IMG/VR virus record: IMGVR_UViG_3300028394_000003
Span: 1 to 63,708 of that record
Source of the DNA: a virus
Strand: one strand, 5' to 3'
DNA length: 63,708 nt
Shown here: positions 1 through 63,708 of the stretch, piece by piece
Numbering within the stretch: the stretch's first letter is position 1
How the letters are laid out: the number at the start of each line of letters is the position of its first letter
The notes under the pieces: model-generated
Seen by the model: only the letters and a program-made list of their open reading frames with translations
Told to the model about the DNA's origin: nothing
Databases searched by the model: none
Translations under genes and position numbers: made by a program

Positions 1-127
1 GTAACGCAGTTCCAGCGGAACCAATAGCATTTCCAGCTGCCCGCATTGGGTCAAGTAGCGCATTGGCATCTGCCATTGGGCCACTCATACCACCATCGGC
101 CATTTTCTTTACAGACTTACCACCACA
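1..127. repeat. Terminal direct repeat, left copy (circular overlap)
   Basis: Bases 1-127 are identical to bases 63582-63708. A reading frame passes through the join without interruption. The simplest reading is an assembly overlap of a circular or circularly permuted genome of about 63,581 bp; a short physical terminal repeat would look the same. Confidence 0.95.
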
Positions 128-529
128 AAATTTAGCGGGTGTGTTTGCAGGCTTACCAACGGGGGCGCTTTTTGCCGTTGCCTTAGTTGGCTTAATTTGT
201 TTTACTTTTTGAATTGCCTCTATGTCGCCAGATTTTTTCTTGGCTTCGTATACATTAGTTACGTTACCACCAGCTTTGTATTTTTTAACGGTTCCGCAGT
301 CTTTCTTAGCACGGCCACCTTTACGTAATTTGGATAGGTCGGTCTTTTCACCAGGGTGCTCTTGCTTATCATGCATGCCGATTGCTTTTTTAACAATCTT
401 TTTATCTAGAGCAGTATCAGCTTCATCTACCGTTTTACGATCGCGCTTAGTAAAGTTTTTTACTTCACGTTGTACTGAGCCGCCTTCTTTAAAGCACTGT
501 ATTTTAGGTAATTTGGTAAAGCCTTCCAT
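1..529 (-). CDS. Virion-like protein with repeated GG motifs (N-terminal part; gene crosses the junction)
   Basis: This is the first 176 codons of a 286-residue protein whose remainder lies at 63250-63581. The ATG at 529 follows the promoter-like element at 571-612. The protein is rich in Lys and Gly and repeats a short pattern of a hydrophobic or basic residue, two variable residues and GG (FKEGG, LRKGG, YKAGG, KMADGG). The same pattern recurs in the neighbouring virion proteins from 45 to 63 kb. No enzyme motif is visible. It is first in the block that leads to the connector and tail genes, so a minor virion protein is likely; function unknown. Confidence 0.8.
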   Translation of the reverse strand, partial: MEGFTKLPKIQCFKEGGSVQREVKNFTKRDRKTVDEADTALDKKIVKKAIGMHDKQEHPGEKTDLSKLRKGGRAKKDCGTVKKYKAGGNVTNVYEAKKKSGDIEAIQKVKQIKPTKATAKSAPVGKPANTPAKFCGGKSVKKMADGGMSGPMADANALLDPMRAAGNAIGSAGTAL

Positions 530-570
530 GGTAAATCCTCGAGGTTAAGTTGTTGATTGGATTGATCAGA

Positions 571-612
571 TCCTATATACATTAATGCATAAAATCAGGC
601 ATTTACGCCCTA
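571..612 (-). promoter_or_regulatory. Phage-specific bipartite promoter, copy a
   Basis: On the minus strand GGGCGT (from 610) is followed 22 bases later by GCATTAATGTATATAGG (from 588), leaving a 17-base spacer between the -35-like hexamer and CATTAA. The -35-like box overlaps the end of the lysozyme gene. Its target is the gene starting at 529, which leads into the connector/tail block across the junction. Eight relatives occur elsewhere in the genome. Confidence 0.7.
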
Positions 613-1131
613 GATTCCAGTTAAAAACAATGCTCTTTCACGCTTACGGCGGTTTTCTAATACCGCTGGTTTGTTCCACATCAGTATCGCGTCAGCCGCG
701 CCCGCGTAGTCATTTACATTGAGACGCTTTACTACGGTAGACTTCTTAAACTGAGTCTCGCCTATATTGAAGCAGAGGCTGTATAGGGCGTCGTATTGAG
801 GTTGTGTGAGGGGTACCCTTACCGAGTTGGCTACGGCCTCGTCACACCACCTTAAATCGCTTTCTAGGAGTTTATCTACGTCTTCTTGAGTAAGCGTTGC
901 CTTCATTAGGTGTGGCTCGTTGGATTTGATGAGATGGCCTACGCCAATCGTCCATAGCCCCTTGCTGTCCTGGTACGCCCTGTATCTGACGCCCTCTTCC
1001 TTGGTTATAAAGGATAGAGTCGACTTGGCTATTGCCATGATGTTCTCTTCTATGTGTGTATAGCGTTCGGTTAGGTGAATGGCCGCAAATATGCCTACCA
1101 CCCACAGTACCGCTACAATTGATCTGTTCAT
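610..1131 (-). CDS. SAR-type endolysin, GH24 lysozyme
   Basis: A 173-residue muralytic enzyme. The T4/P1-type lysozyme triad is intact: Glu46, then Asp55 eight residues on, then Thr61 after five more, within a conserved TIGVGH context. The N-terminus carries an uncleaved hydrophobic segment (about residues 4-20) rich in Ala/Gly/Val, typical of signal-arrest-release endolysins that reach the periplasm by the Sec route and leave the membrane when holin acts. It lies next to the nested spanins and holin-like genes, so this is the lysis cassette. Catalytic assignment is firm; the SAR mode is inferred from the N-terminus. Confidence 0.93.
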   Translation of the reverse strand: MNRSIVAVLWVVGIFAAIHLTERYTHIEENIMAIAKSTLSFITKEEGVRYRAYQDSKGLWTIGVGHLIKSNEPHLMKATLTQEDVDKLLESDLRWCDEAVANSVRVPLTQPQYDALYSLCFNIGETQFKKSTVVKRLNVNDYAGAADAILMWNKPAVLENRRKRERALFLTGI

Positions 1132-1172
1132 AAATACTCCTTATTCCAAACCACTGGATTGGGGATTATATA

Positions 1173-1589
1173 CTACTTGGCTACTTGGTCGTATTGGGTG
1201 TAGCAGGCTTCGAGGGCTGTGCGGATGATGTCGGCTCTGGCAGCTTCCCTTGTAAGAAAGATTGCATCATCGGAGTAAAGGGTTGCCCCAGTGCAACTCT
1301 GTCCATTGCTGGTAATCGTTGCGGGCCGGCTGGGGCGCTTGCGCAACTCGCTAATAGCATCAAACAGCTTAGAGTTAATAGCAGCGATCTGTTCATCTTT
1401 GTTTTTCCTTATTACGTCTGTGGCAGTCTGGTGGGCTTGTTCTTGCTTACGAGCAAGCTCAGTCTGCTCTAGTTTATATTGGTTAAATACCGCCGCCTCT
1501 AGCTTGTGGCCTAGCGTAAAGCCACCGCCAAAAGATAGCGCTATGGCTACGGCGATTCCGATTAAGAAGTATGGGTTTAGTCCAAACAT
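1173..1589 (-). CDS. i-spanin (Rz-like)
   Basis: A 138-residue inner-membrane spanin subunit. One N-terminal transmembrane segment (about residues 8-26) is followed by a charged, mainly helical periplasmic part (about 35-95) as in Rz proteins. A second gene for the outer-membrane partner is embedded in another frame (1181-1396), which is the classical Rz/Rz1 arrangement and the strongest support. The pair fuses inner and outer membranes at the last step of lysis of Gram-negative hosts. The starting ATG at 1589 shares one base with the end of the upstream gene. Confidence 0.88.
   Translation of the reverse strand: MFGLNPYFLIGIAVAIALSFGGGFTLGHKLEAAVFNQYKLEQTELARKQEQAHQTATDVIRKNKDEQIAAINSKLFDAISELRKRPSRPATITSNGQSCTGATLYSDDAIFLTREAARADIIRTALEACYTQYDQVAK
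1181..1396 (-). CDS. o-spanin lipoprotein (Rz1-like), nested in the Rz-like gene
   Basis: A 71-residue reading frame lying wholly inside the i-spanin gene. It has an N-terminal signal peptide with lipobox LLASC (Cys about residue 18), so the mature product is a short outer-membrane lipoprotein. The mature part is Pro-rich, as in Rz1 (PAGPQRLP, LPEPTSS, KPATP). Fully embedded Rz1 genes are known from lambda; here the overlap reaches almost to the end of Rz. It shows that the host has an outer membrane. Confidence 0.85.
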   Translation of the reverse strand: MNRSLLLTLSCLMLLASCASAPAGPQRLPAMDRVALGQPFTPMMQSFLQGKLPEPTSSAQPSKPATPNTTK

Positions 1590-2146
1590 TATACGAACCT
1601 AATAGTAAAGGCAAAGGTTGCCGGGAAGTTCTTAATTAGCGCTGTATTGTCGTGCCACTGGTCTGGCGTAATGAACGCTGGGTCAACCAACGCACGAATA
1701 TTGTGCCCAAAGTTTAGGATCATCATCTTGCCAAAAACATAGTGGTATGAGTTGTACTGCCACAGGTTATGACCTTCAACACGGATGGTGCCGGGGTGTG
1801 TCTCGTTGCAATTAATATCACCAGCGTATGACATGCCGCTTGATCCGTCAATAAACTTGACATTAAAGCCGTAGAATGGATTACGCCAGAGCCACTGAAC
1901 CTTAGACCACCAGCATGGGTTGTGCTCAGCGCGGAATGTTTGGTCGCCGTCTAGGCTGTTGTCTGGCGTCTGAAACCATGATAGGAACGAGAACAGGCGC
2001 GGGCCTGATTGCCAAACCGTAGCGTTGTTGCACCAGCCAATTTGGGTGGAATACATGATGCCAATGATGAATGCTAACGGGAATGTAAGAATAGTCCCGA
2101 TCAGGTTAACTGGCACCAATACAAAGGCGTATAACAGTTTGTTCAT
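1589..2146 (-). CDS. Conserved phage membrane protein in the lysis region
   Basis: A 185-residue protein with one hydrophobic stretch near the N-terminus (about 5-32) and an aromatic-rich remainder (WWSKVQWLWRNPFYGF at about 80-95; many Trp, Tyr and Asn). It lies between the holin-like genes and the endolysin/spanins and overlaps its upstream neighbour by four bases, so it is co-translated with lysis genes. Proteins with this WRNP-x-x-GF pattern occur in phages near lysis modules, but I know of no proven function. Confidence 0.75.
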   Translation of the reverse strand: MNKLLYAFVLVPVNLIGTILTFPLAFIIGIMYSTQIGWCNNATVWQSGPRLFSFLSWFQTPDNSLDGDQTFRAEHNPCWWSKVQWLWRNPFYGFNVKFIDGSSGMSYAGDINCNETHPGTIRVEGHNLWQYNSYHYVFGKMMILNFGHNIRALVDPAFITPDQWHDNTALIKNFPATFAFTIRFV

Positions 2147-2346
2147 TTTTTGTCCAGTGGTAGTGTTGTCACGAAGCGCAATACAGCGCAGGTAATGCCA
2201 ATCGTGATCAGTATTACTCCGTAGTATTTTGGGTCGATGATGTTCTGCACGTACGAGAAGTTTTCATACACTGCGCCGACTATCATTAAAGCCAACGAGA
2301 ACCACATGGTCTTAGAGTGCATTGCACCCCGAGTAGTGCGTCTCAT
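2143..2346 (-). CDS. Putative holin
   Basis: A 67-residue protein. The ATG at 2346 forms an ATGA overlap with the preceding stop, which favours it over a longer upstream start. Two hydrophobic segments (about residues 12-27 and 42-58) are separated by a short loop, and the end is charged (PLDKK). Size, membrane topology and position in front of endolysin and spanins fit a small holin or pinholin. No sequence motif proves this. Confidence 0.65.
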   Translation of the reverse strand: MRRTTRGAMHSKTMWFSLALMIVGAVYENFSYVQNIIDPKYYGVILITIGITCAVLRFVTTLPLDKK

Positions 2347-2588
2347 TTTCTGGTTTCTAGTTCCATAACGCGGTCCATCTTGTCTTCTAGCCGGTGCAGT
2401 GACTTGAGCACTTCGTTCCACCGGTCGTTGAAGTCTTCCTTTGACACGTATTTTGATGGCAGATCCTCGCGCAGTTTAGCTACGTCATTTTTAAGTTCCT
2501 GAACCGCAGTCCAGAGTTCTCTGCAAAACCAACCGAGCACTCCGCAAACGATAGGGATGAATATGTTGAATACTTGTTGTAAGTCCAT
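2343..2588 (-). CDS. Small membrane protein with coiled coil, lysis region
   Basis: An 81-residue protein with an N-terminal transmembrane segment (about 7-24) and a long charged amphipathic helix with heptad-like spacing (about 27-78). It ends in an ATGA overlap with the holin-like gene. Such proteins are common in phage lysis cassettes and are variously annotated as holin or holin accessory. A role in timing of lysis is plausible but not shown. Confidence 0.7.
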   Translation of the reverse strand: MDLQQVFNIFIPIVCGVLGWFCRELWTAVQELKNDVAKLREDLPSKYVSKEDFNDRWNEVLKSLHRLEDKMDRVMELETRK

Positions 2589-2590
2589 AG

Positions 2591-3673
2591 TTAGGCCGTG
2601 TAGGTGCCAGAGGCTGTGTATTTAAGAATAGTATTAGAACCGCTGGTTGTGATTGTTGGGCTGCCTGTGTATGTGCCTGTGTAGCGTGTTGTTGGGATAG
2701 ATAAAATAACAACGCCAGAACCACCAGCGCCGCCGGGATTACTAACGCCACCGCCAGATCGCTCTGAACCACCACCGCCTCCGCCAGTATTTGCTGTACC
2801 AGCAGTACCTATACCACCAGATCCAGCTCCACCACCACCTGATCCGCCTGCTCCCGGTGTTCCTCCAACTGCACAAACTGTAACTGCTGAACCACCACCA
2901 CCACCAGCGTAAGTTACTGCGGAACCTGTAATGCTTGATGAAGAACCTGCGCCGCCTGCTCCGCCAACTAATCCAGACCCAGCTCCACCAGCAGCACCAG
3001 ATCCACCACCACCGCCTTGTCCGCCGTTTGGAAGTTGTCCTGCGCCGCCCGCATTTCCTTGACCTGATGTTCCACTAGCCCCAGCGCTTGCCAATCCACC
3101 GCCACCGCCGCCTGAGCCACCAGATGTTGGGACTTGTCCTGAAACATATCCACCACCACCTCCACCACCGACTGCAGTAGTTAATCCTGTAATAGAAGAG
3201 CTTGATCCACTGCCACCCGTATAACCACCATTTCCAGCGCCCGCAGTGCCTCCTCCTCCAACAGTGACTGTATAGACTGATGATTGCAAAAGATTAGTAG
3301 TTCCTGATACAAAACCGCCAGCTCCACCACCTCCACCGACAAACGCCCCACTACCGCCACCGCCGCCAGCAACAATTAAATACGATACTGTGTAGCCTGC
3401 GCTTTTAACCGTTGTCCATGCGCCAGCAATATAACCCTCAATACCTAACACAGAACCATCTGTGTTGTATCGAATCATGCCGTTAATTGGGCTTGCTGGA
3501 CGTTGTGCTGTCGTGCCAACTGGCAGAGTAACGGCGCCAGTTGAATTAAGCGTTACGTTCTGATCTGTACCAATTGTAAGAGCAGCCGCACCACTAGTTT
3601 GTAGTTGCAATGCGCCACTGTTGTCAGCAGTCTCTACAATGCCTGTTGAATTTGCGTTGATAGTTGTCGTCAT
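2591..3673 (-). CDS. Glycine-rich tail-fibre adhesin, copy 1
   Basis: A 360-residue protein. The N-terminal part (about 1-95) holds a fibre module with an RPASP-x-x-GMIRYNT motif followed by an EGY...W segment. The body (about 100-320) is composed mostly of glycine runs, as in polyglycine-sandwich receptor-binding tips such as the gp38 adhesins of some T4-like phages. The end (TTSGSNTILKYTASGTYTA) nearly matches that of the next gene, a clear paralogue. The stop overlaps the start region of the lysis genes closely. Receptor binding is inferred from composition and context. Confidence 0.8.
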   Translation of the reverse strand: MTTTINANSTGIVETADNSGALQLQTSGAAALTIGTDQNVTLNSTGAVTLPVGTTAQRPASPINGMIRYNTDGSVLGIEGYIAGAWTTVKSAGYTVSYLIVAGGGGGSGAFVGGGGGAGGFVSGTTNLLQSSVYTVTVGGGGTAGAGNGGYTGGSGSSSSITGLTTAVGGGGGGGYVSGQVPTSGGSGGGGGGLASAGASGTSGQGNAGGAGQLPNGGQGGGGGSGAAGGAGSGLVGGAGGAGSSSSITGSAVTYAGGGGGSAVTVCAVGGTPGAGGSGGGGAGSGGIGTAGTANTGGGGGGSERSGGGVSNPGGAGGSGVVILSIPTTRYTGTYTGSPTITTSGSNTILKYTASGTYTA

Positions 3674-4752
3674 GCTGTATAAGTTCCGCTTGATGTGAAT
3701 GTAATAATTGTGTTTGAGCCAGATGTTGTAATGGTTGGCGATCCAGTTGTTGTTCCTGAATAGTTTCCAGTAGGCACAGAAATAATGATCACACCAGAAC
3801 CGCCAAGACCACCGCCATATCCCGTAGCAATGTAATATGAACCTGCTCCTCCACCGCCACCAGTATTAGTTGTGCCAGCAGAACCAGCACCTGTACTTGA
3901 TCCATTTCCACCACCACCTGCACCGCCAGTGCCACCAGTGCCACCTAAATAAGTTCCTCCGCCACCACCACCTGCACGAGTTACGGATGTTCCTGTAATT
4001 GAGGATGCTGAACCTGCTCCGCCATTACCACCTGCAACAGCACTTCCATCAGCACCAACAGCACTTGCTCCTCCACCACCGCCACCACCATAAACTCCGC
4101 CAATATAACCTGTACCTCCAGCACTTCCTTGACCAGAAGTTCCAGCATATCCAGCGACAACACAACCGCCGCCACCTGAACCACCAGAACTTCCTGCTAA
4201 ACTTTGTCCTCCACCACCGCCACCACCTATAGAAGTTAAAGTGGTAATTCCCGTTCCTGAAAAAACAGAATTTGTTCCCTGAACGCCAGCGCTTACTCCA
4301 CTTACACCGCCAGTACCACCACCACCGACTGTTGCTGTAAAAACAGTACCGCCAGTAAAAGTAGCAGATGCAGTTAAATATCCACCTCCGCCTCCACCTC
4401 CACCATAAGCAGTACCGCCACCACCTCCGCCAGCAACAACTAGATAAGATGCTGTGTATGTGTATGAACCCGTAATTGGAGCCCATGCACTATTAATGTA
4501 ACCTTCTAATAGGTTATAGCCAGTGTTGTACCGAATCATTCCGTTTACTGGAGATGCTGGGCGTTGTGCTGTTGTGCCAACTGGGATGCCTAATGCGCCA
4601 GCGCTGTTGGCTGTGATGTTTTGTAACGTGTCAATGGTAAGACCGCTGACACTATTTGTCTGCAGCACCAACGTGCCAGTGCCGTCCGCCGACTTGGTAA
4701 TCGACGGGACTCTGTCAACTGCTGTACTCTTTACGTTAATGGTCGATGCCAT
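3670..4752 (-). CDS. Glycine-rich tail-fibre adhesin, copy 2
   Basis: A 360-residue paralogue of the downstream protein with the same order of parts: N-terminal INVKST/NANST-like start, RPASP-x-x-GMIRYNT module, a long polyglycine body and a SGSNTIITFTSSGTYTA end. The two genes overlap by four bases. The ends are conserved while the glycine body differs, as expected for exchangeable or diversifying adhesin tips. Two equal-length copies may form a hetero-oligomer or offer alternative receptor specificities. Confidence 0.8.
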   Translation of the reverse strand: MASTINVKSTAVDRVPSITKSADGTGTLVLQTNSVSGLTIDTLQNITANSAGALGIPVGTTAQRPASPVNGMIRYNTGYNLLEGYINSAWAPITGSYTYTASYLVVAGGGGGGTAYGGGGGGGGYLTASATFTGGTVFTATVGGGGTGGVSGVSAGVQGTNSVFSGTGITTLTSIGGGGGGGQSLAGSSGGSGGGGCVVAGYAGTSGQGSAGGTGYIGGVYGGGGGGGASAVGADGSAVAGGNGGAGSASSITGTSVTRAGGGGGGTYLGGTGGTGGAGGGGNGSSTGAGSAGTTNTGGGGGAGSYYIATGYGGGLGGSGVIIISVPTGNYSGTTTGSPTITTSGSNTIITFTSSGTYTA

Positions 4753-4761
4753 TGATTATCC

Positions 4762-5169
4762 TTAGCTAGACCACTGTTCAATTGGTGCAGTAGGGAATAC
4801 TGGGTTTTCTACTGGGTTAACCGCCAAGTTGCGTACAGTGCTACGGTAGCTAATAAAGGCTGCCTGATTAACTAGATATGGGTTTGACTTGGTAGGATCG
4901 CCAACGTCAGCAATAGAAGTCCAGTCGGTAGAAGCTAAAATTCCAGAAGCCTTTTGTTTGCACTGAGCAATTAACTCTTCGGGCGTTGGGGGTGGTACAT
5001 ATGGAGCAATAAATACTCCATCAACATAAGTCCATCCAATGCCCGCTGTGTCTGATTGAACAGCGATGATTGGTGCTTCAAATCCGGGAGGGGGATTAGA
5101 AGGAGCTGTATCGTAGTCGATGATGTTAACGACTGCTGTTAGGTCAATAATTGCGTATCTTTGTGTCAT
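4762..5169 (-). CDS. Tail-fibre assembly chaperone-like protein
   Basis: A 135-residue protein. The N-terminal half resembles small fibre-associated proteins (a YAIIDLTAVVNII start, then a DTAGIGWTYVDGVF strand pattern). The middle has PPPTPEELIAQCK, and the C-terminal half is helical with an AAFISYRSTVRNLA pattern seen in Phage_tail_APC/XkdW-type proteins. It lies between two adhesin genes, where fibre chaperones usually sit. Function is inferred from pattern and place. Confidence 0.65.
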   Translation of the reverse strand: MTQRYAIIDLTAVVNIIDYDTAPSNPPPGFEAPIIAVQSDTAGIGWTYVDGVFIAPYVPPPTPEELIAQCKQKASGILASTDWTSIADVGDPTKSNPYLVNQAAFISYRSTVRNLAVNPVENPVFPTAPIEQWSS

Positions 5170-5178
5170 AATAAAATC

Positions 5179-5961
5179 CTAGAAGTATGCGTAAACAAGA
5201 ATTAATCCTGCGCTACCTGCTGCACCAGCATAACCACTAGTCCCTGCCGCACCGCCAGTGCCTGCGCCGCCAATTGCATAAGAATAAGTTGCTGCAGGGC
5301 TAGTAATAATTGCATTTATAAATCCTCCAGACCCACCACCGCCGCCTCCATAACAACCTGCAGCTCCGTTTGTTCCGCCGCCACCGCCTCCAGAACCACT
5401 GTTTGCAACAGATGCGCCACCAGCGCTATTTGCACTGCCGTTTCCGCAACCTCCAAAGGGGCTTGCCCCACCAGTTCCGCCAGAGATAAATGATGTGGTG
5501 TTATTGTTTGCCCAAAATCCAGAACCAAGATTTCCAGTTAAGGCGTATCCAATCATTCCAGAAGCAAGAGATCCAGCGCCTACTTGAGATCCTGTTGCAA
5601 GACCCCTGCCGCCAGAACAACTTGCTCCTCCAAAAGTAGAAGTTCCAGCTACTACTCCGTCGGCGCCTCCTCCAGCTACACCGCCGCCACCGCCACCGCC
5701 ACCACCGCCGACCATTAAAACCTGTAAATACTTAGCACCAGTAGGGGTTGTATAAGTACCAGAACCGCTTGTATATGTAGTTAGAGTAGGCGCTGCTCCA
5801 GTACCAGTTGAAACAGATTGCCACGCACTACCAACATACTGATCAAACAGACCTGTTGTGGTGTTGTAGCCCATCTGACCAACTGCTGGTGAGGCTGGGC
5901 GAGTGGCTGTTGTCCAAGACGGGAAGAATCCCCCGTTTGTGCCGTCGACTAAAAATGTCAT
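5179..5961 (-). CDS. Glycine-rich tail-fibre adhesin, copy 3
   Basis: A 260-residue shorter relative of the two adhesins downstream. The N-terminus has the ATRPASPAVGQMGYNT module and a QYVGSAW segment; the body (about 85-230) is rich in glycine runs; the end (AGSAGLILVYAYF) differs from the other two. It may form a different fibre tip. No catalytic motifs. Confidence 0.77.
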   Translation of the reverse strand: MTFLVDGTNGGFFPSWTTATRPASPAVGQMGYNTTTGLFDQYVGSAWQSVSTGTGAAPTLTTYTSGSGTYTTPTGAKYLQVLMVGGGGGGGGGGVAGGGADGVVAGTSTFGGASCSGGRGLATGSQVGAGSLASGMIGYALTGNLGSGFWANNNTTSFISGGTGGASPFGGCGNGSANSAGGASVANSGSGGGGGGTNGAAGCYGGGGGGSGGFINAIITSPAATYSYAIGGAGTGGAAGTSGYAGAAGSAGLILVYAYF

Positions 5962-5970
5962 GCTGTTTCC

Positions 5971-6237
5971 TTATTCTATATTTACAACAATGGTGTTATC
6001 TTCTAACGCCTCGATCTCATGCCACTCGTTGGCAGTTAAATCGACAGCATCGTCTGTTGGCGTTAAGATTAATTCTAAATTCTCTTTGCGTATTACACAT
6101 GAGCCCAATAAGCACATTGTTGCGTGGTTGTACTCATGCTCATGTCTTGGCAATCCCTCACCCTTATTCAGAACAAAATCACTAACTTTTAATCCTTTAT
6201 AGAAGAAAAGTTTTCTGATTGTGGCTGGGATTGTCAT
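5971..6237 (-). CDS. Small cupin-like protein among tail genes
   Basis: An 88-residue protein. The ATG at 6237 (after the neighbour's stop at 6242) gives MTIPATIRK and is preferred to a longer start. The middle reads GLPRHEHEYNHATMCLLGS, matching the first cupin motif (His-x-His, then His, then Gly), and WHEIEALEDNT resembles the second. It is therefore probably a minimal metal-binding beta-barrel. A sugar-modifying or structural role in the fibres is possible; its presence inside the tail-fibre bank is unusual. Confidence 0.65.
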   Translation of the reverse strand: MTIPATIRKLFFYKGLKVSDFVLNKGEGLPRHEHEYNHATMCLLGSCVIRKENLELILTPTDDAVDLTANEWHEIEALEDNTIVVNIE

Positions 6238-6241
6238 CTTA

Positions 6242-6658
6242 TTATACCGACACAACACCTGAGGTTACTGGAACCCAAGATAGAGTTGCCTCATCCCACT
6301 CATAGGTTTTGCCGTCTGTAGGATATGGCACTGGGGCTTCCCAAAGGAATGTAGTTGTATTCAATATCCATGATGGATAAGGTTGGGGTGCATAAAATAC
6401 ACCAACATTACCGTTCAATGTGTAACTGGGGTCGTACGTGTAGCCAATGCCAGCGTAGTTAGCACGAAGGGCTTTAGACTGATCTGGATCAGGCTCTGGT
6501 GGATTGCTGTTAGGAATGTAGTACACGTTGCCGTAAGTGTTGTAGCTAGTCTGTATCCAAGTTCCCGGGGATGTGTCAACGAAGGTGTCGAAGAAACTTG
6601 CATCGGCTGCGATTACCTCCAAGACGATGTTGTTGTTGACTTTAGCGTAGTAACTCAT
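6242..6658 (-). CDS. Conserved tail-region protein
   Basis: A 138-residue protein beginning MSYYAKV with repeated aromatic-Pro motifs (YPSWILN, WEAPVPYPTDGK, YEWDEATLSWV). Proteins of this pattern are recurrent companions of tail fibres in aquatic phages, but I know no function. It is rich in Tyr, Asn and Pro, likely all-beta, and sits in a close minus-strand series between the cupin and a 55-residue protein. Confidence 0.75.
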   Translation of the reverse strand: MSYYAKVNNNIVLEVIAADASFFDTFVDTSPGTWIQTSYNTYGNVYYIPNSNPPEPDPDQSKALRANYAGIGYTYDPSYTLNGNVGVFYAPQPYPSWILNTTTFLWEAPVPYPTDGKTYEWDEATLSWVPVTSGVVSV

Positions 6659-6662
6659 TTAT

Positions 6663-6830
6663 TTATGCTCCTGCTGGGGGAAGTGGTTGGTTGCCTTCAG
6701 ATAGCCATACTTGGTATTGTTGCCAGTCTGTGTTTTCTGGGTCGTTGGGGATACAAGCCATGTCTGGTAATCTCCAAACGCAACCGTCTGTTGATCCTCT
6801 AACTTCTACTAGTTGATAGTTGTATTCCAT
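6663..6830 (-). CDS. Small tail assembly chaperone-like protein (55 aa)
   Basis: A short gene between 6658 and the next stop at 6831. Translation gives MEYNYQLVEVRG at the start and NTDWQQYQVWLSEGNQP near the end. The final pattern (D-W-x-x-Y-x-x-W-L-x-x-GN-x-P) is typical of the C-terminal part of XkdW/Phage_tail_APC proteins. The ATG (6828-6830) directly abuts the upstream gene's stop. Likely a fibre assembly helper. Confidence 0.7.
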   Translation of the reverse strand: MEYNYQLVEVRGSTDGCVWRLPDMACIPNDPENTDWQQYQVWLSEGNQPLPPAGA

Positions 6831-7943
6831 TTATAACTCCGAAGAAAATGCACCGTAAGAAGTGGCGCTATTACTTCCACTCCATAAAGCGCCTGTGCCA
6901 GTAACAAATGTCCCTGCTGTTGAAATTCTTAAAAACATAGTATTGTAAGTAGACCCAACATCCGCAACTGACGTAACGGCATAGGGTGTTGCAGCAACTT
7001 GAACTGCAGTTACAGATGATGTTATCGTTGGTGTGGTTCTCATTGTTACTCTTAGAGGGACATATATATCACATTGTGTTGTACTAAATGCAAATCCATT
7101 TCCAATGATAGGGTAAAGAGGATTTCCACCAAAAGAATTTCCGCCAATTTGCTGGTAGTATCTTTGGCATTTAATTAATTCATTTCCAAAGTCCCTAAAC
7201 TCAAATCCAGTAGCAGAGCTACCTACTTCTAGTTGTACGCCTGTTATGTAGAATGTTGCGCCATTTGTGCCTACTACGCTTACTGCGCTTGTAACAGTAA
7301 AATATTGAGTAGCAGACCATGAACCAGCAGTTCCACTATAAGTTGAACCAGCTCCAAGGCTTAATCTAACCATTAACCCAATACCACTAGTTGTTAGCCA
7401 AGTTGCGGTTGTTGAACCAGCAATAGTAACACTAATTGTCGTCCATGTATTAGCAACGGAAATTGAATAACTAAATGGGTAATTTTGTGTGTTTGCGGAA
7501 TTATTTAATGAACCACCAAATGTTCCTGTAAGGCTTGAATATACTTGAAATGATAGAGTTACAGTTTTGGCATTAGCAGTTCCCCAAGCTAAATCTGCAA
7601 CATTGTACCCTTCAATGTATTGAAAAAACATAAAATAATCACTTGCACCTACTGTATAAGCAGAAGAAGATGTAAAGCCTAAATAGTTTGTATACCCTAC
7701 TGGCGGAGTTACAGAACCAGCATTTTGTTGCCAAGTTCCTTTAGATGATTGTGAAGCCGCATATCCCCATCTATCTACAGTATAAGAATTTATAGCGGTA
7801 CCACTAGCCCCAGCATTACGCTGGTCAATACGCATATCGCCGTTGATGATTCTGTTTTTAAAGACGGTAGCGTTACCAGCACCGAGGCTGACCCCCGTTA
7901 CGCTGCTTTGTATTACGTCTGCGTTGATTGTTCCGTATGCCAT
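6831..7943 (-). CDS. Tail fibre or receptor-binding protein
   Basis: A 370-residue protein. The N-terminus contains KNRIINGDMRIDQRN (about 30-44), a motif frequent at the start of phage tail proteins with carbohydrate-binding beta-sandwiches. The middle is Ser/Thr/Gly-rich with alternating strands, followed by FYITGVQLEVGSSATGFEFRDFGNELIKCQRYYQQ (split here: ITGVQLEVG then LIKCQRYYQQ), a common closing motif of such domains. Together with neighbours it forms a bank of surface-binding proteins. Confidence 0.75.
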   Translation of the reverse strand: MAYGTINADVIQSSVTGVSLGAGNATVFKNRIINGDMRIDQRNAGASGTAINSYTVDRWGYAASQSSKGTWQQNAGSVTPPVGYTNYLGFTSSSAYTVGASDYFMFFQYIEGYNVADLAWGTANAKTVTLSFQVYSSLTGTFGGSLNNSANTQNYPFSYSISVANTWTTISVTIAGSTTATWLTTSGIGLMVRLSLGAGSTYSGTAGSWSATQYFTVTSAVSVVGTNGATFYITGVQLEVGSSATGFEFRDFGNELIKCQRYYQQIGGNSFGGNPLYPIIGNGFAFSTTQCDIYVPLRVTMRTTPTITSSVTAVQVAATPYAVTSVADVGSTYNTMFLRISTAGTFVTGTGALWSGSNSATSYGAFSSEL

Positions 7944-7952
7944 ACTTGTTCC

Positions 7953-8702
7953 TTAGAGAATAACCCAACGGCTGTTCGTTGGGATTGTAACTGTTACTCC
8001 AGTGTTAACCGTTATCGGTCCTACTGACTCGCCGTTATTGCCTACCGTCATCGTGTAGTTCACACTAATAATTTGATTGTTTTCAATAATTGGTCCACCT
8101 ACAATTGTACTAGATCCGCTGCCAATTGTGCCCCATCCGTCGTACACGTAGCTACCAACCACTGTAGCGATGCCGCCCGGGTTAGATAGCATGGTGTAAG
8201 TAAATGTAACGGTGTCTACTACTGTTACAACAAACGTGCCATTATACGCAGCTGGCGTGCAGCCAGACATGACAATTGTATCACCGCTTGTCAAGTTATG
8301 CGGGGTGTTTGTTACAGTTGTCGCCGTGGTGGTGACGTTAGTTAACGAGCCAATTGTAGCGCCGTTAATTGTCTGGTAACCTTCAAAGCCGGGTGTTGTG
8401 GTGTTGTAGCGAATGTCACCTAGCGCTGGCGTTGCTGGCCGTTGTCCGCTTGTTCCCAGCGCAACACGAAGCGCACCGGTTGCGTCAACAATCAGCGTGT
8501 TATTAGCTGCGTCCCATGTCAGGTGGCTGTCTACACCGCCCTCTGCTAAGACCTGAACAACGCCGCTGCTGTCCTTGTAATACAGAACACCGTCAGCGGT
8601 ATTAAGGGCCAACTCACCAGCAACTAAGTTAATTGCTAATGGTGCACTAGCAGCTGTTGTGCTGTGGTACAGCTGAATTGGTGTTCCGCCAACTGCCGCC
8701 AT
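7953..8702 (-). CDS. Tail fibre protein
   Basis: A 249-residue protein starting MAAVGGTPIQLYHS at the ATG of 8702; a longer in-frame start exists but would overlap the upstream gene further. It has a QLYHSTT...AGELALNTADG head found in fibre proteins, the QRPATPALGDIRYNT...EGY module, and a C-terminus (ESVGPITVNTGVTVTIP...RWVIL) that closely resembles the last residues of the large fibre encoded just upstream. The shared end suggests a common capping or trimerisation element. Confidence 0.75.
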   Translation of the reverse strand: MAAVGGTPIQLYHSTTAASAPLAINLVAGELALNTADGVLYYKDSSGVVQVLAEGGVDSHLTWDAANNTLIVDATGALRVALGTSGQRPATPALGDIRYNTTTPGFEGYQTINGATIGSLTNVTTTATTVTNTPHNLTSGDTIVMSGCTPAAYNGTFVVTVVDTVTFTYTMLSNPGGIATVVGSYVYDGWGTIGSGSSTIVGGPIIENNQIISVNYTMTVGNNGESVGPITVNTGVTVTIPTNSRWVIL

Positions 8703-8703
8703 G

Positions 8704-11700
8704 TTACAGCACCACCCAGCGCTGTCCACTGGTAATTGTTACCACAACGCCGCCAGATACCGTCATCGGCCCAACAGACATTGCATTTTGGCCAGCTGCA
8801 ACGGTGTAGCTTGTGCCAACTGTTGTGCTGTTAATTACTAATCCGTTTGATGCAATGGTTGCTGGCGATTGTAACTCACCAGTTGATGGCTTGTAAAGTA
8901 GCTTAGTGTTGCCAGTGTAGATTGTTGACACTGAGCCAGATGTTGCTGCAGCAAACGTTGGGTACAGATTTGTTGCTGTGGTTGTATCATTTGCTAACGT
9001 TACACCGCCCGCTGGAGTTACCCATGTAGGTGTACTGGCACCGTTTGATGTTAATACTTGGCCAGCGGTTCCTGCAGTTGTAAACGCATACGCTGTGCCT
9101 GTGCCGTAAGGAACTGCACCGGCTGTTGGTGCTGCTGTGCCGTTAGTACCGCCGTTAGCGATTGCTAATGTGCCAGCTAATGTGACTGCTCCAGATGTTG
9201 CCGTTGCTGGTGTTAATCCTGTAGTACCTGCACTAAATGTTGTTACACCAGTTGCTGGAGCTGCAACCCAAGATGGTATGCCAGCTGTTACTGTTAATAA
9301 CTGACCTGCACTACCAATTGGCAACTTAGACAATGTGTTGCTTGCTGAAGCGTAAAGAATGTCACCAGTGGTGTACGTCGACTGACTAGTACCGCCGCTT
9401 GTTGCACCTAACGTGCCAGCTAATGTTACAGCGCCGCTAGTTGCTGTTGCTGGTGTCAAGCCAGACAATGAAGTCTGGAATGTAGTTACAGCAGAGCCAG
9501 ATAAGCTAGTCCAAGTTGGCGTTGCAGCAGATCCAGCGGAAGTTAATACTTGACCAGATGTGCCGAAGTTTGTTGTGCCGCTTAATGCTGGAGTTGTGCC
9601 TAAGTTGGTGTTTAAACCAATCGCGCCTGAAGCATTAATTACGTGGGCTGATTGACCAGCGCTTCCCCAAGCTAAATAGGTCTTAAATCCGTTGCCCGAT
9701 CCGAGGGTTACATCACCGTCGTGGCTTGAGAAATAAACACCGCTGTTAATGCTAAAGAAGTCAACAGGAGTAGACGCGCTAAATGCCGATGAGTTCATAC
9801 CAAACTCACCGTAGTACGTGCTGTCTGTTCCTAAGTCATTACTTACTGCAAAGTTTGTAGACGCGCCAGCTGTGCCACTCTTATTTTGCATTACAGATTG
9901 CAAGTAAGTGCTTGCTACTGTTGCACCTAATGCTAAATTACAGTTAGAGGCGTTATAATTTAATACTGGTGTAGTGCTAGTAAATGAGCTGGTAGATAAA
10001 AAAGTAAACGCGCCGGTGGATGCTGTTGTAGCGCCAACTGTGCCGTTAATGTTAATGCTTGCGGTGCCAGTGAGGTTAGTTACTGTGCCGCTAGATGGTG
10101 TACCCAGTGCGCCGCCGTTAACAACAAACGCGCCTGCAGATCCAGTGTTAACAGCGAGCGCTGTTGCTACACCAGTACCTAAGCCGCTAATACCCGTTGA
10201 TACTGGCAGTCCTGTTGCGTTGGTTAACGTGCCGCTTGATGGTGTACCTAACGCGCCACCGTTAACAACAACTGCACCAGCTGATCCCGTATTAACAGCT
10301 AACGCCGTTGCTACGCCAGTTCCAAGGCCAGTAATAGAGCCAACTGCTGGGGTTACTGTTGTGTTGCCAGCTAGTGTTAGTTGGCCCTGAGCGTTAACTG
10401 TAAATGTACCAACTTGGGTGGCAGAGCCGTAAGCTGCTGCAGTAACCGCTGTGTTGGTAATACTAAACTGTGTGCCAGCTAAAGTTAATCCTGTGCCTGC
10501 AGTGTACGTGCCCGCGCCTGAGAACTGCACCCAAGGCATTGGTGTTACGTCAATTGTGCCGCCGTCGTTTGCTGTAGTTACCCAGCCTGTATCGGCTAGT
10601 GTAGTACCAGTTTGAATAAATACAAATGAGCTTGGAACTTCTGCCCACACGTTCATGTCAGCAGAACGGGCCCATGCACCAGCTGCAGCAACATAGATAC
10701 CATTAAACTGGCTTAGTGTTTGGTTTTTAACTAAAATACGATTGCCAGCGGTAAGGCTTAAAGACCAATCACCACCAGCTTGAGTACCTAAACCAGATAA
10801 AGTAATGTCGGCAGTTGTTCCGTATACGCAAGATGCTTTTACATTTAAGCCTTGAGCAATGTTATCTACGTATTGCTTAGTAGCAAGTTGTAGATCAGAT
10901 ACTGGGTCTTGCGTTACTGTAACGCTTGTTAAACCTGCTGGTGCTAACTCTGTGCCACCAAGGGCGATGTTGCTGGTACCTAAAGTAATTGAGCTGTTAG
11001 TTAACGAGCTGTTAGCAATGTTACTTAGTGTGTTTGTTGCACCGCTAATTGTCTTATTAGTCAGTGTCTGTGATGCTGTGTTAGTGGTAACTGTGTCGCT
11101 GCCAACTGTGGCAGTCGTCATGTTAAACGTGCCATCAGTTACTGTCTTACCAGTAAATGTTAAAGCCGTTGGTAGATTTAATGTAACTACAGTGCCAACT
11201 TGGGTAGAAGTAATCTCGTTAGCTGTGCCGTTAACTGCACTAATAGCGCCAATAGATGTTGGCGTAATAGATACGTTAGCCGCCGCAGTTAATTGACCTT
11301 GGGCGTTTACTGTGAATGTTGGTACAGCTGAAGATGATCCGTAGCTGGCTGCAGTAACTGCAGTGTTGGCAATGCTGATAGTACCAGTGGAAATAATTGG
11401 GCCACCAGTAAGACCAGTTCCTGTGGAAATAGATGTTACGCCGGAACCAATTGCAAACGCACTCCATGCGCTTACAGAATAACCTTCAAATAAGAATGTA
11501 TCCGTGTTGTAGCGGATCATGCCGTTTACTGGCCCAATTGCAGTACGCTCTAAATTGGTCCCCTTTGGAATTAAAACTGCACCAGTTCCCGGGAGAATAA
11601 CGTTGTCTACAATTGATATAACAGGAGCTGTTGATCCGTTTGCTACATTAATTTGATTTGCTGTGCCAGTTACAACAGATAAGTAAGTTGGCAGTGTATC

Positions 11701-12108
11701 CCAAGTTGTGTCGTAGTTAGTGCTTGACGCCTTCTTTAAATACTGACCTGCTGTACCACCTGCCGCTACACCGGGGCCAGTAGCTCCAGTTGCACCAGTA
11801 GCTCCAGTTGCACCTACGTCACCACGTGGGATGACAAAGTTAAACATGGCCGCTTGTAGCGAGCCAACGTTTGTCACACTTGCGTTTGTGCCGGGTGCAC
11901 CAGTTACAGTGGAGTTAACCTGAATGGTTGCGCCGGGACCTGTTGGTCCTGTTGGTCCTTGGGGACCGGGAGGGCCTGCAGGACCACCTAGGTTAGCAAT
12001 GTCTTGTAACTGGGTCTGCTTGGTAACGCCGTTTTGAACAACAACCGTAAGCTCATCGCCCGTTAGCGTTGTTGCTGTACCTAGTTGTGATATACTTTGA
12101 TCGGCCAT
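8704..12108 (-). CDS. Long tail fibre with collagen-like segments
   Basis: A 1,134-residue fibre. Near the N-terminus are G-x-y triplet runs (PAGPPGPQGPTGPTGP and VGATGATGATGATGP), indicating collagen-like triple helices. The body is Ser/Thr/Ala/Gly-rich beta structure with tandem repeats based on GLGTGVATALAVNTGSAGA and VNGGALGTPSSGT (codons around 10,080-10,340). It includes a GPVNGMIRYNT...EGYSVSAW module shared with the other fibres and ends in MSVGPMTVSGGVVVTI...RWVVL. Likely the main long side fibre. Antisense frames over this gene are artefacts of its composition. Confidence 0.82.
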   Translation of the reverse strand: MADQSISQLGTATTLTGDELTVVVQNGVTKQTQLQDIANLGGPAGPPGPQGPTGPTGPGATIQVNSTVTGAPGTNASVTNVGSLQAAMFNFVIPRGDVGATGATGATGATGPGVAAGGTAGQYLKKASSTNYDTTWDTLPTYLSVVTGTANQINVANGSTAPVISIVDNVILPGTGAVLIPKGTNLERTAIGPVNGMIRYNTDTFLFEGYSVSAWSAFAIGSGVTSISTGTGLTGGPIISTGTISIANTAVTAASYGSSSAVPTFTVNAQGQLTAAANVSITPTSIGAISAVNGTANEITSTQVGTVVTLNLPTALTFTGKTVTDGTFNMTTATVGSDTVTTNTASQTLTNKTISGATNTLSNIANSSLTNSSITLGTSNIALGGTELAPAGLTSVTVTQDPVSDLQLATKQYVDNIAQGLNVKASCVYGTTADITLSGLGTQAGGDWSLSLTAGNRILVKNQTLSQFNGIYVAAAGAWARSADMNVWAEVPSSFVFIQTGTTLADTGWVTTANDGGTIDVTPMPWVQFSGAGTYTAGTGLTLAGTQFSITNTAVTAAAYGSATQVGTFTVNAQGQLTLAGNTTVTPAVGSITGLGTGVATALAVNTGSAGAVVVNGGALGTPSSGTLTNATGLPVSTGISGLGTGVATALAVNTGSAGAFVVNGGALGTPSSGTVTNLTGTASININGTVGATTASTGAFTFLSTSSFTSTTPVLNYNASNCNLALGATVASTYLQSVMQNKSGTAGASTNFAVSNDLGTDSTYYGEFGMNSSAFSASTPVDFFSINSGVYFSSHDGDVTLGSGNGFKTYLAWGSAGQSAHVINASGAIGLNTNLGTTPALSGTTNFGTSGQVLTSAGSAATPTWTSLSGSAVTTFQTSLSGLTPATATSGAVTLAGTLGATSGGTSQSTYTTGDILYASASNTLSKLPIGSAGQLLTVTAGIPSWVAAPATGVTTFSAGTTGLTPATATSGAVTLAGTLAIANGGTNGTAAPTAGAVPYGTGTAYAFTTAGTAGQVLTSNGASTPTWVTPAGGVTLANDTTTATNLYPTFAAATSGSVSTIYTGNTKLLYKPSTGELQSPATIASNGLVINSTTVGTSYTVAAGQNAMSVGPMTVSGGVVVTITSGQRWVVL

Positions 12109-12112
12109 AGTC

Positions 12113-12511
12113 TTATATAATTATGTCGCCAGACTCGCCGGCGGTTGTTGACTGTTGCTGGTCCCGAGTAATAAATATTGAATTTCTTCTCGGGTTGTTT
12201 GGTCTGCGTACAAGCTCTTCGGGAGGGCTGTCAATTGGCCCTTCTGGTGCCTGCGCAGTTACAACTTGTTGTCCTGATACTGGACCAGTTGCAACAGATA
12301 CATCTGGGCGCGGAAAGCGTAGTGCAATGTTTTCTGTTTGAATAGCAGGAAGACGCCAAGGATCAAACTGATCTAGGTCTTCCCGACACACCCGCATTCC
12401 AGGGGAGTTTGGATCAGGCATTAAATCTGTGTACGCAAATTTCCTACTGCAGCGGTCACAGATCGCTACAGACAGGACTGAGTTACCTCGAGTATCAAGG
12501 TAAACAGGCAT
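12113..12511 (-). CDS. Conserved protein with zinc-ribbon-like N-terminus
   Basis: A 132-residue protein. Residues about 15-45 have CDRCSRKF and, later, a VCRED segment, giving one CxxC pair and a further Cys that could bind zinc. The following DQFDPWRLP and polar Pro/Gln-rich tail look extended. It lies between head-region proteins and the long fibre, so a structural or adaptor role is plausible. Function unknown. Confidence 0.7.
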   Translation of the reverse strand: MPVYLDTRGNSVLSVAICDRCSRKFAYTDLMPDPNSPGMRVCREDLDQFDPWRLPAIQTENIALRFPRPDVSVATGPVSGQQVVTAQAPEGPIDSPPEELVRRPNNPRRNSIFITRDQQQSTTAGESGDIII

Positions 12512-12513
12512 TA

Positions 12514-12822
12514 TTAACCCTTAACGCCAGACTGGATAACTGTTAGTGTATCAGCTGCTGTTCCGCCAGAAATGCGAATTGCACGATAGGGTTGTGCTAA
12601 AAAACCAGCTGCATTTGGTGCAGTTGTTGGCGCAGTAACCCAAGTAAAACTTGCGGTTGTGAAGACACCGTTAACTAACGGATAGGGGTCTGTTGCAGAA
12701 ACTTGAACAGTACCAGATCCAGAGTTAACATAAGTAACTTGAAATGGTGCTTGATATTGATCAAGGATAACTGGGTCGGTGGTTGTTCCGGCTGTTGGTA
12801 TTGTTACGACTACTTGACGCAT
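12514..12822 (-). CDS. Small structural protein, unknown
   Basis: A 102-residue, Thr/Val-rich, probably all-beta protein (strand pattern VVVTIPTAGTTTDPVILDQY, ADTLTVIQSGVKG at the end). It has no signal peptide or enzyme motif. Its place between the capsid cluster and the fibres suggests a head or neck decoration protein. Confidence 0.65.
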   Translation of the reverse strand: MRQVVVTIPTAGTTTDPVILDQYQAPFQVTYVNSGSGTVQVSATDPYPLVNGVFTTASFTWVTAPTTAPNAAGFLAQPYRAIRISGGTAADTLTVIQSGVKG

Positions 12823-12868
12823 GATTTCTCCTAGACGGTGAAAGAGGCGGGTTTCCCCGCCGTCTTAA

Positions 12869-13330
12869 TTAGTTATTTGTATAACCAGAACCGTAGGCAG
12901 TGATTGTACCGTCAGCGTTGCGACCTGTGTACTGTACAGACAATGTACCAGCAGAAGCTGCTTCAGAGGCTAAAGTTACTGTGCAGTTATACGCACCAAC
13001 GTTAGCCAACAAGTTAGCTACAGCAGCAGAGGCTGTAAATACTACAGCAACTTTACCTAAAGCGGTAGTTGTCAGTGTGCCAACAGCAGTAGTTGTGCCA
13101 TTAACGGTCAAGCTAACAGCGCGTGAGGCTGCGCCAACTACGTTTAAGTAGCCGTCGATTGAGTGAATAATTGAACCAGCTGGGATTACATCAGTTGCTG
13201 CAGCACCGGCTACAATAGTAGTCTGCTGAGAAATCATTGCTGCGCCAGTGTTGTCGGCTGAAATTGTGCCGTCGTTACTGGTAGTTTGACGCGTATTTAA
13301 ACGCATTGGTACTGTAAATGTAGATGACAT
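12869..13330 (-). CDS. Small structural protein, possible head decoration
   Basis: A 153-residue Ala/Thr-rich protein of beta character (AGSIIHSIDGYLNVVG in the middle). It is the first gene downstream of a bipartite promoter (13421-13461), itself after the terminator that follows the capsid gene. It is therefore expressed independently of the capsid operon. Abundant structural role inferred only from composition and position. Confidence 0.65.
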   Translation of the reverse strand: MSSTFTVPMRLNTRQTTSNDGTISADNTGAAMISQQTTIVAGAAATDVIPAGSIIHSIDGYLNVVGAASRAVSLTVNGTTTAVGTLTTTALGKVAVVFTASAAVANLLANVGAYNCTVTLASEAASAGTLSVQYTGRNADGTITAYGSGYTNN

Positions 13331-13420
13331 TTGAGGTGTTTCCTTATCTTAGTGGGTATCCCAAACTGTCTCTAAGTCGTCATGCCGGGAAGGGTCGGCT
13401 GTCAGAGTGGGATAATTCTT

Positions 13421-13461
13421 CCTATACATATTAATGCAAATAAGTCAGCCATTCCGCCCTA
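13421..13461 (-). promoter_or_regulatory. Phage-specific bipartite promoter, copy b
   Basis: On the minus strand GGGCGGAA (from 13459) is followed 22 bases later by GCATTAATATGTATAGG (from 13437). The geometry is that of a -35 hexamer, 17-base spacer and -10 hexamer. It lies between the capsid terminator and the gene starting at 13330, and should restart transcription for the small head proteins and the fibre bank. Confidence 0.72.
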
Positions 13462-13466
13462 AAATG

Positions 13467-13497
13467 CAAAAAAGCCCACCTTGTGAGTGGGCTTTTC
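13467..13497 (-). terminator. Intrinsic terminator after the major capsid gene
   Basis: Read on the minus strand, AAAAGCCCAC and its complement GTGGGCTTTT enclose a short loop and the hairpin runs into a T tract (GGGCTTTTTT). It lies 20 bases past the capsid stop (13518) and directly before promoter copy b, forming a terminator-promoter junction that insulates capsid expression. Confidence 0.82.
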
Positions 13498-13517
13498 TGT
13501 TATTACGAAGGTTTGTA

Positions 13518-14435
13518 TTACAAACCAGCTGTACCAAAGATGTTACGTGCATCATGCCAGCCGGTCGCATAGCGCTCGGTAGCTTTGTAACGCATGCTGT
13601 CTGTCTCGAAGTCACCTTCCATGGATTTCTCCATAGGACGACGCATTACGAGCATTAGACCATTCTCAGCATCAGTCTGAACCCACCAAGCCTTGCTGGA
13701 ACTCAAACGAGTTACAACATGGGTGCCCTTAGGCAACATGCCCGTGGATTTGATTGGGTTGAGATCATTGTCAGCTGTACCAGAACGGAGAACCGATTTC
13801 AGAATTACTTCTGCTTGGAACTCAAGTGCTGGAGGAACAACTAACTGCTCAGCTTTTAGACGGATACGCTTACCATTGTTGTCAATGGCTGAACGGATCT
13901 GAATAAGCATCTGCTCTACTGAAGTTTGTGACAATGAAGCAGCAGTGCTCAACTGATTGCTGTACGTTTGACCGTTAGCAATAGGGTGTGCAGTGTTGAT
14001 CAAGGTTACGCCGTCGCCACCAACATAGCCAGCTGTGAACGCAAAGTTCAACAAGTTAGCGCAGAGGGTTTCTTTGGTTTCAATCATTGACTGAGCCAAA
14101 TGTTTAGCGAAAGTGCTACCGATACGGATGTGATCGCCGTCTTCCATCAAAACTTTGGTCATAGCATAAGCCAAGCCATAGATTTGGTAGATGAAACGGG
14201 TGATGTACAAAGTACCACCTTGGTCATAGCTGACAGGAGTACCGTCAGGCATGGCTGGTGCAGCATTCATACCGAAGAGCATTACTTCTTCGTGATAGTT
14301 ACGTGGAATACCTTGGATCTGTTCTACAAATCCTTTCCACTCGTCAGCGCGTTGTTCATAAACGCCATCAAAGACTTCGTTGATAATCGGTTCGACTACC
14401 GCACGAAAGTCTGTACTACGCATTGGAGTTGCCAT
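13518..14435 (-). CDS. Major capsid protein (HK97-fold type)
   Basis: A 305-residue protein whose length, ALTK/NIFG-like alpha-beta pattern and context fit a major capsid protein. Visible parts are an N-terminal helix (FRAVVEPIINEVFDGVYEQ), a central TLCANLLNFAFTAGY / GVTLINTAHP stretch typical of Mu gpT/HK97-fold capsid proteins (the short DNxxHP-like motif), a backbone helix (SVEQMLIQIRSAIDNNG) and an ERYATGWHDARNIFG end. It is flanked by scaffold and portal upstream and a strong terminator downstream, as expected for the most abundant product. Confidence 0.9.
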   Translation of the reverse strand: MATPMRSTDFRAVVEPIINEVFDGVYEQRADEWKGFVEQIQGIPRNYHEEVMLFGMNAAPAMPDGTPVSYDQGGTLYITRFIYQIYGLAYAMTKVLMEDGDHIRIGSTFAKHLAQSMIETKETLCANLLNFAFTAGYVGGDGVTLINTAHPIANGQTYSNQLSTAASLSQTSVEQMLIQIRSAIDNNGKRIRLKAEQLVVPPALEFQAEVILKSVLRSGTADNDLNPIKSTGMLPKGTHVVTRLSSSKAWWVQTDAENGLMLVMRRPMEKSMEGDFETDSMRYKATERYATGWHDARNIFGTAGL

Positions 14436-14457
14436 TGCTATTTCCTTTCGTTGTTAA

Positions 14458-15120
14458 TTAAACCGAGACCTTAGGAGCGCGGAATGTGTTGTTAGCAATT
14501 TCGACTTGAACGATGGTGTATGTGTCACCCCAGTTGTTCAATTCGCCCGATGGGAACGCTACTTCGCGACCCAAACCAACCACACGAACTTGACCTTGTG
14601 CACCACTAGCTGCGGCAGAAGCTGCCAAAGCTGTTGTGGAGAAACCAGCACCACCTGTACCAATGGTATAACCATCAGCGGTTGTTTGGTTAGTACCTGC
14701 GGAGAAGTTGTACTGTGAACCAATGGCTGCAGAAGTTACTGAGCCAGCTGCTTGGATTTCGTATACTAATGATGGGTCTTGGAAGATCCAGAATACGATA
14801 GCAGAAGCAGCATCCAAAGAAGCCTTGGAGATTGATTTACCTACTGTACGACGACCTTCAGCGGTTGTATATTCTACACCGTCAAATACGCCATATACTG
14901 GGCTTGTTGCAGCTGCGGTAGCAGCAATTGTTAATTGGCCTGAAGAAGTGATTCCCACTGGTTGATACTGGAAAAAAGACTGACCAGCGCTCAAAGAGTA
15001 AGGAGCAGTATACGTCACACCAGTGGTAAAGCTGTTCGTACCAGCGAATGGTACAGCACGGTCTAAACCGCTTGGGTGAAATATAGGCTTCATGCCAAAG
15101 GGACGTAATGTTGTTGACAT
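14458..15120 (-). CDS. Head protein, probable decoration or stabilisation protein
   Basis: A 220-residue protein encoded immediately upstream of the capsid gene. It is Ser/Ala/Gly/Thr-rich, with a conserved-looking start (TLRPFGMKPIFHPSG) and a beta-type body (YGVFDGVEYTTAEGRR). No enzyme motif. Position between scaffold-side genes and capsid suggests a capsid-associated structural protein. Confidence 0.7.
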   Translation of the reverse strand: MSTTLRPFGMKPIFHPSGLDRAVPFAGTNSFTTGVTYTAPYSLSAGQSFFQYQPVGITSSGQLTIAATAAATSPVYGVFDGVEYTTAEGRRTVGKSISKASLDAASAIVFWIFQDPSLVYEIQAAGSVTSAAIGSQYNFSAGTNQTTADGYTIGTGGAGFSTTALAASAAASGAQGQVRVVGLGREVAFPSGELNNWGDTYTIVQVEIANNTFRAPKVSV

Positions 15121-15154
15121 TAGTTTATTTCCTTTGTTTTAATTTTGAAGATTG

Positions 15155-15721
15155 TTATTGAAAACGAATATTTTTATTATTCGCTCTTGCGGTTTCTTTT
15201 TCCATTTCCAGAGTACCACCTTCCAAGACTGAACGCCCGCCCTTATTACCCAATGCTGTATCACGCACGCTAGCAGTGATATTTTTTTGGTGCTCGAGTG
15301 GATCCTCGAGGTGGAGCATACGCATTACTTCTTGGTAAATGTCTTCTGGTAACTTGAAGAGAACCATTTCATTACAACTAATACAGCCTTCAAACTTGCC
15401 TGCGTTCATCTTGCCTAGTCCCTCAAAGCCTTTACCTAAATCACTAGCTTTAACTGGCTCATAACCCAATGCCATGCGTTTGTCGATACTGTCGTAAGTA
15501 TTGGTTGTTGACAACCAACACAAGTGAAATCCCGGAATAATACCTCCGGGTAAATCTGGCAACGCACTATTTGCCCACTTGTCTCTAAACGCATCAAGGC
15601 GTTCACGACGTGCAATGTCATCTGGAGCTGACGCTGTTGTACGCTCCAATACCTCTTGTGCCCGATCCGCCATGCGGTCATCTAAGTCACGTGATTCTCT
15701 TTTGATTCTTGTATTTGCCAT
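15155..15721 (-). CDS. Conserved head-region protein
   Basis: A 188-residue protein with a charged helical N-terminus (about 1-50), a central LPGGIIPGFHLCWLSTTN segment and a helical C-terminal half. It contains three Cys (HLCW, GCISC), but no clear metal site. It lies between scaffold and the 220-residue head protein. Proteins of this pattern accompany capsid genes in related phages; role unknown. Confidence 0.7.
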   Translation of the reverse strand: MANTRIKRESRDLDDRMADRAQEVLERTTASAPDDIARRERLDAFRDKWANSALPDLPGGIIPGFHLCWLSTTNTYDSIDKRMALGYEPVKASDLGKGFEGLGKMNAGKFEGCISCNEMVLFKLPEDIYQEVMRMLHLEDPLEHQKNITASVRDTALGNKGGRSVLEGGTLEMEKETARANNKNIRFQ

Positions 15722-15726
15722 TTTGT

Positions 15727-16719
15727 TTATCCTTTATTAGCGCGGTCATACGATGCGTATGCCCGGATCATCTTATTTCGTTTTTCTACATTGTCCCAAG
15801 AACCAGAGTCTTTGATTGCTTGAACACGCTCGGGGCTTAATACGATTGTGTTCTTGTTTGTACTGGTTGTACTTGCTACACGACTAGAGGCCGTTGGGCC
15901 AGCTGATCGTCTTGTGTTTGAACCGCCCTTGCTAGTATAGCGGTGCGGCAAACGGGACTGCAAACGATTATCTAACTCTTCCCAGTACTCAGAATCACTA
16001 GGATCCCAACCATCTGAGGCAAGTTCTTGATCTATTACTTTGGCAATTCTACTATCTGTGTCTCGAGCCTGCGGGTCATACCAAGAGTTCTTCTTTAACC
16101 ACGATGTGGCATTTCTTTGTACTTCAGAAGACATCTCATTTGGCACATTTTGTCTAGGTGCCTTAGCCTGCTCAAGCTGTTGTTTTTTGTAATGCTGAGC
16201 TTGGTTAAGACGTTGCTTAGCGTCTGTTAACTGCTCTAAATACTCTACTTGAGATTCTGCGTCATTACTCTGAGCAGCTTGCAACATCTTCATTTTTGCA
16301 TACTCAACTCGGGTAGCCTCATCCTCAATGGCTTTATCGATTTGTGCAAACTGGTACGATGCTGCGGTGTTTTCTACTGCTGCCAAACGTCTGGCTAAGT
16401 CTTCATTTCGTTTCTCAAGCGCACTAATTTTGTGTTTAGATGACGCCTCACGCTGCTTAGATAATTCTTTCTTTAATCTACGCTCTTCACGTCTAGCTTC
16501 ACGAATCTTTTCGCGTTCATCTTCAGATTCGTCTGCGTTGTCTTCTGCATCATCTGCATCTTCTTGCGCATCTTCTTCTGATTGCTCGTCAGCAGCTTCT
16601 ACTTTGCCGCCTTCTTTGTGTTCTTCATCATCAAACTCTTCTGGAGTTTCGATTTTGGCTAAAACGGAGCCATCTGCTTGTTCCTTGATAGGAACGTCTT
16701 TCTTTTCATTATCTGCCAT
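15727..16719 (-). CDS. Capsid scaffold protein
   Basis: A 330-residue protein lacking hydrophobic cores. Residues about 25-75 are extremely acidic (runs of Glu/Asp), followed by a long charged coiled coil (about 75-190; EERRLKKELSKQREASSK, LEKRNEDLARRLAAVE) and a basic, Ser/Thr-rich end. This composition, the length and the position between portal-side genes and capsid are those of podovirus scaffolding proteins, which guide procapsid assembly and leave before DNA packaging. Confidence 0.82.
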   Translation of the reverse strand: MADNEKKDVPIKEQADGSVLAKIETPEEFDDEEHKEGGKVEAADEQSEEDAQEDADDAEDNADESEDEREKIREARREERRLKKELSKQREASSKHKISALEKRNEDLARRLAAVENTAASYQFAQIDKAIEDEATRVEYAKMKMLQAAQSNDAESQVEYLEQLTDAKQRLNQAQHYKKQQLEQAKAPRQNVPNEMSSEVQRNATSWLKKNSWYDPQARDTDSRIAKVIDQELASDGWDPSDSEYWEELDNRLQSRLPHRYTSKGGSNTRRSAGPTASSRVASTTSTNKNTIVLSPERVQAIKDSGSWDNVEKRNKMIRAYASYDRANKG

Positions 16720-16743
16720 ACTATACTTTCTTTTTTACAAAAG

Positions 16744-17193
16744 TTAATCTACAAACGATTTCATTTTCTGCGCATACTCAAACGACCTAATGCGAGAAAT
16801 GATTTCACGTGCCTGCAACGTAATAAAGACCACTGGTGATCCTTCGTCGTCTGGCTGTACAACAAACCGATCGCCGCCGTACTTAATGGTGCGAACTAGG
16901 TCACCTTCTTTACACCAAGGACCTTCGATCCAAGGGGTTAAATCTTCTGGTGATTTATATGCTAGAGGTCCAATTTGGATTACTTTAGCCACGGTCTCGT
17001 TGAAACGTAACGTCTGTCTGGTTTCATCAACTAAGATGATTCCGCCCTTGCTGGTGCTCTTTTCCCTGCGTAACTGAACAAGTACTCTGTCTCCAGCGAC
17101 ATCTAAACCTGGGTCAATCTCGGGAAAACACTCCGATTCTGATCTTAAATCCGGTTCATCTTTACTTTTACTATCAAATGCGTACGCTGCCAT
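16744..17193 (-). CDS. GroES-like co-chaperonin
   Basis: A 149-residue protein. From about residue 30 it follows the Cpn10 pattern: a DVAGDRVLVQLRRE first strand, then SKGGIILVDETRQTLRFNETVAKVIQIGP, including the mobile-loop region (STSKGGIIL; quoted parts shortened), and KEGDLVRTIKYGGDRFVV for the late strands. It carries a 30-residue acidic N-terminal extension and an insertion near 85-95. Phage GroES homologues such as T4 gp31 replace host GroES so that GroEL folds the capsid protein. Its place beside scaffold and capsid supports that role. Confidence 0.82.
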   Translation of the reverse strand: MAAYAFDSKSKDEPDLRSESECFPEIDPGLDVAGDRVLVQLRREKSTSKGGIILVDETRQTLRFNETVAKVIQIGPLAYKSPEDLTPWIEGPWCKEGDLVRTIKYGGDRFVVQPDDEGSPVVFITLQAREIISRIRSFEYAQKMKSFVD

Positions 17194-17213
17194 TCGGCTG
17201 CTCTCCTTAACCT

Positions 17214-17405
17214 TTACAGGTCTTTTTCGTCTTCCGTCAATATCTCGTTAATAATGTCAAGTACCATTTTAAATCCTTCGTGTCTGCCAACTAAACGTTG
17301 ATAGTCATCAAATGAATTGACATTCATTCCAGCTGTGACGGTTTCAGCTATTGAATTTTGCTCAGTCTTTACACGACCGATAATTTCACTAATAAAGTCT
17401 TTCAT
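17214..17405 (-). CDS. Small protein, unknown (possibly leaderless mRNA)
   Basis: A 63-residue helical protein (MKDFISEIIGRVKTEQN start, ILTEDEKDL end) from the ATG at 17405; a GTG at 17411 would add two residues. The ATG lies only 14 bases after the GCATTAATG box of promoter copy c, exactly as in the gene at 23319, so the transcript may start at or next to the start codon. Function unknown. Confidence 0.65.
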   Translation of the reverse strand: MKDFISEIIGRVKTEQNSIAETVTAGMNVNSFDDYQRLVGRHEGFKMVLDIINEILTEDEKDL

Positions 17406-17443
17406 ACTCACATTAATGCAATATTGCGGATATTTCCGCCCTA
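17405..17443 (-). promoter_or_regulatory. Phage-specific bipartite promoter, copy c
   Basis: Minus strand: GGGCGGAAA (from 17441), spacer, then GCATTAATGTGAGTATG (from 17419), same 22-base offset as the other copies. The last three bases are the start codon of the downstream gene, implying a leaderless or almost leaderless transcript. The gene downstream of this leads on to the GroES-like and scaffold genes. Confidence 0.7.
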
Positions 17444-17449
17444 AATTGC

Positions 17450-17668
17450 TTAATAAAAGTTGCCGCCGCCGATGTCGTTAAGGTTTTTACCTGGGCCAAC
17501 TTTGCTTGAACGAGCTGGTTTGCCTTTAACTGCGTTGTTAGGACGCTTAGAACCAGAAAGTCCTGCGTCAATATTTTTTTCGCCTGGGCCGCCACCAAAA
17601 CCTTGGTTTCCAGTTTGTTTGTAAGTCTGACGAAAACCTAATTCGCCTTCTTGTTTCTTATTTGCCAT
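17450..17668 (-). CDS. Small Gly/Lys-rich protein, unknown
   Basis: A 72-residue hydrophilic protein (FRQTYKQTGNQGFGGGPG, GGGNFY end) with no hydrophobic core, likely disordered. Its ATG directly adjoins the portal stop, so it is translated with the portal. It may be a minor head or scaffold accessory protein; nothing more can be supported. Confidence 0.65.
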   Translation of the reverse strand: MANKKQEGELGFRQTYKQTGNQGFGGGPGEKNIDAGLSGSKRPNNAVKGKPARSSKVGPGKNLNDIGGGNFY

Positions 17669-20542
17669 TTAGATTGCTCCTGTTGGGGGTGTTGGTGGTA
17701 CTGCTGCCTGTTGTGCTAATGCTTGCTGATTTTGTTGATCATTTTGCTGCATAGTTGCGGCGTGTTCTAAGCCAGTTTGCTGGGCTTGTTGTGTTGCCTG
17801 CTGCTCAGCCTGTGCGGCTTGCTGTTGTGCTGCAATTTGGGACTGAACTTGCTGCGCTTGTTGCTGAAATGCCTGTTGTTCTATTTCTAAACCATGCTGG
17901 CGGATGTCTTGCTGTGCTGCATGTGACGCTGCCAAGGCTGTTTGGTTTTGCTCATGGGCCATAGCCATCTGATCTGCACCTAATTGAGCACCAGCATTAA
18001 TTGAGGCCACACGCTCACGCGATGCGTTGTTAATATCTGCCATTGCGATCTGTGTAGCGTTTTTGTTGGAGTCAATACTTGACTGGGTATGGTACTTAGT
18101 TTGTAGTTCTTGTACTTTTTGCTGTAACTCGGCAATTTTAAGCTGATATTCTTGCTGATCTTTTTGATTTTCAAGCTGCATACGTGCTTGGGACTCAGCT
18201 TGTTTGCGCTGAGTCTCTGCCATTTGCGTTTTGAGGATAACCTGAGCCGTAGGATCAGATTCAGCTGCTTGTTGCATTTTAGCTTGTTGGGCTTCCTGTA
18301 CTTTTTGTGCTAATCCTTGGATTTGCTGTACAAATGGTGCCATAGTTTGCTGCGAATCCTGAGCAACCAACTGTGACGCAATGACCAATGCTTGCTGTGC
18401 CTCTTGATCCAAGGGTTTTTCTTGGTGCAATTCAAGGGTATCGCGGCCACCTTGTGCTTCGGCCACATAAGCACGCATGGACTGCAGATAGTGCAACGTC
18501 AAATGCTGCTTAATATGTTCCAAAGCATGGGGCGCGAAAATGGGGCCAATTACGGGGTTTGCACCGTAGGCTGGGTTGTTAGCATACTCTAAATGAATCT
18601 TAATATGCGCAATGTGGTCTTGGTCAGGGTAAGCTGCAGCAGCTCTTCCCATAGTCATTGACACATTTTCTAACGCTGGGTTAGATTCTTTAGCACCCAA
18701 CGGATTTGGTAATACTTCGTCAATTGCTGGGATTTTAAGTTGACCTAAGACACGACGATACACCGCACGAATGTTAAACATTCCGGGAGGCGCACTGGTT
18801 GCCATTTGTAACAACGCTTGGTTTTGTGCAAGACGTTGTGTCTCAGAAAATATATTTGGATCGGATACTGGTCTTACGTCGTTGTTGTACGCAAAGTCAC
18901 GAACTTCAACTTCGGTACCAGACTGGTTATCCATGTCCTGCAGGTACCAGTGGTTTAACCTAGAGATAATTGCTAATGACTTAGCTTGGCTACGATGTAA
19001 ACGAGCATGAATGCTTGAGAATACTTTAGCACCCTGTTCAATTAACGCCTGAGTTGTTCCCACTGGCATGTTGCTAGTGGCATCACCAATCTTTTCTTCA
19101 GATGTAGTAACTACACCCTTAGCTGCGTCTGTTAACCAACCAAGTAAATTAAACAATACACTTGATGGTGGGTTAAACGGCATAGGCATTGCAATCTTAC
19201 GTACATCATCAACACCTGGTGCACCTTCAATTTCAATTACCTGTGTTGGTTCGATTCTGTCGCTTTGCCCACCAATGCGTCCACCCTTGAGTTTAAGCAT
19301 CGTCTGGCTGTTGTTGATATGTGCAGCATCAAGTAGAGCACGAAGAGAACCGGTAAGAGCAGCACTAAGGCCACCAATAAGCTGAGGTAGGCCAATAGCG
19401 TAAGCTCCACGCCAAGGAATAAACTTAAACTCGACATACCACTCCAGTTTTTCGAATTTTTCATCGTTACATTCCCAGTTGCGATACAAAGCAATAACTT
19501 TGCTTGTAGTCTCATCAATTGTCATGATGTACGGAGCACGACGACCTTCAGTTTCAGGATCGTCATCTAACCGCATAAAGCATGTTATTTCATAAACACG
19601 GCGAAGTCCGTCAATGTTCTTAGACGGCTCTTCTTTACCTTCAATTTTGTTGTTTGCTTTTTGTGAACTTGTCTGATCATTTAAAGGCGCGTCAGACGAG
19701 TAGACTGTATCTATGTCAATGTAGATACCCTGTTCAACACGTTGTAAAAACGTGTCTTCTGTAATGTCTTGTACTTCAGTTACACGTGGTGAAGTATAAA
19801 AATTGGTTGACGCGTATGGTAACAAAATGTTATCAATTGCAACCCACTCGCAGGTGGGTCTTGCTTGTTCACTGTCGTAACGCCATTTTAAAAACTGTGA
19901 GCCGCCAAGGGGTAGTTGTGTTAGCAACTGTTCCATTTCGTCGCGGTACTCTGGAATTTGTTCTGAGAGCTGCCAGTTAAGGAACGATACCTTACGATCT
20001 GCTACTTCTTCTTTTAAACGATCTGCATTACCCTTGATGTTTGACTTAACAACGCCCTCAGGTGGCAGTAATTCTTTTGATGATGAGGCAGCAAAGTCAA
20101 CACATGCCTCAGCCATGACGGGGTGCACAACTTTAGAGGCGCCATCAAACGTAGCACCGCCAGGTGCATCTTTACCTAGGCCAGTGCGCTTGAGTCCTTC
20201 TTCGTACTGTTTGTCGCGTTGCTTACGTGACTCTTGGTCAACGTCAATAAGGTCTAAATATTCAATAGCAAGAGATTGTAAAATACTATCTTCAAACTCT
20301 TCGGCTAAGTTTGCATAAAACTCAGGTGCTTCTTGTGGGCTTTTTGTGGGGATGAAGTTAACGACAACGGAACCATCTTCCATTTCAATAACTTCTTCTT
20401 CCACTTCATCTGACTCAAGACCTAATGCGTCTTCGTAATACTTCATATCAGCGTCTTGCGATTTCGCTTTTTGAATATCTTCTTCTACGTCTAAAGACGG
20501 AAGATAAGAGCCTGATTGAATTGGTATTTGGGGGTTCGCCAT
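17669..20542 (-). CDS. Portal protein (large podovirus type)
   Basis: A 957-residue protein. An acidic N-terminal part (about 1-110) precedes a portal core (about 110-690). Indicative segments include FDGASKVVHPVMAEACVDFA, SSKELLPPEGVVKS, and DNILLPYASTNFYTSPRVTE. The last 250 residues are Gln-rich coiled coil with almost no hydrophobic residues other than Ala/Met, as in portals with long barrel or tail extensions. The length far exceeds siphovirus portals and is close to that of large P22-like/related podovirus portals. It sits next to TerL and has its own promoter (copy d). Confidence 0.85.
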   Translation of the reverse strand: MANPQIPIQSGSYLPSLDVEEDIQKAKSQDADMKYYEDALGLESDEVEEEVIEMEDGSVVVNFIPTKSPQEAPEFYANLAEEFEDSILQSLAIEYLDLIDVDQESRKQRDKQYEEGLKRTGLGKDAPGGATFDGASKVVHPVMAEACVDFAASSSKELLPPEGVVKSNIKGNADRLKEEVADRKVSFLNWQLSEQIPEYRDEMEQLLTQLPLGGSQFLKWRYDSEQARPTCEWVAIDNILLPYASTNFYTSPRVTEVQDITEDTFLQRVEQGIYIDIDTVYSSDAPLNDQTSSQKANNKIEGKEEPSKNIDGLRRVYEITCFMRLDDDPETEGRRAPYIMTIDETTSKVIALYRNWECNDEKFEKLEWYVEFKFIPWRGAYAIGLPQLIGGLSAALTGSLRALLDAAHINNSQTMLKLKGGRIGGQSDRIEPTQVIEIEGAPGVDDVRKIAMPMPFNPPSSVLFNLLGWLTDAAKGVVTTSEEKIGDATSNMPVGTTQALIEQGAKVFSSIHARLHRSQAKSLAIISRLNHWYLQDMDNQSGTEVEVRDFAYNNDVRPVSDPNIFSETQRLAQNQALLQMATSAPPGMFNIRAVYRRVLGQLKIPAIDEVLPNPLGAKESNPALENVSMTMGRAAAAYPDQDHIAHIKIHLEYANNPAYGANPVIGPIFAPHALEHIKQHLTLHYLQSMRAYVAEAQGGRDTLELHQEKPLDQEAQQALVIASQLVAQDSQQTMAPFVQQIQGLAQKVQEAQQAKMQQAAESDPTAQVILKTQMAETQRKQAESQARMQLENQKDQQEYQLKIAELQQKVQELQTKYHTQSSIDSNKNATQIAMADINNASRERVASINAGAQLGADQMAMAHEQNQTALAASHAAQQDIRQHGLEIEQQAFQQQAQQVQSQIAAQQQAAQAEQQATQQAQQTGLEHAATMQQNDQQNQQALAQQAAVPPTPPTGAI

Positions 20543-20580
20543 TATTTTGAATTTTCGTAGGGGATTTTTAAATTATTCAT

Positions 20581-20621
20581 CCTAATTACAATAATGCAAA
20601 TAAAGGGCACAATCCGCCCCT
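20581..20621 (-). promoter_or_regulatory. Phage-specific bipartite promoter, copy d
   Basis: Minus strand: GGGCGGAT (from 20619) and GCATTATTGTAATTAGG (from 20597), offset 22. It lies between the TerL stop and the portal start. The spacer contains GCCC, complementary to the GGGC of the -35-like box, so the same DNA can also form a terminator-like hairpin. Confidence 0.7.
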
Positions 20622-20628
20622 ATTGTGC
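20607..20628 (-). terminator. Hairpin at the end of TerL
   Basis: Minus strand GCACAAT and ATTGTGC pair across an 8-base loop and are followed by CCCTTTATTT. It overlaps the TerL stop codon and promoter copy d. T run is short, so termination may be partial or the structure may protect an mRNA end. Confidence 0.45.
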
Positions 20629-22065
20629 ATAAGGATTAGAAAATCGTTTGTTAGAGTCATCATCAGCGTAATCATAGTCTCTTGCTGGCAATGGATCAAG
20701 CTGCAGCCAGCCCGAATCCCTGAGTACCCTTAAGGCTTGGGACAGGGAGTCTACGTAGTCATCATGGCCCCCGGCTTCAGGAAACGAGCACACCTGACGC
20801 AGGAAGCGTTTTGCCCATGAGGCGTAGTCGCTCTTTTGTTCGGTGTCTTCTGGTATGAATACCTTGCCCTTGGATACAAGGGGTGCCACAATGTTAAGCC
20901 GTTGTACCTTGTCTGCTCTTCCAGGGTTGTACCCACGGACAGGAACGCCGGCCCGCTGTAGTTCTTGGATTAAAGATATGCCAGCTGACTTGTCTTCCAT
21001 TAAGATTTGGTCTGCCTTACGGCCCTTACCAAACTCGTTATCTGACCCGTAGACTACTTCCTTAAAATCACTGATAACCTTACGACGCAGCTCGGGATAT
21101 GACAGGTGTTCATCCCATGCGTCTAAAAGAATAACGGATGTGCCAGCGTCTTCTCGTTCAAATATTCCCCACACCGTGCAGGCTGTCGGGTCGTTCATTG
21201 TCTTTTCGCTAGTAGCTGGGTCATAACTGGCGATCACGTACTCAAGAACGGGTGTCGGCTTGTTAGCGGGCCACATCTTAAACTGCTTACGCTTGATGAT
21301 ACCAGTGGCCTCTGGGTCAAGGATCTCGCCGTAGATCTCTTGGCGGCCCATGTCGGTGCCATCATAAGTCTCGAGCTGCTTAAAAAACGTTTCTGATAAG
21401 TTGGCTCGGTTGTCATACGAGCTGGCGTTAACCATGTACACGTCACCACCAATCTTACCCTCAGCTAAGTCTACAATTAATTCTTTTGGCTTTGGTGTGG
21501 TGGTAATAATCTGCTGCACTCGAGAGATCCTGGGATCCTTGAGTCGGAGCGTAAACTGTACTCCGTCGTAGGCTTCATCGAGGTAATCAAACGCACACAG
21601 CTCGTCGAACCAAGCGCCATGGTATTGCTTACCACGATACCGTTCAGGTTCAGAGGCGGGAATGCCTTGAATGATAGAGCCGTTGGTAAGGGTGATCTCG
21701 AATAGAGACTTGTTGTAGTCGCGGATGAGTGACTTGGGGATGATATTGATAAGCCCTGAGTCTCCCTCAAAACAAGTTGCGCGTATATCGTTGGAAGTCG
21801 GGGCTGTGACCAGCCATCTTGTATTGTCATAAAGCCAAGCGCGGATACCAATCCAATGACTGGCAGTGTGCGTCTTACCTGATCCACGACCAGCAAGCAT
21901 AAGGAACGTGTCATACTCATTGTCGTCTGGTTCTTTCTGGTGGGGTAGTGCCTGTAGCGACCACCTGACCTGCCACATAAGGGCCTCGAGCTGCTGGTTA
22001 GGCCAATGCTTACGTGCATCTGCAAACTTCTTTAGTGTAAGTTCTTGTTTAGGTGTTAAAGACAT
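20620..22065 (-). CDS. terL: Terminase large subunit (ATPase and nuclease)
   Basis: A 481-residue DNA-packaging motor. The ATPase has Walker A AGRGSGKT (about 58-65), Walker B YHGAWFDE (148-155, with Asp154 and Glu155) and an ITTTPKP coupling motif (187-193). The RNase H-like nuclease has Asp282 (SYDPATS), Glu357/Asp358 (LMEDKSAG) and the HDDYVDS segment (about 434-440). All key residues are present, so it is uninterrupted and presumably active. Its start overlaps the end of the intein-like gene by ten bases. The small subunit is not adjacent; a candidate is at 38281. Confidence 0.95.
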   Translation of the reverse strand: MSLTPKQELTLKKFADARKHWPNQQLEALMWQVRWSLQALPHQKEPDDNEYDTFLMLAGRGSGKTHTASHWIGIRAWLYDNTRWLVTAPTSNDIRATCFEGDSGLINIIPKSLIRDYNKSLFEITLTNGSIIQGIPASEPERYRGKQYHGAWFDELCAFDYLDEAYDGVQFTLRLKDPRISRVQQIITTTPKPKELIVDLAEGKIGGDVYMVNASSYDNRANLSETFFKQLETYDGTDMGRQEIYGEILDPEATGIIKRKQFKMWPANKPTPVLEYVIASYDPATSEKTMNDPTACTVWGIFEREDAGTSVILLDAWDEHLSYPELRRKVISDFKEVVYGSDNEFGKGRKADQILMEDKSAGISLIQELQRAGVPVRGYNPGRADKVQRLNIVAPLVSKGKVFIPEDTEQKSDYASWAKRFLRQVCSFPEAGGHDDYVDSLSQALRVLRDSGWLQLDPLPARDYDYADDDSNKRFSNPYAQ

Positions 22066-23048
22066 GATATGAAGCCTTCTCCTACGAGAATCGTGTTGTC
22101 TTCCCCAGTGGTTTCTATATAAACACAGGACTGGGGTTGAATGGGGTCTATGCTGCAGACATACCGTCTACTCTGATGCACCTTTATCGGCGGCGAGTTC
22201 TGGTTCTCTATCAGCTTGATGCGTGATTTAAAAAATAACGTGTAATGCTTAAACGTGTTCTCAAAATTTTGTGAGGTTTTTATGCCGAGTGACTCAACTA
22301 AGAACTGAATCTGAGAAATTAAATTTAACTGCTTAGAAGAAAACTGAAAACTGTCTTTCTTTTGTGAGTATACCCTACTCTTAGTACAAAAAATTCCCCT
22401 AAGCAGTTCAATTCGCTGCTCAGGTGAGCCAAGTAGGTAGTTGTTTGATATTTTTGTGGGGATGTTAGGCACAAGCTGTGACTCAATACTTGGACTAACG
22501 CTAAAATCTCTGGATCCTGTCTTTTGTTTCCTGCCAAATTTTGTTTTGTAGCCAAAGTCTTTGAACTGTTGCTCAACATAGTCCTGCATCCCACGCGCCG
22601 CCGACAGTTTGCCGTTGGTTTTTCTGGCAAAGAACCAGAACCCCATGATGAATGGCGGGATTGGTAGTACTTGGTGGGGTAGTTCCAGGGGTTGGGTAGT
22701 CGGAACGGAGTAGACGAGGCGGTTTCTTTTGCTTTTAAGCGGCAAAGAAAGTAGATCTTGGATATTAGTAGGCTTAAGTGGTCTCCTAAACGCCCTAGTG
22801 CCCTTGTATGAGTTAAGCCTGTTGCGATACTTTTGGTTTTCCAATGGAAGTTTAAGCGCACCATCGCCTTGGATGGTAAGCCAATCGCTAAAAGTAATCT
22901 TGTAGCACTCAGTTGCCTGATATTTTTGAACTAATTTGACACGAACAATCTTGCCGTTCCTATCGAATACATAGTCACCCTCAACCAAACTCCCAGCACG
23001 CTTCCAGTAATCAAGCGTTAGTACTTTTTCTGTTGCTAATATCGCCAT
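22056..23048 (-). CDS. Free-standing, degenerate Hint/LAGLIDADG (intein-like) protein
   Basis: A 330-residue protein that matches an intein with an internal homing endonuclease. Residues 8-35 (KVLTLDYWKRAGSLVEGDYVF) and 48-64 follow the N-terminal Hint blocks; 304-330 (QSCVYIETTGEDNTILVGEG then FISCL) follow the C-terminal blocks. In between are two LAGLIDADG-like helices: PFIMGFWFFAR (132-142) and ELLRGIFCTKS (214-224), each followed by the usual SLGIK-type elements. There is no Cys/Ser at position 1, no His-Asn before the final Cys, and both acidic nuclease positions (GDG, DTDG) are replaced by FAR and CTKS. It should neither splice nor cut, yet the frame is intact and overlaps terL. Family assignment is by pattern. 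Confidence 0.75.
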   Translation of the reverse strand: MAILATEKVLTLDYWKRAGSLVEGDYVFDRNGKIVRVKLVQKYQATECYKITFSDWLTIQGDGALKLPLENQKYRNRLNSYKGTRAFRRPLKPTNIQDLLSLPLKSKRNRLVYSVPTTQPLELPHQVLPIPPFIMGFWFFARKTNGKLSAARGMQDYVEQQFKDFGYKTKFGRKQKTGSRDFSVSPSIESQLVPNIPTKISNNYLLGSPEQRIELLRGIFCTKSRVYSQKKDSFQFSSKQLNLISQIQFLVESLGIKTSQNFENTFKHYTLFFKSRIKLIENQNSPPIKVHQSRRYVCSIDPIQPQSCVYIETTGEDNTILVGEGFISCL

Positions 23049-23319
23049 AAAAATTATTTAAGACCCATCGGTCCAGCCAACGCCCTAGCGGCGCCCTTAT
23101 GTTTGATTGTATTGAATACGGCAGCTTTTGTATTTCCAAAGCATCCGAAGACACCTTTAAACGAAACTGGATGTATTTAGCTGTTTCGTTGTTTAAAATA
23201 TCTGCCGGTACGTTTACCACCTCAAAGTTGTTAAGGTCACACACTAATACTTGGAATCCCTTGAACTCACCAACGGGACTTTCCAACGCACCTTTGATTT
23301 GGTAGACATAGTCATTCAT
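23011..23319 (-). CDS. Unknown protein upstream of the intein-like gene
   Basis: A 102-residue protein from the ATG at 23319 (MNDYVYQIKGALE), preferred over a longer start because promoter copy e ends at this codon. It is alpha/beta with a C-terminal IRAPLGRWLDRWV segment. It overlaps the next gene's start by 38 bases. First in the packaging transcript; a small-terminase role was considered but the sequence gives no support. Confidence 0.65.
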   Translation of the reverse strand: MNDYVYQIKGALESPVGEFKGFQVLVCDLNNFEVVNVPADILNNETAKYIQFRLKVSSDALEIQKLPYSIQSNIRAPLGRWLDRWVLNNFYGDISNRKSTNA

Positions 23320-23357
23320 ACTTACATTAATGCAAACAATCGTTGTTTTCCTTCCAA
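23317..23357 (-). promoter_or_regulatory. Phage-specific bipartite promoter, copy e
   Basis: Minus strand: GGAAGGAAAA (from 23355, a two-base variant of GGGCGGAAAA) and GCATTAATGTAAGTATG (from 23333), offset 22. The ATG at 23319 follows the box by 14 bases, as in copy c, again implying a leaderless transcript. It drives the packaging genes leftward. Confidence 0.68.
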
Positions 23358-23376
23358 TAATATAAATAAATGCCAA

Positions 23377-23478
23377 AGTGCAAGGGTTGCAAGGCTTAAT
23401 CAGTCCCTCCAGTACTTAATAATATTTTTTTAATTTTTTTTTTAAAAGAATAAAAAGGGGTTACAACCCTAGCAACCC
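23377..23478. repeat. Inverted repeat around an A/T tract, copy A
   Basis: AGTGCAAGGGTTGCAAGG at the left and ACAACCCTAGCAACCC at the right are in inverted orientation (shared half-site GGGTTGC-x-AGG) and enclose a run of T and A bases. The same arrangement, with clear sequence similarity, occurs at 29239-29349. Two such copies flank the whole early operon. Candidate origin unwinding element or bidirectional terminator. Confidence 0.7.
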
Positions 23479-23519
23479 AAGGACCTAGTTTGCAAGTGCT
23501 TGATTATATTGAATCTAGA

Positions 23520-23534
23520 TGATAATGATTCTCA
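23520..23534. promoter_or_regulatory. Palindromic operator-like site (resembles a Fur box)
   Basis: TGATAATGATTCTCA matches the 7-1-7 inverted pattern TGATAAT-x-ATTATCA at all but one position. A related site (TGAGAACCGTTATCA) occupies the equivalent place after the second A/T-tract repeat at 29384-29398. Resemblance to a Fur box may be accidental; a phage repressor operator is equally possible. Confidence 0.45.
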
Positions 23535-23699
23535 AGTAATTTTATAAAAAAATTTTACAATATGAAATTATGTGATATTTGTAAAAAAATATAAAAACTC
23601 AGGCTTTGTGGGGCCCCCCGCCCCCTCCTCCCCGATGGGACCCTAAACGGGTGTATGGCTTTATAAAAAGACCCCTTGCCATTATGCCTCCTAGCGTAT

Positions 23700-23779
23700 G
23701 TGAGTGCTCACTTACAGGCCGAGCTGGCGGATCGACCAGTATGCTGCACTGCACCACCCCCAGTGAGCGCTCACTTACA
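23700..23779. repeat. Palindrome-bearing direct repeats
   Basis: GTGAGTGCTCACTTACA (23700-23716) and GTGAGCGCTCACTTACA (23763-23779) differ at one base. The second contains a perfect 12-base palindrome GTGAGCGCTCAC. Spaced 63 bases apart; likely protein-binding sites of an initiator or regulator. Confidence 0.65.
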
Positions 23780-23900
23780 TGCAGGCACACCAGGCGGCTT
23801 GGCACTCAGGCACATCGACTGCTGATAATGGGGACAGAGTGGAGAGCGGGCCAGTGTGTTGCGCTGCAGTAATGGGGACAGAGTCGACGTGCTGCACTGC
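23742..23900. repeat. Short direct repeats TGCTGCACTGC and TAATGGGGACAGAGT
   Basis: TGCTGCACTGC occurs at 23742-23752 and 23890-23900. TAATGGGGACAGAGT occurs at 23826-23840 and 23870-23884, exactly 44 bases apart (four helical turns). They interleave with the other repeats and suggest a nucleoprotein assembly site. Confidence 0.6.
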
Positions 23901-23906
23901 GTCATT

Positions 23907-23987
23907 GCCAGTTAGGCAGTGCACCATGTTGGTGCATCGGCATAGGGGCGCGTAGACGGGCCGCCATGACGCGATCGCCAGTTAGGC
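23907..23987. repeat. Repeat pair GCCAGTTAGGC with a hairpin between
   Basis: GCCAGTTAGGC is found at 23907-23917 and 23977-23987. Between them TGCACCA-tgt-TGGTGCA (23920-23936) can form a seven-base-pair hairpin. Part of the same G/C-rich repeat block. Confidence 0.55.
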
Positions 23988-24220
23988 TACTAACGTATTA
24001 CCGCGCCGAGATCTCTAGCAATCCAGTAAACAGGAGGGTTGCGGGGAGAGGTTACGCGCAGGCGAGGCGATATGGGGCGGAGTACTTCCTAGTCAGTATC
24101 TACCAGGACGGCTGCCCTCCCACAATCCCCCACCGCGCCCCACTAATCACCACCAAACCCAGTAGCCAATTGGGCCCAAAAGATTGTCAGATTAGAGGGT
24201 AGTTTTTTTGTCGAAAGTTC

Positions 24221-24249
24221 TTGAGTATTTGCATACACTGGAATAAAGT
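24221..24249 (+). promoter_or_regulatory. Possible sigma-70 promoter of the early operon
   Basis: TTGAGT and TAAAGT are separated by 17 bases. This is the only reasonable host-type promoter found just upstream of the structured leader and the early genes. The match to consensus is moderate; the start site is not established. Confidence 0.35.
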
Positions 24250-24372
24250 CTCTATATGGGATGTGCAGTGGCTAATCCACTCAGTAGTAGAAGGACTCAA
24301 ACCCAACCGAGATAAATAAGGGGGAGCCGGCAGAACCGGTGCTGTTATCCAACACAGCGTATGACGGACACA

Positions 24373-24541
24373 GTAGCGCAGTAGGCTACTGGATCACCAA
24401 GTAGGCAAGCAGGAAACGGGGTAAGCCCCGAAACGGGTGTCACGGTAGTATGCGAGTCAGCATCCAAACAAGCAAACCGAATAGTCTTGGCCAAGTGTGT
24501 GGACTAGCATATCCACTTGATCCAGTAGCCTACTGCGCTAC
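24373..24541 (+). ncRNA. Structured leader with a 24-base perfect inverted repeat
   Basis: Bases 24373-24396 and 24518-24541 are exact reverse complements, so the early transcript can close a 24-bp stem around about 120 bases. The enclosed part has further hairpins (GGGG-taag-CCCC near 24419; GTGGA...TCCAC near 24498-24516). Each arm is also self-complementary (CAGTAG-g-CTACTG), so local and long-range pairings compete. It resembles no riboswitch I know; an antitermination or translation-control RNA is possible. Confidence 0.55.
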
Positions 24542-24616
24542 AAGATAGTAATGCTCATAGCTACTTGTTACCAGGTAGCTAGAGGCAGTACTAACCAACC
24601 ACCAAGGAGATACACC

Positions 24617-24847
24617 ATGACCACATTAACATTTAAAAACCTCAACACAATCCTCGAAGTATTGCAGGCCCAGCGTCATGCTCAGGCCAAGACAACACAC
24701 TTCCACGATGGTGTAGTTAAAGAGGCGTTAAGCGGTAATAAAGAGAAGCTGGACTTCTTAGTAGAGCAACAAAGCAAAAACTACGTGCGCAAAAGCGAGC
24801 TGGACTATGCGTATTTTGCAGTTAAGGAATTAGTAGACGCATTCTAA
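24617..24847 (+). CDS. Early small protein 1, unknown
   Basis: A 76-residue, mostly helical, charged protein (MTTLTFKNLNTILEVLQAQ start). The ATG at 24617 is chosen because AGGAG and ACACCATG precede it, the same cassette used by the next four genes. First gene of the early operon. Its stop is three bases before ribozyme 1. No family recognised. Confidence 0.7.
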   Translation: MTTLTFKNLNTILEVLQAQRHAQAKTTHFHDGVVKEALSGNKEKLDFLVEQQSKNYVRKSELDYAYFAVKELVDAF

Positions 24848-24850
24848 ACA

Positions 24851-24905
24851 GGTCGAAACCGCATGGACGTGCGGTCTGAGCGTTAGGCGCTCACTGATGA
24901 TGACC
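24851..24905 (+). ncRNA. Hammerhead ribozyme motif 1 (type II order)
   Basis: The conserved core is complete: GGTC-GAAA, a stem III of six pairs (ACCGCA / TGCGGT, loop TGGACG), the GTC cleavage triplet (cut expected between 24876 and 24877), a stem I of six perfect pairs (TGAGCG / CGCTCA) and CTGATGA. GGTC and GACC form an open stem II. It starts three bases after the stop of gene 1 and ends 20 bases before gene 2. Stems differ from the other copies by compensating changes. One extra U lies between CTGATGA and stem II in all copies. Confidence 0.85.
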
Positions 24906-24924
24906 AACCAATAGGAGATACACC

Positions 24925-25041
24925 ATGATCTATTTCAATTCTAAACAAGAAGTATCAGAGTTCTTGACCAACTTGCGTTCCGCAGGTATTCGTTGCGCTG
25001 TTACTCAGTGCAATGGACGTTACGTATTACAGATACGTTAA
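24925..25041 (+). CDS. Early small protein 2, unknown (38 aa)
   Basis: A 38-residue protein: MIYFNSKQEVSEFL at the start, NGRYVLQIR at the end. It is preceded by AATAGGAGATACACC, the shared ribosome-binding cassette, and lies between ribozymes 1 and 2. Alpha/beta pattern, one small domain at most. No family recognised. Confidence 0.65.
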   Translation: MIYFNSKQEVSEFLTNLRSAGIRCAVTQCNGRYVLQIR

Positions 25042-25049
25042 GTAAGACA

Positions 25050-25102
25050 GGTCGAAACAGCCTCACGGCTGTCTGCACGTTAAGCGTGTACTGATGATGA
25101 CC
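25050..25102 (+). ncRNA. Hammerhead ribozyme motif 2 (type II order)
   Basis: GGTC-GAAA; stem III ACAGCC / GGCTGT with loop TCAC; GTC with the cut expected between 25073 and 25074; stem I TGCACG / CGTGTA (one G-U pair) with loop TTAAG; CTGATGA; GACC. Begins eight bases after the stop of gene 2. Confidence 0.85.
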
Positions 25103-25120
25103 AACCAAAGGAGAACCACC

Positions 25121-25342
25121 ATGATCACGACAGGCAAAACAGAATACGACGTAGGGCTGAGCTGGAAAGCATACGAGCATCTCGGTAGCAAAGGCAAGCT
25201 GGCCCTTAAGCGGGAACATAACTTTAAGGAGCGCACGTTCAAAACAAAAAATGAGGCCGAGCAGTTTGCAGCGGCTGAACGCGAACGAACTGGGCTGGAG
25301 CTGCGCGTAGGTGAGTGCACTCCAATCTACGGCATTTTGTAG
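25121..25342 (+). CDS. Early small protein 3, unknown
   Basis: A 73-residue protein starting MITTGKTEYDVG at the ATG after AAAGGAGAACCACC. Its FKTKNEAEQFAAAE segment resembles FKTRAEAQAHFEE of the gene at 26533, so these may be distant paralogues. Lies between ribozymes 2 and 3. Confidence 0.7.
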   Translation: MITTGKTEYDVGLSWKAYEHLGSKGKLALKREHNFKERTFKTKNEAEQFAAAERERTGLELRVGECTPIYGIL

Positions 25343-25346
25343 TAAA

Positions 25347-25399
25347 GGTCGAAACAGCCGCCAGGCTGTCTACACGTTAAGCGTGTACTGATGATGACC
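25347..25399 (+). ncRNA. Hammerhead ribozyme motif 3 (type II order)
   Basis: GGTC-GAAA; stem III ACAGCC / GGCTGT with loop GCCA; GTC with the cut expected between 25370 and 25371; stem I TACACG / CGTGTA with loop TTAAG; CTGATGA; GACC. Four bases after the stop of gene 3. Confidence 0.85.
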
Positions 25400-25418
25400 A
25401 ACCAATAGGAGAACCACC

Positions 25419-25556
25419 ATGATTACAATACAAGAGCTATGCACCCTGCTACCCACGCCCGTGTGGCGTGTGCAGGGTAGAGTAAGCTGGCAGGAATATG
25501 TAGCAATGAGCAAATGGCGTGCTAATGAGGGCGCACAATGGAAAGCAACATTTTAA
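25419..25556 (+). CDS. Early small protein 4, unknown (45 aa)
   Basis: A 45-residue protein (MITIQELCTLLPTPVWR start; EGAQWKATF end) behind the shared AATAGGAGAACCACC cassette. The stop codon TAA directly abuts ribozyme 4. Trp-rich for its size. No family recognised. Confidence 0.65.
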   Translation: MITIQELCTLLPTPVWRVQGRVSWQEYVAMSKWRANEGAQWKATF

Positions 25557-25609
25557 GGTCGAAACAGCCTCACGGCTGTCTCCACGTAAGGCGTGGACTG
25601 ATGATGACC
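25557..25609 (+). ncRNA. Hammerhead ribozyme motif 4 (type II order)
   Basis: GGTC-GAAA; stem III ACAGCC / GGCTGT with loop TCAC; GTC with the cut expected between 25580 and 25581; stem I TCCACG / CGTGGA with loop TAAGG; CTGATGA; GACC. It begins at the first base after the stop codon of gene 4. Confidence 0.85.
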
Positions 25610-25628
25610 AACCAATAGGAGATACACC

Positions 25629-25883
25629 ATGATCAAACTTAAATCAATTCGCGTGCCCCAATTTAAAAAGGGCCAGAGCGAGTGGCACGTAGTCAACCGC
25701 AGTGATTACCAGTTGGTAGGCTTTATTTGCTTCTACGGCTCTGACAACGACTACCATTACGTGGCCTATGTAAAGAACGACGAAGAGTCAAGCGACCACC
25801 TGTTAGGCCGGTCACTGAGCCAATCAGGGGCATTATCCTTGATCCGCAATTATTACAAGGCTAGGGAGGCTGTATGTTTATAG
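25629..25883 (+). CDS. Early small protein 5, unknown
   Basis: An 84-residue alpha/beta protein (SEWHVVNRSDYQLVGFICF; a YKAREAVCL end) after ribozyme 4 and the shared AATAGGAGATACACC cassette. It is the last gene of the ribozyme-separated series; its end overlaps the next gene by ten bases. Confidence 0.72.
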   Translation: MIKLKSIRVPQFKKGQSEWHVVNRSDYQLVGFICFYGSDNDYHYVAYVKNDEESSDHLLGRSLSQSGALSLIRNYYKAREAVCL

Positions 25884-26011
25884 TGTTTTATAAAACCCGG
25901 GGCGAGGAATACAGCGCCTCGTTTGATGACATTAAACGGGCCCGGGCGTTTGCCCGGTTTGTAGGCGGCAAGCTGGAGAGCCGTCTGTCATGCATTTTTA
26001 ATAAACTATAA
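25874..26011 (+). CDS. Early small protein, unknown (45 aa)
   Basis: A 45-residue basic protein (MFIVFYKTRGEEYSASF, KRARAFARFVGGK) overlapping the previous gene by ten bases. Its DDIKRARAFARF helix is similar in kind to the FKT-x-x-EA-x-x-F helices of neighbours. Function unknown. Confidence 0.62.
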   Translation: MFIVFYKTRGEEYSASFDDIKRARAFARFVGGKLESRLSCIFNKL

Positions 26012-26023
26012 GGACACACCACC

Positions 26024-26362
26024 ATGTCACACCACGGAAACCACCACAAAGCGAGTGACACGCTTTTGTTTGTTTTTTGGTCAACGGTAATTTATGTAAT
26101 TGTCGGCTATGTCATAAAGCTAATCAAGCACTACCCGCTTTATGCTGCGGTGCTTGGCAGCTTGGCCACGGTCTCACTAATAGTGTGGGGCCTAGTAATT
26201 AACCCACTGTTTACCATCCAACTTATAGGCGCGTTGATTGGCATATTTATTGTATGCACCTTAATCGTATGCGTGCCGCTTTGGCTTTGGGCACGATTTA
26301 CCGCTTTACCAATAGTACAAAAGATCACTCAACTTAACAGGAGAATGCGCAATGATCACTGA
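26024..26362 (+). CDS. Early membrane protein with three transmembrane segments
   Basis: A 112-residue protein with a His-rich N-terminus (MSHHGNHH) and hydrophobic segments at about residues 13-33, 40-60 and 66-95. It may alter the host membrane early in infection, but no family is recognised. It starts after AAGGACACACCACC and overlaps the next gene by 11 bases. Confidence 0.68.
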   Translation: MSHHGNHHKASDTLLFVFWSTVIYVIVGYVIKLIKHYPLYAAVLGSLATVSLIVWGLVINPLFTIQLIGALIGIFIVCTLIVCVPLWLWARFTALPIVQKITQLNRRMRNDH

Positions 26363-26540
26363 ACACTCAAAGAAAATCGCCTACGCTGAGGGCTATCACG
26401 AAGGCATGCTGGGCACGGAGTTCGACAACCCTTACGAGGACTTCGAGCTGCGCGTGCAGTTTAACTACGGTTACCGCTGTGCGACTGACCGTATCGATTC
26501 ATTAACCTCAAAACATTCCCAGGAGCTCTACTATGAATAA
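26352..26540 (+). CDS. Small protein, weakly resembling ribosome modulation factor
   Basis: A 62-residue protein. The pattern AYAEGYHEGMLGTEFDNPYED, shortened here as GYHEG...NPYED, followed by FNYGYRCA recalls the G-x-x-x-G, NPY and GW/GY spacing of RMF/CrpP-like small proteins. This is a weak pattern match only. It overlaps both neighbours. Confidence 0.55.
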   Translation: MITEHSKKIAYAEGYHEGMLGTEFDNPYEDFELRVQFNYGYRCATDRIDSLTSKHSQELYYE

Positions 26541-26748
26541 ATTTGATAAGGTATATAACGACCAATGCGCGCAGTTGTGGAACCCACCGGTAGATGCACC
26601 AGTGCATTATGAAGTCCAGGTGTGTCCATTCGGTGGTGGCACCTATGAGATATACAAGCGCAAGGGCGGCTTAGGTATGCCGTATGACCGTAAGCGTTTT
26701 AAAACCCGTGCTGAAGCGCAGGCACATTTTGAGGAGTTAGGACTATGA
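26533..26748 (+). CDS. Early small protein, unknown
   Basis: A 71-residue protein with a beta-type VHYEVQVCPFGGGTYEIYKR core and a C-terminal KRFKTRAEAQAHFEEL helix similar to the one in the gene at 25121. Start and end overlap its neighbours, as in a tightly coupled operon. Confidence 0.68.
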   Translation: MNKFDKVYNDQCAQLWNPPVDAPVHYEVQVCPFGGGTYEIYKRKGGLGMPYDRKRFKTRAEAQAHFEELGL

Positions 26749-27014
26749 GCACCATGTACAACGTATTTACGATTGAGTTTGATAACAAAAAACCAAGCCG
26801 GGCCCAAGTGCTTAAAAAAGTACAGTCGGCCATTAAAGACGGCCACAAGGCCATAGAGGTCCTGTGGGGCGAGAACTGGTTACAGCTGGACTTCCACCCC
26901 AGCCACCACAAATGGTACGGCAGCGGCTGGATTAAAGACATTGGCGGGGACGCTATTGTCGACACGCTAAACGAGCAACATAAAAACGAATTACTTAACC
27001 TATGGAATACTTAA
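26745..27014 (+). CDS. Early small protein, unknown
   Basis: An 89-residue protein rich in Trp, His and Lys (GENWLQLDFHPSHHKWYG). ATGA overlap with the previous stop. It has no recognised family. Likely soluble. Confidence 0.67.
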   Translation: MSTMYNVFTIEFDNKKPSRAQVLKKVQSAIKDGHKAIEVLWGENWLQLDFHPSHHKWYGSGWIKDIGGDAIVDTLNEQHKNELLNLWNT

Positions 27015-27015
27015 A

Positions 27016-27324
27016 ATGATGACACTAAACGACATTGAGAAAATTGAAAACGGTAACGATGATGACACGCTTGAAGACCACTACCTTGCACTACAACGCA
27101 CCATTAACAGCGGTACGGCGTGGGCCATGCAGGGGTCTTATGGACGTGCCATGATGGACGCCATAGAGTACGGCCACTGTATGCTTGGGCGCGATCAGGC
27201 CCGTGACTACTACGGCCACACAATCCCATCACGGGACGACGTTAAGCAGGGCACCAAGGGGACGTACGAGTACGTCATTAAACATTCTGGCCTCGAGTGG
27301 GCCGAACTAATGCTGGAGGTATAA
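27016..27324 (+). CDS. Early small protein, unknown
   Basis: A 102-residue acidic helical protein (MMTLNDIEKIENGNDDD start, YEYVIKHSGLEWAEL near the end). The starts ATGATG leave two choices one codon apart. No family recognised. Confidence 0.67.
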   Translation: MMTLNDIEKIENGNDDDTLEDHYLALQRTINSGTAWAMQGSYGRAMMDAIEYGHCMLGRDQARDYYGHTIPSRDDVKQGTKGTYEYVIKHSGLEWAELMLEV

Positions 27325-27325
27325 C

Positions 27326-27559
27326 ATGAGTAAATTAGAACCTTGCATTACATGCGAGAAAAAAAGTTTGTGTGGGTACGAAGACATGGCCTGCATGGCA
27401 TTTGTTGGATTTGTTTGTCGTGGTGACTACCATGAAGAGGACAAGCAAAACCCCAACGCATGGAATTATTTAATGATTTACCACCAAACATCCGAAGACC
27501 CAATGTACTGGATGTATAATGAGCACATGAGCAAGAAAAGGAAGGCAGCAAATGTTTAA
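27326..27559 (+). CDS. Cys-rich small protein, possible zinc binder
   Basis: A 77-residue protein with CITCEKKSLCGYEDMAC near the N-terminus and a further Cys (FVCRGDY), giving five closely spaced cysteines that could hold zinc. A transcription or host-interaction factor is conceivable. Overlaps the next gene by eight bases. Confidence 0.66.
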   Translation: MSKLEPCITCEKKSLCGYEDMACMAFVGFVCRGDYHEEDKQNPNAWNYLMIYHQTSEDPMYWMYNEHMSKKRKAANV

Positions 27560-27695
27560 TTACTACTGCAACAACCACGGCTTTGACTTGTACGAAGACG
27601 CACGCAGCTACGCGGACTTGTTACTAACTCGGTACCGCGTGTATAAATGCATCTTCACAAAAGCCGAGATGGAATCAATGACTGTAGAGGCATAA
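27552..27695 (+). CDS. Early small protein, unknown (47 aa)
   Basis: A 47-residue Tyr-rich helical protein (MFNYYCNNHGFDLYED start, MESMTVEA end). Overlaps its upstream neighbour by eight bases. Last gene before the internal promoter at 27713. Confidence 0.6.
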   Translation: MFNYYCNNHGFDLYEDARSYADLLLTRYRVYKCIFTKAEMESMTVEA

Positions 27696-27712
27696 ACCAA
27701 ACCAAGTATTTT

Positions 27713-27721
27713 TGATATAAT
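27713..27721 (+). promoter_or_regulatory. Extended -10 promoter before the sigma-factor gene pair
   Basis: TGATATAAT is a perfect extended -10 (TG-x-TATAAT), read by host sigma-70 without need of a good -35. It lies 25 bases before the gene at 27746 and would also transcribe the phage sigma factor. Confidence 0.6.
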
Positions 27722-27745
27722 TAACAACAACAAAAAGGAATCACC

Positions 27746-28012
27746 ATGAACATGACAGAAAAAATTGACGAGTTAGGTATTTTAGTAAAAGAGATTGCAC
27801 AGCGTGAGGCTGCAGCTCGGGCTATCAAGGCAGAGTTAATCGCCTTGGGCGCTGGCAAGTACGAGGGGCTACAGTTCTTTGCAGAGGTGCAGCACTACGA
27901 CCGCGCAACGATTAGCCCAACGCTAGTACGCAAGCTCAGCAATGAAGAGTTTGTTGCCAGTGTTACAGAGGTTAAGGCAATCGACGCCGTAGTAGTCAAA
28001 GCAATCGAATAA
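27746..28012 (+). CDS. Small helical protein, unknown
   Basis: An 88-residue protein: an N-terminal coiled coil (about 3-35), a GAGKYEGLQFFAEVQHYDR strand region and an acidic helical end. Small phage proteins of this pattern often lie beside recombination or nuclease genes, but no function is assigned. Nine bases separate it from the sigma-like gene. Confidence 0.65.
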   Translation: MNMTEKIDELGILVKEIAQREAAARAIKAELIALGAGKYEGLQFFAEVQHYDRATISPTLVRKLSNEEFVASVTEVKAIDAVVVKAIE

Positions 28013-28021
28013 GGAAAACAC

Positions 28022-28591
28022 GTGGCTGACAATGACATAAAGACGGACTACCTGCAGTCACTTTTTGGCATTGAGCCACTAACCATGAAAGAAGAGCACG
28101 CACTCGGTGCTCGCATAGCCAAGGGTGACAGCCTTGCGCTAGATAAACTTGTAACCCACAACTTACGCTTTGTGCCACACGTGGTCTGTAAGACTACGTA
28201 CTGGCAGCACGGCAAGATGCCGCTGGAGGACCTGCTCGCCATTGGTAATGAGCAGCTGCTCATCGCGGCCAAGCGCTGGAAGCCTATGAAGCATATTAGG
28301 TTCTCGGCGTTTGCCAGGTCATTCATACTGCGTGGACTACAGCGCGAGCTGGACAACACGGCAAACATCATCAGATTACCCATCAACATCATGGAAGAAC
28401 TAAAGCGCATGAATTATAACGAGCGCATGCTACTACAGGAACTGGGGCGTAAGCCACTGGTATCTGAGATAGCAAAGACGATGGACGTAAGAGAGTCAAG
28501 GATTCACCAGCTCAAAGGTTTTATAGCCAGAGAGCCAGTGAGTTTAGACAACATTGAGAATGACAAGTTTTTTGAGGAAAATGATGATTAA
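28022..28591 (+). CDS. Phage sigma factor lacking region 4
   Basis: A 189-residue protein beginning with GTG. Regions in order: 1.2 (about 20-50, LTMKEEHALGARIAKGD then THNLRF), 2 (about 50-120, with MPLEDLLAIGNEQLLIAAKRW and the 2.3/2.4 segment FSAFARSFILRGLQREL), and 3 (about 135-175, ELGRKPLVSEIAKTMDV and IAREPVSLDN). It ends just after region 3, so the -35-binding region 4 is missing, as in T4 gp55. The usual Trp pair of region 2.3 is replaced. It should bind host RNA polymerase and direct it to phage promoters; the bipartite element described here is the natural target. Confidence 0.82.
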   Translation: MADNDIKTDYLQSLFGIEPLTMKEEHALGARIAKGDSLALDKLVTHNLRFVPHVVCKTTYWQHGKMPLEDLLAIGNEQLLIAAKRWKPMKHIRFSAFARSFILRGLQRELDNTANIIRLPINIMEELKRMNYNERMLLQELGRKPLVSEIAKTMDVRESRIHQLKGFIAREPVSLDNIENDKFFEENDD

Positions 28592-28931
28592 TTTGACAGA
28601 TAAGCAACTCCGGGCTTATCAGCGGTATATCAAGGCGCGTAACCGTGTTGGTCTTGTGCGTACCAAAGACTTTAACGCTAACAGCTACGTGCCACACCGG
28701 GACTACACTAGTACGGTGGACATAGTAGGAATGAATCACCCGTTGTTCGAGTTAAACGAGGAGTGGGCCGAGTACAAGGAGGCATCACAGATGTGGTGGG
28801 ACATAGAGCCAGAGTTCCGTAAAAGAGAGCGCATGAGCTCGATTAGGGGCGACTATGGTATACCAGACAGCTGGGAAGAGATAAACTCCCGGGTGCCGGA
28901 CATATTTTCAGTTATAAAGGACGAAAAATAA
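28584..28931 (+). CDS. Unknown early protein
   Basis: A 115-residue charged protein from ATG 28584 (MINLTDKQLRAYQRYIKAR), with GAGG placed well for this start; an ATG three bases earlier is the alternative. It overlaps the sigma-factor gene by eight bases. Rich in Trp, Glu and Arg. No family recognised. Confidence 0.68.
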   Translation: MINLTDKQLRAYQRYIKARNRVGLVRTKDFNANSYVPHRDYTSTVDIVGMNHPLFELNEEWAEYKEASQMWWDIEPEFRKRERMSSIRGDYGIPDSWEEINSRVPDIFSVIKDEK

Positions 28932-29143
28932 TGAAACAGCAATCAGGCGGACTAGTTACACCGGTGGACGTGTACGACGCAGACGGTGCCCTATTAAGAA
29001 TTGAGGGGATTAATTCTGCAGGTGATACGGTGGTGGATGTAGTATGGGATCCACAGGACGAACAGACCAACGACAAGCGGGTCGAGTTTAGAAAGTGGGC
29101 TTACAGGATGTTAAACCAGATGGGCTATGAGGTAAAATCATGA
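28931..29143 (+). CDS. Unknown small protein
   Basis: A 70-residue acidic alpha/beta protein (LVTPVDVYDADGALLRIEG). One-base overlap with its upstream neighbour (TAATG). No family recognised. Confidence 0.65.
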   Translation: MKQQSGGLVTPVDVYDADGALLRIEGINSAGDTVVDVVWDPQDEQTNDKRVEFRKWAYRMLNQMGYEVKS

Positions 29144-29238
29144 GAAGGAATAACAAGGACTTGGCGTTTAAGCTGTTTTTGATGTTTACGGCGATCTATT
29201 TTCTGGGTCATTTGGCCCACGCGCTGTATAAAGTATAA
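29140..29238 (+). CDS. Very small membrane protein (32 aa)
   Basis: A 32-residue peptide with a basic N-terminus (MRRNNKD) and one hydrophobic segment (LAFKLFLMFTAIYFLGHLA). ATGA overlap with the previous gene. Last gene of the early operon, ending at the second A/T-tract repeat. Confidence 0.6.
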   Translation: MRRNNKDLAFKLFLMFTAIYFLGHLAHALYKV

Positions 29239-29349
29239 AAGTGCAAGGGTTGCGAGGCTTATTTAGTCCATGTCACCCAATATAATATTTTTTTTAATTT
29301 TTTTTAAAAAAGAGTTAAAAGGGTCTACAACCCTAGCAACCCTAGCACT
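29239..29349. repeat. Inverted repeat around an A/T tract, copy B
   Basis: AAGTGCAAGGGTTGCGAGG on the left and CAACCCTAGCAACCCTAGCACT (22 bases; half-sites CAACCCTAG and CAACCCTAGCACT) on the right are inverted around a T/A run. The same structure is found at 23377-23478. It separates the early operon from the replication genes. Confidence 0.7.
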
Positions 29350-29383
29350 GGATTCATAAGCCATTGATTTTATTAGAAACAGA

Positions 29384-29425
29384 TGAGAACCGTTATCATT
29401 CACCATAATTTGCATTAATATACCC
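29384..29425 (+). promoter_or_regulatory. Phage-specific promoter, copy f, overlapped by an operator-like palindrome
   Basis: TTTGCATTAATATAC (box G at 29412) has the conserved -10-like part. The -35-like position (29390) reads CCGTTA rather than GGGCGG and lies inside the palindrome-like TGAGAACCGTTATCA (29384-29398), which would allow repression. It precedes the primase gene by 30 bases. Confidence 0.55.
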
Positions 29426-29441
29426 AATTAGAGAGGGCAAA

Positions 29442-31742
29442 ATGAGCAACAAACCAATCTGCTTACCAGTTCAGTTTGACCAGATACCCATTGAACTCAA
29501 GCAAACCCCCAGATGGGTGCTATGGCGCCTTGTTGAAGTTGGCGAAGAGGGAAACAAGAGATGGTCCAAGCTGCCAACCCAAAACAACGGCCAGCCTGCC
29601 TCATCAACCAACCCCAGCACGTGGACTGACTTCGTTACCGTACAGCACGCCTACCAGACTAGCAACAACAAATACGACGGCGTTGGCTTTGTGTTTACCG
29701 ACGACGATGACGTCATTGGTGTCGACTTAGATGACTGCTATGACGCCGACATGGGCGTTTTCACAAATGCTGCACTGCAGCATATTGCGGACCAGATTGA
29801 TGGATACATGGAAGTCAGCCCGTCAGGGACTGGCGTAAAGATATTCACACGGGCCAACCTACCGGCCAGCCACGTTGACCACGCTATTGGACTGGAGATC
29901 TACCCTAAGTCACGGTACTTCACCGTCACGGGTCACTACATCAAGGGCCAGATACCAACCGAGCCGCAGAACTTGACCGAGATCGTGCCGCCGCGCACCA
30001 TCAGCCAGACTGGGGATAAGTTCGCTGACTATGTGGCGCCGCTAGAAGAGTACGACCTCAAGCGTGTAGAGGACGAGCTACTAGCCAAATACAGCGACTA
30101 CGGCTACGATAACTGGCTCAAGATAGGCATGATCCTGCACCACCAGTTTGAGGGCTCAGAGGACGCGCTAGAGGCTTGGGACCGCTGGAGTTCAAACGGT
30201 CCTAAGTACCACTTGAACGCGTGTGAGGATAAGTGGCGCGGGTTTAAGGGCACCGGTGCGACGTTACGCTCGCTGATCTTCATGGTCAACCAAGAGGAGC
30301 GCACTGAGGCCATGGCAGCGGGGACCATCATCCTTGACGCTGGGCCACTGAACCACGCCAGAACTTTTTTGGAGAACTTCTACACGGCTGAAGAAGGATA
30401 TAAATTAGTGCACTACTCAGACGAGTTTTTTGTGTACATGGGCGCTAACTACGAGATCATCGAAGAGCAGACCATTCGCTCTAAACTGTATACGTTCTTG
30501 GACAAGTGTAAGAAGTCGGGCAAGCAGGGATCGTTGGCGCCGTTTAACCCAACCCCCGCGTCGGTATCTGCAGCACTGGACGCGGTTAAGTCTATTGTGC
30601 ACCTGCCTAACCACCCGAACACCAAGCCACCGATCTGGTTAGATGGCTACGCAGCATCCAAGCCGGCGTCGTTTAAGTTGGTGAGTATGCTAAACGGTAT
30701 CTTTCACTTAGAGGACGGTATCTTGTTGCCGCACTCACTGGGCTTCTTTACACCAAACTCGTTACCGTTTGCGTACGACTCTAACGCTGAATGCCCAACG
30801 TGGATTAAGTTCTTGAAATCATTATGGCCAGACGACCAAGAGTCGATTGACTGCCTGCAAGAGATGATGGGCTACATCCTATCGGGTGACACGCGTCAGC
30901 AAAAAATGTTTAATATGATAGGCCCACGCCGTTCAGGCAAGGGGACGATTAACAAGGTGCTGGTATCGCTGTTAGGTCAGCACAATACCGTGGCGCCAGA
31001 ACTGGGAGAACTTTGTGATACTTTTGGTCTACAGCCTTGGATTAATAAGCTGCTTGCTTCTTTTACGGATGCAAGAGCACCCGAGCGCAATCGTGGCGCT
31101 GTTGTTAGTCAGTTGTTACGCATCGTTGGTGGCGATACTGTTACAGTCAACCGGAAAAATAAAGACGCTTGGAATGGTTATCTACCCACTCGTATCGTAA
31201 TCTATTCTAACGAGGCACTGCAGCTGACAGAGAACTCAAACGCCTTAACGGGTCGGATGATTGTCTTTAAGATGACGCACTCGTTTTGGAAGATTGAAGA
31301 TGCAGACTTATCACTTAAATTAGATAAGGAACTGTCTGGCATCTTTAACTGGGCCATGGAGGGATTAAAACGCCGTATAGCACGCGGTGGTTACTTTATC
31401 CAGCCAGAGACAGGTAGAGAGTACCTTGAACTGATGGCCGAGCTTGGCAACCCGATTGGGTCATTCGTAGAGGATACGTTGATCTTTGACAAGGAGTCCA
31501 GCGTTGAAAAGGATGACGTGTTTGCTTGTTACAAGCACTGGGCCCAGAGAAAAGGAATGCACCCAGGCGCGGAGCAGGCGTTTAAGCGTCGGTTCTTATC
31601 TGCCACACAGGAGCATTTTGTACGGGCCGAGCAGATGCAAAAGAACGGTGACCGCAACCAAGTGTATTTAGGTGTAAGATTCAACGATAAAGCCGAGAAG
31701 TATTTACAAAGTATAGTTTCATTTGACGAAGGAGTTTACTAA
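29442..31742 (+). CDS. Primase-polymerase/SF3 helicase fusion
   Basis: A 766-residue replication protein. The N-terminal part (about 1-170) is an archaeo-eukaryotic primase-polymerase: RWVLWRL start, GVDLDDCYD with Asp95/Asp97, SPSGTGVKIF (about 126-135), and LEIYPKSRYFTVTG with Glu152 and Arg158, all in the order seen in the phage NrS-1 polymerase. The C-terminal part (about 440-700) is a D5/SF3 helicase with Walker A GPRRSGKGT (about 494-502), LASFTDAR and an IVIYSNE sensor-like strand. It should prime and unwind phage DNA. It starts behind AGAGAGGGCAAA. Confidence 0.88.
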   Translation: MSNKPICLPVQFDQIPIELKQTPRWVLWRLVEVGEEGNKRWSKLPTQNNGQPASSTNPSTWTDFVTVQHAYQTSNNKYDGVGFVFTDDDDVIGVDLDDCYDADMGVFTNAALQHIADQIDGYMEVSPSGTGVKIFTRANLPASHVDHAIGLEIYPKSRYFTVTGHYIKGQIPTEPQNLTEIVPPRTISQTGDKFADYVAPLEEYDLKRVEDELLAKYSDYGYDNWLKIGMILHHQFEGSEDALEAWDRWSSNGPKYHLNACEDKWRGFKGTGATLRSLIFMVNQEERTEAMAAGTIILDAGPLNHARTFLENFYTAEEGYKLVHYSDEFFVYMGANYEIIEEQTIRSKLYTFLDKCKKSGKQGSLAPFNPTPASVSAALDAVKSIVHLPNHPNTKPPIWLDGYAASKPASFKLVSMLNGIFHLEDGILLPHSLGFFTPNSLPFAYDSNAECPTWIKFLKSLWPDDQESIDCLQEMMGYILSGDTRQQKMFNMIGPRRSGKGTINKVLVSLLGQHNTVAPELGELCDTFGLQPWINKLLASFTDARAPERNRGAVVSQLLRIVGGDTVTVNRKNKDAWNGYLPTRIVIYSNEALQLTENSNALTGRMIVFKMTHSFWKIEDADLSLKLDKELSGIFNWAMEGLKRRIARGGYFIQPETGREYLELMAELGNPIGSFVEDTLIFDKESSVEKDDVFACYKHWAQRKGMHPGAEQAFKRRFLSATQEHFVRAEQMQKNGDRNQVYLGVRFNDKAEKYLQSIVSFDEGVY

Positions 31743-31891
31743 TGGAAAAGAATGACGAGAAGATGTTTTTTGCCGCGATGGCGTTAGTTGGTTTAGTTAT
31801 GCGTGGAGAATCACCCATTGAAACAGCCGAACGAGCTTGGGCTTATGCTGACGCGATGGTTGACCACAAACTAAAGGACGACAATGAATAA
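31742..31891 (+). CDS. Small helical protein, unknown (49 aa)
   Basis: A 49-residue protein (MEKNDEKMFFAAMALVGLV; ESPIETAERAWAYADAM). Its ATG shares bases with the primase stop (TAATG), so translation is coupled. No family recognised. Confidence 0.62.
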   Translation: MEKNDEKMFFAAMALVGLVMRGESPIETAERAWAYADAMVDHKLKDDNE

Positions 31892-32060
31892 CATCGACCT
31901 GCGTGATTACATAGCAACACGATTAATGCAGGGCATCGTAACAGCCGATTGGAAGTTTGACATCAAAGATAAGACATGGGACGAACAGGCAGTAAAGCGA
32001 GCCTATGAGTTGGCAGATAAGATGCTGGCCGAACGCGAGATTACTAACGTACAACATTAA
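31884..32060 (+). CDS. Small helical protein, unknown (58 aa)
   Basis: A 58-residue protein (MNNIDLRDYIATRLMQGI; QAVKRAYELADKMLAE). It shares a Y-A/E-L-AD-x-M pattern with the preceding gene product, so the two may be related. Overlaps it by eight bases. Confidence 0.62.
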   Translation: MNNIDLRDYIATRLMQGIVTADWKFDIKDKTWDEQAVKRAYELADKMLAEREITNVQH

Positions 32061-32311
32061 TGTTAGAGTTTAATTTCCGTAAGACAGTTGCAAGAAATAA
32101 TTTTACTAAGATTTTTGGTAGGGTTGGTGCTCGGCGTACGGTCATTAGGCACCCTAAAAAGTGTCTAATGACCAAGCGTTTTAAGTTACAGGCGATACGC
32201 CGCGCCCACCAAGGATGGCGTAATGTTACGTTCAGCATGCTGCACGGTTTAAAAATCAGATTGAAGTACGGCAGACGCACGCCGATTAAGTGGTACGGGA
32301 GAACACCATGA
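32060..32311 (+). CDS. Very basic small protein, unknown, with internal RNA hairpin
   Basis: An 83-residue protein unusually rich in Arg and Lys (RRTVIRHPKKCLMTKRFK; GRRTPIKWYGRTP). Start overlaps the preceding stop (TAATG) and stop overlaps the next start (ATGA), which supports a real gene. A 13-bp hairpin (32140-32173) lies within the coding sequence. Nucleic-acid binding is plausible from charge alone. Confidence 0.6.
   Translation: MLEFNFRKTVARNNFTKIFGRVGARRTVIRHPKKCLMTKRFKLQAIRRAHQGWRNVTFSMLHGLKIRLKYGRRTPIKWYGRTP
32140..32173 (+). other. Strong hairpin inside a coding region
   Basis: GGTCATTAGGCAC (32140-32152) pairs along its whole length with GTGTCTAATGACC (32161-32173), with one G-U pair and an eight-base loop CCTAAAAA. 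It has no following T tract, so it is not a terminator. Candidate RNase III or protein-binding site. Confidence 0.65.
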
Positions 32312-32481
32312 GGTTTATTGTTTCAGATAATTTAGGTGAACTAAGACGCTTTAATTGGCTAGACGAAGCTAAACGTTTTGTGGGTGATGATCCTGAAATG
32401 TTTATTACCAAACTACCAACTCCAGTTAAACAAAATCCATACATAATGGCACAACAACTATTAGGAGCAGCACTGATATGA
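32308..32481 (+). CDS. Unknown small protein
   Basis: A 57-residue protein (MRFIVSDNLGELRRFNWLDE start). The ATG at 32308 follows GGGAGAACACC and overlaps the previous stop. No family recognised. Confidence 0.6.
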   Translation: MRFIVSDNLGELRRFNWLDEAKRFVGDDPEMFITKLPTPVKQNPYIMAQQLLGAALI

Positions 32482-32663
32482 AAGAGAACTTATACAAGGT
32501 AGGACTAGGTGTACTTTTTGTCGCGTTGATTATTTCGTTTGGCACCCGCAACATTGGGCGCGAATGCCCCAAAGTAACAGTGGAGCCATACACGCAGAAT
32601 CAAATGGTTAACGGCTGCGTGATGCAGAAGTCAGGCGGCACATGGCTTAGGACATGCGGATAA
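32478..32663 (+). CDS. Small single-pass membrane or secreted protein
   Basis: A 61-residue protein with a hydrophobic N-terminal segment (VGLGVLFVALIISFG, about 8-22) and a Cys-containing outer part (RECPKV, NGCVMQ, LRTCG). ATGA overlap upstream. Possible superinfection or envelope factor; speculative. Confidence 0.62.
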   Translation: MKENLYKVGLGVLFVALIISFGTRNIGRECPKVTVEPYTQNQMVNGCVMQKSGGTWLRTCG

Positions 32664-32669
32664 ATAAAA

Positions 32670-32834
32670 ATGCAATTAACTAAAGAATATTTATACATGA
32701 GTCAGGATGAAGTTGCCGCGGCGTTGAACATTAACCGCAAAGCAGTTTTGGATGCAGAACGATCGGGCATTGAAAAAATCCGCAAGGCGCTTGAAGAACG
32801 TGGCATTGACATTAAAATGTTATTAGGAGATTAA
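32670..32834 (+). CDS. Stand-alone sigma region 4-like HTH protein (54 aa)
   Basis: A 54-residue protein whose residues about 10-45 (SQDEVAAALNINRKAVLDAE then RSGIEKIRKALEERG) follow sigma-70 region 4.2, where a helix-turn-helix ends in an E-x-x-x-I/L-x-K-I/L-R helix. It has no other sigma regions. It could supply the -35 recognition missing from the phage sigma at 28022, as gp33 complements gp55 in T4 in a functional sense. Alternatively a small repressor. Confidence 0.6.
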   Translation: MQLTKEYLYMSQDEVAAALNINRKAVLDAERSGIEKIRKALEERGIDIKMLLGD

Positions 32835-33053
32835 ATGAAAATTATTAAGAGAATGTACAACGTAGTATTTAGCCCACCAAGTTCATTGGAGTTGGCTAGG
32901 GACGAGCTAGAAAAGTCACGTAAGGCTTTCCTATTAAACAAAACGCACACCGAGTTCTATGCCGCACAGGTAGACTTTGAGACCAAGCGCATCAAGCGGC
33001 TCGAGGAATACATTAGTGATATGGAACCATCGGCAAGGGCCAAATCAAAATGA
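32835..33053 (+). CDS. Coiled-coil small protein, unknown
   Basis: A 72-residue helical protein (SLELARDELEKSRKAFLLNK; DFETKRIKRLEEYISDME). Directly abuts the previous gene. No family recognised. Confidence 0.63.
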   Translation: MKIIKRMYNVVFSPPSSLELARDELEKSRKAFLLNKTHTEFYAAQVDFETKRIKRLEEYISDMEPSARAKSK

Positions 33054-33172
33054 GCTTTACAATATACCAAGCAGACGGGCTAAAAGTTATTCAATACTTC
33101 TTTAATATAGAAGAACTTATTAAAGCAATGCTTAATAACCCGCATGATGCGTATCACAGGAATGCAAAATGA
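33050..33172 (+). CDS. Small protein, unknown (40 aa)
   Basis: A 40-residue peptide (MSFTIYQADGLKVIQYFF). ATGA overlaps on both sides support translation. No family recognised. Confidence 0.55.
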   Translation: MSFTIYQADGLKVIQYFFNIEELIKAMLNNPHDAYHRNAK

Positions 33173-33294
33173 CACTAGAAGAAGCCCTACTACAAATTGA
33201 AGTATTAAAAAAGCAGCTCGAGCTGTATCAGTACAGCTACGGCCAAATGGTTAAACAGATGAAAGAACTAAATGACAACACCAAAAAAGATTGA
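33169..33294 (+). CDS. Small coiled-coil protein, unknown (41 aa)
   Basis: A 41-residue amphipathic helix (TLEEALLQIEVLKKQLELYQ). Overlaps both neighbours. Probably an oligomerising accessory peptide; function unknown. Confidence 0.55.
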   Translation: MTLEEALLQIEVLKKQLELYQYSYGQMVKQMKELNDNTKKD

Positions 33295-33493
33295 GTTTGA
33301 AGAGGGCTGCTTTGATAACCTCGAAGACGACCTGACTCAAGAGGAGATGGAGGCGCTAGTCCAAGGCATACACCAACTGCTCGAGACCGGTGAGATATTT
33401 GAAAACGCCATTCCAGTTGAGGACCTGCCTGAAGAAGAGCAGGAAGCAATTGCACGTATGTTTGAGCGCAAAGCAAAACGAACAAGGCACTAA
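33272..33493 (+). CDS. Acidic small protein, unknown
   Basis: A 73-residue strongly acidic helical protein (FEEGCFDNLEDDLTQEEMEA) with a basic end (ERKAKRTRH). Overlaps the previous gene by 23 bases. Could be a DNA mimic by charge, but this is only a possibility. Confidence 0.62.
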   Translation: MTTPKKIEFEEGCFDNLEDDLTQEEMEALVQGIHQLLETGEIFENAIPVEDLPEEEQEAIARMFERKAKRTRH

Positions 33494-34078
33494 ATGCTAA
33501 AGAAAAAAAAGAAATACGACTACTACAAACTGGACGTTGGTTTTTATCCTGATGTGATGAAGCTATGCTTTGACAACAAGGTATTCCAAGAGATACTCAA
33601 AGACCACGACATCAAGCTAAAGACCAGCGCGTTAGATATTGGTATGGCCGAGACGCACCAGATTGGCGACGGCAAAGAGGGCATTATTATCTTGGTGTTT
33701 GACCTGACCGACATGGGCGATGATATGGCCCTAATAGTCGACACCATAGCGCATGAGGTCAGTCACGCAGTTGACCATTTGGCAGAGTTTATTGGTGAAG
33801 AGAACAACTTTGTCGGAGAGACACGGGCCTACCTAACTGGCTCATTGATGAAACAAATTTTTAAAATAACAATGAGCGAGAAAGATAAAAATGCTAGAAA
33901 AGCAAATCGAAAAGTTCTTAGTAAAAAGAGTAGTAGAGTCGGACGGGATAACGTTCAAGTGGATCAGCACGGTCTCGGGGGTACCGGATCGCATAGTGTT
34001 GCTGAACTCGAAAGTATTATTCGTAGAGCTGAAGACGGAGACGGGAAAACTGTCGGGTCGGCAGATCCTAGTATTTGA
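33494..34078 (+). CDS. HExxH metallopeptidase-like protein
   Basis: A 194-residue protein. Residues about 84-120 contain TIAHEVSHAVDHLAEF followed by VGETRAYLTG, i.e. an HExxH zinc site with a downstream Glu on a helix, as in gluzincin-type peptidases. The last 63 residues are read from DNA that also encodes the VRR-NUC protein in another frame and look random (charged, no pattern), so the functional part probably ends near residue 130. Target unknown. Confidence 0.68.
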   Translation: MLKKKKKYDYYKLDVGFYPDVMKLCFDNKVFQEILKDHDIKLKTSALDIGMAETHQIGDGKEGIIILVFDLTDMGDDMALIVDTIAHEVSHAVDHLAEFIGEENNFVGETRAYLTGSLMKQIFKITMSEKDKNARKANRKVLSKKSSRVGRDNVQVDQHGLGGTGSHSVAELESIIRRAEDGDGKTVGSADPSI

Positions 34079-34169
34079 TCAAATAGGCGAACAGGGATTC
34101 CCCGTTCATATTCTACGTAGCTACGAAGACATCGAGGAGTTCATTCGTGAAGCGCTGCATAACTTGTAA
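33891..34169 (+). CDS. VRR-NUC domain nuclease
   Basis: A 92-residue PD-(D/E)xK-family nuclease. The core is visible: KWISTVSGVPDRIVL (catalytic Asp in GVPDR), VLFVELKTETGKLSG (ELK) and RQILVFDQIGEQGFPVHIL. Stand-alone VRR-NUC proteins accompany SNF2 helicases in phage replication modules and cut branched DNA. It overlaps the metallopeptidase-like gene by 188 bases. Confidence 0.88.
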   Translation: MLEKQIEKFLVKRVVESDGITFKWISTVSGVPDRIVLLNSKVLFVELKTETGKLSGRQILVFDQIGEQGFPVHILRSYEDIEEFIREALHNL

Positions 34170-34758
34170 AATAAATAAGAAAAATTCTGAGTTTTATGAC
34201 AATCCTAGTAAAAAGGACAAGTTGCATAACGAATGCATTTTATGTCTTAATATAAGGTCAAAAAAATCTCAGCTTAAAAATAGATACAATCTTACAATGG
34301 AGCAAAAAGACAATTTAATATTGCAACAAAATAATTGTTGTGCGATTTGTGGTGAAAAATTTGTTTCTTCAAAGCACACACACGTAGACCATTGTCACAA
34401 AACAAACAAAGTACGTCAAATTTTATGCACTAACTGTAATAGAGGGCTTGGTTGTTTTAATGATGATCGAGAAATATTAAAAAAGGCAGACGGTTACTTG
34501 GAATACCATGATAAAGAGAACACAGCTGCACCAATACCAACAAGACCTAATAAAAAAGGCAAAGACGACACCCAACCTGGGACTATTCCTACCCCCCGGG
34601 CTGGGGAAGACGGCGACAACATTGACCATCATAGCGGAACAATTCGAAGGCAAGACGCTTATCATAGCCCCCAAGCGAGTAGCCCAGACGGTATGGGACG
34701 CGGAAATAAACAAGTGGCAACATCTCAGCAACTTGACCTGCTCGAAAATATTAGGTAG
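34147..34758 (+). CDS. Endonuclease VII-like HNH nuclease
   Basis: Begins with GTG inside the end of the VRR-NUC gene. Residues 4-33 form a zinc ribbon (CITC...CILC). Residues about 65-115 carry the recombination endonuclease VII motif: CAICGEKF, THVDHCHKTNKVRQILC and CTNCNRGLGCF, with the DHCH catalytic part. After about residue 120 the frame runs 251 bases into the SNF2 gene and the residues are not conserved-looking. The 34150-34500 segment is more A/T-rich than its flanks, suggesting insertion as a mobile homing-type gene. Confidence 0.8.
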   Translation: MKRCITCKINKKNSEFYDNPSKKDKLHNECILCLNIRSKKSQLKNRYNLTMEQKDNLILQQNNCCAICGEKFVSSKHTHVDHCHKTNKVRQILCTNCNRGLGCFNDDREILKKADGYLEYHDKENTAAPIPTRPNKKGKDDTQPGTIPTPRAGEDGDNIDHHSGTIRRQDAYHSPQASSPDGMGRGNKQVATSQQLDLLENIR

Positions 34759-35851
34759 TGAAAAGCAGCGGCTTGAGGCCCTCGCTGTTGATGCAGACAT
34801 ATACATCATAAACCTTGAAAACGTAGCTTGGCTTTGTGACGTTCAGCCTAAGTTAGTGTTCACTAACTTAGTAATAGATGAGAGCAGCCGGTTTAAGGAC
34901 CCCAGCACTAAGCGTTTTAAGGCGCTTAAAAAGCATTTAAAGGGCTTCTCACGGCGTTTAATCCTAACCGGCACACCCACCCCTCAGGGCATGGCTGATC
35001 TCTGGTCACAGGTGGGTATACTGGACTTAGGGGCGCGTTTAGAGACTAGTCTCACCAAGTTTAGGGATAAGTATATGCAGCCGGACCAGATGAACCGGCA
35101 CACAAGGGTAATATATTCATGGAAACTACAACCAAATGCAGACCAGATTATTAAAGACAAGATTGAAGATATATGCTTTAGTCTTAAAGCTGAAGATTAT
35201 TTGCAGCTACCTAGCTGTACGTCGCTTTATCACAAAATTGATTTAGACCCACAAGTAAAGAACAAATACAATGAGCTTAGAAAAGATATGGTCGTTGAGA
35301 TCGGTAAGGGGCAGATCACAGCTCCAACAGCAGCGACACTGGCGAACAAGTTACTGCAATTCACCTCGGGTGCAGTCTATGGCCAAGATGGAGAGCCGCA
35401 GGAAATACACCGTACTAAATTGGAATACCTTGAGTCGATCATGGAAGAATCTTCAAGCCCGACATTGGTTTTCTACCATTTCAAACACAGCCTCAACAGG
35501 ATATGCCTCCAGTTCCCGCAGAGTGTGGTGCTGGACGATGACAACATTGCAGCGTGGAATCGTGGCGAGATTCGTATGTTGCTTGCCCATCCGCAGAGTG
35601 GTGGTATCGGGATTAATTTACAGTGCAACGCTGGAGAGACAGCCCAAACGGTTTGGTTCGATTTACCATGGAGCTCAGAGAACTACATCCAAGCGAATGC
35701 CCGGGTCTACCGTCAAGGGCAAGAAGTGCCGGTTATATTACACCACCTAGTAGTGGCTAACAGCATAGACGAACAAGTTGTCAAAGTGTTAGAAGGAAAA
35801 ATAAATTTGCAGGAGGCCTTGTTAAATGCGCTAGATTTTGCATTAATATAG
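34508..35851 (+). CDS. SNF2-family DNA helicase
   Basis: A 447-residue superfamily 2 ATPase: Walker A PPGLGKT (29-35), DESS (Asp124/Glu125), LTGTPTPQG (about 148), HPQSGGIGINLQ and QANARVYRQGQ (about 397-407). All helicase motifs are present in a compact single-module layout. In phages this family lies with VRR-NUC and DUF2800/DUF2815 genes and is thought to act in replication or recombination. Its first 250 bases also lie under the endonuclease VII reading frame. Confidence 0.9.
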   Translation: MIKRTQLHQYQQDLIKKAKTTPNLGLFLPPGLGKTATTLTIIAEQFEGKTLIIAPKRVAQTVWDAEINKWQHLSNLTCSKILGSEKQRLEALAVDADIYIINLENVAWLCDVQPKLVFTNLVIDESSRFKDPSTKRFKALKKHLKGFSRRLILTGTPTPQGMADLWSQVGILDLGARLETSLTKFRDKYMQPDQMNRHTRVIYSWKLQPNADQIIKDKIEDICFSLKAEDYLQLPSCTSLYHKIDLDPQVKNKYNELRKDMVVEIGKGQITAPTAATLANKLLQFTSGAVYGQDGEPQEIHRTKLEYLESIMEESSSPTLVFYHFKHSLNRICLQFPQSVVLDDDNIAAWNRGEIRMLLAHPQSGGIGINLQCNAGETAQTVWFDLPWSSENYIQANARVYRQGQEVPVILHHLVVANSIDEQVVKVLEGKINLQEALLNALDFALI

Positions 35852-35853
35852 CT

Positions 35854-36165
35854 ATGAGAACAAAAACCAAACATAAGATTAATGCTGTAGCTCCCAGACT
35901 TAGCGATGAAGATATTGACCCGATTGAGCAGGATGATTCTGAAAATGTAACCATACCGTCTAACGACGGATGGCTGCCGTGGGATCCCGAAGATATATCT
36001 GACATTCGTAGATTAGTTACTGAGAGCATGCCAGAAAAACAGCGTCTTATTATAGAATCATTTTTGGATGGTTTGAGTTATGCAGATATTTATGTAACCG
36101 AAAAGTATTGGCGTTACCATTTTGTTAAGGGAATTGAATTTCTTAAAAAGGAGTTAAAGGTATGA
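35854..36165 (+). CDS. Small protein with sigma region 4-like C-terminus
   Basis: A 103-residue protein. The N-terminus is basic then acidic; residues about 55-100 (MPEKQRLIIESFLDGLSYAD then YWRYHFVKGIEFLKKEL) have the helix-turn-helix pattern of sigma region 4 or ArpU-type late regulators. It may be a second candidate partner of the phage sigma or a late regulator. Confidence 0.58.
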   Translation: MRTKTKHKINAVAPRLSDEDIDPIEQDDSENVTIPSNDGWLPWDPEDISDIRRLVTESMPEKQRLIIESFLDGLSYADIYVTEKYWRYHFVKGIEFLKKELKV

Positions 36166-36356
36166 GCACGTTTGTTATTGAGCATATTTATAAGGGATAC
36201 CCTATGTTTGAAACTATTCGGGGAGTAGAAGACATTAACCTAGATTTGTTTGACCAGTTTCAAACAATTTGGGTATGTGACAATGAAGAAGAAGTTACGG
36301 CAGTTGAGAATGAGTTGCGGAGGAAACATGGTGAACGATCCAGTAAACAACCCTAA
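36162..36356 (+). CDS. Unknown small protein
   Basis: A 64-residue acidic protein (MSTFVIEHIYKGYPMFETI). ATGA overlap with the previous gene; overlaps the DUF3310-like gene by 29 bases. No family recognised. Confidence 0.6.
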   Translation: MSTFVIEHIYKGYPMFETIRGVEDINLDLFDQFQTIWVCDNEEEVTAVENELRRKHGERSSKQP

Positions 36357-36537
36357 GCACTACACGGCACACCCCTCTGGCATTGACTGCATCCAGATTA
36401 CTGAGCACATGGGCTTTTGTTTAGGCAATGCGTTTAAGTATATCTGGCGAGCAGATTTAAAACATGACGCGATCGAAGACCTACGCAAGGCGCGTTGGTA
36501 CTTAGATCGTGAAATACAAAAAAGGACAAAGACATGA
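36328..36537 (+). CDS. DUF3310-like nucleotide-kinase-associated protein
   Basis: A 69-residue protein from ATG 36328 after GGAGGAAAC. It matches the DUF3310 pattern: NPKHYTAHPSGIDCIQITE, GFCLGNAFKYIWRA and LRKARWYLDREI. The family is very common in phage early genes and of unknown function. Confidence 0.82.
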   Translation: MVNDPVNNPKHYTAHPSGIDCIQITEHMGFCLGNAFKYIWRADLKHDAIEDLRKARWYLDREIQKRTKT

Positions 36538-36752
36538 TATTAGAACTTGATGATGATTTTACAGACGATATTACCGTGGCCAACTTAGCAGAGAGCTACG
36601 TCTCAATATCTAAAAATATAAAAGACGGTAAAAATTGGGATGAGGATGACATAGCAGATTGGAAAGCATTATTGCCAGCGCTCATGGCCGTCGGTAAATG
36701 GTACAGCGTAGACTTTCAAGCTGACATTAAGAAAGCGATGAAGAAAAAATGA
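36534..36752 (+). CDS. Unknown acidic small protein
   Basis: A 72-residue acidic, helical protein (LELDDDFTDDITVANLAESY) with a Lys-rich end. ATGA overlaps on both sides. No family recognised. Confidence 0.62.
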   Translation: MILELDDDFTDDITVANLAESYVSISKNIKDGKNWDEDDIADWKALLPALMAVGKWYSVDFQADIKKAMKKK

Positions 36753-37054
36753 ACGATAGAATTGATTTAGAATCCGCTGTTATGTTGATGTGGCAGACCA
36801 GCGATGACATTGAGTTGCTGTACAAGCATCACGGTGACGCGCCCAAACCAATGACAGAAGATGAAGTTGCTACTGCATTACTTGGAATTAAAGCATTGCA
36901 TAGTTTACGTTGCGCTGCGCTAGAAGACATGTATAGCCGCAAATTTGAATTAGATCAGTATTGCACCGACCCAGAAAAATTAGCCGCAAGAGACGACTGG
37001 TTTGATAAAGTATTAAATGAAGCTAGAACTAAGACAAAAGGAAAAAAGAAATGA
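36749..37054 (+). CDS. Unknown small protein
   Basis: A 101-residue helical protein (MTEDEVATALLGIKALHSLR) with a Lys-rich end. Overlaps its neighbours by four bases. No family recognised. Confidence 0.62.
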   Translation: MNDRIDLESAVMLMWQTSDDIELLYKHHGDAPKPMTEDEVATALLGIKALHSLRCAALEDMYSRKFELDQYCTDPEKLAARDDWFDKVLNEARTKTKGKKK

Positions 37055-37275
37055 CCGAAGAACAAAAAATGAAGCAATTAGACGAGTTTGTAGTTCATAT
37101 TGAAGCACCAATTAGGGTAATGAACGCAACACTAAATGCGTTAAACATGCCGTCACAAACCCCTTCTTTGGTGTTTGCTGAACTTATTGCGTTTTACCAA
37201 AACCAAGCTGGCCCCCAAGCAGAAAAAGCTAAGGCTGCATTAGAAGCAGTAATGGAGAAACCGGCTGATGAGTGA
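37051..37275 (+). CDS. Unknown small helical protein
   Basis: A 74-residue helical protein (MKQLDEFVVHIEAPIRVMNA; KAKAALEAVMEKPADE). Coupled to both neighbours by overlaps. No family recognised. Confidence 0.6.
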   Translation: MTEEQKMKQLDEFVVHIEAPIRVMNATLNALNMPSQTPSLVFAELIAFYQNQAGPQAEKAKAALEAVMEKPADE

Positions 37276-37477
37276 TTTGTTTAACCGTATGATGGAGGCC
37301 AATAAGCTATCCAACGACGAGGCTAAGGCCAAGCGTGAGGCAGAGATTGAGGCCAAACGGCATGAGATGGCTGGGGCCATGACCCGCATGATGATTAATG
37401 AGGCACTTGGCCGCGTGGCCCAGACTAAGCAAGAAAATGAGGCTTTAGCCCAAAAAGCTAGGGCGGAAAAGAAGTAA
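37268..37477 (+). CDS. Charged coiled-coil small protein
   Basis: A 69-residue protein composed almost wholly of charged helix (SNDEAKAKREAEIEAKRHEM). Its last codons contain the -35-like box of promoter copy g. Function unknown. Confidence 0.6.
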   Translation: MSDLFNRMMEANKLSNDEAKAKREAEIEAKRHEMAGAMTRMMINEALGRVAQTKQENEALAQKARAEKK

Positions 37478-37500
37478 TTGTTGCATTAATGTATATAGGA
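37461..37500 (+). promoter_or_regulatory. Phage-specific bipartite promoter, copy g
   Basis: GGGCGGAAAA (from 37461) and GCATTAATGTATATAGGAG (from 37483), offset 22: the closest match to the consensus on the plus strand. It drives the genes from 37569 to the terminator at 38687, including the TerS candidate. Confidence 0.72.
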
Positions 37501-37568
37501 GCAGTAGAACTCGTCGGGAAGACGCTTTGAACCTCCACCCACACTTTTACACACACAGGAGATTTACA

Positions 37569-37826
37569 ATGAACCCATTTGAAATTCGCAATAGCCTTTT
37601 ACTTACGGCAAAAGACTTTATGACCCAGCAGTACGACGCACAGATCAAGGTCTGGGAACTGGCAAGTAAGGCAACAGAAAAATTTGAAGCTGCAGCCCCT
37701 AGCTTTCCCACAATGGCAGAGATTATTGAGCATGCCATTGAGATGAACAAATTCATCAGCGGGACTGTAGAGACAGAACTAATCAACGGCGCCAAAAAAT
37801 TAGGCGGCATAACTAAAGTATTCTAA
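37569..37826 (+). CDS. Unknown helical protein (85 aa)
   Basis: An 85-residue helical protein starting MNPFEIRNSLLLTAKDFM at the ATG after AGGAGATTTACA. The pattern of amphipathic helices recalls phasin-like small proteins, but the match is too weak to assign. About 70 untranslated bases separate it from promoter g. Confidence 0.65.
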   Translation: MNPFEIRNSLLLTAKDFMTQQYDAQIKVWELASKATEKFEAAAPSFPTMAEIIEHAIEMNKFISGTVETELINGAKKLGGITKVF

Positions 37827-37856
37827 AACTTTACAATCATTTACGAGAACTTTACA

Positions 37857-38006
37857 ATGGCAACTAAACCCGGTTTGTACGCAAATATTCAAAAAAAGAG
37901 AGAACGCATCGCAGCGGGCTCAGGCGAAAAGATGCGCAAGCCGGGCGCCAAGGGTGCACCCACTGCAGACGCATTTAAACAATCAGCTAAAACTGCTAAA
38001 AAATAA
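37857..38006 (+). CDS. Conserved small basic phage protein (49 aa)
   Basis: A 49-residue basic protein (MATKPGLYANIQKKRERIAA; MRKPGAKGAPTADAFKQSA). This pattern is common next to the DUF6321-like gene in phages. TAATG overlap with the next gene. Function unknown. Confidence 0.7.
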   Translation: MATKPGLYANIQKKRERIAAGSGEKMRKPGAKGAPTADAFKQSAKTAKK

Positions 38007-38281
38007 TGGCAACAAAGCACGACAAACCAATCCCACGTAAGACCACTGGCGTCGGTAAGACATACAACCCTATAGATAAGGGTGCAGGCATGACCGCTAA
38101 AGGTCGCGCAGAATACAACAGTAAGAACAACAGTAATTTAAAAGCACCAGCACCACATCCAAAGACAGACGCAGACAAAGGCCGTAAGGCATCTTTTTGT
38201 GCTCGCATGGAGGGTGTTGTCAAGAAATCAAAAGGCCCAGCTGAAAGAGCTAAGGCATCACTAAAAAATTGGAATTGTTAA
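38006..38281 (+). CDS. DUF6321-like basic protein
   Basis: A 91-residue Lys-rich protein with the recurring GMTAKGRAEYN...NLKAPAPHPKT and RKASFCARMEGV motifs. The family is widespread in phage genomes, often beside packaging or structural genes, with unknown role. Overlaps the TerS candidate by one base. Confidence 0.78.
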   Translation: MATKHDKPIPRKTTGVGKTYNPIDKGAGMTAKGRAEYNSKNNSNLKAPAPHPKTDADKGRKASFCARMEGVVKKSKGPAERAKASLKNWNC

Positions 38282-38658
38282 TGGCCAAAAAATTTAAGTT
38301 TAACGAAGATCTTGCCAAAGTTATATTAGAGCTGGGCCAACAGGGCGCGTCCCAAAAGGCGATGTATGCTGCTATTAACATTAGCAAAGACACGGCAGCA
38401 AAGTTAAAAAAAGAAGACCCCCTATTTGCAGAGACAATGTCTTTGGCCACAACTTACGGCCAAGCATTCTGGGAAAACATGATGTTAGCCAACATTGACA
38501 ACAAAACATTTAACTCCAGAGTTGCAGAAATTAGTTTACGTGGTCAGTATCCAGACGACTACCGCGAGCGTATGGATATAAAACAAGATATAAAACAAGA
38601 GGTTAAGATTGATTTCAATAAAGAAGTCGCAGAATTAATCGCCGCCCTAAAAACTTAA
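38281..38658 (+). CDS. Terminase small subunit candidate
   Basis: A 125-residue protein from ATG 38281. The N-terminal half (about 15-60) is a helix-turn-helix-like DNA-binding part (GQQGASQKAMYAAINISKDT). It continues with AFWENMMLANIDNKTFNSRV, ALRGQ-type segment (SLRGQYPDDYRER) and a C-terminal VDFNKEVAEL-like helix, the layout of TerS proteins. If correct, it sits on the opposite strand and about 16 kb from terL, which is unusual. Confidence 0.68.
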   Translation: MAKKFKFNEDLAKVILELGQQGASQKAMYAAINISKDTAAKLKKEDPLFAETMSLATTYGQAFWENMMLANIDNKTFNSRVAEISLRGQYPDDYRERMDIKQDIKQEVKIDFNKEVAELIAALKT

Positions 38659-38686
38659 AAATATTTATTTTCATTTTTCTCTAAAT

Positions 38687-38712
38687 AGGGGTCCGAAAGG
38701 GCCCCTTTTTTT
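38687..38712 (+). terminator. Intrinsic terminator merging into promoter h
   Basis: GGGGTCC-GAAA-GGGCCCC, a seven-pair stem with a GNRA-like loop, followed by TTTTTTT. The T tract is also the start of the TTTGCATTATTAT box of the next promoter. Confidence 0.85.
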
Positions 38713-38730
38713 GCATTATTATATATACGA
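38691..38730 (+). promoter_or_regulatory. Phage-specific promoter, copy h
   Basis: GCATTATTATATATACG starts at 38713; the -35-like position (38691) reads GTCCGA and lies in the terminator stem. Downstream is the DUF2800 nuclease gene at 38761, then SSB-like and others. Confidence 0.6.
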
Positions 38731-38760
38731 TTAAACAGATTAACAGATTAAAAGGCAAAA

Positions 38761-39894
38761 ATGACAGCTCACGCGATTTTATCAGCTTCAGGCTCCAAGA
38801 GGTGGTTATCATGTACACCCAGCGCACGCTTAGAGGCCACACTTCCAGAACAAAAAAGAAACAACGGGGCATTTGACTTCTCCCAAGAAGGCACCATGGC
38901 CCACTCACTGGCAGAGGTTAAATTACGGCATCATTTTGGTCAAATAGGAATTGAAGAATATGAAAAAGAATATGAAATCATTAGGGCAACACCCTACTAC
39001 AACGACGACTTTGAGGCTAACGTCGATAATTACGTTCTATATGTCCGCAGTCAAATCGGTGAGGGTGATACCCCGTTATTTGAACAGCGCGTGGATTTCT
39101 CTGACTGGGTTCCTGACGGTTTTGGTACAGCCGATGTGGTTATACTTTCTAAGCACGCCATTCGCGTCATCGACCTCAAGTTTGGAAAAGGAGTCCCCGT
39201 ATCCGCGCTCGACAACACACAGCTGCGACTATACGCGCTCGGTGCGTACAGCAAATTTAAAGAAGAATACCCAGACATTACAGAAGTCAGTTATACGATA
39301 CATCAGCCCCGACTTGACAGTATCAGTACCGATGGTACCACCGTCAGTAAACTGGTCGACTGGGCCAACTACTTCGTTAAACCAAAAGCCAAGAAAGCGT
39401 GGGCCGGCAGCGGTGAGTTCCTTCCCGGTGACTGGTGCCAGTTCTGCAAAGCAAAAGCGCAGTGCCGCGCCCGCAGTGATTTCAACTCAGAACTCGCCAA
39501 GCAAGACTTCAAAGCCCCAGCTCTCCTCAGTGAAGAAGAAGTCAGTGAAGTCCTCGTCAAAGCGCAAAATTTAAGGGCTTGGGCCAATGACGTAGAAGAC
39601 TATGCATTGACTAGAGCTGTTGAGCAAAGCATTATTCCACCCGGATTTAAACTATCAACAACGGTAACCCATCGCAAGATAACAGACCAAGCACTAGCCG
39701 CCGTGGTGTTAATAGAAAAGGGAATGGATGAGTCAATTATTTGGGAGCAACCAAAACTAAAGTCTATTGCTGCGCTTGAAAAGTTAGGCCCAAAGGGTCA
39801 ACTAACGGCATGGCTTGGTGATTTAGTTATTAGGCCGGATGGCGCACCTAAGCTAGTAAAAGAAAAAGAAAACGCCAAGGAAGACTTCGCATGA
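38761..39894 (+). CDS. DUF2800 (Cas4/RecB-like) nuclease
   Basis: A 377-residue PD-(D/E)xK nuclease. Visible parts: SASGSKRWLSCTPSARLEA at the start, FGTADVVILSK and VIDLKFGKGVPVSA (Asp and DLK catalytic residues, about 118-145), QLRLYALGAY, and the Cys cluster WCQFCKAKAQCRA (about 223-236) that in Cas4-like proteins binds an Fe-S cluster. DUF2800 is the usual partner of DUF2815, SNF2, VRR-NUC and Pol A in phage replication modules. Confidence 0.88.
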   Translation: MTAHAILSASGSKRWLSCTPSARLEATLPEQKRNNGAFDFSQEGTMAHSLAEVKLRHHFGQIGIEEYEKEYEIIRATPYYNDDFEANVDNYVLYVRSQIGEGDTPLFEQRVDFSDWVPDGFGTADVVILSKHAIRVIDLKFGKGVPVSALDNTQLRLYALGAYSKFKEEYPDITEVSYTIHQPRLDSISTDGTTVSKLVDWANYFVKPKAKKAWAGSGEFLPGDWCQFCKAKAQCRARSDFNSELAKQDFKAPALLSEEEVSEVLVKAQNLRAWANDVEDYALTRAVEQSIIPPGFKLSTTVTHRKITDQALAAVVLIEKGMDESIIWEQPKLKSIAALEKLGPKGQLTAWLGDLVIRPDGAPKLVKEKENAKEDFA

Positions 39895-40034
39895 GTACTT
39901 GGCTAATAGCGGCCATGGGCTTAGTTTATTTAGTTGTGGCTATTGATCAATTTATAAAAGGCGGTGTGGGCACTGGCATCATGTTTTTAGGGTACGCTAT
40001 TGGAAACGTGGGGCTGGTAATCGTAGCTAAATAA
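39891..40034 (+). CDS. Small membrane protein (47 aa)
   Basis: A 47-residue protein with two hydrophobic helices (MSTWLIAAMGLVYLVVAI; FLGYAIGNVGLVIVAK) joined by a Gly-rich turn. ATGA overlap with the nuclease gene. Function unknown. Confidence 0.62.
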   Translation: MSTWLIAAMGLVYLVVAIDQFIKGGVGTGIMFLGYAIGNVGLVIVAK

Positions 40035-40052
40035 TAATTATAAAAGGCTACT

Positions 40053-40310
40053 ATGATGGTACAATGTTATGGTTCAGAATTTGAAATTCCAGACTTATTA
40101 ATAAACAAGTTTTTTAAAGATTTTGATGGGCTGCCCGGTAGCGGGCAACGAGAAAATATATGTAGTTTAAGAAATTCAGTTGATGAAATTCTAGATGTTG
40201 TAGCAGAAGACCCAGAGATGTTGCATGAGCCAGAGTACTTATCTGATTTTTTAAGGGCACTGGCAATGAAGCAAGCATTAGCAAATCATGGTATTCTGTA
40301 TGATTCTTAG
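40053..40310 (+). CDS. Unknown small protein
   Basis: An 85-residue acidic helical protein (FEIPDLLINKFFKDFDG; YLSDFLRALAMKQAL). No family recognised. A hairpin without T tract (40327-40353) follows it. Confidence 0.63.
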   Translation: MMVQCYGSEFEIPDLLINKFFKDFDGLPGSGQRENICSLRNSVDEILDVVAEDPEMLHEPEYLSDFLRALAMKQALANHGILYDS

Positions 40311-40326
40311 TTATTTAAGGGTAGAC

Positions 40327-40353
40327 GAACAGGCCCCTACTGAAGTCCTGTTC
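40327..40353 (+). other. Hairpin before the DUF2815 gene
   Basis: GAACAGG and CCTGTTC pair around a 13-base loop. No T tract follows, so it is more likely an mRNA-stability or translational element for the DUF2815 gene starting at 40378. Confidence 0.45.
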
Positions 40354-40377
40354 TACAGTTAAAAAGGTAATATCATC

Positions 40378-40905
40378 ATGGCAGCTAAATCAGTAAGAAC
40401 CAAACTAGTAACAAACAAAGTTCGTTTGTCTTTCGTTAACGTATTTGAACCAGCCGAGACATTAAACGGCGTACTTAAATATTCGACAATGGTATTAATT
40501 CCAAAGTCTGATAAAGAAGGTGTTGCCCGTTTTAATAAGGCATTTGAAGATACTAAGCAAGCCAATGCAGCATTCTTTGGTGGCTCAGTACCTAAGCTAT
40601 TAAAAGGTGGCTTACGTGATGGTGATGCAGAAAAAGAAGATCCAGAATTCGTGGGCCATTATTTCTTTAATGCTTACGCAAATATTGATCGTAAACCTGG
40701 CGTTGTAGACGCTGAAGTAAACCCAATCCTTGATAAGAATGAAGTGTACAGTGGTTGTTATGGTCGCGTGTCAATTGACTTGTTTCCGTATGACACAGCA
40801 GGCGCCCGTGGTATTGCTGTTGGCTTAAACAACGTTCAGAAGTTAGAAGACGGAGAACGTTTAGGTGGAGCTAGTACATCAGCAGCAACAGATTTTGCAG
40901 CATAA
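40378..40905 (+). CDS. DUF2815 single-stranded DNA-binding-like protein
   Basis: A 175-residue protein with the DUF2815 beginning (NKVRLSFVNVFEPAETLNG then KYSTMVLIPKSDKE) and an IDLFPYDTAGARGIAVGLNN segment, consistent with an OB-like fold. DUF2815 proteins are associated with DUF2800 nucleases and family A polymerases, and are thought to bind single-stranded DNA. The end is low-complexity (GGASTSAATDFAA) rather than acidic. Confidence 0.85.
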   Translation: MAAKSVRTKLVTNKVRLSFVNVFEPAETLNGVLKYSTMVLIPKSDKEGVARFNKAFEDTKQANAAFFGGSVPKLLKGGLRDGDAEKEDPEFVGHYFFNAYANIDRKPGVVDAEVNPILDKNEVYSGCYGRVSIDLFPYDTAGARGIAVGLNNVQKLEDGERLGGASTSAATDFAA

Positions 40906-40934
40906 GTAGTTCCTTTAGTAGTACCCGCAGTACT

Positions 40935-40969
40935 GGGAGTGTCCATAGAAGCTGTGGCCTCCCTTTTTT
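40935..40969 (+). terminator. Intrinsic terminator after the DUF2815 gene
   Basis: GGGAG and CTCCC close a hairpin of about 29 bases with inner pairing, followed by TTTTTT. It lies between the SSB-like gene and nrdJ. Confidence 0.68.
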
Positions 40970-40996
40970 ATCCACCAACTAACATAAAAAGAAACC

Positions 40997-42871
40997 ATGG
41001 ACCAATACCGTGAATACATTGCCGCCAGCCGCTACGCCAGATACATTGATGACAAAGGTCGTCGTGAAACTTGGCAAGAGACAGTACAACGATTTATAGA
41101 TTACATTTTTGAAAGAACGCCAGCAATAGCTGAAGATAAACAAACCAAAAAAGAATTATTTAACGCAATACTTAACCATGAACTAATGCCGTCAATGCGT
41201 GCCTTGATGACGGCAGGAAAGAGTGCCGACCGTGATAACACTTGCATCTATAATTGCTCGTATCTCCCAGTGGATGACCCCAAGTCATTTGACGAAGCCA
41301 TGTTCATCCTCTTGTGCGGAACTGGAGTTGGTTTCTCAGTCGAATCAAAGTATATTAATGATCTGCCGGAAGTGCCAGACCGTTTATTCGATTCCGAGCA
41401 TACGATTTCCGTCCACGACTCTAAAGAAGGATGGGCCAAATCACTACGTCTACTCCTCGCTCACCTCTACAGTGGCGAAGTCCCAAAATGGGACATCAGT
41501 AAAGTACGACCCGCCGGAGCCAGACTTAAAACATTTGGTGGAAGAGCTTCCGGGCCAGAACCATTAGTAGACTTGTTTGCGTTTACCGTGGCAATGTTTA
41601 AAAATGCTAAGGGCCGTAAACTTAACTCACTAGAGTGCCATGACTTAATGTGTAAGATTGGTGAGGTAGTTGTCGTTGGCGGTGTGCGAAGATCTGCTAT
41701 GATTAGCTTATCTGATTTAAATGACGAAAGGATTCGACATGCAAAAACTGGACCGTGGTGGGAAACCGCGCCTCACAGAGCGCTTGCTAACAATTCTGCT
41801 GTATATAACGAAACGCCAACCGTTGGTAAGTTTATGGAGGAGTGGGTCTCCCTTTACAACTCGCATAGTGGAGAGCGCGGAATCTTTAACAGAGAAGCTG
41901 CAAAGAAAACTGTGGCCAAATACGGTCATAGAGACGTTGATTATGATTTTGGTACTAACCCTTGTAGCGAAATTATTTTACGACCTTATCAGTTTTGCAA
42001 TCTTACAGAAGCTGTTATAAGACATGACGACACCAAAGAATCTCTCTTGCGCAAGGTTAGACTGGCAACAATCTTGGGGACAATTCAATCTTCGTTTACC
42101 AAGTTCCCTTATCTGCGAAAAGTGTGGCAACGCAATACGGAAGAAGAAAGACTTCTTGGCGTGTCCTTCACTGGAATCTACGACAACAAACTTACATGTA
42201 CTCAAGGAGAAGAGCTAAATGTTATCCTCACACAGTTACGAGAAATGGCTAGGGCAACAAATAAACAGTGGGCTGAAAGACTTGGAGTCCCTACAAGCGC
42301 AGCTATCACTTGCGTTAAACCTTCGGGAACAGTTTCCCAGCTTGTTGATAGCGCAAGTGGAATCCATCCTCGTCACGCTAAGTATTACATTAGACGAGTT
42401 AGAGGAGACAAAAAGGATCCTCTTAGCCAGTTCTTAATACAACAAGGAATACCAAATGAAGAGTGCGTCTATAAGCCAACCCAAACCGTCGTATTTAGCT
42501 TCCCTCAAAAAGCGCCTGACGGACTCACTCGCGATGATGTTACTCCGATTAAGCATCTGGAGCTTTGGCTTACTTATCAAAGACACTGGTGTGAGCATAA
42601 GCCTAGCGTCACAATCTCCGTCGAAGAAAAAGACTGGCCAAGTGTCGGCGCGTGGACGTGGGAAAACTTTAGCGAAATCAGCGGCGTCAGCTACCTCCCG
42701 TACGACGGCGGCACGTACCGCCAAGCCCCGTACGAAGAGTGCACCGAAGAAGAGTATAACGAGCTCAAAGCCAAGATCCCCACGATCAACTGGAGCGAGC
42801 TCAAAGAAGTAACAGATAACGTTGAGGGGGCGCAGATGTTAGCATGTAGCGCCGGATCCTGTGAGGTCTGA
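40997..42871 (+). CDS. nrdJ: Class II (adenosylcobalamin-dependent) ribonucleotide reductase
   Basis: A 624-residue monomeric-type NrdJ. The three active-site cysteines are visible: Cys87 (YNCSYLP), Cys323 in NPCSE with Asn321 and Glu325 (radical site), and Cys334 (FCNLTE). The phosphate-binding VKPSGTVSQLVDSASGIHPRH segment is present, and the C-terminus ends CSAGSCEV with the expected Cys pair. It reduces ribonucleotides to deoxynucleotides using B12, so replication needs host or environmental cobalamin. No cobalamin riboswitch is seen upstream. Flanked by terminators on both sides. Confidence 0.93.
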   Translation: MDQYREYIAASRYARYIDDKGRRETWQETVQRFIDYIFERTPAIAEDKQTKKELFNAILNHELMPSMRALMTAGKSADRDNTCIYNCSYLPVDDPKSFDEAMFILLCGTGVGFSVESKYINDLPEVPDRLFDSEHTISVHDSKEGWAKSLRLLLAHLYSGEVPKWDISKVRPAGARLKTFGGRASGPEPLVDLFAFTVAMFKNAKGRKLNSLECHDLMCKIGEVVVVGGVRRSAMISLSDLNDERIRHAKTGPWWETAPHRALANNSAVYNETPTVGKFMEEWVSLYNSHSGERGIFNREAAKKTVAKYGHRDVDYDFGTNPCSEIILRPYQFCNLTEAVIRHDDTKESLLRKVRLATILGTIQSSFTKFPYLRKVWQRNTEEERLLGVSFTGIYDNKLTCTQGEELNVILTQLREMARATNKQWAERLGVPTSAAITCVKPSGTVSQLVDSASGIHPRHAKYYIRRVRGDKKDPLSQFLIQQGIPNEECVYKPTQTVVFSFPQKAPDGLTRDDVTPIKHLELWLTYQRHWCEHKPSVTISVEEKDWPSVGAWTWENFSEISGVSYLPYDGGTYRQAPYEECTEEEYNELKAKIPTINWSELKEVTDNVEGAQMLACSAGSCEV

Positions 42872-42955
42872 CCCTTGGAAGTGCCCACCGCTTAATCTCT
42901 TTAATTGGAGTATTAGCTGGCGGTGGAAGAAATAGATTCACATGGTGGTGATATT

Positions 42956-42985
42956 GGGGCGGCTTTTACAGCGCCCCTTTTTTTT
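42956..42985 (+). terminator. Intrinsic terminator after nrdJ
   Basis: GGGGCG-gcttttacag-CGCCCC followed by eight T. It is followed at once by TTATGGTATAAC, a possible weak promoter for the polymerase block. Confidence 0.88.
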
Positions 42986-43002
42986 ATGGTATAACAGGTA
43001 AT

Positions 43003-43200
43003 ATGTCAAAAAGTGTATTTGAACCCTCTAACGATGAATTACCAAATTATTGCCTTGAGAAAGAGTTCCCACTGTTTAAAAAAAATGTTAGGGATATGTT
43101 TCCCTTAATAACAGTTTGTCCAAATTGCAAAAATTCTGTCTATAAATATAATAGAAAAAAATCATGCAATTTAAATCAGGAGTCAGATAATGATCTATAG
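43003..43200 (+). CDS. Small zinc-ribbon-like protein
   Basis: A 65-residue protein with CPNCKNSVYKYNRKKSC, giving a CxxC and a further Cys. It overlaps the polymerase start by 11 bases. Its A/T-rich sequence differs from the polymerase gene. Function unknown. Confidence 0.6.
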   Translation: MSKSVFEPSNDELPNYCLEKEFPLFKKNVRDMFPLITVCPNCKNSVYKYNRKKSCNLNQESDNDL

Positions 43201-45118
43201 CATCGACTTTGAAACACGTAGTTTTGCCGACTTGGCAAAGGTCGGACTTGATAAGTACGCCAACTGCCTATCCACCCAAGTAATATGTATTGCGTTCGGT
43301 ACTACACCAAACAATGTAGAAGTTGTCGGTTCAGACAACCCCAATTTCTCAAATGTAAAACCGTTAGATAAGCTGTTGCATCACGTCCGCAACGACGGCA
43401 AAATCCAAGCATGGAATGCCTTGTTTGAATACGCGATCTGGAACTGTGTCTGTGTGCCAAAATACGGCTGGCCAGAATTAAAGCTGGAGCAGTGTATTGA
43501 CACCATGGGCATAGCAGCAGCTAACAACATCCCTCAGGCGCTTGGTGACGCCGCCTTGTTTATGGATGCAAACCAGAAAAAGGACATTCGCGGCAGGCAA
43601 CTAATCCAGAAGCTATGCAAGCCAAATAAGAAGGGCCAATTTGATAATGACTTTTTACTGATGGATGAGATGTTTGAATACTGTAAGCAGGACGTACGTG
43701 CTGAAATGGCTTTAGGAAGCATTTTAAAGCCCATTAGCGACCTCGAACAGGAGGTATGGGTACTCACCCAACGGATCAATTTAAGAGGCGTACCGGTCGA
43801 TCCTGTTGAGCTGCGTAACGCCGTTACGGCGGTAGAGACTACCCAGGCTGCCATTGACGCAGAATGTATGGCCATAACTGGCTGTAAGCCATCTGAGCGA
43901 GCTAAGCTGCTTGAATGGTTAAACAACCGTGGCGCCAAGCTGGACGATTTGACCGCAGATACCGTTTCAAAAATGCTGCAGTGCAACATTCATAAGAAAA
44001 TACGCCGTGTGCTAGAGCTACGCCAAGATGGCACACAGACCTCAACGGCGAAGTTTGCCAAAATGCAGGAGATACAACGAAATGGCAGAATCAGGAACAC
44101 GCTCATCTATCACGGGGCTTCTACTGGCCGTTGGGCATCTAGGGGTGGTCTCAATCTTCAAAATCTGGCTCGTCCTACACTCACGGATAATGAGGTTGAG
44201 ATGGCGCTACCAAGGGTATTTACAGAAGCGACTGGTTCAATGGACGAACTGTCCTCACTCGTCCGCGCTGCTATTAAGGCTCCCGAGCAACAAACCTTTG
44301 TGGATGTGGATTTTAGCTCAATTGAAAACCGAGTTGGCGTCTACTTGGCTGGCCAGAAAAATAAGATCGAGTTATTCCGTAGTGGTCTTGACGAGTATAA
44401 GACGTTTGCATCTGAGTCGCTATACAATATACCGTACGAGGCGGTCACTAAGGAACAGAGGCAGATAGCCAAGTCAGCCGTATTGGGCGCGATGTTTGGT
44501 CAGGGCGCCAAGGGGCTGGTGAAGTATGCTAGTGGGATGGGTGTCGAGATGGATGAAGCGCAGGCTGAGCTATCAGTCAGCAACTACCGTTCATCGTATG
44601 TGATGGTAAAAAATTTGTGGGAGATGTTTGACCTTGCTGCTAAAAACGCAATAAAGGACCCCGGCAAAGCTCAGATGGTTGGTAAAAAGATTTTGATGAA
44701 GGTCGCCAACGGCGTTCTTTGTATGCAGTTACCCAGTAAGCGTGTCATCCGCTGGCAGAGGCCAAAGTTCGAGTTGTTCGAGACACCGTGGGGTGACAAG
44801 AGAATGTGCGTCACTGTTTACAGTCAGAATACTTTCACTCGGCAGTGGAGTACAAACGCTTTGATCGGCAGCAGTATGTTTCAGTCCGCCGTTCAAGCGA
44901 CTGCTAGAGATTTTCTTGCCGTGGCTATGCTTAATCTTGAGAAGGCCGGTTACAACGTGGTCAATAGCGTGCATGATGAAGTTTTACTCCTTGTGGAAGA
45001 ACAAAACGGGGAGTCCGCACTGGCCGACGTAATCAAAATTATGACTACACCGCCGGAGTGGGCGCCCGATTTTCCTCTTGCTGCGGAGGGGTGGCATGGT
45101 AAACGCTACCGTAAGTAA
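43190..45118 (+). CDS. DNA polymerase, family A, with 3'-5' exonuclease
   Basis: A 642-residue polymerase. Exonuclease: SIDFET (Asp6, Glu8), WNALFE (Asn76, Glu80) and YCKQD (Tyr164, Asp168). Polymerase: motif A DFSSIENR (Asp374, Glu379), motif B RQIAKSAVLGAMFGQG (Arg424, Lys428, Leu432, Phe436), motif C VHDE (595-597). The position equal to E. coli Phe762 is Leu432, a variant seen in some viral Pol A. It is the replicative enzyme of the phage. Its TAA directly abuts the stop of the convergent gene at 45119. Confidence 0.93.
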   Translation: MIYSIDFETRSFADLAKVGLDKYANCLSTQVICIAFGTTPNNVEVVGSDNPNFSNVKPLDKLLHHVRNDGKIQAWNALFEYAIWNCVCVPKYGWPELKLEQCIDTMGIAAANNIPQALGDAALFMDANQKKDIRGRQLIQKLCKPNKKGQFDNDFLLMDEMFEYCKQDVRAEMALGSILKPISDLEQEVWVLTQRINLRGVPVDPVELRNAVTAVETTQAAIDAECMAITGCKPSERAKLLEWLNNRGAKLDDLTADTVSKMLQCNIHKKIRRVLELRQDGTQTSTAKFAKMQEIQRNGRIRNTLIYHGASTGRWASRGGLNLQNLARPTLTDNEVEMALPRVFTEATGSMDELSSLVRAAIKAPEQQTFVDVDFSSIENRVGVYLAGQKNKIELFRSGLDEYKTFASESLYNIPYEAVTKEQRQIAKSAVLGAMFGQGAKGLVKYASGMGVEMDEAQAELSVSNYRSSYVMVKNLWEMFDLAAKNAIKDPGKAQMVGKKILMKVANGVLCMQLPSKRVIRWQRPKFELFETPWGDKRMCVTVYSQNTFTRQWSTNALIGSSMFQSAVQATARDFLAVAMLNLEKAGYNVVNSVHDEVLLLVEEQNGESALADVIKIMTTPPEWAPDFPLAAEGWHGKRYRK

Positions 45119-46471
45119 TTACTTTGGTATTGAGTAGTAACGGTCACCCGCTTTCACAATCTTAGATCCGCGTTCTTCTTCAGCGGCCTCTGCTTTGTGA
45201 AATGTTGGGTGACTTTTTCCTTTTAGCACGACATAACTATCTTCTGGTAAACCATGAAGCATACGTTCGTCATCCGATGTTGGAGCTACAGAACCCCAAT
45301 GGCCAGCATTTTCGCCAGTTCCATTGGGTCCCATACCATAAGCTGTGGCTGTTTGATAGTCATAGTCCTTACCCCGTGGGTTAAATACCAAACCACCGTC
45401 TGCGTGACCAATATCTTCCAAGCTACGCAAATATTTATCAGTAACTTGCTGGCTTGGAGTGGTTCGAACTAAATCATAGTAGCCAGGTTCGCGCCCTTTG
45501 AACTCTTTAAATTGATTAATAAAATCTGGTATACCATGTTCTTTCGGCACTGGAGCAAAAGCTACGCCTTTATCTTCACCTTTTAAAATGTAAGGGAATG
45601 CTGAATGCAAATCTGGGCGATGTTCAATTTCATTATTTAAAGTAAACAAACGAGTCCCTAATGAATGTGTTGGAGCACCAACAGTCATAGGGTCTGTCAT
45701 CTCTTGCATAATTCCAGGGTAGTCAATAATACGGCCTTTAGTACCACCAACACCTTTACCACTCATTAATGTAGATAAAGCCCCACGACGATTAAATGTA
45801 TCGCCATATTGTGCTAAATGCTCTGGATTACCAATGTCAAAATTTTCTGGAAACAATCCTTTAGTTTCTTTTCCAGTGGCCAATGTAGAATTTATTTTTG
45901 CTTGTAATTCAGGAGTTAAATTTCCCAATCTTGATTGTCGATTAAATTCATTTGTTAACATATCATAAACGTGCTGATTAGAATGGTGCTGTGTTTCGCC
46001 ACCAATCATGGGAGTCCAAATTGCTTGATCACCAAACTTTTTATTAACGTTAACAATCCCACTTGCTGTAGGCTTTTTTCCTACTCCCCATGCTGCTTGA
46101 GCTGCGGCGTATTCTGGCTTTTCTAATTGAAATTTTGAAAAACCAGGGCCACCTAAATCGCCTTCAGTAGAACGCATTCTATCTGATTGAGTTACATTAA
46201 GCCATTTACCCTCATGCGGAGCAAGTGCTTCACTAGCTTTTAAAACGTTAGTTGCTTTTGGTACAAATTTACTAATAGATCCCATTAAACCTGGGACCAT
46301 ATCCATAGCTTCTCTAGCAGCAGATTCATTTGGGGTGTAAAGCCCTTTATCCTTTGAGTAACCAATTGCATTATCAGTTACCCAACGCTGGTGCTCTAAG
46401 TTAGCTTTAGTTTTTTCTGGCAGCTCAGCGATATAGTCGCGTGCCATTGTGGACAGGTTTGGACCCCGCAC
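45119..46471 (-). CDS. Virion-associated protein, unknown
   Basis: A 450-residue protein; the start at 46471 is GTG, and an ATG at 46447 (MARDYIAELP) is an alternative. It has mixed alpha/beta sequence, a DIGHADGGLVFNP motif like the GG motifs of its neighbours, and a C-terminal YVVLKGKSHPTFHKAEAAEE. Last gene of the right minus-strand block; its stop touches the polymerase stop with no space. Probably a minor virion or ejected protein. Confidence 0.72.
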   Translation of the reverse strand: MRGPNLSTMARDYIAELPEKTKANLEHQRWVTDNAIGYSKDKGLYTPNESAAREAMDMVPGLMGSISKFVPKATNVLKASEALAPHEGKWLNVTQSDRMRSTEGDLGGPGFSKFQLEKPEYAAAQAAWGVGKKPTASGIVNVNKKFGDQAIWTPMIGGETQHHSNQHVYDMLTNEFNRQSRLGNLTPELQAKINSTLATGKETKGLFPENFDIGNPEHLAQYGDTFNRRGALSTLMSGKGVGGTKGRIIDYPGIMQEMTDPMTVGAPTHSLGTRLFTLNNEIEHRPDLHSAFPYILKGEDKGVAFAPVPKEHGIPDFINQFKEFKGREPGYYDLVRTTPSQQVTDKYLRSLEDIGHADGGLVFNPRGKDYDYQTATAYGMGPNGTGENAGHWGSVAPTSDDERMLHGLPEDSYVVLKGKSHPTFHKAEAAEEERGSKIVKAGDRYYSIPK

Positions 46472-46497
46472 TGGCCCGACTTTATTGAAAGTGCCAG

Positions 46498-47712
46498 CTA
46501 TGCTGGCGGGAACTTTTTTGGTTCACCACCTTCCGCCATGTGCCCAGTCATGTCGACATGGCCGCCTTTGCATAAATACTCAAATTCATCTTTACTTAAA
46601 CCAGCTGGCAAAGTATAGATCGTATGTAGTTTACGCTTAGGTTCTGGCTTGGGTTGAGGCGCAACATTACCACCTTTTCTATAGTTCAAGTGGTGTTGCA
46701 TAATTTCTTTAGCCATTTCGGGCATACTGATACTTCCGCCGTTAGCGCGTTTCTGTGGATATAATCTAGTTCCTTCTAATACACTTTGACCAGGTAAAAG
46801 ATCACGTTTTGGATTTAATGTAGCGTCACCTAGTTGTGATGGAGATAATGCCATACCAATAGGGCCCATAAAACCAGTTGCTAAATCAAATGCAGTGCCT
46901 GGCAAATCTGCAGCTGTTGCAGAACCTATCATTTGAGCACCCACTGGAGCCAATCCCAATCCAGTTGCAATTGCACGAACTTTTTTAGGCAAGAAGGGTG
47001 CAGCACCTGCTAAAACACCAGCTCCAATACTTCCAGTACCGGCGGCAACATCCCCAACTCCTTCTCCATTTGTTATTTGTTGTAGTCCACTACCAATATC
47101 ATATCCAGCTAATGCACTACGCAACGGTAATCCAGTGTGTTTCTTTAAATGGTAGCTCGGTGTTTTAACATAATCTTTTGGATCATATAATCCGGGTTTG
47201 GCAGGTGACCCCGGCGTTTTTTCTACATGACTCAATACTGTCTTTCCAGTTGCTGGATCTACTTTGTAAATTTCTTTAAAAGCATCTGGAGTAGCCTCTG
47301 CAGCACTAATTTTTTTTATTGCTTCCCAAGCCTGCTGTGAATTTTCTACAGGTATGTTACTTAATCTTGATAGCTCTTTAGCTGGCATATCAAATTTAGC
47401 GCCCAGCTGACTATTGATGTAGTTTTGAACACCCGGATGTGCTGATTTACTATCCAAAACATCATATAACATTTTTGTTTTTTGACCAGTGATTGCAGCA
47501 CCTGCAGCACCACCCCCAACAATTAATCCAGCTTGATTGGTTGTGTACGGTGACTTTTCTCTTTTATATTCTGGGCGTTCATTTGAAATTAATTTTTCTG
47601 GAACTTCAGTACCCGACAACGCACTAGGAGTAACTGTCGTTGGAACAGCTTGTTCTGAAGGCTTATGAGTTTGAAGTTCTGACGGAACTTCTTCGTATTG
47701 TTTATCTGACAT
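46498..47712 (-). CDS. Virion or ejection protein with GG motifs
   Basis: A 404-residue protein. The first 60 residues are hydrophilic; about 60-80 and 225-290 are Ala/Gly-rich and moderately hydrophobic (GLIVGGGAAGAAITG; GSIGAGVLAGAAPFL), suggesting membrane interaction. The C-terminal part carries repeats of the GG motif (RANGGSISM, YRKGGNVAP, LCKGGHVDM, MAEGGEPK). Directly adjoins the M15-containing protein. Likely one of a set of internal virion proteins delivered with DNA. Confidence 0.7.
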   Translation of the reverse strand: MSDKQYEEVPSELQTHKPSEQAVPTTVTPSALSGTEVPEKLISNERPEYKREKSPYTTNQAGLIVGGGAAGAAITGQKTKMLYDVLDSKSAHPGVQNYINSQLGAKFDMPAKELSRLSNIPVENSQQAWEAIKKISAAEATPDAFKEIYKVDPATGKTVLSHVEKTPGSPAKPGLYDPKDYVKTPSYHLKKHTGLPLRSALAGYDIGSGLQQITNGEGVGDVAAGTGSIGAGVLAGAAPFLPKKVRAIATGLGLAPVGAQMIGSATAADLPGTAFDLATGFMGPIGMALSPSQLGDATLNPKRDLLPGQSVLEGTRLYPQKRANGGSISMPEMAKEIMQHHLNYRKGGNVAPQPKPEPKRKLHTIYTLPAGLSKDEFEYLCKGGHVDMTGHMAEGGEPKKFPPA

Positions 47713-49760
47713 TATAAATAAATAGATTTTCCGTTAACAATAATATATGGCTTTTTATTTGCATCTTTTTTAACAAAATCAGCCTCCGGTACATCAATAA
47801 ACTTTTTACCCACATCTTTAGCAGCGTCTACTTTTGAACCAAATTCATAGTAAGGAGTTTGTTCAAATTGAGCTGCAGTACCATTGGGATTTTGTCTTGA
47901 CCATTTATCAAATTCTAATCCCCGGTAGTAGGCTGTGCGAATATCTTGCATATTTTTAGCCAAATTTTGCATATGTGAAGAATACGTTGTAGCAATACCC
48001 ACACCTTTAGCTGGTTCACCTAATGCTAAGTCAGCGTTGGTAAGTCGTCCGCCAGCGCCTTGAACTAAGTTTTTAGCCCAAGCTGCTTGCGCAACAGCGG
48101 CACCTTGCTCAATATTTTTAAAATCGGTATAAGAAGGATCAGATAAATATGTACGTGCTAAAGTATGGTTTTCTGTTTTATCGCCTTCCGCTTTAGGAGT
48201 AATTTTAGCACCTAAAACACCAACCCAATCTCTACCACTCAGATTAAATACATTCTTTTTGTCTTTTGAAGTTTTTAATAATCGGTCATATTCATCATAC
48301 GTTTTTGAAGTTGTTCCAATACTTTGTAAGTATTCGTTTTTCATATCAGCGTCTTTTTTAGCTAATTCAGTTGACGCCGTTCCAAGACCTTGAGCTTTTT
48401 GAGTTTGTCTTGCTTTCCAAGCATCCATAGCAGCAACATAGGCATCTTTGTTAAGACCATAGTTTTTAGCTTGTGGCATTGGTTCCATGGCTTGAGCAGA
48501 CTGAACCGCAGATGGCCCTTGAGCAGCAGGAGCTTGAGCAACAGGAGCTTGAGCAACAGGAGCTTGAGCAACAGGAGCTTGGGCAACAGTGACAGGGGCT
48601 TGACTAGTTGAAACTGGCAAACCACCAGATACAACGGGAGCTTTAACTTGAGGAAGCCCACCAACTGGTGCAACCGGAGCTTGTTCTACTTGAGCTGGTT
48701 TATTTACTAACTCCCAATGATTAGGATCTCTAGCAACAGTTTGCTTAAATCCCGCATCAATCAGTTGTTGACGTTGTGCAGGGTTAATTGGGCCAGCGTC
48801 AATTGCATAACCTGTTTGGTGTTTGCTTGTCCCTGGGAATGCTACAGGAGGACCCGAGTAATTTGGTTGTTTGCTGTTTAAATAGAGGTTGTATTGTTTA
48901 TCCCAATCACGATCACCGCTAATAAGCGGAATGTTTAATGCAGCTGCAATTTGAGCTGCGTTCCCACGTTCTCCAGTGGTTGTGGGCGCACTTAAAGACG
49001 AAGTTGGAACATTACCTTGTAGTGGTCCAGCAGCGCCAGTTTTAGTGCCCCCAAGTTCTTTATATGTGGCAATTTCAATTTCTCGTTTTAAATCTGGATC
49101 CATGTTCATCCATTGATTAGGCGTAATTGAAACAGGGCCTTTGGTTGGATGCATATAAGTCTTTGCGGTATTGGCTTCCGCGTCGTATTGAGCTTTAGAA
49201 GAACCAATAATTTGTTGCTCGTTATATTTGTCCATTAATGCCCGTTGAGCGCCAATGTTATTATCTAGATGGGTACCCATTGCATTTAAAACTTGTTGCT
49301 GTGCCGGAGTAACACCACCAACACCACTGACAATACCATTTTTAAAGCGAGCAATATTTGCCGCTTCAGCTGCAGCTTGTTGTTGTGCAATTTTAATTGC
49401 AGTTTGCTGTTGGGCAATATCGTATAAAGCCTTACGGTCAGTATTAGCTGCTTCTTCGCGCAATGCAAACGCTGGAGATTTATTATATTGGGTCCAAGCC
49501 TGAGCGTCTTTCATTCCCTCGTTAAACATACGTAAAGGATTGTTAATTTTATTAGCTAAATTTTGCATATTTTGCAAAACATTAGTTTCAGTTTCTTTAT
49601 CCATTAAGTAATTAGGATTAGCTTTTGTATAATCAAGCGCACCCTTAGATTGCTTTGTATTGGCGTACTGTACGGGCAAACCTGGAGTTAATCCGCTTTG
49701 AATTAAATCTGTGTTTTGGTCCGCTAATGATGATGTGCCTGCGTCGTTTGGACTTGACAT
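47712..49760 (-). CDS. Internal virion protein with M15 peptidase (peptidoglycan hydrolase) domain
   Basis: A 682-residue protein. Residues about 265-355 form an M15/VanY-type D-Ala-D-Ala peptidase: SKHQTGYAIDAG (His314, Asp321) and DPNHWEL (His348, Glu350), which is the zinc-binding set. Before it is a long helical part (about 55-200); after it a proline-rich linker of QAPVA repeats (about 375-410), then another helical region. A hydrolase inside such a protein fits local wall opening during DNA entry rather than final lysis, which is served by the GH24 enzyme. Confidence 0.8.
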   Translation of the reverse strand: MSSPNDAGTSSLADQNTDLIQSGLTPGLPVQYANTKQSKGALDYTKANPNYLMDKETETNVLQNMQNLANKINNPLRMFNEGMKDAQAWTQYNKSPAFALREEAANTDRKALYDIAQQQTAIKIAQQQAAAEAANIARFKNGIVSGVGGVTPAQQQVLNAMGTHLDNNIGAQRALMDKYNEQQIIGSSKAQYDAEANTAKTYMHPTKGPVSITPNQWMNMDPDLKREIEIATYKELGGTKTGAAGPLQGNVPTSSLSAPTTTGERGNAAQIAAALNIPLISGDRDWDKQYNLYLNSKQPNYSGPPVAFPGTSKHQTGYAIDAGPINPAQRQQLIDAGFKQTVARDPNHWELVNKPAQVEQAPVAPVGGLPQVKAPVVSGGLPVSTSQAPVTVAQAPVAQAPVAQAPVAQAPAAQGPSAVQSAQAMEPMPQAKNYGLNKDAYVAAMDAWKARQTQKAQGLGTASTELAKKDADMKNEYLQSIGTTSKTYDEYDRLLKTSKDKKNVFNLSGRDWVGVLGAKITPKAEGDKTENHTLARTYLSDPSYTDFKNIEQGAAVAQAAWAKNLVQGAGGRLTNADLALGEPAKGVGIATTYSSHMQNLAKNMQDIRTAYYRGLEFDKWSRQNPNGTAAQFEQTPYYEFGSKVDAAKDVGKKFIDVPEADFVKKDANKKPYIIVNGKSIYL

Positions 49761-49769
49761 AATTATTCC

Positions 49770-50654
49770 TTAATCGTTTCCGTAGTAATACTGACTTGAA
49801 CCATCTTCGCTAGGTGCCGTTACCTCTTCGTACGGAGAGGCTGGGCTTGGCATGTCGCTGTTAGTTGGTATTCTGTTAAACAAGTCCATTAATTTAGGAC
49901 CAACTTGTGTTAAATTACCAAGTCCTAAACTATTTAATACACTAGTGCCTAGTCCAGCTACTGCACCAATTTGACTAAACGGAGACATTTGATTTTGCTG
50001 TGCTACGAGACCTGGAACACTAACGTCATTAACTAAGTTTGCGTAACTTCCAAGGTTCTGGAATGGAGCGTTCATTTGAGTATTACCAGCTGTCATTTCG
50101 GTGCCCAGTTGTTGGTTAAGTACGTTACCCAATCCAGTGCCCGCCTGTACGCCAGTGGTTTGATTCTGTAGCGCAGACTGCATTTGCTGAGCCGATAAGT
50201 TAGCGAATGCGTCAGCTTTAGCTTTATTAAGCGCAGTTTCTCCGCGCAAACTGCCAAATTGACCAGACGCAATATTAGCACCTTGAACCGGGGCTGTATA
50301 ATTTGGCATCAATTGGTTTAGCTGTTGGTTTTGTGCTTGAAACAATCCGCCCATTGCCGTGTTGGTATTTGGGGTTACTTGGCCGTTGGCTCCAGTAATC
50401 CAAGGATTAGCCGCACCCTGAGCAATTTGACCTAACGCGCCTTGGGCTTGGTTAAATGAATTATTAGGGTTTTGCAAAGTATTAATAGCCTGCTGACCCA
50501 CCGTATTTTGAAAAGTTGGCGCATCGGCAAGTGCCTGATGTGCTCCACTTACAATACCTTTTTGCGCGTCAGTATACCACGCTGGTAATGTAGTTTCTTT
50601 TACGTATGTATCGGTTAAAAAGTTATTTAAACCAGTTGATCCTGTTGTTGCCAT
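49770..50654 (-). CDS. Internal virion or tail protein, Gln/Asn-rich
   Basis: A 294-residue protein rich in Gln, Asn, Ala and Gly with helical central part (NKAKADAFANLSAQQMQSAL) and a conserved-looking SGQFGSLRGETALNKAKAD segment. Proteins of this type lie next to ejection proteins in podovirus-like genomes. Ends SSQYYYGND. One-base overlap with the giant gene. Confidence 0.7.
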   Translation of the reverse strand: MATTGSTGLNNFLTDTYVKETTLPAWYTDAQKGIVSGAHQALADAPTFQNTVGQQAINTLQNPNNSFNQAQGALGQIAQGAANPWITGANGQVTPNTNTAMGGLFQAQNQQLNQLMPNYTAPVQGANIASGQFGSLRGETALNKAKADAFANLSAQQMQSALQNQTTGVQAGTGLGNVLNQQLGTEMTAGNTQMNAPFQNLGSYANLVNDVSVPGLVAQQNQMSPFSQIGAVAGLGTSVLNSLGLGNLTQVGPKLMDLFNRIPTNSDMPSPASPYEEVTAPSEDGSSQYYYGND

Positions 50655-53600
50655 TATGCTCTCACTTTACGTTTTGCTTCTAATAAGTAACCTAGCGCAC
50701 CCTTACTATCTGGTGGCAGTCCATTTTTATTTGCACGGGTCTTGTGCGATCTAATTGTCTTTAAAAATTCGTCAAGTATAGATGCACCGCTGTCATTACT
50801 TCCATTGCCTAAAGATGATACCACATCGGCAGGTATTACAAACTCGCCGTTTGCTAACATTGCTGGAATGCTATCACTAGTTCCGTCACCGTCACCTTGA
50901 ACGTAACGATTTTCCATGGCGTTTAAACCACCTTCACTAAAGAACTGTGGGTTGTGGTTTATAACTTCTCCGCCAGTACTTAGCGCTGGTGCGTTAGCCA
51001 TTGTATTTAATCCAACAAAAGGCTTATGAAATGAAAATTGCTTACCCTTCATTTTGGTTTCAGCAAAAGACGGATCAAACGCAGGATTTGTATCTTGAGC
51101 ACCACCAACTGCCATGTGAACAACACCACCCTGAGCAGCGGCTAAAATTTGCTTTAGTACTGCATCTGGATTATATATAGGCTGTGCGTATGTATACTGT
51201 TGCAAGTCATACTTCCCTGGTAAGGCAGGATCTGTGGCCTTACCTTTAATAAAATTAGAAACCGGAGAGTATGAAGCGTCACCTGGGCCGACACTCATAT
51301 TTGAACCTGAGCTGGCACCTGCAGTGTTTGAACTAGAAGGATTCCCACCAGTTGCTAACCGCATTAGGCCACCTTCTTTAGCGGCTTTTAGTTGCTGTTC
51401 TAAATCCATTGGTAAAAACGGAGGGCTTATATAATTTTCCATAGGTATCACATTACTTGGTTTAGTTGAATCAATAACACGCATTAATTTGTCTAAAGGC
51501 AGTGCGTGCTTTCTACCTTTTGTAAAGTCTGCTATTAAATCCGGGGGAACTCGTTTTTTAAACTTACCCTTATCCACTGGTTTCTTCTTTATCGGTGGAA
51601 CTAATGTTGGTACGTTTGTCTTTGGCCCTTTTGACGGTTTTGTCGGGTCTTCCGGTGTAACTATAACAGGTGGGCTTATTGGTTCTATACTCGGTGGAAC
51701 TAGTTCTAACGGCGGTTTAACTTTCGATGGCGGATTAATTGATGTAATAACCGACGTCGGTGTTAGCGGGTCCAACACAGCAATATCCACTGGCACAGGT
51801 GTTGGGCTTACTGGCTCTAATTGTGTTAAGGTTTGTGTCTGAGGCTGTATTTTAGTTAAATCTTTTAATGCAATATCCGTTTTCGTTGGATTTTCTGTTG
51901 CAAGTTGTGTTGCAGTCTGCGTTTGCGGCGCTGTTATAGTACTTGTCAATGACCGTGGATCGGTAATTGTTTTTAAATTTGCGTCTGTATCTGTTACGGT
52001 CTGTGTAACCGGTTTTCCGTAAATCAATTCTCCGCGAGTCTTTGTTGCTGTATCTGTATCCGTCTGCGTATCTGTCTGTGTATTAGTTTCTGGTGCTGTT
52101 AAATCCGTACCAAAAAGAGTATTTTTGTTAAATAGTCTGTTAATGTCTGGTTTTTCAGCAAATGGCAATCCCTCAGTTTTTTGTGTTTCTGTGCTTCTTT
52201 GCATTTGAGGCACTAAATCATCATCACCCAATTTAAGACCAACCAAGTCGTTTAACGTTTTTTTAATATCTTCTATTAAAACTTGGTTGTGCTGTATGTC
52301 GTTTTTATTGCTAGTGGGAGTTTCACCAGAAGATTTAACAGAAGTAATATTACTTCCAAAATGAACAAATGGATTACCCCTTGCTTCACTGTCTGAATTT
52401 AATATTTCTACAGGAACCATACCTACTTTTGGAGTTGTTTCGTATGACGCTGTTCCTAATTTAGTTCCCGCTTTTAATGGGCCATAATCTTTTGTTAATT
52501 CAACCGATGTTTTTCCAGTGGAATTTCCTTCTGAGTCTACTTCAAACGTAAATTTTACGCCCATATCTGGGTTTTGAAAATACCCCCCAACGTTATTAAC
52601 AGTCGTCGGATCCATGAAAACAGTTTTTGAAGACCTCGGCTGAGTTTCTTGCCCAGTACCCGGCATATTGGAAGGTTCTCTAAATCCTACTGTAGTTCCG
52701 TCTGAATACTGTGAGTATGTAGACCCACGTGATGTTTCAAACTGGTAAGTTGCACTACTTGAAGTTTCAATTACTGGGGTGTGTGTTGCCAAAGCTCCAA
52801 ACACGCCAGAAATAGTAATATCATTTCCAGCGGCGTCAGTTCCCAATACTTTATTAGGATCTAACTTTCCTGCTTCCGTAGTGATGTTGTTATTAATTTG
52901 AGTTACCAACTCAGATCCAATAGTTTTAATCGCCATTGAATTTGCCTGGTCTGCAGGAATACCAGTTTGTTGCAACGTCTGCGAAATTGTATCTATTGTA
53001 TTTTGAACATTAACCATCTGTTCAGCAGAAGGTGCTGGTAATAATCTCTGCGGCCCTTCTAATAACTTAGGCGCTTCCCAAGAAAACTGGCTTTCAGTTT
53101 TCGGTGGTGCTAACTTTAAAAATTGATTTGTGTCTACTTCAGCTTTTGAATTTGCAAAACTTGCAATAACAAGTTGGTTAACTGCTGAAACAGCGCTAAT
53201 TGGTGCATCCATGGCGGCATTAGTATTCATCTTATTAAGATTAAAACTAAAATTAGCCATTGAATCTTTTGGATCGCCAGCAACCACAGCAATATCGCGT
53301 ACTCCGGTATTTAGGAAAGAACGGGTCCAAGCCCCAACATACGCAGCTGTGGCAAGTCCTGCCATTCCTTTTGTAGTGAACTCTACAATATCTCCAGAAA
53401 GTTGACGCATGATAGCTGCATCAACATGGCCCATGGTTGCTAAAGTTATGAAACCCTGTGCTATGCCACTGGCTACTGCAGGCGCAACTGCGTCTTCGTG
53501 ACTCACCTTTTTAGCTCGTAAATCGTCGTAGGATATTCCCAAACCACCAAGCGTGGCATCTAAAGTATCAAGTGCCAACTCTGTACCGATTGCAATTCTT

Positions 53601-56600
53601 AATGCGTTAAAACTTCCAGCAATCTTAGCGAAAAACCCAGCGGCCCCAGCTATGCCCATAAACATTGTGTCTTGAAGAATTTCTGGGCCAGCTATTTTAA
53701 CAAACGCGGCGGGATACTGTAAGTACGCCTTAATTGCCATTAATTCTTTTGTGCCCGCTGGTGCGTCTTCCACCATTTTCCTAGCAAGTGCGTAACCATC
53801 GTCCATTGCTTTTATTACAGCTGGGGGCACATTTTTATTAGCAAAATCATTAACTGCTTTGCCTGCCAAATACATGTCATTTTCTCTGCCATATGGTGAA
53901 ATTAAAAGAGCAGAAAAATTTTGTATTTGTTGACCTATCATGGTAACCGCAGCCCATTGCATCACACCGGGTGCGTATTTAGCCACATCAACAAGCGCGT
54001 CCATTACCTCTTTTGCACCGGTTAAAATATTTGGTTGTCCCGGTTCCGCGTTAGGTGATATAAAACTTTCCATTGACTTTTGAACAGCGTCAAACGTTGG
54101 AACACGGCTTTTAATATCTTCTAAACTTGGTAACTCTATTGCTGAAATATTTTTAGCTAAATTGTTTGCAGATGATTCTACTGTATTAGAAAGCCTATCA
54201 ATAAATCGTTTTGTGCTGCCCTCAAACATTGGGGCTGTGTCCTTAGCAAAATCTATAGCCTCTTGTAACGTCCTAGTTTTTGGTGTTAAACCTTCGCTTA
54301 AAACTTGCATAGCCGACTTAGGCGGCGCTTCTGGTGTAGCAGCAGAAGGAGGCGGCGCTAAGGCAGTTGTGTACTGTTTTCCGTTCCATTCAAACGCTTT
54401 AGCACCAGATGCCCTAGCTTCTTTAAACGCATCACCAAAATTGTCCGCAGTAGATACAATTGTCTTATCTTTTGAAACAGAACCCGTTGATATATAATTA
54501 GTATAGGCGTCTGCTTTATCTTTAGGAATTTGGTATAAATCTTGCAAATTACGAGAAATATCAGTTTTTGATAATCCTTGAGCTTGCATTTCTTTTGTAA
54601 CGTATTCTAAATTCTTTTGGTTATCGCCAGTTAACAATTTTGCAGCATTTAAAACACCAATTGGGTCACTAGAATTATTTGCTAATTTTTCTATTACATT
54701 GTTAGCAACAGTATTTTGGTAATACCCTTCTGCTGTTTTTGTGTCTATATTATATATAGCTGCTAAATTAGATACAATATCTTGTCTTGGTATGTTTTGG
54801 TCAACCATTTCATTGGTAACAATCCGCATATTTGAAATTGGATCACCAGTCCAATTATTTTGTGCTGCAAACATACCCAATGGATCTTTAGATGCATTTA
54901 CGTATGGATCAACAAGACCGCGTTGTAACACCGTATCTACTGCACCGCTAGTAAGTCCAACATTTTCTGTAAAGTTAGTTGGGTTTAAGGCGGCACGCTC
55001 AGCAGCAACTTCTCTTGCAGTATCAATAAAAAATCCAGCCACTAAAGATGGCATGTTATTCATCACTGCAGTTTGTACGTTTTGACCTTTTAACAAAGCG
55101 CTTGTTGCTATTTGACCTGCGGCCTGTGCGGCTCTTATTGCTGCCTGTAACGCATCTGGGTTTATTTGCTTAACTATGTCCCCTGCGTATTGCCCAACGC
55201 TACTAGCAGCTAAATTAGTAAACAACTCTGTCATGAAATTTTCTGAGCTTATTTTTCCAGCTACTACTGAAGCAAAAGTCATTGAAATTGTTCTGCCAAT
55301 TACATCCTGTACATTTTTAGTGGCTTCTGCAAAACTAAATGCTCCCGGAGGTATTCCCATTGCATCTGTTATTGACTGTATAGTAGCCTCGCCAACAAGG
55401 TTGGTTGCTACTTGACCCACTCCAGCGCTTACTAATGAACCCATACCACCAGTTACCGCGCCTATGATAGCACCCTTAGCAGCTGCTTGTGCTATGTCTC
55501 CACCGGTGCCTGCAGCCATTATTGCACCTGTAGCCGCCATTGTCATTGCCGTCGTTGCAGCTGCTGCGGCGGCAGCTCCTGCGGCACTAGTTCCAAATGC
55601 CGTTGCAAGTGCGGGTCCAAATTCGGCGGACACAACCGGGCCCATTGCCCAGCCAACAGAGGCCATAACAATTGCAGACGTTATTTGGAAACCAATTTGG
55701 TTTAAACCAGTGAAACCACCTGGGTCTTGTGGTGTAATATCTTGAATTGTAATTGGTAATTTTGAATCTTTAGTAAACAGTAAGTTACCAGTTTCTTTAT
55801 CTACCAAGAATTCAGGCGTAACTATTGGAATTCTAACACCACCACCAAGATCAATTGAATCTTTTCCACCATACTCACCACCAGAGTACACCGTATTACG
55901 ATAACCCATTCGTTGGTTTGCAATACCAGCGGGGCTAGTATAAGAGGACATTGCGGGCATAGCAAATATTCCGCTATCACTAACAACAACTGTTTCACCA
56001 GTTGGGGTTACGTAGACCTTATAGTCTCCAGTAACTCCCATTTCACGGGCGCCTCTTGCAGCTAAATTAGTGTAATACTCGTTGCCCTTCATATCCGGTG
56101 TTACTGGTGTTGCACCTGCAGTTACCTTATCAATAGCAAGTTTATTCATTTCTACTTGTTTTTGATACGCTTCTGAATCTGGTCCGTTTACTGCTTTTTC
56201 TCTATCACTTGTTGGGTTTCCGTCAGCGTCTCTCCAAAGATAAATATGGTTAGTTGATGTTAACTGACCAGTTTCTGGATCATACTGTGCTGCAGTTGGA
56301 AGCTCAGAATACTTTATTAATTTACTTTGATATTCGTCACTATTTATAATACCGGCTTTAACCTCTTCAGGTGTCTTGTCTTTCCATGTATCTAATCCGG
56401 TTTGATCCGCTGGACGGTCTAAGTAATATTGGTAAAGTGCGTTCACATCTGTCGGATGTGGCATTGACTTATACTCATCACTGGCCATAATACCTGCCGC
56501 GACTTCCTCTGGTGTTTTACCAGCCCATGCAGCTATTTCTCCTTGGCTTGGGGTGCGGCCAAGATTGTTCCTATAAAGATAGCTTGTAACAACAGGCGCA

Positions 56601-57307
56601 AATTCTGCGCTTGTTATAATTGATTGTTTAATTTCATCAGGTGTTTTACCAGCAAAAGTAGCTAAAGCTCCTGCATCTGGATTACGACCTAAGTACTGGT
56701 TAAAAAGTGAAGTTGTGTTATATGTTGAATACTCTGGACTGGCTTTAAGCGCATTGGTAACATCTTGCGTTGACATATTAGCAAAAGTTTGTGCACCAGA
56801 TTGATCAACATTTCGACCTAAATATTTTAAATAAAGCGCATTTAAATCTGCAGTGTCACCTTGGCCAGGACCAGTTTGAACTGGTGTGGCTGCATTTTGT
56901 GATGGTGTAATATTAAAATTAGTGTCACCAGTTGGCGTTATGGGGTTTCTTGATGCATATTCACCACTGTTTAAAATACCCTGAAGCACTGTGTTGTAGT
57001 CTTGACCAGTCCAAGTAGAAGCACCAGATTGGTCAACTCCACGGCCTAAATACTGTTGGTATAGCTGATCTAATCCTGCTTGGTCAACACCACCACCTCT
57101 ATTTGTATCGTATACTTGAGGTGGACTAGTTAAGCTGTTGTCACCACCGCCACCGCCACCACCACCACCGCCTTGATCTGGAGCAGGGCCAGTTTGAATT
57201 GGCGCGGCATTATTAAATTCAGGAGGTGCAGCTTCAACCGTTACAGAGCTTTCCGCTGGCGCGTCGTCTACCCAAGTTGCACTGTCTCCGCTATCTACCC
57301 AACCCAT
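50654..57307 (-). CDS. Giant virion protein with five DUF4214-like repeats
   Basis: A 2,217-residue protein, the largest here. After a Gly/Pro-rich start, residues about 75-330 hold five repeats of about 45-50 residues with the DUF4214 core (LYxxYLGRxxDxxG, W, EEV, I, S-x-EY). A Gly/Ala-rich hydrophobic stretch (about 530-640) and more such segments (about 1200-1330) suggest membrane interaction. The region about 1750-1960 is Thr/Gln/Pro-rich with TQT and TDT runs. The C-terminus has repeated GG motifs (LATGGNP, MAVGGAQ, LSTGGEV, FSEGGLN) and ANGEFVIPADVVSSLG. Likely an ejected internal protein or central tail component. Confidence 0.78.
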   Translation of the reverse strand: MGWVDSGDSATWVDDAPAESSVTVEAAPPEFNNAAPIQTGPAPDQGGGGGGGGGGDNSLTSPPQVYDTNRGGGVDQAGLDQLYQQYLGRGVDQSGASTWTGQDYNTVLQGILNSGEYASRNPITPTGDTNFNITPSQNAATPVQTGPGQGDTADLNALYLKYLGRNVDQSGAQTFANMSTQDVTNALKASPEYSTYNTTSLFNQYLGRNPDAGALATFAGKTPDEIKQSIITSAEFAPVVTSYLYRNNLGRTPSQGEIAAWAGKTPEEVAAGIMASDEYKSMPHPTDVNALYQYYLDRPADQTGLDTWKDKTPEEVKAGIINSDEYQSKLIKYSELPTAAQYDPETGQLTSTNHIYLWRDADGNPTSDREKAVNGPDSEAYQKQVEMNKLAIDKVTAGATPVTPDMKGNEYYTNLAARGAREMGVTGDYKVYVTPTGETVVVSDSGIFAMPAMSSYTSPAGIANQRMGYRNTVYSGGEYGGKDSIDLGGGVRIPIVTPEFLVDKETGNLLFTKDSKLPITIQDITPQDPGGFTGLNQIGFQITSAIVMASVGWAMGPVVSAEFGPALATAFGTSAAGAAAAAAATTAMTMAATGAIMAAGTGGDIAQAAAKGAIIGAVTGGMGSLVSAGVGQVATNLVGEATIQSITDAMGIPPGAFSFAEATKNVQDVIGRTISMTFASVVAGKISSENFMTELFTNLAASSVGQYAGDIVKQINPDALQAAIRAAQAAGQIATSALLKGQNVQTAVMNNMPSLVAGFFIDTAREVAAERAALNPTNFTENVGLTSGAVDTVLQRGLVDPYVNASKDPLGMFAAQNNWTGDPISNMRIVTNEMVDQNIPRQDIVSNLAAIYNIDTKTAEGYYQNTVANNVIEKLANNSSDPIGVLNAAKLLTGDNQKNLEYVTKEMQAQGLSKTDISRNLQDLYQIPKDKADAYTNYISTGSVSKDKTIVSTADNFGDAFKEARASGAKAFEWNGKQYTTALAPPPSAATPEAPPKSAMQVLSEGLTPKTRTLQEAIDFAKDTAPMFEGSTKRFIDRLSNTVESSANNLAKNISAIELPSLEDIKSRVPTFDAVQKSMESFISPNAEPGQPNILTGAKEVMDALVDVAKYAPGVMQWAAVTMIGQQIQNFSALLISPYGRENDMYLAGKAVNDFANKNVPPAVIKAMDDGYALARKMVEDAPAGTKELMAIKAYLQYPAAFVKIAGPEILQDTMFMGIAGAAGFFAKIAGSFNALRIAIGTELALDTLDATLGGLGISYDDLRAKKVSHEDAVAPAVASGIAQGFITLATMGHVDAAIMRQLSGDIVEFTTKGMAGLATAAYVGAWTRSFLNTGVRDIAVVAGDPKDSMANFSFNLNKMNTNAAMDAPISAVSAVNQLVIASFANSKAEVDTNQFLKLAPPKTESQFSWEAPKLLEGPQRLLPAPSAEQMVNVQNTIDTISQTLQQTGIPADQANSMAIKTIGSELVTQINNNITTEAGKLDPNKVLGTDAAGNDITISGVFGALATHTPVIETSSSATYQFETSRGSTYSQYSDGTTVGFREPSNMPGTGQETQPRSSKTVFMDPTTVNNVGGYFQNPDMGVKFTFEVDSEGNSTGKTSVELTKDYGPLKAGTKLGTASYETTPKVGMVPVEILNSDSEARGNPFVHFGSNITSVKSSGETPTSNKNDIQHNQVLIEDIKKTLNDLVGLKLGDDDLVPQMQRSTETQKTEGLPFAEKPDINRLFNKNTLFGTDLTAPETNTQTDTQTDTDTATKTRGELIYGKPVTQTVTDTDANLKTITDPRSLTSTITAPQTQTATQLATENPTKTDIALKDLTKIQPQTQTLTQLEPVSPTPVPVDIAVLDPLTPTSVITSINPPSKVKPPLELVPPSIEPISPPVIVTPEDPTKPSKGPKTNVPTLVPPIKKKPVDKGKFKKRVPPDLIADFTKGRKHALPLDKLMRVIDSTKPSNVIPMENYISPPFLPMDLEQQLKAAKEGGLMRLATGGNPSSSNTAGASSGSNMSVGPGDASYSPVSNFIKGKATDPALPGKYDLQQYTYAQPIYNPDAVLKQILAAAQGGVVHMAVGGAQDTNPAFDPSFAETKMKGKQFSFHKPFVGLNTMANAPALSTGGEVINHNPQFFSEGGLNAMENRYVQGDGDGTSDSIPAMLANGEFVIPADVVSSLGNGSNDSGASILDEFLKTIRSHKTRANKNGLPPDSKGALGYLLEAKRKVRA

Positions 57308-57334
57308 TTATTAACCTTTTTAATGCACAATTGT

Positions 57335-57375
57335 TATACCTATAATAATGCAAAAATAGGGCTCTATTCGCCCTA
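57335..57375 (-). promoter_or_regulatory. Phage-specific bipartite promoter, copy i
   Basis: Minus strand: GGGCGAAT (from 57373) and GCATTATTATAGGTATAAC (from 57351), offset 22. It drives the giant virion gene and those behind it down to 45119. Confidence 0.7.
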
Positions 57376-57378
57376 TTT
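57352..57378 (-). terminator. Terminator-like hairpin overlapping promoter i
   Basis: Minus strand AATAGGGC and GCCCTATT pair across a seven-base loop and run into TTTTT. It ends the transcript of the connector block just past the stop at 57377 and shares its bases with the promoter. Confidence 0.75.
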
Positions 57379-57628
57379 AGCTGCTTGGACCGTTGATAAT
57401 CATGGTAAATTCTAATGCCCAGTTTTGCCATTCTGTAAACAATGTGGGGTCGGGAACTGGGTATACTGAAAACGTTGGCAGCTGAGCTACGTTCTTTGCA
57501 GTTTCAAGCCAATTCTCTTCAGCGTTGTAAGGAATTAACTCTTGCGAGTAATACATAACCAAATTGCCGTTCCAATCTTCCCAACTCATATTGGTTGGGA
57601 TAAACGGAAAAAACTGTTGAAAAGCCAT
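57377..57628 (-). CDS. Small Trp-rich protein, unknown
   Basis: An 83-residue protein with many aromatic residues (FPFIPTNMSWEDWNGNLVMY; LFTEWQNWALEF). Adjacent to the 712-residue connector protein. Small neck or tail protein possible; no family recognised. Confidence 0.65.
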   Translation of the reverse strand: MAFQQFFPFIPTNMSWEDWNGNLVMYYSQELIPYNAEENWLETAKNVAQLPTFSVYPVPDPTLFTEWQNWALEFTMIINGPSS

Positions 57629-59766
57629 TACGGTCTTTCGTCGCCGTACTCTGCAGTAATTAGCAAACGACCCATTTCGTAATTGCCATCAATATCATTA
57701 GACTCAAACTTTAATCTAATTTCACGATGTTCAACACGCAAATCAATTTTGCCAGTGTCAGCATCAAACGCATAGGGGCCAGAATCTTCAGTAGTGCCAC
57801 GCGCAAATTTGCGGCCTAAGATAGTTAGATTTATTTCACCCGATTGTACAAAGTCTGGCTCAATACGACGCATGTGCATGCGGCGATTAGCGCCCTCTGG
57901 GGCATCTTGAGATGGTGTGCCACCAACCCAGCTAATGTCACAAGTTGTAAAGCTAGAAGTTACTGCTGTTTCGGCAATATATGAAACTTCATTTAGACCA
58001 AACTCATGCTGCCATAATGGATAGCCACCAGTAATACCGTAGACAGTACTACCAAGAGCCGGGTACGGGGACAGTGGTTCATCTAGTGTAATTCTAGTAA
58101 CACCAGGCGCTGGAACAAAAGCATTAAAAATGTGTACACTAGTTAATACTTTATACACAGTGGCCGATGGGCTTTGTGATAAAGTTAAATAGTTTCCCGG
58201 AGCAAATGTATTGGTAACGTCACCGTCGATGTACACCTGAGACGATGTAGGAGCTGGCTCACTAGCGGGGTTTGTAATGGTTGTAAATGCTTGACTGTAG
58301 GATACGTTATAGTCCCAACCAGCCCAAATAGGTGTTGGAAAAATCTCAGTAGTCCAACCACAAGAACGTCTAGCACCATCGGCTTCGCCAGCGTCATACC
58401 AAAGTTTATCTTTTACGTTGTAAATAATTGCGTCAGTAACTTCTGTTGCGCTGCCCCTAGGATAAAAGAACCAGATTTCATTGTAGCGTGGTACCTTAGT
58501 AGCCCATACTTTTTGGCGCTGTACAAAGTTCATGTTATCAAGCAGCCAGTTTATGTTTTTATCATTGGCTAAAACACTTACTACGCCGTTGTACTGATAA
58601 AAACGGTCAACGCCGAGCCAATAGTACACACCGTCCATCTCAACTACTGCAGATGAAGACATAATAGAAATCTGGCTAGAAATAATATCGTAACGCCAAT
58701 ATAGCGGGGCGCTACCTGTGAACGATACGCGAATCAGTGAGTCAGTGGCCCAAAACAAACCGGATGGTGAGTTTGTACCGCCTCGAACTGGCACGCCTTT
58801 AACAATCTTGGAGGAAGACATGTTGACTTGGTTGGCTGTTGCGCCGTTCCAATCGCTTAGTGTTTGACTTCCATAAGTAGATTCCACATGATTGTTGGCA
58901 ATATAACCGTTATCACCATACACAAAAATATAAGGATAGAGTACACAAACTCCACCGGAAACGCTGATCGGTCTGTATGTAGGGTTTTGACCCGTTGTAT
59001 CAGCCAAGCCATAAAAGTTCCAAATGCCCGGCGCATCTTCTGTAACGTTACCATAAAGGACCTGAGAAGGAACTCCGTTGTCAATGTTTGCTAAGTTTAA
59101 ACCGGGATGAGCTAATACTTTTAGCTCTTCACCAGATGGGGAGTACTGTAAATCAAACTGCCATAAATGGCGGATGTCATAAGAAAACGTATCGTTTGCA
59201 ATCCAAACGTTTGTTGGTGTTCCGGTATACGCTGGTGTAAATGTTACTGTCGTTACCGGCGATGCAAATGTAGGAGTTCCTACTGTTGTATAAATAGTAG
59301 GATTAGCTGATTGATCAAATATAACTTGAGTGCCAGCTGGGTATACTGAAGAGTAGTCAACGATTGGTACGGCTGTGCTAGTTAACTGAAACGTAGTTGT
59401 AGAGCCGCCAGTTGGAACTTGCTGTGCGTAACCTTGATTAATAACAGCTGGATAGGGGCCACTACCAACACCGAATGTTGTGCCAGTTGTAAACACATCA
59501 ATACCACCAGCGTTACCAACATAAATATAGTTAATGCCGTTAAAGGCGTTGGTGACCATGCCGCGAGGAATACCATTAAACGAGCCAAACAACTGACGAT
59601 AACCGCCCATTTTCTTTGGTGTGCCACGTTGAAAACGGCACCACTCTCCGTCACTAAATTCACGTGACTCAAAGATTGTACCGTCACGTTTAATACCAGG
59701 TTCTACACGAAGGGTATAAACAACGTTGTACTGTTGTGGTGCTGATTGTACTGGGTTGTCAGCCAT
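57628..59766 (-). CDS. Tail hub/nozzle-type protein
   Basis: A 712-residue, mainly beta protein: RVEPGIKRDGTIFESREFSD then GEWCRFQRGTPKKMGGYRQL near the N-terminus, followed by repeated blade-like segments (GINYIYVGNAGGIDVFT, DGVYYWLGVDRFYQYNGV, YNEIWFFYPRG). The pattern recalls beta-propeller tail nozzle or P22 gp10-like proteins. Neighbours are connector proteins, supporting a place at the lower neck or tail tube. Confidence 0.7.
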   Translation of the reverse strand: MADNPVQSAPQQYNVVYTLRVEPGIKRDGTIFESREFSDGEWCRFQRGTPKKMGGYRQLFGSFNGIPRGMVTNAFNGINYIYVGNAGGIDVFTTGTTFGVGSGPYPAVINQGYAQQVPTGGSTTTFQLTSTAVPIVDYSSVYPAGTQVIFDQSANPTIYTTVGTPTFASPVTTVTFTPAYTGTPTNVWIANDTFSYDIRHLWQFDLQYSPSGEELKVLAHPGLNLANIDNGVPSQVLYGNVTEDAPGIWNFYGLADTTGQNPTYRPISVSGGVCVLYPYIFVYGDNGYIANNHVESTYGSQTLSDWNGATANQVNMSSSKIVKGVPVRGGTNSPSGLFWATDSLIRVSFTGSAPLYWRYDIISSQISIMSSSAVVEMDGVYYWLGVDRFYQYNGVVSVLANDKNINWLLDNMNFVQRQKVWATKVPRYNEIWFFYPRGSATEVTDAIIYNVKDKLWYDAGEADGARRSCGWTTEIFPTPIWAGWDYNVSYSQAFTTITNPASEPAPTSSQVYIDGDVTNTFAPGNYLTLSQSPSATVYKVLTSVHIFNAFVPAPGVTRITLDEPLSPYPALGSTVYGITGGYPLWQHEFGLNEVSYIAETAVTSSFTTCDISWVGGTPSQDAPEGANRRMHMRRIEPDFVQSGEINLTILGRKFARGTTEDSGPYAFDADTGKIDLRVEHREIRLKFESNDIDGNYEMGRLLITAEYGDERP

Positions 59767-61025
59767 TAAAACGTTCCGCCGCTAATAAGTGCTGCTGTAA
59801 ACGTGGCTGGTGTAGATATTTGGGGATCAAATGGATTTGAGTTGTCAATGTTAATCATCTCAACGCCGTTTGCTGTTAAGCCAAGCACACCAATATTGGC
59901 CAAGTACATGCCAGTGGTGGTGTCATTTAAAAATGAAAATGACGGTGTGGCAGCGGCACCATCGTTTGCAAAAAATGCCGTTGTGGCGCTTTGAGAAATA
60001 ACATATAAGTTATTACCATCACTTAACACTAAAACAACCGAACCAGGGGTTACTGGAGTTGGTGGTTGTGATGTGCCCGATACTTCAAAAAACAGATTGT
60101 ATGGGCCTAGTGTATCATTAGCCAGAATATAAATCTGTGTTGTTGCAGGCAATATAACTGTTAAGTCAGTTGTACGAGTGCCTGATTGTGCAACATAAGT
60201 TTGAATAATTGGTGCATAGGATACCAAGCTAAATGTAGCACCCACAATGGAGTCAACGTCGTAAGACGCTGATGTAAAGGTTACGTTTGATGGTGTTGCA
60301 AGTCCAACGGTAAAAAAGTTACCCGTGGATTGCTGGAACATAATAATACCTGAATCGCCCGGATTAACGGTAAGATTAGAGATATTATTTATTTGGGAAA
60401 TGCCGTTAGGCACAATGTTTAACGCGCCAGTTCCGTTGTTACGGAAAGAGATAAACCAACCCGCTGTTAATCCCGCCGTCGCTGGTAGGTTAAACGTGCC
60501 GTTGCCACCAGTCCAAACAAAGGTTGTTGCCCTGTCTGTGTTTAACGCAGTTGTTGTGGTGGAGATTGTTTGAACGTTTTGGGTAACGTTGAGCTTACCA
60601 GAAAGAGCAGCTAATCCGTAACCAGCCAATGTGGCCGCGTCAGCAGATGATGTGCCAGTGCCAAACGTAACGTTTTGCCAGACACCTGCTGTGGTGCTGT
60701 TATCAGAAAGATAAAAATAAACAGATGTGCCAGATGGTATAGATACAGAAGAACCACCGTCAAAGTCATTTACAAAGAATGTTACGGCACCAAAGTTACG
60801 GAACAAAATGTCTATACCAACAGAACCTTGTTGTGCGTTTGGTAATGTTATATTAAGCCCTGCGCCATCGGGTGTGCAGTCCATAATGCGGGCTGCAGGA
60901 ACCTGAGTTGGGTTTATAACAAGGGGCCAGTATAAGTCTACATCTGCATCAAAATTAAGGTCAAAGTATGATACATCAGTTTGTTGGATGACGTCCCCAG
61001 TAAACGGCGATGTGTATGTCGGCAT
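59766..61025 (-). CDS. Fibre- or tail-associated beta protein
   Basis: A 419-residue Ser/Thr/Gly-rich protein of beta type, with an N-terminal VDLYWPLVINPTQVPAARIM stretch and fibre-like repeats (SPADAATLAGYGLAALSGKLN-like segment at about 135-155). Overlaps the hub gene by one base. Perhaps an adaptor or short fibre attached at the tail. Confidence 0.68.
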   Translation of the reverse strand: MPTYTSPFTGDVIQQTDVSYFDLNFDADVDLYWPLVINPTQVPAARIMDCTPDGAGLNITLPNAQQGSVGIDILFRNFGAVTFFVNDFDGGSSVSIPSGTSVYFYLSDNSTTAGVWQNVTFGTGTSSADAATLAGYGLAALSGKLNVTQNVQTISTTTTALNTDRATTFVWTGGNGTFNLPATAGLTAGWFISFRNNGTGALNIVPNGISQINNISNLTVNPGDSGIIMFQQSTGNFFTVGLATPSNVTFTSASYDVDSIVGATFSLVSYAPIIQTYVAQSGTRTTDLTVILPATTQIYILANDTLGPYNLFFEVSGTSQPPTPVTPGSVVLVLSDGNNLYVISQSATTAFFANDGAAATPSFSFLNDTTTGMYLANIGVLGLTANGVEMINIDNSNPFDPQISTPATFTAALISGGTF

Positions 61026-61028
61026 TTA

Positions 61029-61649
61029 TTAAGGCTCCTGTACAGTCGTATTTCTATCAATACGACGTGAATTGTCTTCTTTCTTAAGCGCAGATAATGA
61101 ATCTGTGTAGTATGTTTTCCAGATTGGTAGCTTATCAATTGCCTTGAGGTAGCCTTGGGCCTGTAACAGTGCACCAAATAACATTGCTTGGGGACATTGT
61201 TGTGTAAACAAATTAGTTTGATTGGCTGTATCCAATGGCTGAACCAAGCTGTAATAAATAATTTCTACAGGATATGAGGCATCTGGAACTGGTGCAATAG
61301 CCCAGTTGTTGTAGTCGTACTCAGCGTAATATTTTGGTTGACCGGGATCGGATTCAGATTGATATTGGGCCACATAGTCCTGTGAACGTATTAGAATTGG
61401 CTTACCGTTTACCTTCATGGAGACAGTTTTTCTCCAGCGAGTTGGCTTTTCAAGAATGTCTTGGGCGGCTAGTATATTGGTTTCAACTACAATTAACTGT
61501 AGCAGTGTCTTTAACTCAGAGGCAATTGCAGACTCAGCTAAACCAATTAAGGCCGGGATCTGGGCCACAAATTCAGCGTCGTCGCGCTCCATGTAGTTGA
61601 TTATATCAGCTACTAAGTTGTCATACGTCATTACGTAAGCGGCTGTCAT
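61029..61649 (-). CDS. Head-tail adaptor-like protein
   Basis: A 206-residue protein beginning MTAAYVMTYDNLVADIINYM, with IPALIGLAESAIASELKTLL (about 28-48) and PTRWRKTVSMKVNG. This helical start and beta body are typical of podovirus adaptor proteins that dock beneath the portal (gp4/SU10-adaptor type). Assignment by pattern and context. Confidence 0.72.
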   Translation of the reverse strand: MTAAYVMTYDNLVADIINYMERDDAEFVAQIPALIGLAESAIASELKTLLQLIVVETNILAAQDILEKPTRWRKTVSMKVNGKPILIRSQDYVAQYQSESDPGQPKYYAEYDYNNWAIAPVPDASYPVEIIYYSLVQPLDTANQTNLFTQQCPQAMLFGALLQAQGYLKAIDKLPIWKTYYTDSLSALKKEDNSRRIDRNTTVQEP

Positions 61650-62728
61650 TATCGTGTGTAGTAAGAGATATTAGGTTGGAAGTAGATTGGTGACTTGTCA
61701 CGGTCTTCTTCTTCAAATTGGGTGCGTAAATCTAGCGCCATCTTTTCCAAATAACCAATACGCGCCATATCTACACCGGGTAATTGCATAGACAACTTGT
61801 GTGATAACGCTGCTTGGAAGTAAGCAATGGCGCGATCCGGCATGTACAACTCATTTGTTAGTGATCCGACGTCCTGTGGTTGACATTCAATAATCAATGA
61901 GAATGCTTGGAAGTTATTGTTTGGAACAGGCCATAGATACATCTCTGGGTCGATCTGACGATTGAACCAGTATTGTAGTGAGCGTTGGCTTGGGAATTGC
62001 TTGTTAGGTAAGGAAAAGTAATCGGTACGATTGAGTCGTGCCATTGGGATTACTTGTTGTGACTGAGCAAATTGAATTGCACGCATTGACATAGTAGAGC
62101 CAACGGTGCGGTTGTTTAGGCGATAATAGTTAAACGCCTGAGTAGTGTTAATGCCATAGTACTGCCATTGACGATCAGCTAATGTAACTGTTGGGAATGA
62201 TTCCCAAGTAGTCCAAGTGATGCCGTCATCACTTACCTCGAAATCCAAATCATAAGTAATACTGCCAAGAGGAGCATAAGCATTAAAGCCAACATAGAAT
62301 AACCTCGTCGCTTGAGAATAAGCTGCACCAAAATAGTTATCGAGTAATGTACTGGTTCCGTACTGATTAAGATCAGCGTTTGCACTTTGATCAAACATTG
62401 GAGGAACTGTTGTATTACTTACCGGCAGTGTGTCGGAGAACGTTGGATTAATAATGTAAATCCAGTTTGCCTCTAAAACATCAACGCAGTTGATTGGCAT
62501 TGGAAGTACTTGCTGGTTTGTTTGAGCACCTAGAACCACAACCTCTTGTAGCCAGATATTAATGCCACGGTTTACAGAGTTTTGAAGCACATAAAATAAT
62601 GCTTGTTTTCCAGCATCAATATATTCTGGGGTGATTTCTTCTGCTGTCTTACCAGCATCACGAAAAGCATACGAGATCAACTGATCTACGTTGATCTTTG
62701 TTTGATTATAGGTGCCAGAGTAGGACAT
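61649..62728 (-). CDS. Connector/tail tube protein with inserted beta domain
   Basis: A 359-residue protein. The ends (TKINVDQLISYAFRDAGKTA; LTNELYMPDRAIAYFQAALS) resemble the other adaptor proteins, while the middle (about 125-215; LGSITYDLDFEVSDDGITW, YYRLNNRTVGSTMSMRAIQF) looks like a discoidin/F5-8-type beta-sandwich insert, a fold that often binds surfaces. It adjoins the other adaptor gene by one base. Confidence 0.7.
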   Translation of the reverse strand: MSYSGTYNQTKINVDQLISYAFRDAGKTAEEITPEYIDAGKQALFYVLQNSVNRGINIWLQEVVVLGAQTNQQVLPMPINCVDVLEANWIYIINPTFSDTLPVSNTTVPPMFDQSANADLNQYGTSTLLDNYFGAAYSQATRLFYVGFNAYAPLGSITYDLDFEVSDDGITWTTWESFPTVTLADRQWQYYGINTTQAFNYYRLNNRTVGSTMSMRAIQFAQSQQVIPMARLNRTDYFSLPNKQFPSQRSLQYWFNRQIDPEMYLWPVPNNNFQAFSLIIECQPQDVGSLTNELYMPDRAIAYFQAALSHKLSMQLPGVDMARIGYLEKMALDLRTQFEEEDRDKSPIYFQPNISYYTR

Positions 62729-63078
62729 TATTTTTTATTTCCGCGTTTTGTTTTTCCGCCTTTTTTAAGCAGTAACAAATTGCCACGTATTTGTGGGGGC
62801 GCCATTTTTTTTAATTTTCCATCGACAGGAGAAGTCATCATGTCAGTTGGTTTTTTATATGGCATTTCCACTGGTTCCATAATAGTATTATCTGGAGCAC
62901 CCATAGCCCGATTTAAATTAACATCTGGTGTAGCTGGGCGTGGAGCTCTTTCAAACGCCGTGGGTTTACTAGGATTTTTTTTAAGATAAGCAGTAAGGTC
63001 ATCCATAGTAACATCGCCACCGGCTTGATAGTGTTTACCTTCACAAGCCATCTTGGTGTTTTGTTTAAAGTCTTTCAT
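62728..63078 (-). CDS. Small basic virion-like protein
   Basis: A 116-residue basic protein (FKQNTKMACEGKHYQAGGDV; NLLLLKKGGKTKRGNKK) with GG motifs like its neighbours. Adjacent small proteins share the style. Function unknown. Confidence 0.68.
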   Translation of the reverse strand: MKDFKQNTKMACEGKHYQAGGDVTMDDLTAYLKKNPSKPTAFERAPRPATPDVNLNRAMGAPDNTIMEPVEMPYKKPTDMMTSPVDGKLKKMAPPQIRGNLLLLKKGGKTKRGNKK

Positions 63079-63079
63079 A

Positions 63080-63247
63080 TTAACGTCCTCGGCCTGCGGC
63101 CCGTTTCATTACTTTATTAGGTAGCTTGTTGGATGCAAAGCCCGACTTAACAAACTCTTTGCCAACCTTTTTAGGAATGCCTAAGGTGCTCTTGCCTTCA
63201 GCTGCGGCATACATAGCACCTTGTTGTGCCTTTGATTTAATTGGCAT
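63080..63247 (-). CDS. Small basic conserved protein (55 aa)
   Basis: A 55-residue protein ([37 protein letters not shown]). The ATG is at 63247. Short proteins with KAQ-x-x-AMYAAA are frequent in phages beside virion genes. Function unknown. Confidence 0.68.
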
Positions 63248-63249
63248 GA

Positions 63250-63708
63250 TTAACAGCTCTTTTTAACTTTACCACCACGTTTTTGCATTGGCACGCCAGC
63301 GTTTGGTCTCATTTCTGGGTGATTAGCATATTCTTTCAGTATGTCTTCCTGTGACTGCATTTGTGGCAATCCTTTAGCTTGTGCGGCGTACTGCATATCT
63401 GCGTTACTAAGTCTACCACCACCTAATCCTGCTGCCACACCAGATTGCATGGCGGCACCACCAATACCACCGGCGCCGGCGCCTTGCATTGCTGCAGCGG
63501 CCATTGCTTTTTTCTTGGCAATCATGTCCATACGTTCTTTTGCAATACGGTTCTGTTCTGGTGTGCCCATTACATTGTCACGTAACGCAGTTCCAGCGGA
63601 ACCAATAGCATTTCCAGCTGCCCGCATTGGGTCAAGTAGCGCATTGGCATCTGCCATTGGGCCACTCATACCACCATCGGCCATTTTCTTTACAGACTTA
63701 CCACCACA
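63250..63708 (-). CDS. Virion-like protein with repeated GG motifs (C-terminal part; gene crosses the junction)
   Basis: This is the C-terminal part of the gene that starts at 529; bases 63582-63708 repeat 1-127. It holds [20 protein letters not shown], a helical middle ([20 protein letters not shown]), Ala/Gly-rich segment ([16 protein letters not shown]) and the end [13 protein letters not shown]. Minor virion protein likely. Confidence 0.8.
63582..63708. repeat. Terminal direct repeat, right copy (circular overlap)
   Basis: Exact copy of bases 1-127. One copy should be removed before counting genes. The frame of the gene ending at 63250 continues into the gene that starts at 529. Confidence 0.95.

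Follow-up and report, generated by a model that had tools for sequence, protein, structure and literature searches.

Four predicted type II hammerhead ribozymes separate five small genes in the window analysed here, a stretch of viral DNA of 63,708 nt. From sequence comparison and structure models we consider it likely that these elements are cleaving ribozymes which act as intercistronic punctuation. Similar elements occur in many unrelated phages, and we lean towards the view that they constitute a widespread and distinct type II subclass, characterized by an optional U between A9 and G10.1, a UNANG loop I, a 4-bp stem II with an invariant A on its 5′ side, and the lack of a pseudoknot. Such a subclass would serve as standard operon punctuation: lying next to the stop codon and ahead of the ribosome site, it would give rise to end-protected single-gene mRNAs and travel with exchangeable small early genes.

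The five co-directional small genes stand at the head of the rightward gene block on a tailed-phage contig of 63.7 kb. This phage possesses genes for terminase, portal, major head protein, its own sigma factor, primase/helicase, exonuclease and a single-stranded DNA-binding protein, and it also encodes ribonucleotide reductase and DNA polymerase. Judged from their position only, the five small genes would be early genes. No convincing family assignment was obtained for the five small proteins. The product of gene 5 (25629-25880) yielded a borderline Pfam match to ubiquitin carboxyl-terminal hydrolase over 38 residues (23.8 versus a cut-off of 23.9), which is probably due to chance. The sigma-70-like factor of the phage is encoded at 28022-28591, shortly past the small-gene block; hence, promoters there may differ from the host type. 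The positions of the features discussed here are given in Table 1.

Table 1. Predicted hammerhead elements, small genes and associated features within the window
Feature	Position	Strand	Remarks
Leader hairpin "module D", conserved internal loops	24547-24592	+	Directly 5′ of gene 1; type III hammerhead instead in L032
Shared start cassette AGGAGATACACCATG	24605-24619; also 24913, 25109 (variant), 25407 (variant), 25617	+	
Gene 1, 76 aa	24617-24847	+	Leader hairpin in front, no hammerhead
Hammerhead 1, type II (GGTC-GAAA-stem III-GTC-stem I TGAGCG/CGCTCA-CTGATGA-T-GACC)	24851-24905	+	Predicted cut after 24876; 66.7 bits with model R1; fold
Gene 2, 38 aa	24925-25041	+	
Hammerhead 2, type II	25050-25102	+	Predicted cut after 25073; RF02276 32.0 bits; model R1; fold
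Gene 3, 73 aa	25121-25342	+	L032 orthologue at 7960-8181
Hammerhead 3, type II	25347-25399	+	Predicted cut after 25370; RF02276 30.4 bits; model R1; fold
Gene 4, 45 aa	25419-25556	+	
Hammerhead 4, type II	25557-25609	+	Predicted cut after 25580; RF02276 30.8 bits; model R1; fold
Gene 5, 84 aa	25629-25883	+	L032 orthologue at 8456-8710
Extra U between A9 and G10.1	24901 (copy 1); 25098, 25395, 25605 (copies 2-4)	+	

All four elements are 53-55 nt in length and follow the order GGUC-GAAA-stem III-GUC-stem I-CUGAUGA-U-GACC. The hammerhead core (CUGANGA, GAAA, A15.1-U16.1, H17) is intact in 4/4 copies, each with the GGUC/GACC stem II, and full hammerheads thus stand where a first-pass annotation of the sequence had placed them. 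Their architecture is the type II permutation, in which loops close stems I and III and stem II opens to the flanks. The minimum-free-energy fold computed with the flanks is a type II hammerhead in all four cases and leaves the ribosome site outside the ribozyme. The cut positions that had been proposed (Table 1) agree with the hammerhead rule, and the compensatory changes described for stems I and III were confirmed. No further hammerhead of type I, II or III was found elsewhere in the window when both strands were searched with relaxed stems.

The distances to the neighboring genes are very regular. Copies 1 to 4 start 3, 8, 4 and 0 nt past the upstream stop codon, in line with the 0-8 nt reported previously, and end 19, 18, 19 and 19 nt before the next ATG. 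The first-pass annotation had put the elements 15-20 bases before an AGGAG cassette; this spacing is correct for the start codon (approximately 18-19 nt) and incorrect for AGGAG itself, which starts 6-7 nt past each element.

A pattern scan with core and stems yielded at least 253 distinct similar elements in at least 149 phage loci belonging to at least 82 nucleotide-unrelated groups, counts that rest on loci collected with a fixed GGUC/GACC stem II and that under-sample other stem II types. Five permuted-core controls gave 0-1 matches each over 1.8 Mb, compared to the at least 253 with the true core. When pairing was not required in the search, both stems I and III (at least 4 bp) formed in 60 of 62 U-insert matches and, among the matches listed, in 126 of 134 without the insert, while fewer than 1% of shuffled gap sequences formed both stems. 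Covariation was evident as well: 9 of 16 pairs had changed on both sides among 31 U-insert sequences (score 0.485 versus 0.123 shuffled) and 12 of 16 among 48 no-insert sequences from the matches listed (0.719 versus 0.127 shuffled). The alignments are ungapped, and slid structures collapse in this test. The 100% paired cells in the covariation tables partly reflect the selection of elements, which required each stem to have 5 bp or more; the stem test without pairing requirement is less biased. The stem covariation in related phages that had been named as a check is therefore present, with three helices kept by compensatory change, and together with the cores and folds it supports the identification as type II hammerheads.

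Across many phages, the position of the elements between a stop codon and a ribosome site departs strongly from random. Among the matches listed, 86% of the elements start at most 20 nt past an upstream stop codon (median 2 nt; random 15%), 63% have a Shine-Dalgarno sequence plus start codon at most 30 nt downstream (random 6%), and for 70% both the stop and the Shine-Dalgarno-start lie within 60 nt (random 4.9%; antisense 0.4%). If only one element per nucleotide-related group is considered (82 groups, among the matches listed), the respective values are 83%, 56% and 64%. This enrichment over random and antisense positions links the motif with the sense strand as well as with gene junctions.

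The four window copies share a deviation from the consensus, in which stem II directly follows A9, by one U inserted at this point (Table 1). This base marks a variant rather than an exclusion from the hammerheads, as the CChMVd ribozyme, an accepted active member, deviates there too. The U-insert pattern was found in 56 stretches in viral contigs. The corresponding A/C/G-insert pattern gave 20 stretches (9 distinct matches by script), and 0 of these 9 form the stems; on this ground, a sloppy or decayed core was rejected as an explanation. One A-insert element with another stem II exists in L054. Copies with and without the insert share genomes, and both kinds are present in 11 of 82 unrelated groups (among the matches listed). 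Hammerheads of types III and I can carry the U insert as well (L036, 1894-1959; L048, 3707-3772; L112, 1027-1093; L174, 9006-9066). These four lie just 5′ of a likely ribosome site. A strict coupling of the insert to N7=U was tried and rejected, since 12 of the 15 distinct matches combining the insert with an N7 other than U are real.

For the CChMVd (+) viroid hammerhead, PMC3705267, citing De la Pena and Flores (2001), gives a 3-4 fold faster cleavage if the extra A10 is replaced by U and describes replacement by C or G as very harmful. The resemblance to the phage elements consists in one extra nucleotide between A9 and G10.1 with U as the best tolerated base, whereas the viroid provides another context and naturally has A; the phage base is U, in type II and also in types I and III. 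Because the comparative and the biochemical base preferences agree, the inserted U is probably not a defect but a harmless or useful addition. The earlier suspicion that the extra U could weaken activity thus finds no backing, with U as the sole insert base among the stem-forming pattern matches and as a favorable base in the viroid (PMC3705267).

With regard to known families, the Rfam search that had been suggested for the window named RF02276 Hammerhead_II for three of the four copies, all below the gathering score: copies 2-4 reached 30.4-32.0 bits (E 5e-4 to 1e-3 in a 2.1-kb search), the gathering threshold is 37 bits, and for copy 1, which is recognized by model R1 (Table 1), no Rfam match was reported. 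The permutation, the core and stems I and III are like those of RF02276, to which the elements match weakly. They differ by a 4-bp stem II instead of 2 bp, by the extra U after A9, and by the conserved A 5′ of stem II and the UNANG loop I where RF02276 has a pseudoknot. Among the matches listed, loop I reads U-N-A-N-G, with U in 224/225, A in 185/225 and G in 198/225 cases. No search pattern specified the nucleotide immediately 5′ of stem II, and it is A in 220/220 of the listed matches that combine a stem II of 4 bp with a stem I of 17 nt; in the same set, the nucleotide immediately 3′ of stem II is A in 85% and U in none. The loop I-tail pseudoknot of the published type II consensus was rejected for these elements, as loop I pairs with the 3′ tail no better than with shuffled tails (mean best helix 2.74 versus 2.71 +/- 0.04). 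The invariant A together with the UNANG loop I suggests a kept tertiary contact, and loop I may make a non-Watson-Crick contact with the open end of stem II. A subclass below the Rfam threshold tends to be missed in genome annotation. Nine copies were observed in L040, where Rfam-like hammerheads with a 2-bp stem II and 4-bp U-insert hammerheads are mixed in one phage; longer arrays are also found in L010 (six copies) and in contig IMGVR_UViG_3300032897_000001 (L016, L023, L042).

A covariance model built from the U-insert set was run on 27 sources of the window's phage group. It gave 62 copies at 43 bits or more, all 62 with an intact core and no decayed copy among them; the weaker matches were only the type III hammerhead of the related phage L032 and one chance match. 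Next to the 55 distinct elements of this group lie 30 gene families on the downstream side and 26 on the upstream side, combined in 52 different pairings. One gene family is associated with a ribozyme in 5 of 12 cases, a comparison in which a few of the counts without a ribozyme are duplicates of removed identical copies. L032 and the window have 88-94% identity over most shared stretches, with the flanking genes in common and the genes between them different. In front of the L032 orthologue of gene 3 stands a hammerhead whose stem I differs from that in the window, with compensation; at the gene 5 orthologue there is none, which was either lost or never present. In the L032 leader, a type III hammerhead at 7460-7518 (Rfam Hammerhead_3, E 4e-5) replaces the last leader hairpin, which is conserved in other relatives, directly 5′ of the ribosome site of gene 1, suggesting that hairpin and hammerhead can do the same job. 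From these comparisons, ribozymes turn over junction by junction while those present stay intact, and no single copy is essential, since not every junction has one.

Hammerhead cleavage leaves a 2′,3′-cyclic phosphate and a 5′-OH, and a 5′-OH is a poor substrate for decay that senses 5′-monophosphates. If the elements act as punctuation, each of them would fold during transcription of the operon and cleave itself 3′ of the C in GUC (C17). The new 3′ end of the upstream gene would consist of its stop codon, GGUCGAAA and the stem III hairpin, with the cyclic phosphate expected from the hammerhead mechanism, and the new 5′ end of the downstream gene would comprise the 5′-OH, the stem I hairpin, the rest of the core and the gene's own ribosome site. 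Only the permutation of type II caps both new ends with hairpins; with both ends closed in this way, each gene would become a small, end-protected and independently translated single-gene mRNA, and the benefit may lie in stability or in the tuning of expression. The presence of a type III hammerhead in the leader of the same operon in L032 and the cleavage of similar arrays in vitro and in E. coli (PMC3088659) argue for punctuation. Counted against it are the junctions that have no element and the stem II of only 4 bp with its extra U.

Definition of the 5′ leader, translation gating and recombination joints are the main alternatives; each could hold alongside punctuation, and the likelihoods attached to them here are not shares of one whole. 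The ribozymes could chiefly serve to give the downstream gene a defined 5′ leader, with a 5′-OH and the stem I hairpin, as RiboJ does, with any upstream effect as a by-product. In E. coli, RiboJ increases transcript approximately 2-fold and protein by a factor of 2-10 (PMC6206723), and a role of this kind would fit the start cassette at a near-fixed 18-19 nt in the window (median 22 nt overall, among the matches listed) as well as the L032 leader hammerhead, which precedes gene 1 without an upstream gene to separate. However, the tightest spacing is that to the upstream stop codon (median 2 nt, among the matches listed), a constraint not expected if only the 5′ end mattered, and we regard leader definition as an unlikely main role. 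The window elements start 0-8 nt past the stop codon, inside the footprint of a terminating ribosome. Such a ribosome could cover GGUCGAAA and block folding, and cleavage would then report upstream translation or another signal. A translation-gated or regulated switch of this kind appears quite improbable, as neither an aptamer-like insert nor an alternative fold was seen and the minimum-free-energy folds are those of a plain ribozyme.

We judge it very improbable that the elements are mainly recombination joints, that is, repeats for shuffling small genes as cassettes with catalysis being incidental. Although the 52 pairings of gene families and the different inner genes between common flanking genes in L032 and the window point in this direction, the stems diverge with compensation, which is poor for homologous recombination, and the invariant part is the catalytic core. 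Finally, the extra core base and the scores under the Rfam gathering threshold might indicate inactive RNA structures, either decayed hammerheads or plain hairpins. This we consider barely credible in view of the lack of decayed copies, the U-specific insert and the intact-core type III and type I forms in similar places.

Punctuation by hammerheads is not a new proposal, contrary to the first-pass annotation, which had considered an intercistronic array as novel. Perreault et al. (2011) found type II hammerheads to be common in bacteria, with clusters flanking prophage genes, and proposed processing into single-gene mRNAs (PMC3088659). Their arrays from Agrobacterium tumefaciens, Azorhizobium caulinodans and Clostridium scindens included three prophage arrays with cleavage in vitro, and the A. 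tumefaciens array was also cleaved in E. coli (PMC3088659). As in those clusters, several hammerheads, type II included, flank individual genes or short blocks here. Different from them are the regular stop-ribozyme-Shine-Dalgarno-start layout over at least 82 unrelated groups, the optional U insert, the lack of the loop I-tail pseudoknot and a phage group for which no isolated close relative was found. The closest characterised phages, MW202545 (terminase 52%) and Caulobacter phage GB2A (43%), contain no type II motif in the scan and no Rfam hammerhead, and nothing in the annotated phage collection matched the array region in a DNA search. Matches to the consensus element were mainly in unrelated sequence from Klebsiella phages; Bcep176, which has a known phage hammerhead, was matched as well.

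In haloviruses HF1/HF2, a hammerhead is located 13 nt before the start codon of an early gene, and an mRNA 5′ end was mapped near the cut; unlike the array described here, it is a single copy with insertions near C3 and is weak at normal magnesium (PMC3088659). The synthetic insulator RiboJ is likewise a self-cleaving ribozyme, as predicted for the phage elements, 5′ of a ribosome site that yields a defined leader, but it is engineered, for single use and outside natural operon junctions (PMC6206723). Beyond the work of 2011, our analysis adds the scale, the stop-ribozyme-Shine-Dalgarno-start rule, the U-insert subclass under the Rfam threshold and natural pairs with and without a ribozyme; later work on phage arrays may exist. 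The role of phage hammerheads has been a standing question since 2011. Many natural arrays of fixed geometry and the with/without pairs, such as gene 5 in the window versus L032, make the idea of mRNA processing directly testable, to which a natural core variant with a base preference matching earlier biochemistry contributes. If active, these elements would provide synthetic ribozyme insulators with a precedent in nature, and compact parts for operon construction could be drawn from them.

The leader upstream of gene 1 (24255-24600, with counterparts in L008-L172) resembles a chain of exchangeable structured-RNA modules and has a folding z-score of -5.5. Its first hairpin (GUGCAGUGGCUAAUCCACU) and its last one (AGUAAUGCUCA-stem-GAGGCAGUACU) are constant, and the modules between them vary. 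In the last hairpin the internal loops are conserved, and 7 pairs covary among 18 sequences. No Rfam family matched the leader modules; the leader could be an antitermination or other control RNA. A middle module of approximately 173 nt (24364-24541) has ends that form a 24-bp perfect inverted repeat (24373-24396 and 24518-24541). It is present in the window, L034, L057 and L103 and missing from L009, L025, L047, L012 and L058.

Two further observations concern other parts of the phage genome. The large terminase gene (20620-23376, - strand) is seemingly split by an intein or homing-endonuclease-like insert, with a weak LAGLIDADG_3 match at 22056-23048 below the cut-off. At 40318-40380, a DUF2815 RNA (Rfam, 76.9 bits) is located directly 5′ of the gene for a Gp2.5-like single-strand-binding protein (40378).
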